From a virus: a stretch of 30,268 bases of DNA. The position numbers were made by a program, and so were the translations under genes. The stretch is taken from the IMG/VR virus record IMGVR_UViG_3300027983_000076, positions 1-30,268 of that record. One strand, 5' to 3'. Shown one piece after another: positions 1 through 30,268 of this stretch (position 1 is its first letter; each line of letters starts with the position of its first letter). The notes below the pieces were generated by a model. It worked only from the letters and a program-made list of their open reading frames with translations. It searched no databases and was not told where the DNA came from.

Positions 1-573
1 CGGAGACCCTGCAAACACCAAAGCGCCCGTACCCGTTTCGTCCGTCACCGCAGCAATTAACTGAGCAGAAGTGGCGACCAGAGTGTTGCTGGTAAGGTTG
101 ATTGTTTTGTTTGTAAGTGTTGCGGTAGCCGCGCGCTCGGTGGCGTTGCTGGTGTTGTCCACGTTCCCAAGCCCCACATCGCCTTTGACAATGCCGGTAG
201 GCGTATTCACCACTGGAGAGGTGAGGGTCTTGTTAGTCAGGGTTGCGGTGTTGGTGCGCTCGGCAAAGACGTGTTCGGTCGTTGCGAGTTGGGTTGTGTT
301 TGTCGCGGCGGCTGCTGTGGGGGCAGCGGGTACGCTTAGGAACGTCGGAGAGGTGGCTCTAACACCTGAGCCAGTACCGGTTGTTGGTAGGGCTTCTAGC
401 GCCGTTGCGCCAGCGTTGACGGCAACAATCTCACCCCCATTACCGGCAAGGTCAGGCATCTTTGCGCTGAGTCCGTCTTCGATGGCCTTAAGCTCTGCCC
501 GCATGGCGGACGAGGAACCAGACGAGCCTTGAATCGGGTAATTATTGTGGTCATAGAATTCTGAAGCTGCCAT
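1..573 (-). CDS. Tail fibre/collar-type protein, N-terminal part (cut by window edge)
   Basis: Reading right to left from an ATG at 573 the frame stays open to the window edge (191 codons), so the C-terminal receptor-binding part is missing. The start MAASEFYDHNNYPIQGSS is followed by low-complexity Ala/Thr/Asn-rich sequence. Two related blocks, TLTNKTLTSPVVNTP and TLTNKTINLTSNT, flank GDVGLGNVDNTSNA. Such TLTNKT and GLGNVDNT repeats are well known in phage tail fibre and collar proteins. The gene lies directly after the probable tail nozzle gene, as expected for a fibre or spike. An AAGGAACC ribosome site precedes the ATG. The opposite strand here is also open, but that reading lacks any family signal. 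The fibre call is firm; the exact tail class is not. Confidence 0.8.
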   Translation of the reverse strand, partial: MAASEFYDHNNYPIQGSSGSSSAMRAELKAIEDGLSAKMPDLAGNGGEIVAVNAGATALEALPTTGTGSGVRATSPTFLSVPAAPTAAAATNTTQLATTEHVFAERTNTATLTNKTLTSPVVNTPTGIVKGDVGLGNVDNTSNATERAATATLTNKTINLTSNTLVATSAQLIAAVTDETGTGALVFAGSP

Positions 574-585
574 GCCGGTTCCTTC

Positions 586-2640
586 TTAACGCATCGCGCG
601 TCGTGGGGTGAAATGAATAATACCGCTGCTTAAAGTAAACGGTAGGAATTCGTCAGAGTCACCATTAAATATGAGTGATAGATTTTCCGCTGTTCCCGTG
701 ATGTCGGCTTCCGACGGAAGTAATGCCCTACCATCCCAGAAGAAGTTGTCCCATGTGAATGAGTCCCACTTATTTCCCGCCAATGATTCTTTGATGGTGG
801 TGTTGACGGTGGGGTCGTATTCAACAGACTCGTAGCCCAGTGCGTAAGAAAAATTAAACTCGCAGTAGCTAGACCCAGACATTTCCATGACGGCTTTGCG
901 AAAGCTCTTCAATTGTCTAGGGCCTCCAAAGTGGTTGAAGGCAAGTTCTGCGCTCCACGAAATCGCAACACCGTCAAAAGATGTGCCAACGTCCATTTGA
1001 TACACAAACCCATTTGTTGATCCGAAGTAAATTTCTTCCTGCTCACTGACACCCTCCAATGAAGATATACAAACCACGGGATTTGTTAGTAAAACCGTGG
1101 TCATGCCTATGATCTTTTTATCCTTGAAGCCCATGTAAACAGCTTCGCCGCCGCTAAAAAACAGACGGTATTGATTCTTTTTACGAACAATACAACTGGC
1201 AGAAGCTGTTTTTATAAGCGGGTTAAGCTTTGGCGTTATCTTGTCAGATACGACGGCATTTTGAAAGTTGCCGTAACTCTGTGTTGCCGAAAGCAGTGTA
1301 ATGCCCTGCGTGTCCAACGCTATGCCTTGCGTAATGAACTGAATCGAGTATGACAGTGCGCCAGATTCCTCACTGTGGGGGACAAGCTTCCAGTCAGACG
1401 ACCCGTTTCCATAAAGGATTAGGGTTCTGTTTTTTGTATAGATCGCAATAGCGCCGCCTGCCTCTGATCCCGCTACGCCAAGAAAGCCGGTAATTGTGTC
1501 GCCGCAGGCAAGCTCACCCGCTCCAGAAACCACAGTCCATGTGTAAGGATCTCCGACACCAGAATGTTGAGCAGACCCATTAAAACTAAAGAACAGGTGG
1601 TTCTTGTGTACCTTGACAAACTTTGGTGTGTCCGTTGTCATGCCGGTGTTGATTTTTACAAAAGTTGTTCCGTCGAACTCGAAACCTTTGTTCACGCCGT
1701 CTGCGCCGTACATTTTCGTTGTTCCGGTTCCGCCACCAAAATTCCAATTGTCAAACTCGTACTTGCCGCCGGGCGATAGTGTGATAGCAGTGCTATTACC
1801 GGCAATCGTGGCCACATTCAGGTTTGCACCAACATCAAGATTCTCGGCTTGGAAGGTTCCCGTTTGTGATGCAAAGAAAAATCTTCCCGCTGCTGTGCCT
1901 GCGGCCCACGTCCCACTGGTAATAATTATCTTGACGATGACCGCTGTAGCTGCCGATGTTGCGCCGGTGATGGTGTCCCCTACAAGAACTTCATAAGTTC
2001 CACCAGAGGTGAATGCGATCTCACGGCCTAGCGCTATTTCCGTCCAGCCAGTTGCTGACTCTTTGTGCATGACGGCCGCTGTACCGCCAGCGTTATTTCG
2101 AAAGGCATAGACAAGACTATTGAACTGATGTACCCCCAGCACATTTCCAGACCCCGGCACAACTGCAATCAATGCTCTATATATGTCCGCCGCGAGGTTT
2201 CGGTAGGTTGCGTTTAGTTTTGGTGTCGCAGCCGCTCCACTTTCTTGTGCGCCTATACACGTTCCAACTACGGTAATACCTACCTTGATATTGCCGGTGG
2301 AAAAATTTCCGGTTATCAATGTCAAAACTGCTTGGCCAGAAGGCAGGGCAATCACCGTCCCGTATGACGTTCCAGCGTTGTCAGTCAACACATCGCCCAA
2401 AACAACTGTCCCAGTGATGGTGCAAGTCAGAATTGCGTAAACTGCCGCTGACGGTTTAGCCAGCCCGGAAAATCTCTCATACCCGCCGATCCGCGCGTAA
2501 CCACCATTAATGCCAATCTCCACGTTCGATCCAGAACGCAGTGCGCCGCTGGAAAGTTGAATCGGAGGAGTTACCAGATCCAGTCCTCCCGTGAAAGGGA
2601 AGAACTTGAACTGCGTCTGAGGCATCGGCACTGGCTTCAT
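586..2640 (-). CDS. Virion structural protein, probable tail nozzle/hub
   Basis: 684 residues. The N-terminus carries GGLDLVTPPIQLSSGALR and an aromatic/Gly motif GGYARIGGYERF (about residues 47-58), a layout I associate with large neck/tail proteins of podovirus-like phages. Two beta-rich Gly/Thr segments (about residues 70-130 and 213-283, including GDTITGATSAATA) look like inserted domains. The middle (KFVKVHKNHLFFSF, then GVGDPYTW) and the rest are predicted all-beta, suiting a propeller or barrel. It follows the adaptor gene by two bases and precedes the tail fibre, so a tube-closing nozzle like P22 gp10 is the best guess. No catalytic motif is seen. Family assignment is inference from position and composition. 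Confidence 0.6.
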   Translation of the reverse strand: MKPVPMPQTQFKFFPFTGGLDLVTPPIQLSSGALRSGSNVEIGINGGYARIGGYERFSGLAKPSAAVYAILTCTITGTVVLGDVLTDNAGTSYGTVIALPSGQAVLTLITGNFSTGNIKVGITVVGTCIGAQESGAAATPKLNATYRNLAADIYRALIAVVPGSGNVLGVHQFNSLVYAFRNNAGGTAAVMHKESATGWTEIALGREIAFTSGGTYEVLVGDTITGATSAATAVIVKIIITSGTWAAGTAAGRFFFASQTGTFQAENLDVGANLNVATIAGNSTAITLSPGGKYEFDNWNFGGGTGTTKMYGADGVNKGFEFDGTTFVKINTGMTTDTPKFVKVHKNHLFFSFNGSAQHSGVGDPYTWTVVSGAGELACGDTITGFLGVAGSEAGGAIAIYTKNRTLILYGNGSSDWKLVPHSEESGALSYSIQFITQGIALDTQGITLLSATQSYGNFQNAVVSDKITPKLNPLIKTASASCIVRKKNQYRLFFSGGEAVYMGFKDKKIIGMTTVLLTNPVVCISSLEGVSEQEEIYFGSTNGFVYQMDVGTSFDGVAISWSAELAFNHFGGPRQLKSFRKAVMEMSGSSYCEFNFSYALGYESVEYDPTVNTTIKESLAGNKWDSFTWDNFFWDGRALLPSEADITGTAENLSLIFNGDSDEFLPFTLSSGIIHFTPRRAMR

Positions 2641-2642
2641 AA

Positions 2643-3320
2643 TTAAACCAATGGTTCCGCGATGGTGAAGCGCGGCATGTGCGTGCGCTCCATCTGTTTA
2701 ATCATCCGCTTGTAGCGGTTCTCACCATCTACATAAACCTCGTTTGCTCCTGTATATCGTCCGTATGACATCATGCCCAAATAGACTGGCAGCATGTGGT
2801 ATTCAGAGGGGTACTGCGGTACATCAGCGTCGAGCGCCATCGTCGTGACGGCCTTTTGATATTCACCAGAGATCCGATAAACGTCGTTTGGCGCAGGGCC
2901 AATCTTCAAACTCTGATCGTTACCAACCGTGAAGTTGATCGGGCGCTGATTGGTTTGAATGCCAACATCGTAGGTGTCATACCAGTTTTGGTAGTCGATG
3001 AAAAGAAGCCTAGACTCATTGGCGACGGTTCCCGTGTAGCTCTTGAGCGTCTCCCGCCTCCAATCCCGCAGGTTCGTGATTGGGACGATACAGTCAGCAG
3101 GAAGGTAGGAGTTGTCGCCAATCACGGTGTCGATTGTGAAGCTCCCTACCATCCACCGCCATTCATTATGCAGGCGCTGCACGTCTTCGTCCGCAGTCGC
3201 AGCCCAAGCCACGATGCGGCCTAGCTCCCCCGTCTGCGCAACGACGGTAGAGGGGCCAGTGCCAGCACCGGCAACCTCTTGGCGTAGCCGTTTGCAAATT
3301 TCCAAGAACGTCATTGCCAT
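2643..3320 (-). CDS. Head-tail adaptor protein (SU10-adaptor / T7 gp11 role)
   Basis: 225 residues, mostly helical at the N-terminus (FLEICKRLRQEVAG) with a conserved-looking core: DVQRLHNEWRWM (about 46-57), YLPADCIVPI, a central beta part, and the C-terminal DGENRYKRMIKQMERTHMP. Short neck proteins with ICKRLRQE..., a W-x-W near residue 55 and a C-terminal RYK helix are seen in the adaptor that docks on the portal in podovirus-like phages. It sits between the capsid genes and the nozzle candidate. It would form the ring linking portal and tail. I recognise the family pattern but cannot run a profile search. Confidence 0.65.
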   Translation of the reverse strand: MAMTFLEICKRLRQEVAGAGTGPSTVVAQTGELGRIVAWAATADEDVQRLHNEWRWMVGSFTIDTVIGDNSYLPADCIVPITNLRDWRRETLKSYTGTVANESRLLFIDYQNWYDTYDVGIQTNQRPINFTVGNDQSLKIGPAPNDVYRISGEYQKAVTTMALDADVPQYPSEYHMLPVYLGMMSYGRYTGANEVYVDGENRYKRMIKQMERTHMPRFTIAEPLV

Positions 3321-3325
3321 TTTGA

Positions 3326-3835
3326 TTAGCCCGCTTCAGCAAGGACGGCACGTTCCCACGATTTACCGAGTGGGTTGTCATCTCGGATAATTGCGAAATC
3401 GTATTTAAGCCCGGTAGAAGGTGGATAAATATAAGACTGGATACCCTCCTTATTCAGCACCAATTCCTGCCCATACGTGGTGGTTTTCAACCGAAGCAAG
3501 CGATCCACAAAATACCGAGGAAGTGTCTTGGTCTCGCCACGTCGAAAGAGCATAGGCTGACCATTAATGTTCAGTGGAAACACCATCTCAGCATTGCGAT
3601 CTGTTGTTGTTGCAACCCGAATCGTCACCATCTCGGCCATGAAGGCCAGCATAGCCATTTTTTCGGGATCAACTGGACGACCACTGACCTGTGCAATGAC
3701 AGACGGCTCGAAGTTTCCGAGGTCGTCGATCTTTCTGGTTGGGATTTGCCCGATTTCGTGGTCAGACGCAAGCGGGGCGGCTGCAAAAACTGGAGTGTCT
3801 TTTGCTTTGCGTTGAAGTGGGATACCTTTTGGCAT
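3326..3835 (-). CDS. Hypothetical head/neck protein
   Basis: 169 residues from the ATG at 3835. That start is preferred over one 18 codons upstream because AAAGG lies upstream of it, in the same AAAGGTAAA/AAAGGAAA arrangement used by the neighbouring capsid genes. The protein begins basic (MPKGIPLQRKAK), has a middle segment rich in Met/Ala, and an ordered part with FPLNINGQPMLFRRGE and RYFVDRLLRLKTTTYGQEL. It ends near LGKSWERAVLAEAG. No signal peptide or membrane segment. Its place between small capsid proteins and the adaptor suggests a virion or assembly role. I do not recognise a family. Confidence 0.75.
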   Translation of the reverse strand: MPKGIPLQRKAKDTPVFAAAPLASDHEIGQIPTRKIDDLGNFEPSVIAQVSGRPVDPEKMAMLAFMAEMVTIRVATTTDRNAEMVFPLNINGQPMLFRRGETKTLPRYFVDRLLRLKTTTYGQELVLNKEGIQSYIYPPSTGLKYDFAIIRDDNPLGKSWERAVLAEAG

Positions 3836-3857
3836 AATAATGTTTACCTTTAGAGTT

Positions 3858-3915
3858 AAAAAAATCCCGGATGGGCGGCGAAGCAACAAAGTGATACACC
3901 TCTCGTGAGATGTAT
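3858..3915 (-). terminator. Hairpin(s) and T-run between two head genes
   Basis: On the minus strand a 9-bp stem (ATACATCTC, loop ACGA, GAGGTGTAT, one G-U pair; 3894-3915) follows the stop of the beta-domain gene. A short CCC-ATCC-GGG hairpin then runs into seven T (3858-3864). The T-run and hairpins fit a terminator or a transcript-stabilising element ahead of the next gene. The second stem is only three pairs, so strength is uncertain. Confidence 0.45.
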
Positions 3916-3926
3916 GGGTTTGCAGC

Positions 3927-4367
3927 TTAGGTTTTTGCTGCTTTGATGACGGCGAAGTTTATAACCATTGCAGTCGTATCGGCTACAGATGCGTGGTTAT
4001 TGCGAACACTGATGTCGAACGATCCAGCGGCCACTGCGGATACCCAGCACATAGAGTCTGCATCACCGGAGACTTTTGCCACAATCACTACGTCAGTCAC
4101 AGCAACGGTTGTGTTAGTCACTGTAAAAGTTGCAATGGTAACGCCAGCTAGTGAGGCCGCATTGCCCGTGATAGTCCCGGACAGTTTGTTCAGAGTAACG
4201 CCGGTGGCACGGTTAGTGGCCTGTGTAACAGCACCGCCAGCGCCAGCACCATAACCAAGTCCAGCACCAGTCGGTGAAGTAAGAGTTATTGGCCCTTCCA
4301 CCGTAGAAACGGTGCTCATATCGAGTTTGTGGTCAACCCTTACGCTGGTATATTTACGATTAAGCAT
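3927..4367 (-). CDS. Small beta-rich head protein (decoration/fibre-like)
   Basis: 146 residues. After a short basic start (MLNRKYTSVRVDHK) comes a Gly-rich linker (GAGLGYGAGAGG). A Thr/Val/Ala-rich beta domain follows, from about residue 48: AVTQATNRATGVTLNKLSG, then ATFTVTNTTVAVTDVVIV and FDISVRNNHASVADTTAMVI. I have seen this VTQATNRATGVTLNK...INFAVIKA pattern in phage structural proteins near capsid genes. It is likely surface decoration or a head fibre. The start has AAAGGAAATTCATC upstream. It lies just after a terminator, so it may be expressed at a different level from the capsid gene. Confidence 0.7.
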   Translation of the reverse strand: MLNRKYTSVRVDHKLDMSTVSTVEGPITLTSPTGAGLGYGAGAGGAVTQATNRATGVTLNKLSGTITGNAASLAGVTIATFTVTNTTVAVTDVVIVAKVSGDADSMCWVSAVAAGSFDISVRNNHASVADTTAMVINFAVIKAAKT

Positions 4368-4404
4368 GATGAATTTCCTTTAATTTTGAATTTTTTGGAA
4401 GTAG

Positions 4405-4422
4405 AAAACCACCCGAAGGTGG
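4405..4422 (-). terminator. Rho-independent terminator with UUCG loop
   Basis: On the minus strand CCACC-TTCG-GGTGG is followed by TTTTC. A five-pair GC stem closed by a UUCG tetraloop and a U-tract is a typical intrinsic terminator. It sits between two head genes (stop at 4440, next start at 4367). Confidence 0.8.
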
Positions 4423-4439
4423 ATTTCATGGTGCCTCAA

Positions 4440-4937
4440 TTACGAGGACTGTGGACGACGCGGAAGCGTGCTGATGTTACGGAACGTCGAGGCAGTAATG
4501 CCCGTAGCCGTCCAACTGGAAGTGCCGGTTGTGAAGTCGGCAGCGCTTGGGGCAGTACGCACCAAGTTGTAGGCCATCGGGCAGAAGTCATCTGGCAAGA
4601 TGGGGAACTGTGGCAGGTTCAAGAAAGCACCAGCCGTGGTAGTGACGCCAACTTCGGTGTTTTCAATGCTGCCTTGCGCCAGTTTGATAACGCCAGCAGC
4701 GTTCGTACCCCACACCAGCACAGTACACTGGTTGTCGGTTAGCTTAGGGAATGCCAGACCAGTCACAGCGTCCAACGTAGGCGATGCAGTGTTGGTTTGT
4801 GCCGTCAGACCAGTGGCAAACCGGCCATCAATAGCGGCGCTGGTCGTTGCCGTCGTGGTGTAGGTGCTGGTAGTCCCAGCAACAAACCCAGCAGTGACGA
4901 AGTTAATCGTGAGAGCACGATTTTTAAGATTTTCCAT
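4440..4937 (-). CDS. Hypothetical small head protein downstream of major capsid
   Basis: 165 residues, Thr/Ala-rich and predicted beta, with no Lys-rich or catalytic motif. It begins MENLKNRALTINFVTAGF. A central part reads LDAVTGLAFPKLTDNQ then TVLVWGTNAAGVIKLAQG, followed by LNLPQFPILPDDFCPMAY. Its position directly after the major capsid gene, size and composition fit a capsid decoration or cement protein. AAAGGAAAATTATC precedes the ATG, nearly identical to the capsid gene leader. A UUCG terminator follows it. I cannot assign a named family. Confidence 0.7.
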   Translation of the reverse strand: MENLKNRALTINFVTAGFVAGTTSTYTTTATTSAAIDGRFATGLTAQTNTASPTLDAVTGLAFPKLTDNQCTVLVWGTNAAGVIKLAQGSIENTEVGVTTTAGAFLNLPQFPILPDDFCPMAYNLVRTAPSAADFTTGTSSWTATGITASTFRNISTLPRRPQSS

Positions 4938-4963
4938 GATAATTTTCCTTTAATGATTTGGTT

Positions 4964-4990
4964 GCAGGTGGCTTAGAACAAGTCACCTGC
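4964..4990 (-). repeat. 7-bp inverted repeat behind the capsid gene
   Basis: GCAGGTG (4964-4970) and CACCTGC (4984-4990) can pair into a hairpin with a 13-base loop directly after the capsid stop codon. There is no T-run, so it may slow 3' decay of the capsid message or partly attenuate read-through rather than terminate. Confidence 0.5.
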
Positions 4991-4996
4991 TATTGG

Positions 4997-6031
4997 TTAC
5001 AGAGAAGTTATACCCACTTCGATAACGCCCATGTGTCCGTTGTTCACCACAACCGCAGCACTCCAGAATGAAGCACCGACGTAGCCACGCTGACCAACAG
5101 GGTCGTCTTTAGTCCGCTGTGAAGCAGGCAGGTGGAACGGCTCAAAGTTGGCATTCAGTGCAATGTCAAACACGGCATCTTCACCGCAAACGATCATCGG
5201 GTACACGTCTAGGCTGGTTCCGCTAGTCGAATACAGACCAGTCGTACCGATAGAAGCGCCAGCGTCAGCGTAAGCAGACAACTCTTTCGACACGATGAAG
5301 CGGAAACGGCCTACAGAGCCGAGTTCGTTTTCGTTGATGATAGAGCGATTGGCGTACTTTGCGGTAGGCACAAAGTCTTGCAGGCGACGAATATCGTGCT
5401 CGCAATCGGTATGACAAAACACAATGAAACCAGCCTCGATGGCTGAAGTGTCATATGCCGGGCCGGGGGCCAAGATAGACGTTTTCATGTGGGCACCATT
5501 ACCCAGCAGAGTACGCGACAACAGAGAAAGTCCGTTGTAGGTGATGGCCTCATCGACAGTAGCGCGAGTCGTACCCCCACTGTATTGAACAGTGGTAGCA
5601 GCTTTCATCACGCCGTATCGAACCATCTCGCGCACAAGACCCATCAGTTGAGCGGTTTGCTTGACCTGATCCGCAGGGATGTCGTCTTCATGCAGCAGGG
5701 CCACTTTGTTGGTGTAGCTGAAGAGCACTGCGTATTCGGCAATGGTTACAGCCACATCACGGTAGTCAACTGCTTGTGCAGGCGGAGTGACACCCTCAGA
5801 GACTTGGTAGCTTGCAGCGGTAACAGACCAACGATTGATCGTTTTTGCACTGGTAGTAGATCCGCCGGTTGGGATAGTCCCACGATAGGTGATGTTGTCA
5901 CCTTTGTTACGGGGCATCTTCTTCATCTCGCAGCCAAGCTGCAAGACTTCGACGGGTTCGGTCATCTTGAGCATTTCGCCCTTGACCTCGTTGATACGCC
6001 CAGCGGGCGTTGTATAGTTATTTCCAGCCAT
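4997..6031 (-). CDS. Major capsid protein, N4-gp56 family
   Basis: 344 residues. The pattern fits the N4-gp56-type HK97-fold capsid family: an N-terminal helical arm (GRINEVKGEMLKMTEPVEVL), a beta region with PRNKGDNITYRGTIPTGG, and a helical segment with DIPADQVKQTAQLMGLVREM. It also has AGFIVFCHTDCEHDIRRL, where that family places D-x-R contacts, and a C-terminal FWSAAVVVNNGHMGVIEVG. The length is usual for the family. It lies 15 bases after the scaffold gene with an AAAAAAGGTAAATTATC leader. It builds the icosahedral shell. This call rests on recognition of the overall pattern and on the gene order portal-scaffold-capsid. Confidence 0.85.
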   Translation of the reverse strand: MAGNNYTTPAGRINEVKGEMLKMTEPVEVLQLGCEMKKMPRNKGDNITYRGTIPTGGSTTSAKTINRWSVTAASYQVSEGVTPPAQAVDYRDVAVTIAEYAVLFSYTNKVALLHEDDIPADQVKQTAQLMGLVREMVRYGVMKAATTVQYSGGTTRATVDEAITYNGLSLLSRTLLGNGAHMKTSILAPGPAYDTSAIEAGFIVFCHTDCEHDIRRLQDFVPTAKYANRSIINENELGSVGRFRFIVSKELSAYADAGASIGTTGLYSTSGTSLDVYPMIVCGEDAVFDIALNANFEPFHLPASQRTKDDPVGQRGYVGASFWSAAVVVNNGHMGVIEVGITSL

Positions 6032-6046
6032 GATAATTTACCTTTT

Positions 6047-6853
6047 TTACTTGAGACGCTTGTGGCCCTTGTTATAGCCAGCCCATAGGGCTTCGTCGTC
6101 TGATAACGTGGATAACCCAGCCTTCTGCGGTACACCTTGCGGGGTAATCGCACCGGCGAGTCGGTTTTGTTTCACTTCTCGTACCTTTAGAGATGCCTTG
6201 AAATCTGTCAGTCCTCTGGCAACTACGGCGGGATTCCAAGTCGAAGTGAACTTCTCTTGAAACTCGGACGGTTTGCCGGATAGCCAAGTCTTGTACTCAG
6301 GCGTATCCCGAACTGTCATAAAGTCAGGGTGCTCGTCTTTTAGCGCTTCAATCGCATCTTCCTGTCGTTCCTGCTGGCGCTCGGCTTGTCGCGTGGCCCT
6401 ACGTGCTTCGGGATCTTCTTGCACTTGAACCGGCTGTTGGAACAGTCGAGCTTTTAGTGCTTTGATTTCCCTAACCATTGGGCCTGCTAATTCCGGGTAC
6501 TCGCTTGCTGCTTCGTCCAGTGCGGCATCACCTTCGTCTGTGACGGGTGCGGGCGCAGGGGACTGCATTGCTTGCAGTGTTCGGTTGATGTCGCCGATCT
6601 GGCCGTGCATTTTTCGTACATCGGACGGATCGTTTTGACTCGCTGCTACCCTAGCTTTCAAGTCTCGCAACTCGTCGGCTAAGGTTGCCACAGTTATCTC
6701 AGGCAGCACTTCGATGGCAGGGTCTTCCTGTTCCGTCGATGGTTCCTGCACTTCTTCAACGGGGGGCTGTTCGCCGCGCGTTTGGTTGTACCCAGCCATC
6801 ACTTCAGCCAATTCCTCGGCTTCAGTTTGGGCTACCTGTTCTATCTCTGACAT
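6047..6853 (-). CDS. Capsid scaffolding protein
   Basis: 268 residues, strongly acidic N-terminal half (EEVQEPSTEQEDPAIEVLPE) and a central helical, Gln/Arg/Glu-rich part (ARRATRQAERQQERQEDAIE, about residues 150-170) with no globular motif. It ends in a short basic helix (DDEALWAGYNKGHKRLK), like the capsid-binding tails of other scaffold proteins. It sits immediately upstream of the major capsid gene, the classical place. It would template shell assembly and leave before packaging. The motif AGYN occurs at residues 20-23 and again at 258-261 and recurs in a small protein encoded at 13492-13752. A strong terminator precedes the gene, so it may have its own promoter. Confidence 0.8.
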   Translation of the reverse strand: MSEIEQVAQTEAEELAEVMAGYNQTRGEQPPVEEVQEPSTEQEDPAIEVLPEITVATLADELRDLKARVAASQNDPSDVRKMHGQIGDINRTLQAMQSPAPAPVTDEGDAALDEAASEYPELAGPMVREIKALKARLFQQPVQVQEDPEARRATRQAERQQERQEDAIEALKDEHPDFMTVRDTPEYKTWLSGKPSEFQEKFTSTWNPAVVARGLTDFKASLKVREVKQNRLAGAITPQGVPQKAGLSTLSDDEALWAGYNKGHKRLK

Positions 6854-6866
6854 TTAAATTCTCCAT

Positions 6867-6887
6867 AAAAAGCCACCCGAAGGCGGC
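6867..6887 (-). terminator. Rho-independent terminator with UUCG loop
   Basis: Minus strand GCCGCC-TTCG-GGTGGC (one G-U pair) followed by TTTTT. It lies in the 53-base gap between the small gene after the portal and the scaffold gene, separating portal from scaffold/capsid transcription. Confidence 0.88.
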
Positions 6888-6906
6888 AGGCATCGACGGG
6901 GGAGGC

Positions 6907-7119
6907 TTATGCAGCCTCGCGCGCCACTTTCTTCTTGTCTGGTTCACCCAGTTCAAGCAGATTTTTGATGTGCGATATTTGCCAAAGCAGAGGGAGACGG
7001 TCTGCTTCAGTAAGAATTGGGTTCTCTGCTCTGGCCCTTAGTTTTGCCAGTTGCGGTTCATAATGGTCGGTCAGCTTTTGCCACAAGGGCGAGCCAACCT
7101 CGTGTGTGTTCAGTTTCAT
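6907..7119 (-). CDS. Hypothetical helical protein coupled to portal
   Basis: 70 residues, charged and helical: MKLNTHEVGSPLWQKL, a long helix QLAKLRARAEN, then ADRLPLLWQISHIKNLLEL and a Lys-rich end (PDKKKVAREAA). The start codon overlaps the portal stop codon by four bases (ATGA), so it is translationally coupled to the portal. Small helical proteins of this kind are frequent beside portal genes, where they may assist portal or procapsid assembly; that role is a guess. No named family is recognised. It ends just before a strong terminator. Confidence 0.75.
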   Translation of the reverse strand: MKLNTHEVGSPLWQKLTDHYEPQLAKLRARAENPILTEADRLPLLWQISHIKNLLELGEPDKKKVAREAA

Positions 7120-9509
7120 TTTTGGAATGCCTGACCGTTAGGTGCTCGGCCTCGTGGCTCCATTGCTGGTTTGACAACTTGCGGTGGTTTGTAAGTCCCA
7201 GTCGCCATAGCAGCCAGTTCTTTCTGAGTGTTCAGCTTCATTGAAGTTTGAGCTAAGTCCGATTTGACGGCCTCAAGCGATATTTCGCGCCGGTTTGCAT
7301 ATTCAAGCAAGGCGAGTTCGCGCTTGAGTTCCAACTCAGTCATCTTGGCTTGATGGCCCAATTGATTCTGTTCGGTCTGTGCTTGCACAAACGCGGTGTC
7401 CCTATCGGTATCGACTTGCATTTTCTGCAACGAAGTCTGCTGCGCACCGTCTGCAATTCTGAGTCGTTCTTCACGGTCTGCATCTTCATTTGCATCGTCG
7501 ATCTTCAACTCTTCCATGCGTAGCTGTGTCATGGTGGTCAATTTATCAGCTTCTGTCTTGGCTCGAATGTTTGCCACTTCAATAGCTGGTGCCGGAGGAG
7601 CCTGCTGCTCATCGAGAACTTTTTGCTCTTCTTCGGTGTAATCGAATGCGGCTGGATCGAACCTTCTTGATTTTAGGTATTCGTCCATCGCTTTCTTTGG
7701 ATTCTTTCCAAAAGAAGGGTTCAGTGTCAATTGAAGCACACTGACCATTTCTTGACTCTGGATGTCTCGCTCCACCAAAGCGGTAGAACCACGGGCAATA
7801 ACTTGGAAATCACCCTTCATGTCGTCATCTTCGCCGTATTCCATCAGCCAAGCGTAGTACCTACGGATGTGGGGTTCGGTGATGCTGGAGTCGAATAGTC
7901 TGGCAATCCTTCGCAAAACAGCATTGGCATTGTTGTTCAGGATGGTCATTCCACCAACAGTATCTGGGGCGCTTCCTTGGCTTCCTTGCATCAGCATGGG
8001 CATACCAGTAACGTCCTCGGCCATCTTCATACCCAACTGGATGATGTTCGTCAGCTCGACCTGCATCATTGGAATGACAATCGAACTCACCGGCGAAGCA
8101 CCGCCACCAGTTGAATCATCCTCTTCAATCCAAATCTTTAGTGGGCGGATCTCCCAAATTCCGTTTTCAGGTTGAACCCCCCTGCGGACAACAAACATCG
8201 GCCCTGAACCCAGACCGGCATTTTCAGCAAGTTTCCGAGTCGCGGCTACAACAATTCGTTGTGGCGTTCTCAATTGTCTCGCAAGACCCATGCCCCACGG
8301 CATACCGGGGCGCTTCTTCCACGGGATCACGTCGTAAGGGAACTCGCCACTGTCCAAAGGATTCAACGCAGCACGGATGACGTTGTTGTTCACAATTGTC
8401 ATCAAAGCTGGATAACTTCTCTTGTCCTTACCTACCTCGCACCCGCAGGCTTCCATTTCCTCGGAAGTGATCGTGATGTGGGCGTACCAAATCTCAAACT
8501 GCTCCTTCGTGGATGCGTTTGTCCGGCTGTCGGCCTCTTTCCGATTACCCGGCCCCTCTTTTAGACTCTTGTCAATCTGTGAATCAATGTAGCCCGGAAC
8601 ACCTTTAAGGTCTTCAAGCTTCTTGGCCGTCATGTAATCACGTTCAAAAATGTAAGAACCATTGTGAATCGACTCTCCACAGGCCGGATCAGGAAACAAG
8701 TTCCACGGGTCAACCCTGAAACTTGCGGGTTTTATTTCTTCAATGACCATTAGGCCAGAACCTTGTTCATTCTGCGTCCACATGGCCGATTTACGCTTAA
8801 CAGGGACTGGGCCTTTGATAACCCCAGAACCCAGTTTCGCAGCATCGTCGATCACCGCGCGGATATTTGAATGGTATTGGGCCTCTTGCAGCCAGTCGTC
8901 AATCTGATTCTCAGCTAATCCAGCCCTGCGGAGGGCTTCAGCCTTCATCTTGATGTAGTCAGACTTTGCCTGCTCGGCAGCGGATATAGGTTGTGGAGGA
9001 GCCTCTTGACCCAGCATACCCGGTTGTGGAGCTTCTTGCGAACCGGGTTGACCGGGTGCCATCTGCGGGCCGGGTTGCACCTGCTGGACTACTGGTGGCG
9101 GAACCACTGGTTCAGGCTCATAGTTCGCCAACTCAGGTATCGGAGTAGGATCAATTGCATAATTCCGGTCATCAGTCGGGAGCAACATATCCCCCACACG
9201 GGCAGATACAGCATCTACATAAGGTTGAGTAATGTTCGGGAATACCGTCGATCCAGCCGAAGCCTCAGTCTCGCGCATCTGGCCATCAGCCGTCGGTTTA
9301 GCAGCCGTCTTGACGAACTCGTGCCGGTTGGCATCGTCGTACCCCTGATAGAACTCCTCATCCTGCGTCCACTCAAGCTCAATCCCAGTCTGAGCACGAG
9401 CAGTCACCGCGTCAGAACGCTTCGAGGCCAGAGTAGATCCCAAAGAATCCAAAATAGCAATGCGCATCTCGTCCGACGACTCTTGCACTGGGGAGGCTAG
9501 TTTGAGCAT
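7116..9509 (-). CDS. Portal protein (P22-like class)
   Basis: 797 residues, the size of large podovirus portals. The N-terminus is charged and helical (TGIELEWTQDEEFYQGYDD, about 41-59), followed by FPNITQPYVDAVSARVGDML. A Pro/Gln-rich linker spans about residues 131-174. The core has FRVDPWNLFPDPACG, then YDVIPWKKRPGMPWGMGLA and MAEDVTGMPMLMQGSQGS, typical of portal stem and crown regions. From about residue 640 the chain is a long Glu/Gln/Lys-rich helix (LRMEELKIDDANEDADREER), like the helical barrel of P22-type portals. It forms the dodecameric DNA channel and docks TerL. It lies between terminase and scaffold genes. Confidence 0.88.
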   Translation of the reverse strand: MLKLASPVQESSDEMRIAILDSLGSTLASKRSDAVTARAQTGIELEWTQDEEFYQGYDDANRHEFVKTAAKPTADGQMRETEASAGSTVFPNITQPYVDAVSARVGDMLLPTDDRNYAIDPTPIPELANYEPEPVVPPPVVQQVQPGPQMAPGQPGSQEAPQPGMLGQEAPPQPISAAEQAKSDYIKMKAEALRRAGLAENQIDDWLQEAQYHSNIRAVIDDAAKLGSGVIKGPVPVKRKSAMWTQNEQGSGLMVIEEIKPASFRVDPWNLFPDPACGESIHNGSYIFERDYMTAKKLEDLKGVPGYIDSQIDKSLKEGPGNRKEADSRTNASTKEQFEIWYAHITITSEEMEACGCEVGKDKRSYPALMTIVNNNVIRAALNPLDSGEFPYDVIPWKKRPGMPWGMGLARQLRTPQRIVVAATRKLAENAGLGSGPMFVVRRGVQPENGIWEIRPLKIWIEEDDSTGGGASPVSSIVIPMMQVELTNIIQLGMKMAEDVTGMPMLMQGSQGSAPDTVGGMTILNNNANAVLRRIARLFDSSITEPHIRRYYAWLMEYGEDDDMKGDFQVIARGSTALVERDIQSQEMVSVLQLTLNPSFGKNPKKAMDEYLKSRRFDPAAFDYTEEEQKVLDEQQAPPAPAIEVANIRAKTEADKLTTMTQLRMEELKIDDANEDADREERLRIADGAQQTSLQKMQVDTDRDTAFVQAQTEQNQLGHQAKMTELELKRELALLEYANRREISLEAVKSDLAQTSMKLNTQKELAAMATGTYKPPQVVKPAMEPRGRAPNGQAFQK

Positions 9510-9512
9510 GAG

Positions 9513-9776
9513 TTATAGCTTGTAGAAAATGGTCGCGTCAACCGTCCCACCAACCGTGACAGTCAGCCCACCCTTAAACCTACAAGGAATACGGTAAAAC
9601 GTAGCCGCCGCCGGGGTCATAGTATTAACAATCGTCCCATCACCATCAGCAAACTTCAGTGTCGGGGTGCCAGATGCAGATGCGACAAAAACACCTAGCA
9701 ACGTACCAGCTTTAAGCGCCGTACTCGTCGCGGTGATATTTAGACGTTCTGAGCCTTCAAAAACTTCTTGTGTCAT
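9513..9776 (-). CDS. Hypothetical small beta protein upstream of portal
   Basis: 87 residues: MTQEVFEGSERLNITATSTA, then GTLLGVFVASASGTPTLKF, a loop, and FYRIPCRFKGGLTVTVGG with the end TVDATIFYKL. It is predicted all-beta, without membrane or metal-binding features. It lies three bases before the portal start and just after a terminator, so it probably shares a transcript with the portal. Size and composition suit a minor head or decoration protein. I do not recognise the family. AAGGAATCGG precedes the start. Confidence 0.7.
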   Translation of the reverse strand: MTQEVFEGSERLNITATSTALKAGTLLGVFVASASGTPTLKFADGDGTIVNTMTPAAATFYRIPCRFKGGLTVTVGGTVDATIFYKL

Positions 9777-9793
9777 TTCCGATTCCTTAAATT

Positions 9794-9816
9794 AAAAAGC
9801 CGTCTCAATGGACGGC
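9794..9816 (-). terminator. Rho-independent terminator
   Basis: Minus strand GCCGTC, loop CATTGA, GACGGC, then TTTTT: six perfect pairs and a U-tract. It stands between the coiled-coil gene (stop at 9834) and the small beta-protein gene upstream of the portal. Confidence 0.9.
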
Positions 9817-9833
9817 CTGTTGGTTGATATTGG

Positions 9834-10721
9834 TTAGGGTATAGCCCTTATTGCATTTACCACTTTATGCCCATTCGCAACAATGTGAATTGCTTGATTT
9901 TCCGCATCAGAAATCAATTTCTGCCCATTTTTGACAATCCGTACAACGGCGGCCCCTGCATCAGCTTTTGATTTATTCAAGCCTCTCAATATCGCATGGT
10001 CTTGCTCGATTTGATCCTTATTCCGCTTATGGATCGCCTCGTATTCCAAATTTTCCTGCCTGCGACTTCCATGCACATACCCAGCTAATACTTCGGCGCG
10101 TGTCTTTGCAATAGCCTCTGCTTCGGCAACAATTTTATTGGCCTGTGCGTCCGCATCTAGAATCCACTTCTTAACGAACTTCTTGGCATTGGTGACTTTG
10201 GCGTTCATCACCTGTAGCCGTTTGCGAGACTCGGCTAAATTTGCATCAGAGATTTTCGTCGCCTCAATCACATCTCCAAGATTGTCATGCGCCATCTTGA
10301 ACTCAGAAATAAACTTCTGCCCATTAGAATCCTTGGCGGCAGCAACCTTAAAGTCCCGCATCTTCTTTGCCATGTTGTTAATAATCGCTCCGCCCTCAGC
10401 TATTCTGCCCTCTACATCAGACAACGATTGATCCGCAGCTTCTTTCTGCCTATCCCAATCAATCAGACTCAAAGCCCGGTGCTTGGCTATGTCGGCACGC
10501 TCGGCCTTGGCATCTTGTATCGCAGCGTTAAGAACCTTCAACTCACCAATCGCTGCAACCAGCCTGCCCTGCGTTTTCTCTGCCAACTCAGACTCTGCCT
10601 TGGCAACTTTAGCCTCCCACGTACTAGGCTCATCAACTACCGATAAGACTTCACGCTCCGGCGGCAACATGCCATCACTAACCAAAACTTTAGGTGCAAA
10701 AAACCTTCTGAAAATTCCCAT
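9834..10721 (-). CDS. Coiled-coil protein between terminase and portal
   Basis: 295 residues, almost wholly helical. After MGIFRRFFAPK, an amphipathic basic start, comes a long Ala/Glu/Lys-rich coiled coil (EAKVAKAESELAEKTQGR; IQDAKAERADIAKHR). A helical region around 150-215 includes DADAQANKIVAEAEAIAKTR. The C-terminus is Ala/Val/Ile-rich (AGAAVVRIVKNGQK; NGHKVVNAIRAIP). Such proteins can be ejected or internal virion proteins or chaperones; nothing decides between these. It contains AEVLAGY (209-215), close to the AEVMAGYN of the scaffold. It ends before a terminator. No family recognised. Confidence 0.75.
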   Translation of the reverse strand: MGIFRRFFAPKVLVSDGMLPPEREVLSVVDEPSTWEAKVAKAESELAEKTQGRLVAAIGELKVLNAAIQDAKAERADIAKHRALSLIDWDRQKEAADQSLSDVEGRIAEGGAIINNMAKKMRDFKVAAAKDSNGQKFISEFKMAHDNLGDVIEATKISDANLAESRKRLQVMNAKVTNAKKFVKKWILDADAQANKIVAEAEAIAKTRAEVLAGYVHGSRRQENLEYEAIHKRNKDQIEQDHAILRGLNKSKADAGAAVVRIVKNGQKLISDAENQAIHIVANGHKVVNAIRAIP

Positions 10722-10820
10722 GATTCATCCCCCAATGAACCCCCGAATTGAACAACATGGCAACCTGTCGGGGTAACAGGGCTTCGGAAGCGATCCTAGC
10801 CAATGTTGATTGTCAAGCGT

Positions 10821-10850
10821 ATCTTACTCTCTCTACGCAAATTCCGTAAA
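10821..10850 (-). promoter_or_regulatory. Possible promoter downstream of terminase
   Basis: In the 161-base gap between the large-terminase stop and the coiled-coil start, the minus strand shows TTTACG, 18 bases, then TAAGAT. This is a weak match to a sigma-70 promoter. A TTGACA lies slightly further on (10811-10816) but without a -10 at the right distance. A small CCTGT/ACAGG hairpin follows. This could restart transcription for the head genes. Confidence 0.25.
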
Positions 10851-10882
10851 AAATTTCAGGTGCGCTCTATAGCCCCCACCCA

Positions 10883-12331
10883 TTACATTCCCATCCCTCG
10901 GTCGTGCGTGGTGTACACAGATCCATGCCGCCTTAACTTAGCAGGCGTATTCGTCACAGCAAATCGCTTCATCATCATTCCATACCGAGTCGCACTAATC
11001 AAGTCATCGTCCAACTTAACCACCTTACCATCCTTGCGATGATACATCCTAAATTCTTCAAACCAATCCGATAAGTGAGCGAACACTTTGAAACGGCCAG
11101 TCTGCATTCGGTCTAGGAGATCCATTAAGCCTGCTTCTACACCATTGCCGCCCCCTCCCTCTTTCTCGTTCCGGGGTGGTGGGTGGGTCGCCTTGTCCTT
11201 GAGCATTTTCAGTCCCTGCGCCCTGTACTGGCTTGCCAAGGTTTCGCCAGATCCTTTGTCGTGCTGCAATCCATCGTGAGGCCAAGACCACGGCAGCCAT
11301 GCGCCCCAAGGTTTCACGGTGGCTGCGAAGAGAACGGGTGTCTGTTCCCTTTGCCTGTGTGCTGCGGTGACGTAGATAGTGTCGCTATCCCTGTCCCAAG
11401 CCAGCTTAACAGCGGCGCTGGGGTGATCCCACCCGAAGTCGATGCCGCCTATTTGCACCCAGTGCGCCGGGATTGGCATGGCTTGGCAAGTAATCAGGCT
11501 TTCCTCGACTGGGAAGATGCGGCCTGAACCTAGTGTCGGTATGCCTTTCGTCCTTGCCTCGCGCTCGTGGGCTGGATAGCTGGCGATAATCGCTATCCTC
11601 TGATCCGGTGTGTAGTGATTCGCGTCTTCAATCGTCATCGTTGTGATGCTGCTGCCGGGTGACTTGTCGATCAAGAACCGCTTAACCGTGCCTGTCATGC
11701 CTTTGAGTGGCGTGAACGTCATGTAGACGATGCCACCAGTGGCGTTTGTCCTTGTCAGGCTCTCGGTGTAGATCTCCTCGTCTGGCTCCTCATCAAGCCA
11801 TACGAAGTCCAGCGTCTCAGCTTGAAATTTCTCGCGGCCCTGATCGTAGCTCTTGAATCCCAGTAGGCTTTCCCCGGCCTGAAGGTCACCTCCACCGCCG
11901 TGACGTACTACTAAAGTATCAATTGCGTCTGCTACGCCACGTTTCAGGCTCCTTGACTTGATCGCATCTGCTGGGATTGACCCAGTACCAATGGCGTTAA
12001 TCCTGCCAGCAAGTACCCTTTGTACTGAATCGCGGGTGACTTCGCTCGTCACTCCTGCTGCCCATCCTGCGACTGCCTTGTTCCACGTCCTGCCTGTCCA
12101 CCAGTTCGGATACCGTCCAGTCAAGTGCATGGCTGTCTCGAACCCGGCGCTCCAAGTCTTGCCTAGCTGATTCCCAGCGATCAACAACCTCTCGCGGTAC
12201 TGGCTTCCCTTGCCGTGAAACTCGGCTTGCTTGGGGTATGGGTGATAAAGCTCAATCTTGCGCTCGGAAATGTATTGCGCTGTCGCAGCCATCATCACCT
12301 CGTGTTTGACCGGATCGTACTCATTTCCCAT
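10883..12331 (-). CDS. Terminase large subunit (TerL)
   Basis: 482 residues, usual for TerL. The ATPase shows Walker A AGNQLGKT (52-59), Walker B FVWLDEEP (176-183, D180 and E181) and a coupling motif TFTPLKG (205-211). The RNase H-like nuclease begins at GGIDFGWDHP (D298), with a second acidic site at PHDG (D353) and a third in LDDDLISATRYG (441-443). It cuts concatemers and pumps DNA through the portal. A Gly-rich stretch near 392-396 is a likely linker. The gene follows TerS after 83 bases. The protein is complete with all expected catalytic residues. Confidence 0.95.
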   Translation of the reverse strand: MGNEYDPVKHEVMMAATAQYISERKIELYHPYPKQAEFHGKGSQYRERLLIAGNQLGKTWSAGFETAMHLTGRYPNWWTGRTWNKAVAGWAAGVTSEVTRDSVQRVLAGRINAIGTGSIPADAIKSRSLKRGVADAIDTLVVRHGGGGDLQAGESLLGFKSYDQGREKFQAETLDFVWLDEEPDEEIYTESLTRTNATGGIVYMTFTPLKGMTGTVKRFLIDKSPGSSITTMTIEDANHYTPDQRIAIIASYPAHEREARTKGIPTLGSGRIFPVEESLITCQAMPIPAHWVQIGGIDFGWDHPSAAVKLAWDRDSDTIYVTAAHRQREQTPVLFAATVKPWGAWLPWSWPHDGLQHDKGSGETLASQYRAQGLKMLKDKATHPPPRNEKEGGGGNGVEAGLMDLLDRMQTGRFKVFAHLSDWFEEFRMYHRKDGKVVKLDDDLISATRYGMMMKRFAVTNTPAKLRRHGSVYTTHDRGMGM

Positions 12332-12414
12332 TTAAACAACACTTTCTGCGATGTATCGGGTCACTAGGAAGGCCGTAGAGCGATTATTCCTGCGAGTTGA
12401 TACCTGAGTGCCAG

Positions 12415-12876
12415 TCAATTCGTTGCCTTCGCCTGAATGACCTTAACTTGCTCCATTGCGTCCAGCATAGACTGAGCTTCCTCGGCTGTCATGCCTGACA
12501 ATGCCTTTTTGAACGGATCGGTCATATCTTCATGCCGTTCGACATAAAGCCCCGAAGCTCGGCCTCGGCTTATCTCTGCGGCTGTCGCTGACGAATACTG
12601 CTTAGCTTCTTCAGCCAGTTCGCTCAGGCGTTGCAGTCTATCCAAGTGGCCTTTCAAGCTAATCTGCGCGGCTTCGACTGCTGGCGCTCTGATCTCGGCG
12701 ACCCTTGCTACCACCTTGCTATTTAACATAAGTCGGCTTGCTGCTTCATTTATTGTCTTTTCTGTGCAGTCTTGGCTGTATCCTGCTGCTCGGTAAACGT
12801 CAGACTGGTTCAGTGTCCCGGCGACAATACCTTGTGCGAATGCCTCTTGACGTTGGGTGATTTGTCTATCGCTCAT
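12415..12876 (-). CDS. Terminase small subunit (TerS)
   Basis: 153 residues from the ATG at 12876, chosen because AGGAAGAACCC precedes it and it overlaps the upstream stop by ATGA. A start 15 codons earlier lacks such a site. The N-terminus RQITQRQEAFAQGIVAGTLN and SDVYRAAGYS followed by INEAASRLMLNSKVVARV is the usual helix-turn-helix DNA-binding domain of small terminases. A helical oligomerisation part follows (LKGHLDRLQRLSELAEEAKQ), and the C-terminal helix SMLDAMEQVKVIQAK would contact TerL. It recognises the packaging site and presents DNA to TerL. Confidence 0.88.
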   Translation of the reverse strand: MSDRQITQRQEAFAQGIVAGTLNQSDVYRAAGYSQDCTEKTINEAASRLMLNSKVVARVAEIRAPAVEAAQISLKGHLDRLQRLSELAEEAKQYSSATAAEISRGRASGLYVERHEDMTDPFKKALSGMTAEEAQSMLDAMEQVKVIQAKATN

Positions 12877-13028
12877 GGGTTCTTCCTGATCTGGTCTGCG
12901 AGTTCTTCGATGTTCACGCACTCCTCGGCGAGTATTGCGCAGCGTTCGCGTTCCGTTATGGTTGCTTGGTTGGCTATCAACTCTTTGGCTACGCTTTGCA
13001 GTTCATCGAAGGTTGATTGATTGCTCAT
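12873..13028 (-). CDS. Hypothetical 51-aa protein coupled to TerS
   Basis: A short open frame, MSNQSTFDELQSVAKELI to EELADQIRKNP, linked by ATGA overlaps at both ends (upstream gene at 13025-13028, TerS at 12873-12876). It is acidic and helical, with TERERCAILAEECVNIEEL in the middle, a pattern found in many small phage proteins next to terminase. No catalytic motif. The two overlaps and its position are the evidence that it is real. Its last codons carry the AGGAAG that serves as ribosome site for TerS. Confidence 0.7.
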   Translation of the reverse strand: MSNQSTFDELQSVAKELIANQATITERERCAILAEECVNIEELADQIRKNP

Positions 13029-13288
13029 GGGTTTGTTTTCTGGTTGGTTGCGCGGCGCTTTGCCATCAATACGCGCTGGTACTCGTTGCGCTTTGCTTTG
13101 TCTTTGTGCCTATCGCCTGATCTGTTAGCCACCACCGTCATTGCGTTAGCCACCACGTTAGCCACCACAATCTCAGGCTCGGCGACCTTTGGGGTTGCTT
13201 GGCGCTCGGCGAATTCTCTTTGTCTCCGGGCTATCGTGCAGCCGATTGTTGCTTTGTGTTCGTGTCCACAAGCTTTACAGGCGCTCAT
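13025..13288 (-). CDS. Hypothetical small Cys/His protein
   Basis: 87 residues. The N-terminus MSACKACGHEHKATIGC holds a C-x2-C-x-H-x-H-x5-C cluster (C4, C7, H9, H11, C17) that could bind zinc. It is followed by ARRQREFAERQATPK, a Val/Ala/Asn-rich stretch (VVANVVANAMTVVAN), and a basic tail DRHKDKAKRNEYQRVLMAKR, which could bind nucleic acid. Overlaps of ATGA type join it to both neighbours in the pre-terminase cluster. I do not recognise the family. Confidence 0.7.
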   Translation of the reverse strand: MSACKACGHEHKATIGCTIARRQREFAERQATPKVAEPEIVVANVVANAMTVVANRSGDRHKDKAKRNEYQRVLMAKRRATNQKTNP

Positions 13289-13488
13289 TGAATATGGCTC
13301 GCGGGAATGCTCGTCATCGTTCCGTTGTAAGTCGGTTCGGCTGATTCTTGAACCACTTTGTTGAGATAGTCCTGCAACCTCTCGCCCAGTGCCACTGCTC
13401 CGCTGGTTTCGTCGAAGTCGCTGACTTTGATTTCGACGGCTGTCAGGCCGTCATTAGTGTCGGTTAGCTGGATAGTGACTTGGCTCAT
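13285..13488 (-). CDS. Hypothetical 67-aa protein
   Basis: MSQVTIQLTDTNDGLTAVEI, then KVSDFDETSGAVALGERLQD and YLNKVVQESAEPTYNG. A beta-hairpin start followed by a helix, acidic overall. It is coupled by ATGA to the next gene and lies three bases after the gene encoding the AGYNKG protein. GGAGAGTAAAAC precedes its ATG. No family or function recognised; presumably an accessory to assembly or packaging by location. Confidence 0.65.
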   Translation of the reverse strand: MSQVTIQLTDTNDGLTAVEIKVSDFDETSGAVALGERLQDYLNKVVQESAEPTYNGTMTSIPASHIQ

Positions 13489-13491
13489 GTT

Positions 13492-13752
13492 TTACTCTCC
13501 AAAAACGGCCTGAGGCGAAGGTTTGGCGTTCATTGTGGGTGCGCCTTTGTTGTAGCCAGCGAGCATTTCTGCCTCGGGGTCGCCTTGCTCACCGCCTCCA
13601 AGAGCTTGCAGGGCTTGTTCTAGCAAGCCTAGAAGAATTCCTAGTGTCTCTGCGTTCGCTGGCTCGGTGCCGTCTATGTAGAGTTGTGTTCGTTCGGCGG
13701 CTTGCTGAATTAATGCAGCGGCTTCATCGGTGTGTGGATAACCTTGTGGCAT
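13492..13752 (-). CDS. Hypothetical 86-aa protein with scaffold-like AGYNKG motif
   Basis: 86 residues: a helical N-terminus (DEAAALIQQAAERTQLY), a Leu/Ala-rich helix (GILLGLLEQALQALGGGEQG), and the segment EAEMLAGYNKGAPTMN at residues 61-76. The motif AGYNKG recurs at the C-terminus of the scaffolding protein (AGYNKG, 258-263) and as AGYNQ at its N-terminus. No other family is recognised. It is the first full gene of the minus-strand late cluster. AGAGG precedes the start and lies over the end of a tiny upstream frame. A role with the scaffold or capsid is inference from the shared motif. Confidence 0.65.
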   Translation of the reverse strand: MPQGYPHTDEAAALIQQAAERTQLYIDGTEPANAETLGILLGLLEQALQALGGGEQGDPEAEMLAGYNKGAPTMNAKPSPQAVFGE

Positions 13753-13757
13753 TGATT

Positions 13758-13814
13758 TTACCTCTTGGGTTTTGGTGGTTTTTTGGCAGGCTTGGGGCTT
13801 GGATAGTCGTACAT
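13758..13814 (-). CDS. Possible 18-aa Pro/Lys-rich peptide
   Basis: A tiny frame MYDYPSPKPAKKPPKPKR with an AAAGG ribosome site seven bases before the ATG. Its final AAG AGG TAA is the ribosome site of the next gene, so translation would be coupled. The composition (Pro and Lys) is unlike random sequence. It may be a leader peptide rather than a functional product. Evidence is only the ribosome site, composition and junction. Confidence 0.4.
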   Translation of the reverse strand: MYDYPSPKPAKKPPKPKR

Positions 13815-14128
13815 ATTTTACCTTTAAGTTGCACCCATCGGACTACCCTTTTACGGGCTGGGCGGATGCCGTTCGGTCACTTGACTGATGCCGTCATGCC
13901 GTGACGGGAAAGAGCAGCAACAACTTTACCCCGTGTTGCACCAATTCAGTTTCTTGGCTATGAAGGGTTGCGAAATGAATACTTTGGTTTCCAAAAACCA
14001 GCTAACTAATGCTTTTGTTTGCGGATTTTACTAAGGGTTTTCCTTAGAAAATAACACACTTAACGTATTGCTGACACGTTCACCGTGTTATTCTCTGATT
14101 GTATTTATTCACAACCAAGGAGCTTTCT
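13815..14128. promoter_or_regulatory. Divergent intergenic control region
   Basis: A 314-base gap between the leftward late cluster and the rightward small-gene operon. Seen: a 6-bp hairpin CCGTCA/TGACGG (13891-13907), repeated GTTGCACC near 13831 and 13943, a 6-bp hairpin CTAAGG-GTTTT-CCTTAG near 14030-14047, and the promoter/operator candidate listed separately. No gene is visible. The region must hold start sites for both directions, but I could not find a strong leftward promoter. Confidence 0.6.
14050..14094 (+). promoter_or_regulatory. Candidate rightward promoter with nested inverted repeats
   Basis: AATAACAC (14050-14057) and GTGTTATT (14085-14092) are perfect inverted copies. Inside lie ACACG (14074-14078) and CGTGT (14084-14088), also inverted. 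TTGCTG (14068-14073) and TATTCT (14089-14094) are possible -35/-10 boxes, 15 bases apart, with the inner palindrome between them. The first gene of the operon starts at 14129 after AAGGAG. This is the layout of a repressed promoter; the short spacer makes the exact boxes uncertain. Confidence 0.5.
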
Positions 14129-14359
14129 ATGATTCTCTGCACGACCGTTAAAAAGCTGGCGGCTGCTGGCGCGATGATTTATCGCGTCGACATACCAGCC
14201 TATGCCTTCAAAGGCAATTCTATCGGCGCGTTTACCGACTTCTTCGCAAACCCTAAAGCTGCTGAGAAACTCGCCACTGCGAACCTGCCCTTTGGCGGCG
14301 CTCGTGGCATCGTGACCGCCGTGCCCTGCACGATGGCTGACCATTATATGTTGACCTAA
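14129..14359 (+). CDS. Hypothetical 76-aa protein, first gene of small-gene operon
   Basis: MILCTTVKKLAAAGAMIYRV, then DIPAYAFKGNSIGAFTDFF and a Gly-rich part LPFGGARGIVTAVPC. The ATG at 14129 has AAGGAG seven bases upstream; an earlier TTG has none. A reading on the other strand covers this and the next gene but has no ribosome site, so the plus strand is preferred. No family recognised. It may be an early protein under the repeat-flanked promoter. Confidence 0.65.
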   Translation: MILCTTVKKLAAAGAMIYRVDIPAYAFKGNSIGAFTDFFANPKAAEKLATANLPFGGARGIVTAVPCTMADHYMLT

Positions 14360-14371
14360 AGGAGATACACC

Positions 14372-14737
14372 ATGCGCAACATCGGCAATTACGACTATGA
14401 CAAATACCCAAATGACGAGTACTACGATGCACCCGTCAATGCCCTTGAGGATTACGAGAACCTTTACCCTGAACCACCACCGAAAATGACCATCACATCG
14501 CAGACCATTGGCTCGATTTCTGACCTCGACAACGGGCGTGATGAGTACGTCTTGCTCACGCGCACCGACGGCGACGATCTGACACCAAAACAGGCGCACG
14601 ATTGGCTCTTGCCTCGCGTCTATCGCGAAACCCACGCCGAAGCTGGCGGCTATTTCTGCAACTCTGTGTCTGTCCAGCAAGTCCAGTACAGCACGACCCA
14701 AGTTATCGCCATCATCGCCCACCGCTACGACATTTAA
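14372..14737 (+). CDS. Hypothetical acidic 121-aa protein
   Basis: Very acidic, Tyr- and Asp-rich start (MRNIGNYDYDKYPNDEYY) and a middle YENLYPEPPPKMTI. A second part, SDLDNGRDEYVLLTRTDGDD, is followed by HDWLLPRVYRETHAEAGG. The C-terminus is a beta stretch (TTQVIAIIAHRYDI). AAAGGAGATACACC precedes the ATG, a strong site. It is likely cytoplasmic. High acidity is common in early phage proteins that inhibit host enzymes, but nothing here shows that. No family recognised. Confidence 0.75.
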   Translation: MRNIGNYDYDKYPNDEYYDAPVNALEDYENLYPEPPPKMTITSQTIGSISDLDNGRDEYVLLTRTDGDDLTPKQAHDWLLPRVYRETHAEAGGYFCNSVSVQQVQYSTTQVIAIIAHRYDI

Positions 14738-14755
14738 CCCCAAGGAGAAACTGAA

Positions 14756-15079
14756 ATGAAAGACTTTGAAACCACCATGACCGCCGTTGGCTTGCCACCA
14801 GTGTTCATTGACGAGAACACCGACTTTTCTACCCTGCGTCTCGGCGGCTGGAAGCAGCCTGAGACAAACACCGAGTTCGTCACTCGCGTCATGGACTTTT
14901 GCCCAACCGGGGCATTGAGCCAGATGTTCATCATTGAAGCGATTGACCGCTACGCCAAAGCTGTTGCCGCTGCACCAGTGTCCGATACCAACGGCCTCAT
15001 CGACATGGGTGCATGGAAGCGCACCGCAGAGTTTTTAGTCGCTGAGATGGACAAAAAATACAACTTCAAGGGAAACTGA
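14756..15079 (+). CDS. Hypothetical 107-aa protein
   Basis: MKDFETTMTAVGLPPVFIDE, then LRLGGWKQPETNTEFVTRVM and DFCPTGALSQMFIIEAIDRY. It ends in a helix FLVAEMDKKYNFKGN. AAGGAGAAACTGAA precedes the start. The part from 43 to 70 (RVMDFCPTGALSQMFIIEAI) is a helical block of a type often seen in small phage proteins that follow small-gene operons. No catalytic motif, membrane segment or Cys cluster. Function unknown. Confidence 0.75.
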   Translation: MKDFETTMTAVGLPPVFIDENTDFSTLRLGGWKQPETNTEFVTRVMDFCPTGALSQMFIIEAIDRYAKAVAAAPVSDTNGLIDMGAWKRTAEFLVAEMDKKYNFKGN

Positions 15080-15080
15080 A

Positions 15081-15344
15081 ATGACAACCATGAACTACGA
15101 CTACATACAAGACCCAGCACACGGCTGGATTGTTGTGCCTCTCGCCGAAATCACCCGGCTGGGCATCAAGGGCATCAGTTCTTACAGCTATCGCAAGCAT
15201 GAATTTGCGTATCTGGAAGAGGACTGCGATGCTGGCTTGTTCCTTCGCGCCAAAGATGCAGCCGGCGAAGCCTACAACCTCATTGACCGTCATACGAACT
15301 ATGACGCGCCTTGCCGCAACTTTGCCCGTTTTGCAGGAGCATAA
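15081..15344 (+). CDS. Hypothetical 87-aa protein
   Basis: MTTMNYDYIQDPAHGWIVVP, a beta part LAEITRLGIKGISSYSYRKH, then EFAYLEEDCDAGLFLRAKDA and LIDRHTNYDAPCRNFARFAG. This resembles small phage proteins of the type W-I-x-V with a Y-x-Y-x-E-D core, but I cannot name the family. It starts one base after the upstream stop. Its last codons, GCA GGA GCA TAA, form the ribosome site of the next gene. Confidence 0.72.
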   Translation: MTTMNYDYIQDPAHGWIVVPLAEITRLGIKGISSYSYRKHEFAYLEEDCDAGLFLRAKDAAGEAYNLIDRHTNYDAPCRNFARFAGA

Positions 15345-15348
15345 CCCC

Positions 15349-15507
15349 ATGACACACCCACAAGCCACCGTAGCCCTGCGCGCAGCCGCCTTGCGGCCCT
15401 CAATCGGCCCTTGGGCTACCTTGCGCTACCTCCAACGCCGGGGCTGTCCTACGGCCCTCTACACACTTGCGCGAGTGCTTCGCGCTGCACAAACCTTTGG
15501 AGCATGA
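15349..15507 (+). CDS. Hypothetical basic 52-aa protein
   Basis: Starts at the ATG at 15349, eight bases after GGAG. Arg/Ala/Leu-rich: MTHPQATVALRAAALRP, SIGPWATLRYLQRRGC and ALYTLARVLRAAQTFGA. Two amphipathic basic helices could bind nucleic acid or membranes. The GGAGCAT junction at its start also occurs at its end, and again after the next gene, suggesting all three belong to one translated chain. Function unknown. Confidence 0.6.
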   Translation: MTHPQATVALRAAALRPSIGPWATLRYLQRRGCPTALYTLARVLRAAQTFGA

Positions 15508-15510
15508 ACC

Positions 15511-15693
15511 ATGAAAACCCAAAAAGACTTACGCGCCGCCTTCTGGTGCTATCACCCGGAATTCACCCGCAAGGGCAGAACCAAACAAAACCAATACCAC
15601 GCCGATATCCGTATGGCTTGGTGCGATTTCGTCGAAGCCATGCTCCGCAACGGAATCATTGGCTACGGACTGTCACACCGTGCAACCCTTTAG
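15511..15693 (+). CDS. Hypothetical 60-aa protein
   Basis: MKTQKDLRAAFWCYHPEF, a basic loop TRKGRTKQNQYHADIRM, then AWCDFVEAMLRNGIIGYG and the end LSHRATL. AFW near the start and W-C-D-F-V in the second helix suggest a small folded helical domain; similar short proteins occur in phage accessory regions. Ribosome site GGAG at the previous gene's end. No function known. Confidence 0.7.
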   Translation: MKTQKDLRAAFWCYHPEFTRKGRTKQNQYHADIRMAWCDFVEAMLRNGIIGYGLSHRATL

Positions 15694-15703
15694 GAGCATA
15701 AAA

Positions 15704-15859
15704 ATGGAACGCGCCGAATTTGCCAAACTTGAATTCTTGGCCCTCTGCGGTGAATTCAATCTCGATCCCGGCATTGCCCTTGAAATGGTGAACCTTGCCG
15801 AAGCTGTCGCTAAAAACGATATGCCCGAAGTCAATCGCATTCTGTCTCAGGAGTTTTAA
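15704..15859 (+). CDS. Hypothetical acidic 51-aa protein
   Basis: MERAEFAKLEFLALCGEFNL, then DPGIALEMVNLAEAVAKNDM and PEVNRILSQEF. Two or three short helices. The start follows TAGGAGCATAAAA, the third copy in a row of the GGAGCAT junction. Its stop is two bases before the next gene, whose ribosome site CAGGAG is in its last codons. No named family. Confidence 0.65.
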   Translation: MERAEFAKLEFLALCGEFNLDPGIALEMVNLAEAVAKNDMPEVNRILSQEF

Positions 15860-15861
15860 TC

Positions 15862-16371
15862 ATGTACCCCACCATCGAAACCCTACGCGCCAATCCTGTA
15901 ATGGCTATCCTGACCGGGCACACTTGCGGCGAAGCTTGCTGGCATGCTCGTGAGCTTGTTTGCCGCTGTTCCTGCGGGGGAGCGAACCACGGCATCCTAA
16001 AACTCGCCAACGGCATACAGCCCGACCGCACCATGAGGAAGGGTGACGATGTTTACACCCTTGCTGCTGTTGCCAGTTCCTACACCGAGGCGGCTGCAAT
16101 CGAAACCGAAATACTCAAAACCCGCTTTGTCGGTATTGATGTTTGGGCTTACGGTTCTTACCGTGAATGCGCCAATATGCCAGTCTTGCAACGCAAAGCA
16201 AGTGCCTCTCAGCTTAAATGGACAGAAGCCGGGACTGTCCCCGCTGACCGTTGGGGCAATAAATACCTTGTTTGGGCCTTACCCACTGGTTCAAAGTATT
16301 GCACCAAGGGAAGCACAGGCCGCGCTACTGGGCGTGAACCTCAACCCGCTACCTTCGCACTAGCAACCTAG
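15862..16371 (+). CDS. Hypothetical Cys-rich putative zinc protein
   Basis: 169 residues. The N-terminal block CGEACWHARELVCRCSCGGA (about residues 22-41) with the following NHG is a recognisable phage/plasmid motif, C-x3-C-x6-C-x-C-x-C, probably binding zinc. The rest is alpha/beta: TYTEAAAIETEILKTRF-like helices, then VGIDVWAYGSYRECANM and WTEAGTVPADRWGNKYLVW. The C-terminus is basic and Gly/Thr-rich (KGSTGRATGREPQPATF). It is the longest protein of this operon. A strong hairpin follows it. Function unknown. Confidence 0.75.
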   Translation: MYPTIETLRANPVMAILTGHTCGEACWHARELVCRCSCGGANHGILKLANGIQPDRTMRKGDDVYTLAAVASSYTEAAAIETEILKTRFVGIDVWAYGSYRECANMPVLQRKASASQLKWTEAGTVPADRWGNKYLVWALPTGSKYCTKGSTGRATGREPQPATFALAT

Positions 16372-16382
16372 AAAAACTCACT

Positions 16383-16406
16383 GGCAGGGCATCGCAGTGC
16401 CTTGCC
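16383..16406 (+). terminator. Strong hairpin after the Cys-rich gene
   Basis: GGCAGGGCA (16383-16391), loop TCGCAG, TGCCTTGCC (16398-16406): nine pairs with one G-U. The sequence after is GGGGATTCTTTCCC, with only a broken T-run. It may be a weak terminator, an attenuator or an mRNA 3' end stabiliser inside the operon. The next gene starts 35 bases later. Confidence 0.45.
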
Positions 16407-16441
16407 GGGGATTCTTTCCCTTAACCAACTGGAGCTAAACC

Positions 16442-16618
16442 ATGACATACCCATTACACACCCACCCGCTTCGCGTCGAGAACGGACACATCGTCTGCAC
16501 TGTGTGCGGAAGAGACTACGACCCGGACTATGAGCTGACTGAGTTTCACGACTGCCCGTCTGATGACTGCCCAAGCAATCCTACCGAGGCAGAACTAAAC
16601 AAAGGAGAGCTGACATGA
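16442..16618 (+). CDS. Hypothetical 58-aa Cys-rich protein
   Basis: MTYPLHTHPLRVENGHIVCT, then VCGRDYDPDYELTEFHDCPS and DDCPSNPTEAELNKGELT. Cys at 19, 22, 38 and 43 (C-x2-C-x15-C-x4-C) form a plausible zinc ribbon. GGAGCTAAACC precedes the ATG. The stop overlaps the next start by ATGA. The short length explains why it could be missed. No named family. Confidence 0.7.
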   Translation: MTYPLHTHPLRVENGHIVCTVCGRDYDPDYELTEFHDCPSDDCPSNPTEAELNKGELT

Positions 16619-16785
16619 CCGAAGCACAAATCTCAGCTATCCGCTGCGCCCTTGCCGACTTGTCCGGGGCGCTTGAAGCCCAGCAATCGCTTAGAGGACA
16701 CTTTCACGATTGGAAAGCGCACCAGCAGACCATCGACGAGCTGATTGCAGCGTTCCCTGAACTTCACCTTGGAGAAACAACATGA
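16615..16785 (+). CDS. Hypothetical helical 56-aa protein
   Basis: MTEAQISAIRCALADLSGAL, EAQQSLRGHFHDWKAHQQTI and DELIAAFPELHLGETT form two or three helices; the DWKAH part suggests an amphipathic packing. It is joined by ATGA overlaps to both neighbours, the main evidence for it. CAAAGGAGAGCTGAC upstream is a good ribosome site. Function unknown. Confidence 0.68.
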   Translation: MTEAQISAIRCALADLSGALEAQQSLRGHFHDWKAHQQTIDELIAAFPELHLGETT

Positions 16786-16949
16786 AAACATTTGAAATCT
16801 CGCTGGCCTACACCAGCTTCACAACCTTCACTATCGAGGCCGAGACTCAAGAACGCGCCGAGGAACTCGCCTTTGAAGAGGCCGCAGCGTCGAAACCCTA
16901 TGGAAGTTGGGACATTGACTCAGTTGAAGAAATCGAGGTGGCAGCATGA
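16782..16949 (+). CDS. Hypothetical 55-aa acidic protein
   Basis: MKTFEISLAYTSFTTFTIEA, then ETQERAEELAFEEAAASK and WDIDSVEEIEVAA. A beta strand, a Glu/Ala-rich helix, then another strand. The pattern K-x-F-x-I...F-x-I-E-A-E-T-x-E-x-A (small DpnD/PcfM-like folds in phages) is familiar, but I cannot name it with confidence. Coupled by ATGA to both neighbours; GGAGAAACAAC precedes the start. Confidence 0.7.
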   Translation: MKTFEISLAYTSFTTFTIEAETQERAEELAFEEAAASKPYGSWDIDSVEEIEVAA

Positions 16950-17095
16950 AACGCCTAATCCTAATCCTTGTCCTTGTCGTGTCCTCTGGCTGGCTGGTGG
17001 AATCAATCGCTACTTGGATCGAAAGGGAAAATTGCCGTACTGACACCGAATGCGAAAAGGCTTTCGGCTTTTCAGTTGAAGATTCACTCAAATAA
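16946..17095 (+). CDS. Small membrane or secreted protein
   Basis: 49 residues. MKRLILILVLVVSSGWLVES is a basic start plus a hydrophobic segment (about residues 3-18), either a signal peptide or a single membrane helix. After it come IATWIERENCRTDTECEKAF and GFSVEDSLK, with Cys at 30 and 36 in a C-x5-C pattern and DTECE; this could be a periplasmic disulphide loop. It overlaps the upstream gene by ATGA. Possible roles are superinfection exclusion or membrane modification; neither is shown. Confidence 0.68.
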   Translation: MKRLILILVLVVSSGWLVESIATWIERENCRTDTECEKAFGFSVEDSLK

Positions 17096-17112
17096 ACTTG
17101 GAGAATGACACC

Positions 17113-17454
17113 ATGACCACATCACATATACAAACTCGCATTGCAGAGCTTAAACAGGAGATCGAGCAACATCTGCTAGAAGATGCGCCACCATCACATA
17201 CGCCCGGCCCGTGGACTGCAACACAGCACAACACCGAAACAAATATGTCTCGCATCTTGTTGGGAAACGACTGGCTTATGTCTATAAGACACAACGGTGA
17301 AGCCTTACTGCCGACGCAAGTCGCAGACGCTAAACTAATAGCCGCCGCGCCTGATTTGCTGGCCTGTCTGCTCGACGTTCTGGATGCCGACGGCGATCTG
17401 GACGCTATGGACTTTGACCGCTACCGCGCCGCCATTGCAAAGGCAACCCAATGA
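17113..17454 (+). CDS. Phage protein with PGPW and LIAAAPDLL motifs
   Basis: 113 residues. A helix (IQTRIAELKQEIEQHLLE, about 5-22) is followed by SHTPGPWTATQHNTETN and ADAKLIAAAPDLLACLLDVL (about 75-94). The PGPW...LIAAAPDLL pair marks a very common but uncharacterised phage protein family. ATG at 17113 follows GGAG nine bases away; an ATG at 17105 stops almost at once. The next gene overlaps by ATGA. The protein ends in RYRAAIAKATQ. Confidence 0.8.
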   Translation: MTTSHIQTRIAELKQEIEQHLLEDAPPSHTPGPWTATQHNTETNMSRILLGNDWLMSIRHNGEALLPTQVADAKLIAAAPDLLACLLDVLDADGDLDAMDFDRYRAAIAKATQ

Positions 17455-17672
17455 ACGCTCTACTCCCACCTCAACCAACACCCGACACGATCCAGCGGCA
17501 TCGCCTTCGGGCTGGCCTGACTCAAAGGGATGCTGCGGCCCACGTTTCATACTCTGCAAGGGGCTGGCAGGATTGCGAAAGGGGCGTTACGAAAATGCAC
17601 ATCGCCACTTGGACGCTGTTCTTGCTTATTGTTGGTCAGCATCCCGGCTACTTGCTCAAATCCCGCAAATAG
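17451..17672 (+). CDS. Small helix-turn-helix protein (XRE-like)
   Basis: 73 residues. RHRLRAGLTQRDAAAHVS (17-34) followed by YSARGWQDCERGVTK matches the XRE/Cro helix-turn-helix, with the second helix at DAAAHV and recognition helix at ARGWQDCERG. The tail MHIATWTLFLLIVGQHPGY fits the extra helices of such proteins. Only one domain; no repressor dimerisation part. It closes the operon that is preceded by a palindrome-flanked promoter, so it may regulate that promoter or the late cluster; that is inference. Confidence 0.72.
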   Translation: MNALLPPQPTPDTIQRHRLRAGLTQRDAAAHVSYSARGWQDCERGVTKMHIATWTLFLLIVGQHPGYLLKSRK

Positions 17673-17675
17673 GGT

Positions 17676-17737
17676 GCAGGGCCTACAAGGGGGTTGCGGA
17701 TCATAACTCCACATCGGTTGTGCCTTGTGGCCGCTGC
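17676..17737. repeat. Long imperfect stem-loop after the operon
   Basis: GCAG-GGCC-T-ACAAGG (17676-17690) can pair with CCTTGT-GGCC-G-CTGC (17723-17737): 14 pairs with one unpaired base on each side. The 32-base loop can form a further GGGGTT/AACTCC stem. It starts three bases after the last stop codon. There is no T-run on either strand, so it is not a standard terminator; it may protect the 3' end or be an RNA element. Confidence 0.5.
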
Positions 17738-17782
17738 GTAAACAAAAATGCCCCGGTGTATTTCTACATCGAGGCTTCAAAT

Positions 17783-17868
17783 TGGTGGATGACGATGGTA
17801 TCGAGCCATCAGAGCCTCGCGGCGTTCGGGTTACAGCCGAAGCGGACTCCTTAACCGCATAGTCATCC
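17783..17868 (-). tRNA. tRNA-Tyr (anticodon GTA)
   Basis: Read on the minus strand, 86 bases including an encoded CCA. Acceptor GGATGAC pairs with GTCATCC (7 of 7). D-stem GCGG/CCGC. Anticodon stem TTCGG/CCGAA closes loop CTGTAAC with anticodon GTA (Tyr). A long variable arm includes GCC-GCGA-GGC, as expected for bacterial tRNA-Tyr (class II). T-stem GATGG/CCATC is perfect, with loop CTCGATA: position 54 is C instead of the near-universal T. Short frames lying across this gene on either strand are artefacts. It follows the minus-strand operon and is probably transcribed with it. Confidence 0.92.
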
Positions 17869-18019
17869 TAAATTCAGTCGGCACTTATCCCCTAGAGTTC
17901 TTCCTCGAAAGCACTAAGCCTCAAGGTCGTTTAGCGGAGATTCTGGCGCGAGGAAATCAGCACTTCCTGCATTCCTACATAGAACTATATACCTATTCTT
18001 TGGTTTGTGCCATTTATTT
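17869..18019. other. Non-coding stretch before tRNA-Tyr
   Basis: About 150 bases between the tRNA and the end of the minus-strand operon. An imperfect repeat of A(A/G)TC(A/G)GCACTT occurs near 17876 and 17955. No gene, second tRNA or clear promoter was found. Confidence 0.5.
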
Positions 18020-18517
18020 TCACTGAAACCCATAAAGTCGGCTTTTAACCCTATCCCCGTCAGACGCAGCGCAGTGATCCAGATAATCCAGCAGCCGCTT
18101 TCCGTGGTCGCCGTGTGGTACGTGTTCCGTTCCCTCTCCCCGGCAACGTCCGCACCGCTTGGCGCTCAGTGTCGGGCTGTCTGGCACTGTCTCGAACTTG
18201 CGGCCCCGGCAAGCGTGACAAACTTGACTAAGCCAGTGCATCACCACCGCAGGGGTTACGTGCTGCCTAATACCCCATCGCGCGGCCTGAATGTCCACCT
18301 GCTCAACTACTCCACGCAAACTTCGCAAAATCCTCTCCCGGCTGGCGCTGTCGTACTCGGATCTGAGTCTGAGTAGCGCGGCCCCCAGCTTGGATGCAGA
18401 CCAACCCACGGCTATCAGAACGTCAGCCTTTCCCGGCTTCTCTGCAACAACACGCAAATTCGATGCACTGATGGCGCTTGAATACACCTCGGCAATGGTT
18501 TTAATGTCGTCGCTCAT
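18020..18517 (-). CDS. Zinc-finger protein with DnaJ-type CxxC pairs
   Basis: 165 residues. The N-terminal half is helical (IAEVYSSAISASNLRVVAEK; GVVEQVDIQAARWGIRQ). The C-terminal half holds CHACRGRKFE (C100, C103) and RCGRCRGEGTEH (C122, C125), two C-x2-C pairs of the DnaJ zinc-finger type. Last protein gene of the minus-strand operon. A late-gene antiterminator of the Q type would sit here and can carry such a finger, but the sequence gives no direct proof. AAAAGGAGGGCCAAACC gives a strong ribosome site, and the ATG overlaps the upstream gene by ATGA. Confidence 0.7.
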   Translation of the reverse strand: MSDDIKTIAEVYSSAISASNLRVVAEKPGKADVLIAVGWSASKLGAALLRLRSEYDSASRERILRSLRGVVEQVDIQAARWGIRQHVTPAVVMHWLSQVCHACRGRKFETVPDSPTLSAKRCGRCRGEGTEHVPHGDHGKRLLDYLDHCAASDGDRVKSRLYGFQ

Positions 18518-18633
18518 GGTTTGGCCCTCCTTTTCAATGCTCGTTTGTGTTGCCCCGCCGATCTATTGATCCACTCAGTTATCCGATCCAATGCGGCTGC
18601 GGCTTGGCGATTGATCTTTTCGGTTGCGGTCAT
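18514..18633 (-). CDS. Hypothetical basic 39-aa protein
   Basis: MTATEKINRQAAAALDRITE then WINRSAGQHKRALKRRAKP: a helix followed by a strongly basic tail that could bind nucleic acid. The frame is bounded at both ends by ATGA overlaps with its neighbours, the same junction used throughout this operon. It is short, but the double overlap argues for a real gene. No family recognised. Confidence 0.6.
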   Translation of the reverse strand: MTATEKINRQAAAALDRITEWINRSAGQHKRALKRRAKP

Positions 18634-18905
18634 TTTGTTGCTTTTTTAAATTCACCACAATATCCAGCGCCCTCGGTAACAGGGTAATTCCAATATCTGT
18701 AATCAAGGTACGAGTAAGACGTTTCATCCCACTCTCGCGCCTCATTTAGATCAAGCACTGGCGGGTAACGCCTGCACATCCCTTGCCTATCATCTGGGTG
18801 CTCTGTTGGTGGACTGGTTTCAAAAATTAACCAAAACTTACATTTGCCGCACCGCTCCAATTCAGGCCTTTCCAGCGCTTCAATACGTTTTTTAAGTGTA
18901 GTCAT
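18630..18905 (-). CDS. Cys-rich phage protein (C-x2-C ... CRRYPP)
   Basis: 91 residues. RCGKCKFWLIF (C19, C22), GMCRRYPPV (C44) and YWNYPVTEGAGYCGEF (C83) form a four-Cys pattern. The C-x2-C...C-R-R-x-P-P...Y-P-x-T...x-C-G-E-F layout is one I recognise from small phage and plasmid proteins of unknown role, probably zinc-binding. It joins its neighbours by ATGA overlaps. The C-terminal Phe-Lys-Lys tail is basic. Function not known. Confidence 0.72.
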   Translation of the reverse strand: MTTLKKRIEALERPELERCGKCKFWLIFETSPPTEHPDDRQGMCRRYPPVLDLNEAREWDETSYSYLDYRYWNYPVTEGAGYCGEFKKATK

Positions 18906-19117
18906 GCTGCCAACCCATTCAAAACGTCTTTAGGCATACTGCTCGCCACCCAGAAGCCGCTTGTAGCGACAGCCATACCCCTTAGTACCATTTCGGCTTT
19001 CGTGCGGCATCTGCGGCCTACGCCATGTTCGCCCGTTCGGTGCTTGTCGAACGCAAGGGTCGAATTGAAGTATTCTTTGCAACCTTGGCATTGGTTGCGG
19101 TCACCACGAAGCATCAT
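18902..19117 (-). CDS. FDXHR-type putative zinc-binding protein
   Basis: 71 residues. C10 and C13 (NQCQGCKEYF) are followed by AFDKHRTGEHG with H26 and H31 and then C37. This C-x2-C...F-D-x-H-R...C arrangement is the hallmark of the FDXHR family of phage zinc-finger-like proteins. Two ATG codons occur in tandem; the first gives the ATGA overlap with the upstream gene and has AGAGGTGAAAGC in front. Probably binds nucleic acid; no tested role is known to me. Confidence 0.8.
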   Translation of the reverse strand: MMLRGDRNQCQGCKEYFNSTLAFDKHRTGEHGVGRRCRTKAEMVLRGMAVATSGFWVASSMPKDVLNGLAA

Positions 19118-19557
19118 GCTTTCACCTCTTTCGTTAAGAATTTGAATCGGCTGATGTTGAACTCAATGGCTGGCTCAATGTCCTGCCAGTCACCCCTATC
19201 CTCTCGCCCACGAATAGATACCTTGTCTCCCATACCCGCCAAAAGCTCGGTGTAGCCTATCGCGTCAGTCCATTCGACTATCAGGAATACTGGCAAGCCC
19301 GTGACTGCCGATAGTGCTACGGCAGAAATTACCTTGTTGGCCGAAACGATGTAATTGGGAAAAGCCCGGTAGTGGTGTGTGCGAGACTTCAACTCAACAA
19401 ACGCAACAGCAACTTTATGACGGTGAAGCGCGTAGTCCAACCGATAATTCGTTGGTAGCTTCGCCCCGGTGCATTGCCACGCCACTTCAATCAAAGACAA
19501 TAGGCGGCGCTCGTTGGCAAGGTTCTCCTCGGTTTCATAAGGTTGTCGCGCGCTCAT
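19114..19557 (-). CDS. Putative PD-(D/E)XK-type nuclease
   Basis: 147 residues. An N-terminal helix (EENLANERRLLSLIEVAWQ) is followed by YRLDYALHRHKVAVAFVELK, with D41 and the E55-L-K57 pair spaced like the catalytic D...E-x-K of restriction-type nucleases. VSANKVISAVALSAVTGLPV and FLIVEWTDAIGYTEL give the next helix and strand. This order fits a small VRR-NUC or resolvase-like enzyme acting on phage DNA. It sits between NinB and the FDXHR protein. The catalytic triad is read by eye; a Q/K on the following helix could not be confirmed. Confidence 0.65.
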   Translation of the reverse strand: MSARQPYETEENLANERRLLSLIEVAWQCTGAKLPTNYRLDYALHRHKVAVAFVELKSRTHHYRAFPNYIVSANKVISAVALSAVTGLPVFLIVEWTDAIGYTELLAGMGDKVSIRGREDRGDWQDIEPAIEFNISRFKFLTKEVKA

Positions 19558-19955
19558 ATTGATTCCATGTAGTTGAGGTTGATGTTGTTCATTGTTGCGA
19601 ATGCAATGGTGTACTCGATAAGACTCGCCCCCCGGCGCTTGGACATTGATGCAGTGCTTTCTCGGACGTTCACAAATTCCCCCTCCAGCCCCGGCACTAC
19701 GTCACTTCCCTCTTTTGTCGCTACAGCATGGCCTGAAACAAGCAAGACCTTCCATTCGTCAGCAGTCCTTCGTTTCCCGGCCCATTCAGTCCCGGACTTA
19801 GCTATGTCGCCTACAAGGGCGTGAAACTTCGCGGATTGGTCGTTGGTACGGGTATCGTCTGCAATCGTCACGATCTGCCCGTCTGCGGCCCCCTTCAAAG
19901 CGTTCATAGCCCTTCGCCTAGCTTCGGCGTGTACCAGTCGGAATATCTGCTTCAA
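19554..19955 (-). CDS. ninB: NinB-family recombination protein
   Basis: 133 residues. It matches the lambda NinB family: an N-terminal helix (RLVHAEARRRAMNALKGA), then RRTADEWKVLLVSGHAVAT at about 62-80, and the C-terminal block STASMSKRRGASLIEYTIAF (about 100-119). NinB assists recombination by binding single-stranded DNA with Orf-type function. It is encoded near rusA and a Ref-like nuclease, the classical nin-region company. Length is typical. ATGA overlaps at both ends. Confidence 0.88.
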   Translation of the reverse strand: MKQIFRLVHAEARRRAMNALKGAADGQIVTIADDTRTNDQSAKFHALVGDIAKSGTEWAGKRRTADEWKVLLVSGHAVATKEGSDVVPGLEGEFVNVRESTASMSKRRGASLIEYTIAFATMNNINLNYMESI

Positions 19956-20179
19956 AACATCACCTCCTGAGCTTTAACGGCCTTTTCAGCCTGCTCCCGG
20001 TTCGCTTTCTGCTTTTCGGCTTTGATGTTGGCTGCGTAGGGCTTCACTCCTACTCTGACCAGCGGCATTTCTGGATCGGTTCTGTCGATGTAGTACTGCA
20101 TACCTTGAATGACGATACCGCCGTATCGCCTTGCGATTGATAGCTGCGATTCCGTCCACCCGTATATTTTGTCGTTCAT
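19952..20179 (-). CDS. Hypothetical 75-aa protein upstream of ninB
   Basis: 75 residues from the ATG at 20179, which overlaps the upstream stop by ATGA; the longer upstream reading runs into the HNH gene and is not used. MNDKIYGWTESQLSIARRYG and GIVIQGMQYYIDRTDPEMPL form a compact N-terminal part. The C-terminus is a highly charged helix (IKAEKQKANREQAEKAVKAQ). No named family. Its constant place next to ninB suggests an accessory recombination role; this is inference. Confidence 0.65.
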   Translation of the reverse strand: MNDKIYGWTESQLSIARRYGGIVIQGMQYYIDRTDPEMPLVRVGVKPYAANIKAEKQKANREQAEKAVKAQEVMF

Positions 20180-20454
20180 TGCGTGGCCTCTAAAGCGTCT
20201 TTTAGCATATCGGCCTGATCGAATCCGTAATGCTTGGTAAACCCTTTTGTCCCCAATCCATGCACGCCGGTCTTGCCCCGGTGATGCTCTACGCAAAGCG
20301 GTATCAGCGTCTTGTAATCACCCTTACCCCATCCTCCGGTGCGCAGGTGGTGCAACTCTACCGGCCCCGGATTATGCGCACCATGTATGCGCAGGCAGGC
20401 CATACAGCCTATTTCTGCCAGCTTGCCTTTGTGGATTAGTTCGGCTTTAGTCAT
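20176..20454 (-). CDS. Ref-like HNH nuclease
   Basis: 92 residues from the ATG at 20454. C17-M-A-C20, then VELHHLRTGGWGKGDYKT (H35, H36), LIPLCVEHHRGKTGVHGLG (C54, H57, H58) and FTKHYGFDQADML. This His/Cys layout and the G-V-H-G-L-G block match the RecA-dependent nuclease family of phage P1 Ref (recombination enhancement). Such enzymes nick D-loops formed by RecA. A longer upstream start would run into rusA. ATGA overlaps with both neighbours. Confidence 0.8.
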   Translation of the reverse strand: MTKAELIHKGKLAEIGCMACLRIHGAHNPGPVELHHLRTGGWGKGDYKTLIPLCVEHHRGKTGVHGLGTKGFTKHYGFDQADMLKDALEATQ

Positions 20455-20876
20455 GTAACCCTTGCAACAATTACCCAAACTCCCGGCCTGTCCCCGTAAA
20501 ACTTGCAGCACGACATTTTGACGATCTGGCTGTCATCAGCGTAAACAACGCCGTTCATGCCGTCAGATAGCGCCTTGGCGATGTTGTCCAAGTCTGGCCG
20601 CTTGGTGACAAACTCAGGTACTAAATCATTGGCGGCTTTGCGCTTTTTAGACCACGACTTCGGGATTGTGAATACCGCTGAAAATGTCAACAATAGCGGC
20701 CCTTCTAGCATCGCTTGTCTCGTCGCAGCCATGTGAAACTGCGCAGCCAATGCCACCAGTGACTCATAATTTGCTGTTTTCTTTGGCGTATGGTGCGCGA
20801 TATGGCCGCCGCGAATAAAGCTGCGGGCGCGGCCCTTTGCTACTGGTTCTCCGGGAATATGGAATTCAATCATCAT
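20451..20876 (-). CDS. rusA: RusA-type Holliday junction resolvase
   Basis: 141 residues from the ATG at 20876, with the next codon also ATG (20873). The first gives the operon's usual ATGA overlap and is used here; AAGG precedes both. IEFHIPGEPVAKGRARSF (3-20) is the RusA N-terminus. TKRPDLDNIAKALSDGMNG (91-109) and VYADDSQIVKM (111-121) carry the catalytic aspartates D95, D97, D114/115. It cuts Holliday junctions, resolving branched phage DNA before packaging. Complete and typical in length. Confidence 0.92.
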   Translation of the reverse strand: MMIEFHIPGEPVAKGRARSFIRGGHIAHHTPKKTANYESLVALAAQFHMAATRQAMLEGPLLLTFSAVFTIPKSWSKKRKAANDLVPEFVTKRPDLDNIAKALSDGMNGVVYADDSQIVKMSCCKFYGDRPGVWVIVARVT

Positions 20877-21046
20877 GCAGCCTTCCACTTACAGCCCAAG
20901 CAAGCCTTGTCAACCCTACCAAGCTCGGACAATGTGTACTTACAGCCCTGACCGACAAAGGCATTTAGGATGCTCTCGCCCCCGGTGACTTTGTAGGCTG
21001 CTACAAATTCCGGGCGGTTGTGGCAACCGTAAACGTGCTGGGTCAT
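20873..21046 (-). CDS. Hypothetical 57-aa Cys-rich protein
   Basis: MTQHVYGCHNRPEFVAAYKV, then TGGESILNAFVGQGCKYTLS and ELGRVDKACLGCKWKAA. C8, C35, C49 and C52 with H9 could bind one zinc. Overlaps by ATGA with the nucleotidyltransferase-fold gene upstream and rusA downstream. The ending C-L-G-C-K-W-K resembles other small zinc-ribbon proteins in nin-like regions. Function unknown. Confidence 0.72.
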   Translation of the reverse strand: MTQHVYGCHNRPEFVAAYKVTGGESILNAFVGQGCKYTLSELGRVDKACLGCKWKAA

Positions 21047-21447
21047 GCTGTTGCACTCAATTCAAAACGAGGATAAATCAACGTCTTCACATCAAGCGCA
21101 ACCGCATCCATGTCGGTGCAATGCCTGCTTACTAGCTTCATACCCTTTGTGAGCCACTTCAGCGCGTAGCTACGGGAATCTGGCGCAGCCCTGATGCCAT
21201 ATGACCTGTGATACCGCTTGTCAATAGTTGACTGCTCCCATGATTTATGCCGACCACACACTTTGATCTCAATCATTAAATCCAAATCATTCGGGGTTTG
21301 ACTCCCCTTCGCAGTGCTTCCAAAAACCCAAACCCGGCTTATTCGCACAAACTCATTGCCGCACACTGGTGTCGCCAGAAGGCCATTAACGCTATGCAGC
21401 CGCCTTGCGACTTCAATAGAATATTTGATGGCGGTTGCTCTTTTCAT
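21043..21447 (-). CDS. Nucleotidyltransferase-fold protein
   Basis: 134 residues. RVWVFGSTAKGSQTPNDLDL (39-58) contains G-S-x(9)-D-L-D (G43, S44, D54, D56), the signature of the pol-beta/MNT nucleotidyltransferase fold, preceded by helix KYSIEVARRLHSVNG. The rest (YHRSYGIRAAPDSRSYALKW; DAVALDVKTLIYPRFE) is not diagnostic; a third acid may be D115 or nearby. No HEPN partner gene is adjacent, so a MNT/HEPN toxin pair is unlikely. It may transfer a nucleotide to a protein or nucleic acid. Lies in the recombination operon; substrate unknown. Confidence 0.68.
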   Translation of the reverse strand: MKRATAIKYSIEVARRLHSVNGLLATPVCGNEFVRISRVWVFGSTAKGSQTPNDLDLMIEIKVCGRHKSWEQSTIDKRYHRSYGIRAAPDSRSYALKWLTKGMKLVSRHCTDMDAVALDVKTLIYPRFELSATA

Positions 21448-21451
21448 GCTG

Positions 21452-21631
21452 TTATCCGTTCTTTTTCAGCCAAGCATCCCGCACTGCCTGCTTTTCTAGT
21501 GTTTCGGGTGAGTGTTTGTCGCAGGTATGGGTTAGCGGGAAGAACTCGAATGTCGTCCCTAGCTTGCAGGCATTGAAGCCGTGCCGGGTAAGGTTTCCCG
21601 ACTTTAGATTGCAGCAGGTTTGGCAGTTCAT
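21452..21631 (-). CDS. Small zinc-ribbon protein in a non-longest frame
   Basis: 59 residues: MNCQTCCNLKSGNLTRHGF, then NACKLGTTFEFFPLTHTC and DKHSPETLEKQAVRDAWLKK. C3, C6 or C7, C22 and C37 form a likely zinc site. The R-x-x-W-L-x-K ending is typical of a small phage protein family. The ATG lies on the helicase stop (ATGA), the operon's standard junction. A longer frame in the same place runs through the helicase gene and is an artefact; it lacks this Cys pattern. Confidence 0.75.
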   Translation of the reverse strand: MNCQTCCNLKSGNLTRHGFNACKLGTTFEFFPLTHTCDKHSPETLEKQAVRDAWLKKNG

Positions 21632-22569
21632 ACATAGTGCTTCGCTCTGTCATGCGGGTTTTGTTTGAACTGGAGACTGTTCTCATCAAACCAAAGCGCA
21701 ATGTTCCCCTCCCACTCGCCGTGCCTTTGCTTGTCGAAATAAAGGCAAAAATCAGGCCCGGTGTCCTCAATGTCTGGCTTTTTGGGTATCTTAAAAACGA
21801 CTGCGAAATTGTCCGTCTGATCCACAATCGCGCCCGATCCCTTGTTGTCCTGCTTTCCGGGGCGCTTGTTCTCATCCTCTCGTTTCCTTGAGTGGGTGAC
21901 AAGGTGGATATGAATGTTCAAATCTCGCGCCAGCGATTGAAGTTTCCCGACAAACTTTTTCTGCCCGTTGTAGTCATCCTCATCTCCAATGACTTTCATC
22001 AATGAATCAACAATGATCTGCGTGATTCCTAGCTGCTCGGCGCAATAGGTGATAACAGCGTAAACCCGATCAGGAGTTGTCTCGCCTTGCTGGTCGTAGA
22101 TCCAAAGTTTCCCGGCAACAAAATCCATAAACTTGTCGATGTACTGCTCTGATGGTTTCGACGCTCCTACCGCTTGTGATGCCATCCGTCGAAGGGTTTT
22201 CATTGGCTTCATCTCGAAAGACGCTACAAGCCCCTTCTCGCCTTGCGACAGTAAATCCAAAAGAATAAACCCCGTCACCATCGACTTCATGTGTCCATTG
22301 AACCCAGTCCACACCGTCAACTCTCCCCGTCGAATGCGGTACTTATCGGCCATCTTCCCCCACGGCAGGTGTAAACCCTTTGTCGATTCTTCAGCGTGAA
22401 ATTCCTCAATCAACTCTTCCCTGAAGTTCTCCGCTGGCTTTATGTGCGCGAAGTCTTCCTTCCGGTTCGCCATGTAGTCCTCGAAGTTGATTTCCTGAGT
22501 TTTGACCCGCGTTTTGCGGTGTTCATCAAGCTGGATTGCGACTTTCTCAACTGAGGATAGGGTACTCAT
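21628..22569 (-). CDS. DnaB-like replicative helicase
   Basis: 313 residues: a RecA-fold helicase without the DnaB N-terminal domain. Walker A is GFNGHMKSM (89-97, K95 and S96). SFEM (117-120) matches DnaB motif 1a, and IIVDSLMKV (185-193, D188) is Walker B. HLVTHSRKRED, then GSGAIVDQTDNF-like sequence, are the usual DnaB motifs 3 and 4, with an arginine-finger-like segment KQRHGEWEG at the end. It unwinds at phage replication forks and would be loaded by the upstream DUF1376 protein. Coupled by ATGA to both neighbours. Confidence 0.85.
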   Translation of the reverse strand: MSTLSSVEKVAIQLDEHRKTRVKTQEINFEDYMANRKEDFAHIKPAENFREELIEEFHAEESTKGLHLPWGKMADKYRIRRGELTVWTGFNGHMKSMVTGFILLDLLSQGEKGLVASFEMKPMKTLRRMASQAVGASKPSEQYIDKFMDFVAGKLWIYDQQGETTPDRVYAVITYCAEQLGITQIIVDSLMKVIGDEDDYNGQKKFVGKLQSLARDLNIHIHLVTHSRKREDENKRPGKQDNKGSGAIVDQTDNFAVVFKIPKKPDIEDTGPDFCLYFDKQRHGEWEGNIALWFDENSLQFKQNPHDRAKHYV

Positions 22570-23234
22570 ACGACCTCCATTTTCATTTGCTCTTGCTTAG
22601 GTGGGGATGGGGTGAATAGCGTTTCCTGCCGTTGCGAGTTCTGCACACGTTCAACACCAGCGGCAAAGTAGTCCGGGTCAAGCTCTGTGCAAGTGATTTC
22701 AAAGCCCATTTTTAAGGCCGCTATCACGCTCGACATTGAGCCGCCATGTGTATCAAGGATGCGGTCGCACGGCTTGGCAAACCTTGTCAGCAACCACTCA
22801 TACAGAGCTTGAGGCTTCTGGGTTGGATGGATTTTGTCACCCGTGCGGTTGTCAAATTTGAACAGTGCGGCTGGTGAATTAAACGAAGTCCACGCCATTT
22901 CCCATTGGCTGAAGTTTTCCCACGGCTGCACTTTGTCCCATGCGATAACGCAGCGCGCCGGCGGTAGCGGAAAGTAGTTGCCACCCCAGATAATTTGATT
23001 CACACTCACGCGCCGTAGTTCATCAAAGTAAGCCTGCGTCGGTGCTTTGTCCCAACTTGTGTCCATCAGGATTGCGCGGCCCTTCATCTTGCCTCGTCCA
23101 TTCATGCTGTCAGCATCTAGTCCGTATGGAGGGTCGCACACGGCTAATTGAAACGCCTTGTCAGGCAGCGTTGCCATGTACTCCATGCAATCAACTTGCA
23201 TAAGCGTGGCATTGTTGATGGTTTCAACTCTCAT
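22566..23234 (-). CDS. DNA methyltransferase (N6-adenine/N4-cytosine class)
   Basis: 222 residues. Motif IV DPPYG (34-38) comes first, and the AdoMet-binding block ILDTHGGSMSSVIAALK (159-175) follows, the beta-class order. HPTQKPQALYEWLLTRF (136-152) lies between them. It is a stand-alone enzyme with no restriction partner in view, so it probably protects phage DNA from host restriction or regulates gene use. The loop between motifs IV and I carries the target recognition part (residues about 40-130). The base and site methylated cannot be read from the sequence. Confidence 0.85.
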   Translation of the reverse strand: MRVETINNATLMQVDCMEYMATLPDKAFQLAVCDPPYGLDADSMNGRGKMKGRAILMDTSWDKAPTQAYFDELRRVSVNQIIWGGNYFPLPPARCVIAWDKVQPWENFSQWEMAWTSFNSPAALFKFDNRTGDKIHPTQKPQALYEWLLTRFAKPCDRILDTHGGSMSSVIAALKMGFEITCTELDPDYFAAGVERVQNSQRQETLFTPSPPKQEQMKMEVV

Positions 23235-23635
23235 ACTGACTCCATAGCAGTGTCGATTCGTTGGTAGGCGAGCTTCAGTCGGTCAATGTCGGCTGGCTTT
23301 AGGATAACGCCTTGGGTGATGTTCAAAGCCGATACCATCACAATCGTGGCCTCCAGATGTAGAACTTTCAGCATATCGGTGGCGAAGAACTTAACCCTCG
23401 GCTGCGGGGTGTACCTCGGCTCACTTGGTGGGAAAAGCTCGGTAATATCCATCCCTACCGCGCCCACAATGTCGGCAACAGCACAACCCGCAAAGCAATG
23501 CAGGATTATCTTGCCGTCAGATTCCTTAATCGCCAGTGATGGGGTTTTGTCTGGGTGGGCAGGACAACAGGCAACGTAGGAACCGCCCCGGCCTTTGACT
23601 TTCTCAAGTCGTGAAAGTAAATTCTCAAGGCTCAT
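23231..23635 (-). CDS. Primase zinc-binding (CHC2-type) domain protein
   Basis: 134 residues. C24-P-A-H27 with PDKTPSLAIKESDGKI, then ILHCFAGCAVADIVGAVGM (C47, C51) and ITELFP, is the zinc-binding domain of DnaG-type primases. The catalytic TOPRIM part is missing: after residue 75 there is only a small helical segment. The protein is intact and coupled to its neighbours, so this is a stand-alone zinc domain. It may recognise primer start sites for another primase or act as an ssDNA-binding loader. Confidence 0.85.
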   Translation of the reverse strand: MSLENLLSRLEKVKGRGGSYVACCPAHPDKTPSLAIKESDGKIILHCFAGCAVADIVGAVGMDITELFPPSEPRYTPQPRVKFFATDMLKVLHLEATIVMVSALNITQGVILKPADIDRLKLAYQRIDTAMESV

Positions 23636-24351
23636 AGCGCAGTCCTCAATCCGAATGGGTCATCGGTGAATTTTCCAGCTTTTTTGGCATCTGGCAGAAA
23701 TAAACCCTGATACCCACCCACCGCAGCATTTTCCAAAGCCCCGGCAAAATCCGAGTCTGCCTGTCTCCATTTGTCCAGCTTGTCCACGGATAGCTGTTTT
23801 TGCGCTGGCGTGGCTTTTTTGCGTTTTGGATTTGAGTGCCAAGCATCCCAGTGCTTTTGGTTTATCCAGTCTGGCAAAACAAAGTTGTCGGGCGCTTGCG
23901 CCTTCTTCTCTTTGGTTATTGGTTCTTGGTTATTGGTTAATGGTTTATGGTTAGGTGGCGGTTCGTGTTCTACTCGTTGACGCTTTGTTAACGCTTCGTC
24001 CGTGGTATTAGCACGGTTCGTGCCTTTTTCTTTACGGTTCGTTTCGCGGTCGATAGCTATTCGCTTATTCGTAACGGCGTTGGCTTGGTAGTTCTGTAAC
24101 TCCTCGCTGATGCGCCACTGCACATAGCAGCCGTCTTCTACGAGTTCAAAAAACTTAGCCAAAACAAACTCGACCGCCTCAACCTCGGCGGTCGAGCTGG
24201 CCCAAGTCCATTCGAGTGCTTCGCTGTGTGTTGGGAACTGTTCACGGTCATAGCACGCATCAATCAAAAGCGTGTACGCTCCGTGCTGGAGCATTGAGAG
24301 CCGCCCAGCCTTCTTCGCGTAGTCGCCAAGGTTTCGTTTGTAGTAGTGCAT
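23632..24351 (-). CDS. DUF1376 (YdaU-like) replication initiator/loader
   Basis: 239 residues from the ATG at 24351, which overlaps the upstream stop as TGATG; an earlier start 11 codons upstream is not favoured. HYYKRNLGDYAKKAGRLSML then QHGAYTLLIDACYDREQF and EALEWTWASST is the DUF1376 winged-helix block typical of phage replication proteins. The middle is polar and low-complexity (KPLTNNQEPITKEKKAQ). The C-terminal part (NKHWDAW-like, then RKKATPAQKQLSVDKLDKW) is seen in loaders of the lambda P kind. It likely brings the helicase to the origin. A repeat-rich stretch at 23910-23960 codes the linker. Confidence 0.85.
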   Translation of the reverse strand: MHYYKRNLGDYAKKAGRLSMLQHGAYTLLIDACYDREQFPTHSEALEWTWASSTAEVEAVEFVLAKFFELVEDGCYVQWRISEELQNYQANAVTNKRIAIDRETNRKEKGTNRANTTDEALTKRQRVEHEPPPNHKPLTNNQEPITKEKKAQAPDNFVLPDWINQKHWDAWHSNPKRKKATPAQKQLSVDKLDKWRQADSDFAGALENAAVGGYQGLFLPDAKKAGKFTDDPFGLRTAL

Positions 24352-24467
24352 CACACGCCCATCTGACGCGCAAGGCGCTGACACGCAGCCTCGTACTGTG
24401 CAGGGGTGGCCGTTGGATTGGCTCTAAGCCAAAATGCTTTGGCGTACTCGTAGGCTTGGTAAGACAT
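24351..24467 (-). CDS. Hypothetical 38-aa protein
   Basis: MSYQAYEYAKAFWLRANPTA then TPAQYEAACQRLARQMGV: a compact helical peptide with the pattern A-F-W...P-T-A-T-P-A-Q-Y-E-A-A...I/L-A-R-x-M-G-V. I recognise this as a frequent small phage protein. Its start and stop are one-base TGATG junctions with the neighbouring genes, which supports it despite the size. Confidence 0.7.
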   Translation of the reverse strand: MSYQAYEYAKAFWLRANPTATPAQYEAACQRLARQMGV

Positions 24468-24808
24468 CAATGCACCACCCTTCCGGTGTATAACATAGCT
24501 TTTAGGCCAAGGTTTTCCATATACAGTTCAGCGCATTGGCGGTCGAGTTCGCCGCGCTGTTCCTCAAGTCCAAGCAGGTCTTCTAGGACGCTTTGGGTTT
24601 GATCTAGGCACTGGTAGGCAAAACCCTCAATCAATTCTTTGCGATCAGCGTCGGATAACCTTTCATCATCCATAACACCCATCACGGAAAACAAGTTTTC
24701 TCGAAGCTCGTAAAGTGCCTCAGACGTTTCTTTTATCTCAGCCTCTGCCGCTTCAATCTCAGCTTCAGTGACTACCGACTGCTCGGCGGTTGGTATATTT
24801 TGTTGCAT
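24467..24808 (-). CDS. Hypothetical acidic coiled-coil protein, first gene of operon
   Basis: 113 residues, acidic and nearly all helical: TEAEIEAAEAEIKETSEALY then ELRENLFSVMGVMDDERL and LEDLLGLEEQRGELDRQCAE. Heptad patterns suggest a coiled coil. It starts the minus-strand replication operon, 100 bases or so after the promoter candidate at 24911-24939. No ribosome site better than GGGA is visible before the ATG. Function unknown. Confidence 0.7.
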   Translation of the reverse strand: MQQNIPTAEQSVVTEAEIEAAEAEIKETSEALYELRENLFSVMGVMDDERLSDADRKELIEGFAYQCLDQTQSVLEDLLGLEEQRGELDRQCAELYMENLGLKAMLYTGRVVH

Positions 24809-24822
24809 TTGGAATTCCCGCG

Positions 24823-24879
24823 TTACCCCAAAAAAAAGAACTGGCGGCGGGATGGGGGATCATCTTTTCAGCGGGGTAA
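24823..24879 (-). repeat. 5' leader inverted repeat before replication operon
   Basis: TTACCCC (24823-24829) and GGGGTAA (24873-24879) are perfect inverted copies that can pair around a 43-base loop in the leader RNA. Between them is a run of eight A (T on the minus strand) next to a GC-rich block. It could be a leader structure or attenuator; no known riboswitch class is recognised. Confidence 0.4.
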
Positions 24880-24910
24880 TTACTCCTCGCCTAGCCGGGT
24901 TCAGAATGGA

Positions 24911-24939
24911 AGTGTGCGCCGTTTAATTTTTTGTGTCAA
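24911..24939 (-). promoter_or_regulatory. Candidate promoter of the replication operon
   Basis: Minus strand TTGACA (24934-24939), 17 bases, then CACACT (24911-24916), a perfect -35 with a weak -10 at consensus spacing. The -35 overlaps the stop codon of the HTH gene. The next start codon is at 24808, leaving a leader of about 100 bases. Confidence 0.5.
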
Positions 24940-25139
24940 GTCCTAGCCGACTTGGGCAGCGCAAGGTAACTTTTCAGTCCAGCGGTCACGGCTAATTGCG
25001 TCATTATGCTGATCTTGTTTCCAGCACGAATCCTGTTCAATGTACGCCTCGGCAACCCGGTGTACCGCGCAAAGTGGGACAGGTTGGATATGAGACAAAG
25101 CTCGTATTGAAGTGTTTTCATAAGAGCATCATGCCACAC
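24936..25139 (-). CDS. Small helix-turn-helix protein (Cro/repressor-like)
   Basis: 67 residues from the ATG at 25139, or 61 from ATG at 25121; neither has a good ribosome site. Region NLSHFARYTGLPRRTLNRIR (about 19-38) fits a helix-turn-helix (helix LSHFARYT, turn GL, recognition helix PRRTLNRIR). A short helical tail ISIMTQLAVTAGLKSYLALP follows, like Cro-sized regulators. It is transcribed away from the recombination operon and flanked by the inverted repeat ATTGCGCCA/TGGCGCAAT, a likely operator. Probably controls the divergent promoters. Its stop codon overlaps the next promoter. Confidence 0.68.
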   Translation of the reverse strand: MWHDALMKTLQYELCLISNLSHFARYTGLPRRTLNRIRAGNKISIMTQLAVTAGLKSYLALPKSART

Positions 25140-25220
25140 ATTGCGCCACGTGTCTAATGTCCAACTGATTCAGTCAACTATTATTTAGTTATTTGACATA
25201 TGGCGCAATAGGAGCATGAT
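25140..25220 (+). promoter_or_regulatory. Divergent promoter/operator region
   Basis: ATTGCGCCA (25140-25148) and TGGCGCAAT (25201-25209) are perfect 9-bp inverted copies, 52 bases apart. A rightward TTGACA (25193-25198) and CATGAT (25215-25220), 16 bases apart, are candidate -35/-10 boxes; the right repeat copy lies between them. Repressor binding there would block transcription. The AT-rich centre could hold a leftward start as well. The exact leftward boxes are not clear. Confidence 0.55.
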
Positions 25221-25222
25221 TC

Positions 25223-25270
25223 ATGTGTCACTGCAAAAGAGTGATTGATTTTCAACTACTACAGGAGTGA
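25223..25270 (+). CDS. Possible 15-aa leader peptide
   Basis: MCHCKRVIDFQLLQE with GGAG eight bases before the ATG (25211-25214). Its last codons CAG GAG TGA form the ribosome site of the next gene. If the promoter at 25193-25220 is the only one, transcription would begin after this ATG, so it may not be translated. Listed as a weak candidate. Confidence 0.3.
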   Translation: MCHCKRVIDFQLLQE

Positions 25271-25275
25271 ATAAA

Positions 25276-25506
25276 ATGACAAACAGCATCATCCGCGTTG
25301 CGGGAACTGATGAATCGCTTGAGATGATTCTCACTGAGCTACAGGCGCACCGCTTTGAAGGGCCGGACGCAGTGAAGATTCTTAATGAGCTACACGGGGC
25401 GATATTGGGCAGCGCCTACATGGATCTTGGCTCGGTCAACCTTGAAGATGTTGCCGACAGGATGGGGCAAGAAATCCGGGCGTTTCAGGGTGAGGAGGTG
25501 TCGTGA
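25276..25506 (+). CDS. Hypothetical 76-aa protein, first gene of recombination operon
   Basis: MTNSIIRVAGTDESLEMILT, then ELQAHRFEGPDAVKILNELH and GAILGSAYMDLGSVNLEDVA. Mixed alpha/beta; LELQAHRF and VNLEDVADRMGQEIRAF are likely helices. CAGGAGTG precedes the ATG. It precedes the small-gene run leading to Erf. The stop overlaps the next GTG start (GTGA). No named family. Confidence 0.7.
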   Translation: MTNSIIRVAGTDESLEMILTELQAHRFEGPDAVKILNELHGAILGSAYMDLGSVNLEDVADRMGQEIRAFQGEEVS

Positions 25507-25685
25507 AAACCATCCCCCTTCCGCTGCTCGTCGAAGCACTAGCCTGCCTCACGATGGTACGCATAGCAGAGTCTGACGGTGTTAGGCTTTCACCAAAGGA
25601 TTATGTGCGCGTTTTGAATGCGCAGATTGACTTGCGGATAGCCGTTGACAACGTGCTTGCCGATCAAATTTTGGAGGTTGTATGA
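25503..25685 (+). CDS. Hypothetical 60-aa protein (GTG start)
   Basis: Starts with GTG in a GTGA overlap: MKTIPLPLLVEALACLTMVR, then IAESDGVRLSPKDYVRVLNA and QIDLRIAVDNVLADQILEVV. Helical, with a hydrophobic N-terminus that is probably not a membrane helix. GAGGAGGT occurs just upstream. ATGA overlap to the next gene. Function unknown. Confidence 0.68.
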   Translation: MKTIPLPLLVEALACLTMVRIAESDGVRLSPKDYVRVLNAQIDLRIAVDNVLADQILEVV

Positions 25686-25843
25686 CTCAACTATCACTCG
25701 CAAAAAGAGCCATAAGGCTCTACAGCACCAAGCATGTACCCAAGTCGTTGAATAGGGCGAATCAGCGCTCTTGGATGCGTTCTGTGGCCTTGCTTGGCCC
25801 ACGGTGGTTGCTGGCCACTCCACTGAAAAGGATTACAGCATGA
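25682..25843 (+). CDS. Hypothetical basic 53-aa phage protein
   Basis: MTQLSLAKRAIRLYSTKHVP, then KSLNRANQRSWMRSVALLGP and RWLLATPLKRITA. The pattern H-V-P...R-A-N-x-R-x-W-x-R-S-V-x-x-L-G-x-R-W-L-L-A is a recognisable small phage family of unknown role. Basic and Trp-rich, suggesting DNA or protein contact. Joined to both neighbours by ATGA overlaps. Its length keeps it below common gene-calling limits. Confidence 0.72.
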   Translation: MTQLSLAKRAIRLYSTKHVPKSLNRANQRSWMRSVALLGPRWLLATPLKRITA

Positions 25844-26022
25844 CAACGAAAAAACCAGTCCCGCTGCCTATATCTGAGCTTACGCTGTTCGATTGGTATG
25901 CGGCGTTTGCAATGCAGGCGCTTATTGTAAAGTTTTCAGTTGAATCTGCTGGCGGGCCTGCGGTCATTACCCACCGCGCTTACGAAATGGCCGATGCAAT
26001 GCTTGCCGAGAGACTGAAGTAA
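25840..26022 (+). CDS. Hypothetical 60-aa phage protein
   Basis: MTTKKPVPLPISELTLFDWY, then AAFAMQALIVKFSVESAGG and AYEMADAMLAERLK. The L-T-x-x-D-W-x-A-A-x-A-M-Q-A...A-Y-x-M-A-D-A-M-L-x-x-R pattern is one I recognise as a common small phage protein near recombination genes. Helical and soluble. ATG at 25840 overlaps the previous stop (ATGA). No known function. Confidence 0.72.
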   Translation: MTTKKPVPLPISELTLFDWYAAFAMQALIVKFSVESAGGPAVITHRAYEMADAMLAERLK

Positions 26023-26043
26023 TTTTTAACCACAAGGAATGAT

Positions 26044-26796
26044 ATGGCAATCGAAATGATCGAAACCGAGGTAGTTGAATTGGCGCAAGTCGCATCCCGC
26101 GAATTGTCCACCGGTTCGCCAGTTGACCGGATGATGGCTGCACTTGCGAATGGTGCGAGCATGGAGCACATGGGGCAGATGCTCGATCTGCAAGAGCGAT
26201 GGGAGCGGCGCCAAGCTGAAAAAGATTACAACGTCGCCTTCGCAAATTTTAAAGCCGAGGCGGTGCGCGTCCTAAAAACAACCAAGGTACAGCTAGGCCC
26301 GCTTGCCGGGAAGGGCTACGCCGAACTGCATACAGTTGTAGATGCCGTCACCCCTGCCCTGTCCCGCAACGGCCTGAGCGCGGCTTGGAAGATCACGAAG
26401 GATGAAAAGGACTGGCTGGAAGTGACTTGCACATTGAAGCACATCGGCGGCCATGCCGAGAGCGTTTCAATGGGCGGGCCTCCTGATTCTGGTGGAGCCA
26501 AGAATGCACTTCAAGCACGAGCCAGCACCAAGAGCTATTTGGAGCGCTACACGTTGAAGGCAATCTGCGGCGTTGCAGAGGGTGGCGATGATAACGATGG
26601 CAACACGGCACCAAGGGCAGAAGCGCCGATTGAGCTGGTGGCTGAGGCGCGTGACGCGGCTATGGGCGGTTGGAAGTCGCTGGGCGAGTTTATCAAGTCC
26701 CGCACCCCGGAAGAACGCACCCTGCTGGATTCGGAAAGCTATGCACTCAAAAAGGCCGCGAAGTCTGCCGATGAAGCGAAGGCGGTGAAGCCATGA
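26044..26796 (+). CDS. erf: Erf-family single-strand annealing protein
   Basis: 250 residues. QAEKDYNVAFANFKAEAVRV (about 58-77) and GYAELHTVVDAVTPALSRNG (about 87-106), then SAAWKITKDEKDWLEVTCTL and QARASTKSYLERYTLKAI, form the ERF superfamily core. The C-terminus is an Ala/Lys-rich helix. Erf binds and anneals single-stranded DNA, and works with the YqaJ exonuclease encoded two genes downstream. AAGGA before the ATG is a good ribosome site. Complete, usual length. Confidence 0.88.
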   Translation: MAIEMIETEVVELAQVASRELSTGSPVDRMMAALANGASMEHMGQMLDLQERWERRQAEKDYNVAFANFKAEAVRVLKTTKVQLGPLAGKGYAELHTVVDAVTPALSRNGLSAAWKITKDEKDWLEVTCTLKHIGGHAESVSMGGPPDSGGAKNALQARASTKSYLERYTLKAICGVAEGGDDNDGNTAPRAEAPIELVAEARDAAMGGWKSLGEFIKSRTPEERTLLDSESYALKKAAKSADEAKAVKP

Positions 26797-27014
26797 TGAT
26801 ACAAATAAATAAACAGTTTCCCGCGCTGGAAACTGTCACCCGCCCCACAGTGGACACTAACGCGGCTGCGTACTATCTAAACCGCCGCCCGCAGACTTTA
26901 AGAGGCTGGAGCTGTAACGGCGATTTTCCTGATGGCTTGTGCCCTATTAGCATCAATGGCCGTTTGGCCTGGCCGGTTGATGAAATCCGCCGACTGCTGG
27001 GGGTGGCGCAATGA
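26793..27014 (+). CDS. Excisionase/MerR-like helix-turn-helix protein
   Basis: 73 residues. VDTNAAAYYLNRRPQTLRGW (20-39) is a MerR/Xis-type helix-turn-helix with A-A-Y-Y-L-N-R-R-P-Q-T-L-R-G-W. LCPISINGRLAWPVDEIRRL then forms the wing and last helix. Such proteins are frequent between Erf and exonuclease in phages. Might regulate the operon or act in recombination. No integrase is in the window. ATGA overlap with erf; the next gene also overlaps. Confidence 0.75.
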   Translation: MMIQINKQFPALETVTRPTVDTNAAAYYLNRRPQTLRGWSCNGDFPDGLCPISINGRLAWPVDEIRRLLGVAQ

Positions 27015-27655
27015 TTCACTACGATCACGATTCATTTCCGCAGGGCGGCGAGGCATGGATTCAGTGCAGAGTCGGCAAGATAACGGCAAGTCGAGCGAAG
27101 GATGCCCGCGACACGCTGAAATCTGGCAAACCGTCTGCCAAGCAAACCGCCTACGCCGCACAGGTGGCCGTCGAACGCATCGCCGGGAAGCCAATCGACA
27201 AGACTTTCCAGAGTTGGCAGATGAAGGAGGGCAACGAACAAGAGCCGATTGCGCGTCGAGCTTATGAAGCACGCACTGGAAACCTTGTCGAAGAGGTGGG
27301 CGCGATTGCCACTGATGATGACTGCTTTCTTTACAGCCCGGACGGTTTGATAGACGATGACGGCCTGCTTGAAATTAAGTGCCTTTTCAGCCCTGAGCGA
27401 ATTTTGGAAATCGTTGCAAGCGGCGACCATTCTGACTTTATCGACCAGTGCATGTTTGGTCTATGGCTGACAGGCAGAAAGTGGATTGATCTTGTAATCT
27501 GGGTTCCGTCACTTGACCACATGGTCATCAAGCGCATCACCAGAGATGAAAACGCAATCGAGGCACTGGAAGCCGACATGATCGCCTTTTCCAAAATCGT
27601 AAAGGCCAACGAGGACGCGTTGCGTTCTGCGCTGGCACTCAATAACCAAAACTGA
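27011..27655 (+). CDS. YqaJ/lambda-exonuclease family nuclease
   Basis: 214 residues. QCRVGKITASRAKDA (18-32) is the usual start of the YqaJ domain. SWQMKEGNEQEPIARRAYEA (69-88) and YSPDGLIDDDGLLEIKC (108-124), with D111, E121 and K123, form the catalytic PD-(D/E)XK site. GLWLTGRKWIDLVIW (150-164) completes the fold. It degrades one strand of duplex DNA to give the 3' tails that Erf anneals. Normal length; ATGA overlap with the HTH gene. Confidence 0.9.
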   Translation: MIHYDHDSFPQGGEAWIQCRVGKITASRAKDARDTLKSGKPSAKQTAYAAQVAVERIAGKPIDKTFQSWQMKEGNEQEPIARRAYEARTGNLVEEVGAIATDDDCFLYSPDGLIDDDGLLEIKCLFSPERILEIVASGDHSDFIDQCMFGLWLTGRKWIDLVIWVPSLDHMVIKRITRDENAIEALEADMIAFSKIVKANEDALRSALALNNQN

Positions 27656-27664
27656 AAGAAAATC

Positions 27665-28018
27665 ATGGAAATTCGCACTATCTGGCAGACAAAATCAAAG
27701 TGGCCGCAATTTAACTTGGAGCTTTCCAGCACTGTAGGTGGTGATGCGTTCCTAGTTGTGAAATCCTGCCAGATCGCCAACGGCAAGAATGGCCCGTTCG
27801 TTTCAGGCCCGTCAATAAAAAAGCAAGACGGAGCGTACTTTAATCTGACATTCATGTCCACCGGCTTTCAGGAGGCCGTGCTAAAGAAAGCGCAGGAATC
27901 ACAGCCAGCGCCAGTACCATCTCAACAGCCTACGGGTGGTGGTGGATTTTCAGATATGGACTCGGACATTCCATTCAGTGATCCACTGAAAAGCAGGGCG
28001 TTCTGCTTGGCAATCTAG
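27665..28018 (+). CDS. SSB-like single-stranded DNA-binding accessory protein
   Basis: 117 residues. VVKSCQIANGKNGPFVSGPS (32-51) and KKQDGAYFNLTFMSTGFQEA form a small beta domain reminiscent of SSB/SpoVG-type folds. A Gln/Pro/Gly linker leads to SDMDSDIPFSDPLKSRAFC. The DMDSDIPF segment resembles the tip of bacterial SSB (DDDIPF) but is followed by 13 more residues instead of ending. It likely coats single-stranded DNA for Erf and the exonuclease. GAAAGAAAATC precedes the ATG. Family call is by pattern, not search. Confidence 0.62.
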   Translation: MEIRTIWQTKSKWPQFNLELSSTVGGDAFLVVKSCQIANGKNGPFVSGPSIKKQDGAYFNLTFMSTGFQEAVLKKAQESQPAPVPSQQPTGGGGFSDMDSDIPFSDPLKSRAFCLAI

Positions 28019-28023
28019 TTTTA

Positions 28024-28097
28024 TGACGGCAGCCGGTTCGCAGGGGCTTGTTTTTAATTCACCCTGTGCGCTTCCCGATGTAGTGGCGGGGCCGTCA
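28024..28097 (+). ncRNA. Putative three-way-junction RNA element
   Basis: TGACGGC (28024-28030) pairs with GCCGTCA (28091-28097). Inside, CGCAGGG (28039-28045) can pair with CCCTGTGCG (28062-28070, two extra bases) and CCCG (28074-28077) with CGGG (28087-28090). Together they make a closed three-way junction of 74 bases in the gap between the SSB-like gene and the next start at 28130. Only weak T-runs occur, so it is not a plain terminator. No known RNA family is recognised. Confidence 0.4.
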
Positions 28098-28129
28098 CCT
28101 CTCTATGTGTAAAAAACGAAAGAGACAAC

Positions 28130-28369
28130 ATGACAATCAAACCATCCCACTGGTGTGATGCAGGTCGGCAGCCCTGCCCAACACCTCACTTGTGCAACGG
28201 AGGGAGTTGCTACTTCGACGAGGCCACGCTGGACGACGAACTGCCGATCAAGATGCTTCCCGACCCGCCTGAGTGGAGTAATGACCCCCCAGAGTTCCAT
28301 TGGTCGCTGGTGGCGTGGGCCATCTTGCTTGTTGTCGGCGCGTTTGGGATTGTGGGGTTGGTGCTATGA
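28130..28369 (+). CDS. Cys-rich protein with C-terminal membrane helix
   Basis: 79 residues. The N-terminal part has HWCDAGRQPCPTPHLCNGGS and CYF with four Cys, then an acidic stretch ATLDDELPIKMLPDPPEW. The end, LVAWAILLVVGAFGIVGLVL (60-79), is a membrane helix. This makes a small inner-membrane protein with a Cys-rich head on one side. AAAGAGACAAC precedes the start. It may act at the membrane during infection; not shown. ATGA overlap with the next gene. Confidence 0.7.
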   Translation: MTIKPSHWCDAGRQPCPTPHLCNGGSCYFDEATLDDELPIKMLPDPPEWSNDPPEFHWSLVAWAILLVVGAFGIVGLVL

Positions 28370-28614
28370 CACACGGTGGAGAGCGCAAGAACGCTGGGCG
28401 AGCAAGGGTAGCAGTCGATATGGATCGCTTGCTCTATCTGCATAAGCAGGGTCTAAGTCAGCACGCTATTGCCTTGAAGTTGGGCATCAGTCAGATCACG
28501 GTGGGTAGGCGATTGACCCCAGACAAGGTACGGCCACCGAAGGCTAAACCAAAGAAAAAAGTGGTGGCTGTGAAGCTGCGGGTTAATTCAGTTTTTAATT
28601 GGGGGACAAGATGA
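28366..28614 (+). CDS. Small helix-turn-helix DNA-binding protein
   Basis: 82 residues from the ATG at 28366, which overlaps the upstream stop (ATGA). After a basic start (MTHGGERKNAGRARVAVDMD) comes RLLYLHKQGLSQHAIALKLG, then ISQITVGRRL, a resolvase/sigma-like helix-turn-helix (about 22-51). The tail is Lys/Pro-rich (PPKAKPKKKVVAVKLRV). It fits a small DNA-binding regulator or accessory protein. The target is unknown. Confidence 0.72.
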   Translation: MTHGGERKNAGRARVAVDMDRLLYLHKQGLSQHAIALKLGISQITVGRRLTPDKVRPPKAKPKKKVVAVKLRVNSVFNWGTR

Positions 28615-28877
28615 AAAAAGTTACAGAAATCCCGCCGGGGTATTACGACACAGCGCCTAACTACCCTGTGGAGCGCGTCGATGAGATGCAAGAGCTTGGC
28701 TTACAACTGGGCGATGCGCATGCTGAGATACGCAGACAAGCCAAGGAGATCGATAGGTTGAAGGCTGATGCTGAGAATCTACAACTTGAACTTGACGGAG
28801 CGCACTCAGAACTACGTCGGCAGGCTCGTCACAAGACCGATGACAAGAACAAACACGCGGTTTGGGGTACACCATGA
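28611..28877 (+). CDS. Coiled-coil protein with an internal repeat
   Basis: 88 residues from the ATG at 28611 (ATGA overlap). After a Tyr/Pro-rich start (IPPGYYDTAPNYPVER) it is a coiled coil. GDAHAEIRRQAKEI (about 33-46) recurs as DGAHSELRRQARHK (about 61-74), a 28-residue spaced repeat. No membrane or metal motif. It overlaps the next gene by ATGA. Function unknown; possibly a dimeric regulator or structural helper. Confidence 0.68.
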   Translation: MKKVTEIPPGYYDTAPNYPVERVDEMQELGLQLGDAHAEIRRQAKEIDRLKADAENLQLELDGAHSELRRQARHKTDDKNKHAVWGTP

Positions 28878-29212
28878 AAACCGAAGTATTGAAGCTAGCC
28901 CTCTTACGGCTTGAGCAGCTGAACGAGACAAGTATCGGCGGGCCTTGTTTACCTGCGGAGATTAATGGGGCGATGGATGCGCTGCGGGCTTCCCTCGACA
29001 CCTCCCAGAGCCACTCCTGCACTTGGCCTAGCTGCAAGTCTGAGGCGTATCAGGATGCGTTGGGCTTAGTTGTGCGTGCTGAATTGGTTGGCTCGGGGCC
29101 GCGCGCTTGGGTTGGCTTAACGAAAGAGGAAGCCGCTGACTGTTGGTCAAACGAAGCGGTGCGTACTTGGCACGCTATAGAAGCCGCATTGAAAGAAAAG
29201 AATTCCACATGA
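28874..29212 (+). CDS. Hypothetical phage protein with LTKEEA...EAALKEKN motif
   Basis: 112 residues. The N-terminal LKLALLRLEQLNETSIGG and EINGAMDALRASLDTSQ are helical; a Cys pair (CTWPSCKS) follows. The end GLTKEEAADCWSNEAVRTWH with AIEAALKEKNST matches a common phage protein motif of unknown role. ATG at 28874 overlaps the previous stop (ATGA); an earlier TTG is not preferred. Confidence 0.72.
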   Translation: MKTEVLKLALLRLEQLNETSIGGPCLPAEINGAMDALRASLDTSQSHSCTWPSCKSEAYQDALGLVVRAELVGSGPRAWVGLTKEEAADCWSNEAVRTWHAIEAALKEKNST

Positions 29213-29391
29213 AAGCAGCATTCCAACTATGGAACCACGCGAACCTCATTAAGTTCGCTATCGAGTCCTACGCACGTATGGCAGAGCAGGATGCGCGAAT
29301 CCTTGACCTTGAGGAGCAACTCCGCGTAGCCATTAACGGCTACCGGGCGCTAATCAGGCAAACAGCGCCCAGCCAATCACCAATCCAATGA
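29209..29391 (+). CDS. Hypothetical 60-aa helical protein
   Basis: MKAAFQLWNHANLIKFAIES, then YARMAEQDARILDLEEQLRV and INGYRALIRQTAPSQSPIQ. Helical with a coiled-coil middle. The ATG overlaps the previous stop (ATGA). Last gene of the plus-strand operon before the HNH endonuclease. Function unknown. Confidence 0.65.
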   Translation: MKAAFQLWNHANLIKFAIESYARMAEQDARILDLEEQLRVAINGYRALIRQTAPSQSPIQ

Positions 29392-29403
29392 TGTAAAATA
29401 GGC

Positions 29404-29437
29404 GAACCAGCAAAGTCAAGCAAGACAGTGCTGGTTC
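29404..29437. repeat. 9-bp inverted repeat before HNH gene
   Basis: GAACCAGCA (29404-29412) and TGCTGGTTC (29429-29437) are perfect inverted copies with a 16-base gap, forming a strong hairpin between the end of the operon and the endonuclease gene. No T-run follows. It may be a transcription end, or mark the edge of an inserted endonuclease gene. Confidence 0.5.
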
Positions 29438-29465
29438 TAACCAATCAGATTCGGAAGGAATCATC

Positions 29466-29966
29466 ATGACTAATTCAATTCTAACCTCTGTACGCTTACG
29501 CGAGCTACTAAATTACGACGCTAATACGGGCATATTCACACGGCTTACATCACGCCGTGGGGCTAGAATTGGCAGTGTGTCCGGCACTTTAAACAAGAGA
29601 GACCGGTCACAAATTATCGTTGATGGTTGTGCGTACAAGTCTCACCGCCTGGTATGGCTATACATTCATGGATACTGGCCAAAAAAACAGATTGACCACA
29701 TAAATGGCGTTAATAGTGACAATCGGCTAGTAAATCTACGTGATGTTTCTCAAGCTATAAACCTACAAAATCAACGCAAGCCGCGCAGCGACAATACCAC
29801 CGGATTCCTCGGCGTAACATGGGACAAAGAAAGAAAAAAGTTTAAAGCCCAAATCTCGCTCGATGGGAAACGTCACCATATAGGGCGTTTCGACTCAGCA
29901 GAACTTGCTTGCGCAGCGTACATAAAAGCTAAGCGCGTAATCCATAAAGAAGGATGCACTATTTAA
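29466..29966 (+). CDS. HNH homing-type endonuclease with AP2 domain
   Basis: 166 residues. After an N-terminal beta part with HRLVWLYIHGYWPKKQIDHI, the HNH core is IDHINGVNSDNRLVNLRDVS (76-95; D77, H78, N80, N90), followed by a helix. TGFLGVTWDKERKKFKAQIS and HHIGRFDSAELACAAYIKAK (112-157) form an AP2-type DNA-binding domain. This two-domain free-standing endonuclease is typical of phage mobile genes. Its coding sequence looks more AT-rich than its neighbours. It has its own leader with a hairpin and AAGGAATCATC. The stop overlaps a minus-strand mini-frame. Confidence 0.88.
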   Translation: MTNSILTSVRLRELLNYDANTGIFTRLTSRRGARIGSVSGTLNKRDRSQIIVDGCAYKSHRLVWLYIHGYWPKKQIDHINGVNSDNRLVNLRDVSQAINLQNQRKPRSDNTTGFLGVTWDKERKKFKAQISLDGKRHHIGRFDSAELACAAYIKAKRVIHKEGCTI

Positions 29967-30003
29967 CGATTCCGAGGATTAAGAATGCGGCGTAGATTGT
30001 CAT
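29959..30003 (-). CDS. 14-aa hydrophobic peptide, possibly a truncated lysis gene
   Basis: MTIYAAFLILGIVK on the minus strand, starting in an ATGA overlap with the holin gene and ending inside the HNH gene's last codons. It looks like the first residues of a small membrane protein (such as a spanin start) that has been cut off. Either a functional short peptide or the remnant of a gene broken when the endonuclease gene arrived. Too short for certainty. Confidence 0.35.
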   Translation of the reverse strand: MTIYAAFLILGIVK

Positions 30004-30268
30004 CGGTCAGTCCCCTTCGTCTTGCCGTACTGCCTAGCCCCAACGTAGCCGAGGTAGCCAGTGCTGAACGTCCACCACATCGGCTCAGGTATGGCAGCAA
30101 AGCCAGCAGCCACGTTGACAAAGAACTGTGCCATCTGTGCCGGGTAAAATACCCCAAGGGTGGGGGCAAAAATTACCAGTGCCACGATAACGAAGTAGAA
30201 CAGGTAAAGAAAGCTGGGTCGTGCCCGGCTCGTCCACGGGTCAGGACTGTTGGCCTCTGCAATGATGG
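30000..30268 (-). CDS. Holin, 3-TM class (partial at window edge)
   Basis: The frame is open from the right edge; the N-terminus lies outside. The visible 88 residues contain PDPWTSRARPSFLYLFYFVI, a membrane helix VALVIFAPTLGVF, then FFVNVAAGFAAIPEPMWWTF and the end TGYLGYVGARQYGKTKGTDR. W-T-S-R-x-R-P-x-F-L-Y then G-Y-L-G-Y...R-x-x-x-K-x-K-G is the mark of the 3-TM phage holin family. It forms membrane lesions timing lysis. Start of a leftward lysis cassette outside the window. Confidence 0.8.
   Translation of the reverse strand, partial: IIAEANSPDPWTSRARPSFLYLFYFVIVALVIFAPTLGVFYPAQMAQFFVNVAAGFAAIPEPMWWTFSTGYLGYVGARQYGKTKGTDR

Follow-up and report, generated by a model that had tools for sequence, protein, structure and literature searches.

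Head genes and motif copies in the window

The window, by which we mean the whole stretch of viral DNA analysed here (30,268 nucleotides), carries a head gene module on its minus strand in the order gp86, gp67, gp87, small terminase, large terminase, coiled-coil protein, gp87b, portal, gp70, scaffold and coat (Table 1). The coat belongs to the N4-gp56 family of major capsid proteins, scoring 199.2 bits against TIGR04387 (cut-off 60), and the best Foldseek matches of its model are the capsids of N4, B2, Moo19 and DEV (E about 1e-18 to 1e-16). The protein encoded just ahead of it was named scaffold because of its gene position; matches in PHROGs were weak only and of unknown function. Apart from lying between portal and coat, it shares with tailed-phage scaffolding proteins a mostly helical structure and flexible ends, the AlphaFold2 model being helical over most of its length, with residues 26–54 or so forming a linker of low confidence. 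Relatives of gp70 are present in most loci spanning the portal–scaffold gap. Apparent homing-endonuclease insertions were also seen within head modules of relatives, namely an HNH-like ORF that separates portal from gp70 (L007:2146-2916) and, in StenR_269, an annotated intron homing endonuclease between scaffold and coat (L031:13932-14381).

Table 1. Head module features and motif copies in the window, with the basis of each assignment
Feature	Position	Strand	Basis or remark
Coat protein, N4-gp56 family, proposed motif partner	4997..6031	(-)	TIGR04387, Foldseek
Scaffold protein, 268 aa	6047..6853	(-)	Immediately upstream of coat gene, between portal/gp70 and coat; position kept in relatives
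Scaffold C-terminal motif copy, residues 253-264 DEALWAGYNKGH	6062..6097	(-)	Predicted helix 252-267
Scaffold N-terminal motif copy, residues 15-26 LAEVMAGYNQTR	6776..6811	(-)	Predicted helix 8-25
gp70, 70-aa protein between portal and scaffold	6907-7119		Relatives at same place
Portal protein, alternative motif partner	7116..9509	(-)	phrog_332 (head-tail adaptor), phrog_1216 (portal)
AEVLAGY in coiled-coil protein (9834-10721)	10077..10097	(-)	Judged a probable chance match, outside the system
Large terminase subunit	10883..12331	(-)	Synteny and 57-81% identity to related IMG/VR loci
Small terminase subunit	12415..12921	(-)	phrog_51; Terminase_2 under cut-off
gp86, small acidic protein, 86 aa, pI 4.2	13492..13752	(-)	Opens the head cluster, ahead of the small terminase gene
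Third motif copy, gp86 residues 60-71 EAEMLAGYNKGA	13540..13575	(-)	Rank 1 of 260 ORFs; kept in homologous tails

The window proteins contain the string AGYN[KQ] three times, at scaffold residues 20–24 and 258–262 and at residues 65–69 of gp86. An earlier, sequence-only reading of this DNA had pointed out the sharing of the motif by these two proteins; its AGYNKG strings at the scaffold C-end and in gp86 were correct in coordinates and residues, whereas the N-terminal AGYNQ, given there as residues 20–23, spans residues 20–24. AGYN is found exactly three times among the 35 likely genes (7,244 aa), and within-protein shuffles yielded on average 0.060 AGYN and 0.007 AGYN[KQ], with none of 2,000 shuffles reaching three; the sharing is confirmed. 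Plain AGY is likewise overrepresented (six seen versus 1.6 expected; 11 of 2,000 shuffles as high), an excess due to the three AGYN copies and one to which the AEVLAGY of the coiled-coil protein contributes nothing.

When all 260 window ORFs of at least 40 aa were scored against the two scaffold motifs, gp86 gave the top match (score 33), followed by the coiled-coil protein (score 26), the latter inside the background range of other loci. This 295-aa protein, encoded between the terminase and portal genes, had been counted as a further motif member in the sequence-only reading, a claim that our data do not bear out: its AEVLAGY is internal (residues 209–215 of 295), lacks the Asn and scores at background level, and no homologue was found except on a near-identical contig. 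The string is probably a chance match, and the protein was rejected as a motif carrier.

Motif conservation in scaffolds and small acidic proteins

Scaffolds of relatives were gathered via two coat scans and one large-terminase scan of IMG/VR, supplemented by named phages, yielding 101 distinct scaffolds, each encoded upstream of coats that range down to about 25% identity to the coat of the window; a coat-query scan of bacterial genomes returned no matches. A profile trained on both ends detected the motif at the N-end of 88, at the C-end of 92 and at both ends of 85 of the 101 scaffolds. Both ends share the pattern [DE]xx[F/M/L]xxG[Y/F], with the consensus [ED][AD]x[F/M/L]x[A]G[Y/F]N, and the motif is placed 4–48 residues from the scaffold start in most cases and no more than about 23 from the end. 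In the AlphaFold2 model of the window scaffold, both motifs are helical and connected by low-confidence linkers to the helical body. The scaffold core, including an HPD...W region, is conserved alongside the motif.

Direct searches with gp86 found nothing in phages or IMG/VR, and its homologues came from synteny, being located by their position directly upstream of the small terminase gene in L065, L069, L013, L019, L016 and L015. The C-terminal half of gp86 is 48–49% identical to the L065 and L069 proteins at this same gene position. The L019 and L084 homologues were likewise missed by a direct search of named phages and recovered by synteny. No match to gp86 was obtained in PHROGs, Pfam (E ≤ 1) or NCBIfam, and ten of its homologues together gave a single sub-cut-off match in Pfam, to an unrelated family. 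We define the family as acidic proteins of less than 160 aa encoded inside the head gene cluster, with the motif at most 20 aa from the C-end. Gp86 belongs to it, with an N-terminal half that differs. Most members comprise a beta-hairpin, an acidic linker, a helix (SxDEALxxAxxLL) and the tail, as far as secondary structure can be read off the sequence, and their pI lies between 4.05 and 4.56. Since gp86 and the L161 protein have other N-terminal halves and retain the tail, the tail looks like the fixed part of the family.

Sufficient upstream sequence was available in 37 loci. In 12 of them, the match ranking first outside the scaffold gene was a small ORF lying upstream and bearing the motif close to its C-end, versus 1.95 expected from random scaffold segments, and none of 200,000 simulations reached 12. 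In five nearly complete contigs (37–61 kb), scaffold and small protein alone clearly stand out. The motif is thus kept in homologues of both proteins in which it had been noticed, at both ends of most scaffolds and on the tails of small proteins in several lineages. No small protein was found in L121, L124, L131, L132, L167 and L175 within about 9 kb upstream of the scaffold. It is also absent from phages that have a 57–81% identical large terminase and a different head type, indicating that the small protein follows the head and not the terminase. We further observed an unannotated 85-aa ORF for a small acidic protein upstream of the terminase genes of MW202426.1 (L030:13606-13863), the tail of which, NQGFKSVRG, matches the C-end TKGFNSIRK of the scaffold from the same phage, and a second small protein (67 aa) with the motif-like string LSELMQGYRAS at L016:2246-2449.

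Parallel change of the copies and the candidate binding partner

N- and C-terminal copies from a single scaffold are much closer to one another than permuted ends are (mean BLOSUM score 20.1 versus 11.5, sd 0.72; 0 of 10,000 permutations). Their aromatic residues agree in 66 of 80 scaffolds, with F/F in 35 and Y/Y in 31, and are mixed F/Y in four. On a tree of the 80 coats, the C-end aromatic switches between Tyr and Phe seven times, and the N-end switches on five of the same branches (hypergeometric p = 1.5e-6), such a same-branch count being a control of the simplest kind for shared ancestry. Small-protein tails in turn tend to match the scaffold class of their own phage, be it GYN, DFDxGF or LWNEEA, with a median normalised rank of the own-phage scaffold of 0.044 of 80 (Fisher p about 2e-7, 15 lineages), a result somewhat inflated because the small-protein homologues were partly chosen by motif. 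The scaffold of L084 carries DEDFDAGF and DDDFDEGF and its small protein NEFDEGF; the corresponding strings are DADFDAGF, EDEFSAGF and DADLDAGF in L093, QLWNEEA, ELWNYEA and AAWDEEA in L112, and IQAGYDRIANP, IRAGYERVAG and IQAGYDKVANP in L133. Parallel motif change in scaffold and small protein is what a common binding site predicts.

Copies might instead have arisen from duplication or similar composition and have no partner in common, their parallel change reflecting nothing except shared ancestry; acidic, Ala/Gly-rich tails are indeed common in phage proteins, and the lineages are related, so that the counts are not independent. We consider this improbable, as scaffold and small protein are otherwise unlike, and as the parallel class changes and the same-branch switches of the two scaffold ends are difficult to explain unless a common constraint acts. 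A docking peptide common to the scaffold ends and the small protein is therefore well supported at the level of sequence. The sequence-only reading had proposed such a peptide, and it holds with respect to the motif being kept and changing in parallel, with the coiled-coil protein excluded. The copies may compete for one capsid or portal site, as had been suggested along with it.

The partner should be one inherited with the head genes, namely coat, portal, gp70 or the scaffold itself. If the motif bound a chaperone or protease of the host and each lineage were adapted to its own host, lineage-specific variants would likewise arise, but the aromatic Y/F class changed only seven times across the 80-coat tree, which suggests inheritance of the partner with the head genes and makes a host factor highly improbable. 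Terminase is an unlikely partner too, because phages with similar large terminases and other heads have no small protein; large and small terminase were rejected on these grounds, and the two TerS matches, in L013 and L120, are AGF/AGY strings inside the protein and a long way from its C-end. Our best guess is the coat. Two things favour it, namely that scaffold C-ends are known to serve in contacts with the coat (PMC12005531), and that paired motifs are also present at the scaffold ends of N4-like phages, whose coats are of the same family. The paired motifs of these Schitoviridae scaffolds, although of another class, point to coat or portal. Gp70 could be another potential partner.

Docking of the motif on the coat, for which the sequence-only reading had called for modelling, received no support from AlphaFold2 on a single coat chain. 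Block means of motif-helix confidence were 69, 76 and 60 in a scaffold–coat read-through fusion and 73, 81 and 67 for the scaffold alone. The slightly higher values of the scaffold-only model would agree with a socket on the helical core of the scaffold, by which the scaffold would join end to core and the small protein would cap or regulate this contact, and so would the conservation of the core with its HPD...W region together with the motif. We regard such a socket as doubtful, given that the Tyr/Phe switches are not mirrored in core columns (best p = 0.0018, 265 columns) and that known scaffolds use their C-termini to bind coat (PMC12005531). Less probable still is a socket on the portal, with scaffold ends and small protein gathering at the portal vertex and the small protein preparing terminase docking: the portal is conserved across the whole group, the C-loop of the P22 scaffold occupies portal clefts (PMC12005531) and the small gene adjoins the terminase genes, but no portal column changes along with the motif more than chance would allow (best p = 0.001, 700 columns). 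Coat columns gave no convincing association with the Tyr/Phe switches either, the best being p = 2e-4 over 319 columns for residue 16. This residue of the N-terminal arm changes on five motif-aromatic switch branches and is a weak pointer to the N-arm. In P22, the scaffold hook binds the coat N-arm (PMC12005531).

On balance we lean towards a model in which the motif would be a short docking helix matched to the head of its own phage. In the scaffold, two copies would flank the helical body, each attached through a flexible acidic linker, and in a subset of the group a small acidic protein, usually made just ahead of the small terminase subunit, would present a third copy on its C-terminal tail. 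Every copy would most likely dock into one pocket on the N4-gp56 coat protein, at the inner face of the procapsid lattice, and two plugs per scaffold molecule would tie two coat subunits or capsomers together. Via the same plug, the small protein would get onto or into the procapsid, where it might aid the start of packaging in the manner of lambda gpFI or, alternatively, take scaffold sites and thereby help the scaffold leave. Of the elements of this model, the motifs, the gene order and the conservation and parallel change of the copies are direct observations, whereas we infer the common pocket, its location on the coat, the bivalency of the scaffold and the role of the small protein, the last being suggested, for packaging start, by the neighbouring terminase genes and by lambda gpFI as a precedent. 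A more tentative proposal, possible rather than expected, is that N4-gp56 phages use a two-ended scaffold plugged into the coat lattice at either end and that many of them add a small acidic protein copying the plug to enter or take over scaffold sites, thereby timing scaffold exit or terminase docking, with all three copies matched within a lineage.

For most tailed phages, there is still little detail on how scaffolds grip coat subunits and what triggers their release. A plug present at both scaffold ends and in a separate protein would offer a sequence-readable handle on this hold-and-release step. The motif predicts binding pairs across a large phage group and suggests what an unannotated small protein may do, and if the more tentative proposal is true, the three lineage-matched copies would amount to a specificity code for head assembly.

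Comparison with known scaffolds and accessory proteins

Coat binding by the scaffold C-terminus is already known. The N-loop of P22 gp8 (residues 1–57) carries negative charge and has been implicated both in the release of the scaffold and in the assembly of gp16 (PMC12005531). Like gp8, the window scaffold has a helical body between an N-terminal flexible stretch and a C-terminal, putatively coat-binding part, a hook in gp8. Unlike the scaffolds of the P22 study, whose coat-binding regions are C-terminal, it repeats its C-terminal motif at the N-terminus (PMC12005531). Comparison of the scaffold model with the PDB gave no match at E ≤ 0.001, P22 included, and thus no gp8 fold was recognised. 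The plug repeat at the N-end, its copy in a small protein and their parallel change are undescribed in the open papers searched, and an earlier description of the motif may exist elsewhere.

The lambda packaging chaperone gpFI is a small accessory protein for which binding to the coat lattice of the prohead and a helping role in terminase docking have been proposed (PMC4856287). Gp86 resembles it as a small protein and proposed accessory; unlike gpFI, which is proposed to act via non-specific DNA binding, gp86 is acidic and carries a copy of the scaffold motif. It gave no match to a Pfam packaging family and is not assigned to the gpFI family.

In the Schitoviridae, N4 gp57 occupies the gene place of the window scaffold, between portal and N4-gp56 coat, and its paired end motif is of the MSDEEFxK class, unlike that of the window scaffold. 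Paired ends were found in seven of the nine gp57-type proteins examined, being weaker in AD45-P2, with the FMD5 annotation lacking the N-end. Examples are IMDMSPEELAQVNP and ILSMSAEEFAKVNP in Presley, and IFSMSDEDFMKL and PLAMSDDEFMKQ in Ea9-2. Proteins of this type (L203-L207, L209, L210 and L033; Schitoviridae and AD45-P2) are annotated as tail length tape measure protein. Their gene place and paired end motifs suggest that N4 gp57 and its counterparts are probably the scaffold of N4-like phages. Unlike in the window phage, no small protein with a third copy was found in three complete Schitoviridae genomes.

Short peptides that direct a protein into a shell include the capsid-targeting sequences of phage T4 and the cargo peptides of encapsulins. 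To our knowledge, neither has been described as a copy of both scaffold ends. The motif studied here would resemble them as a short peptide of this kind.
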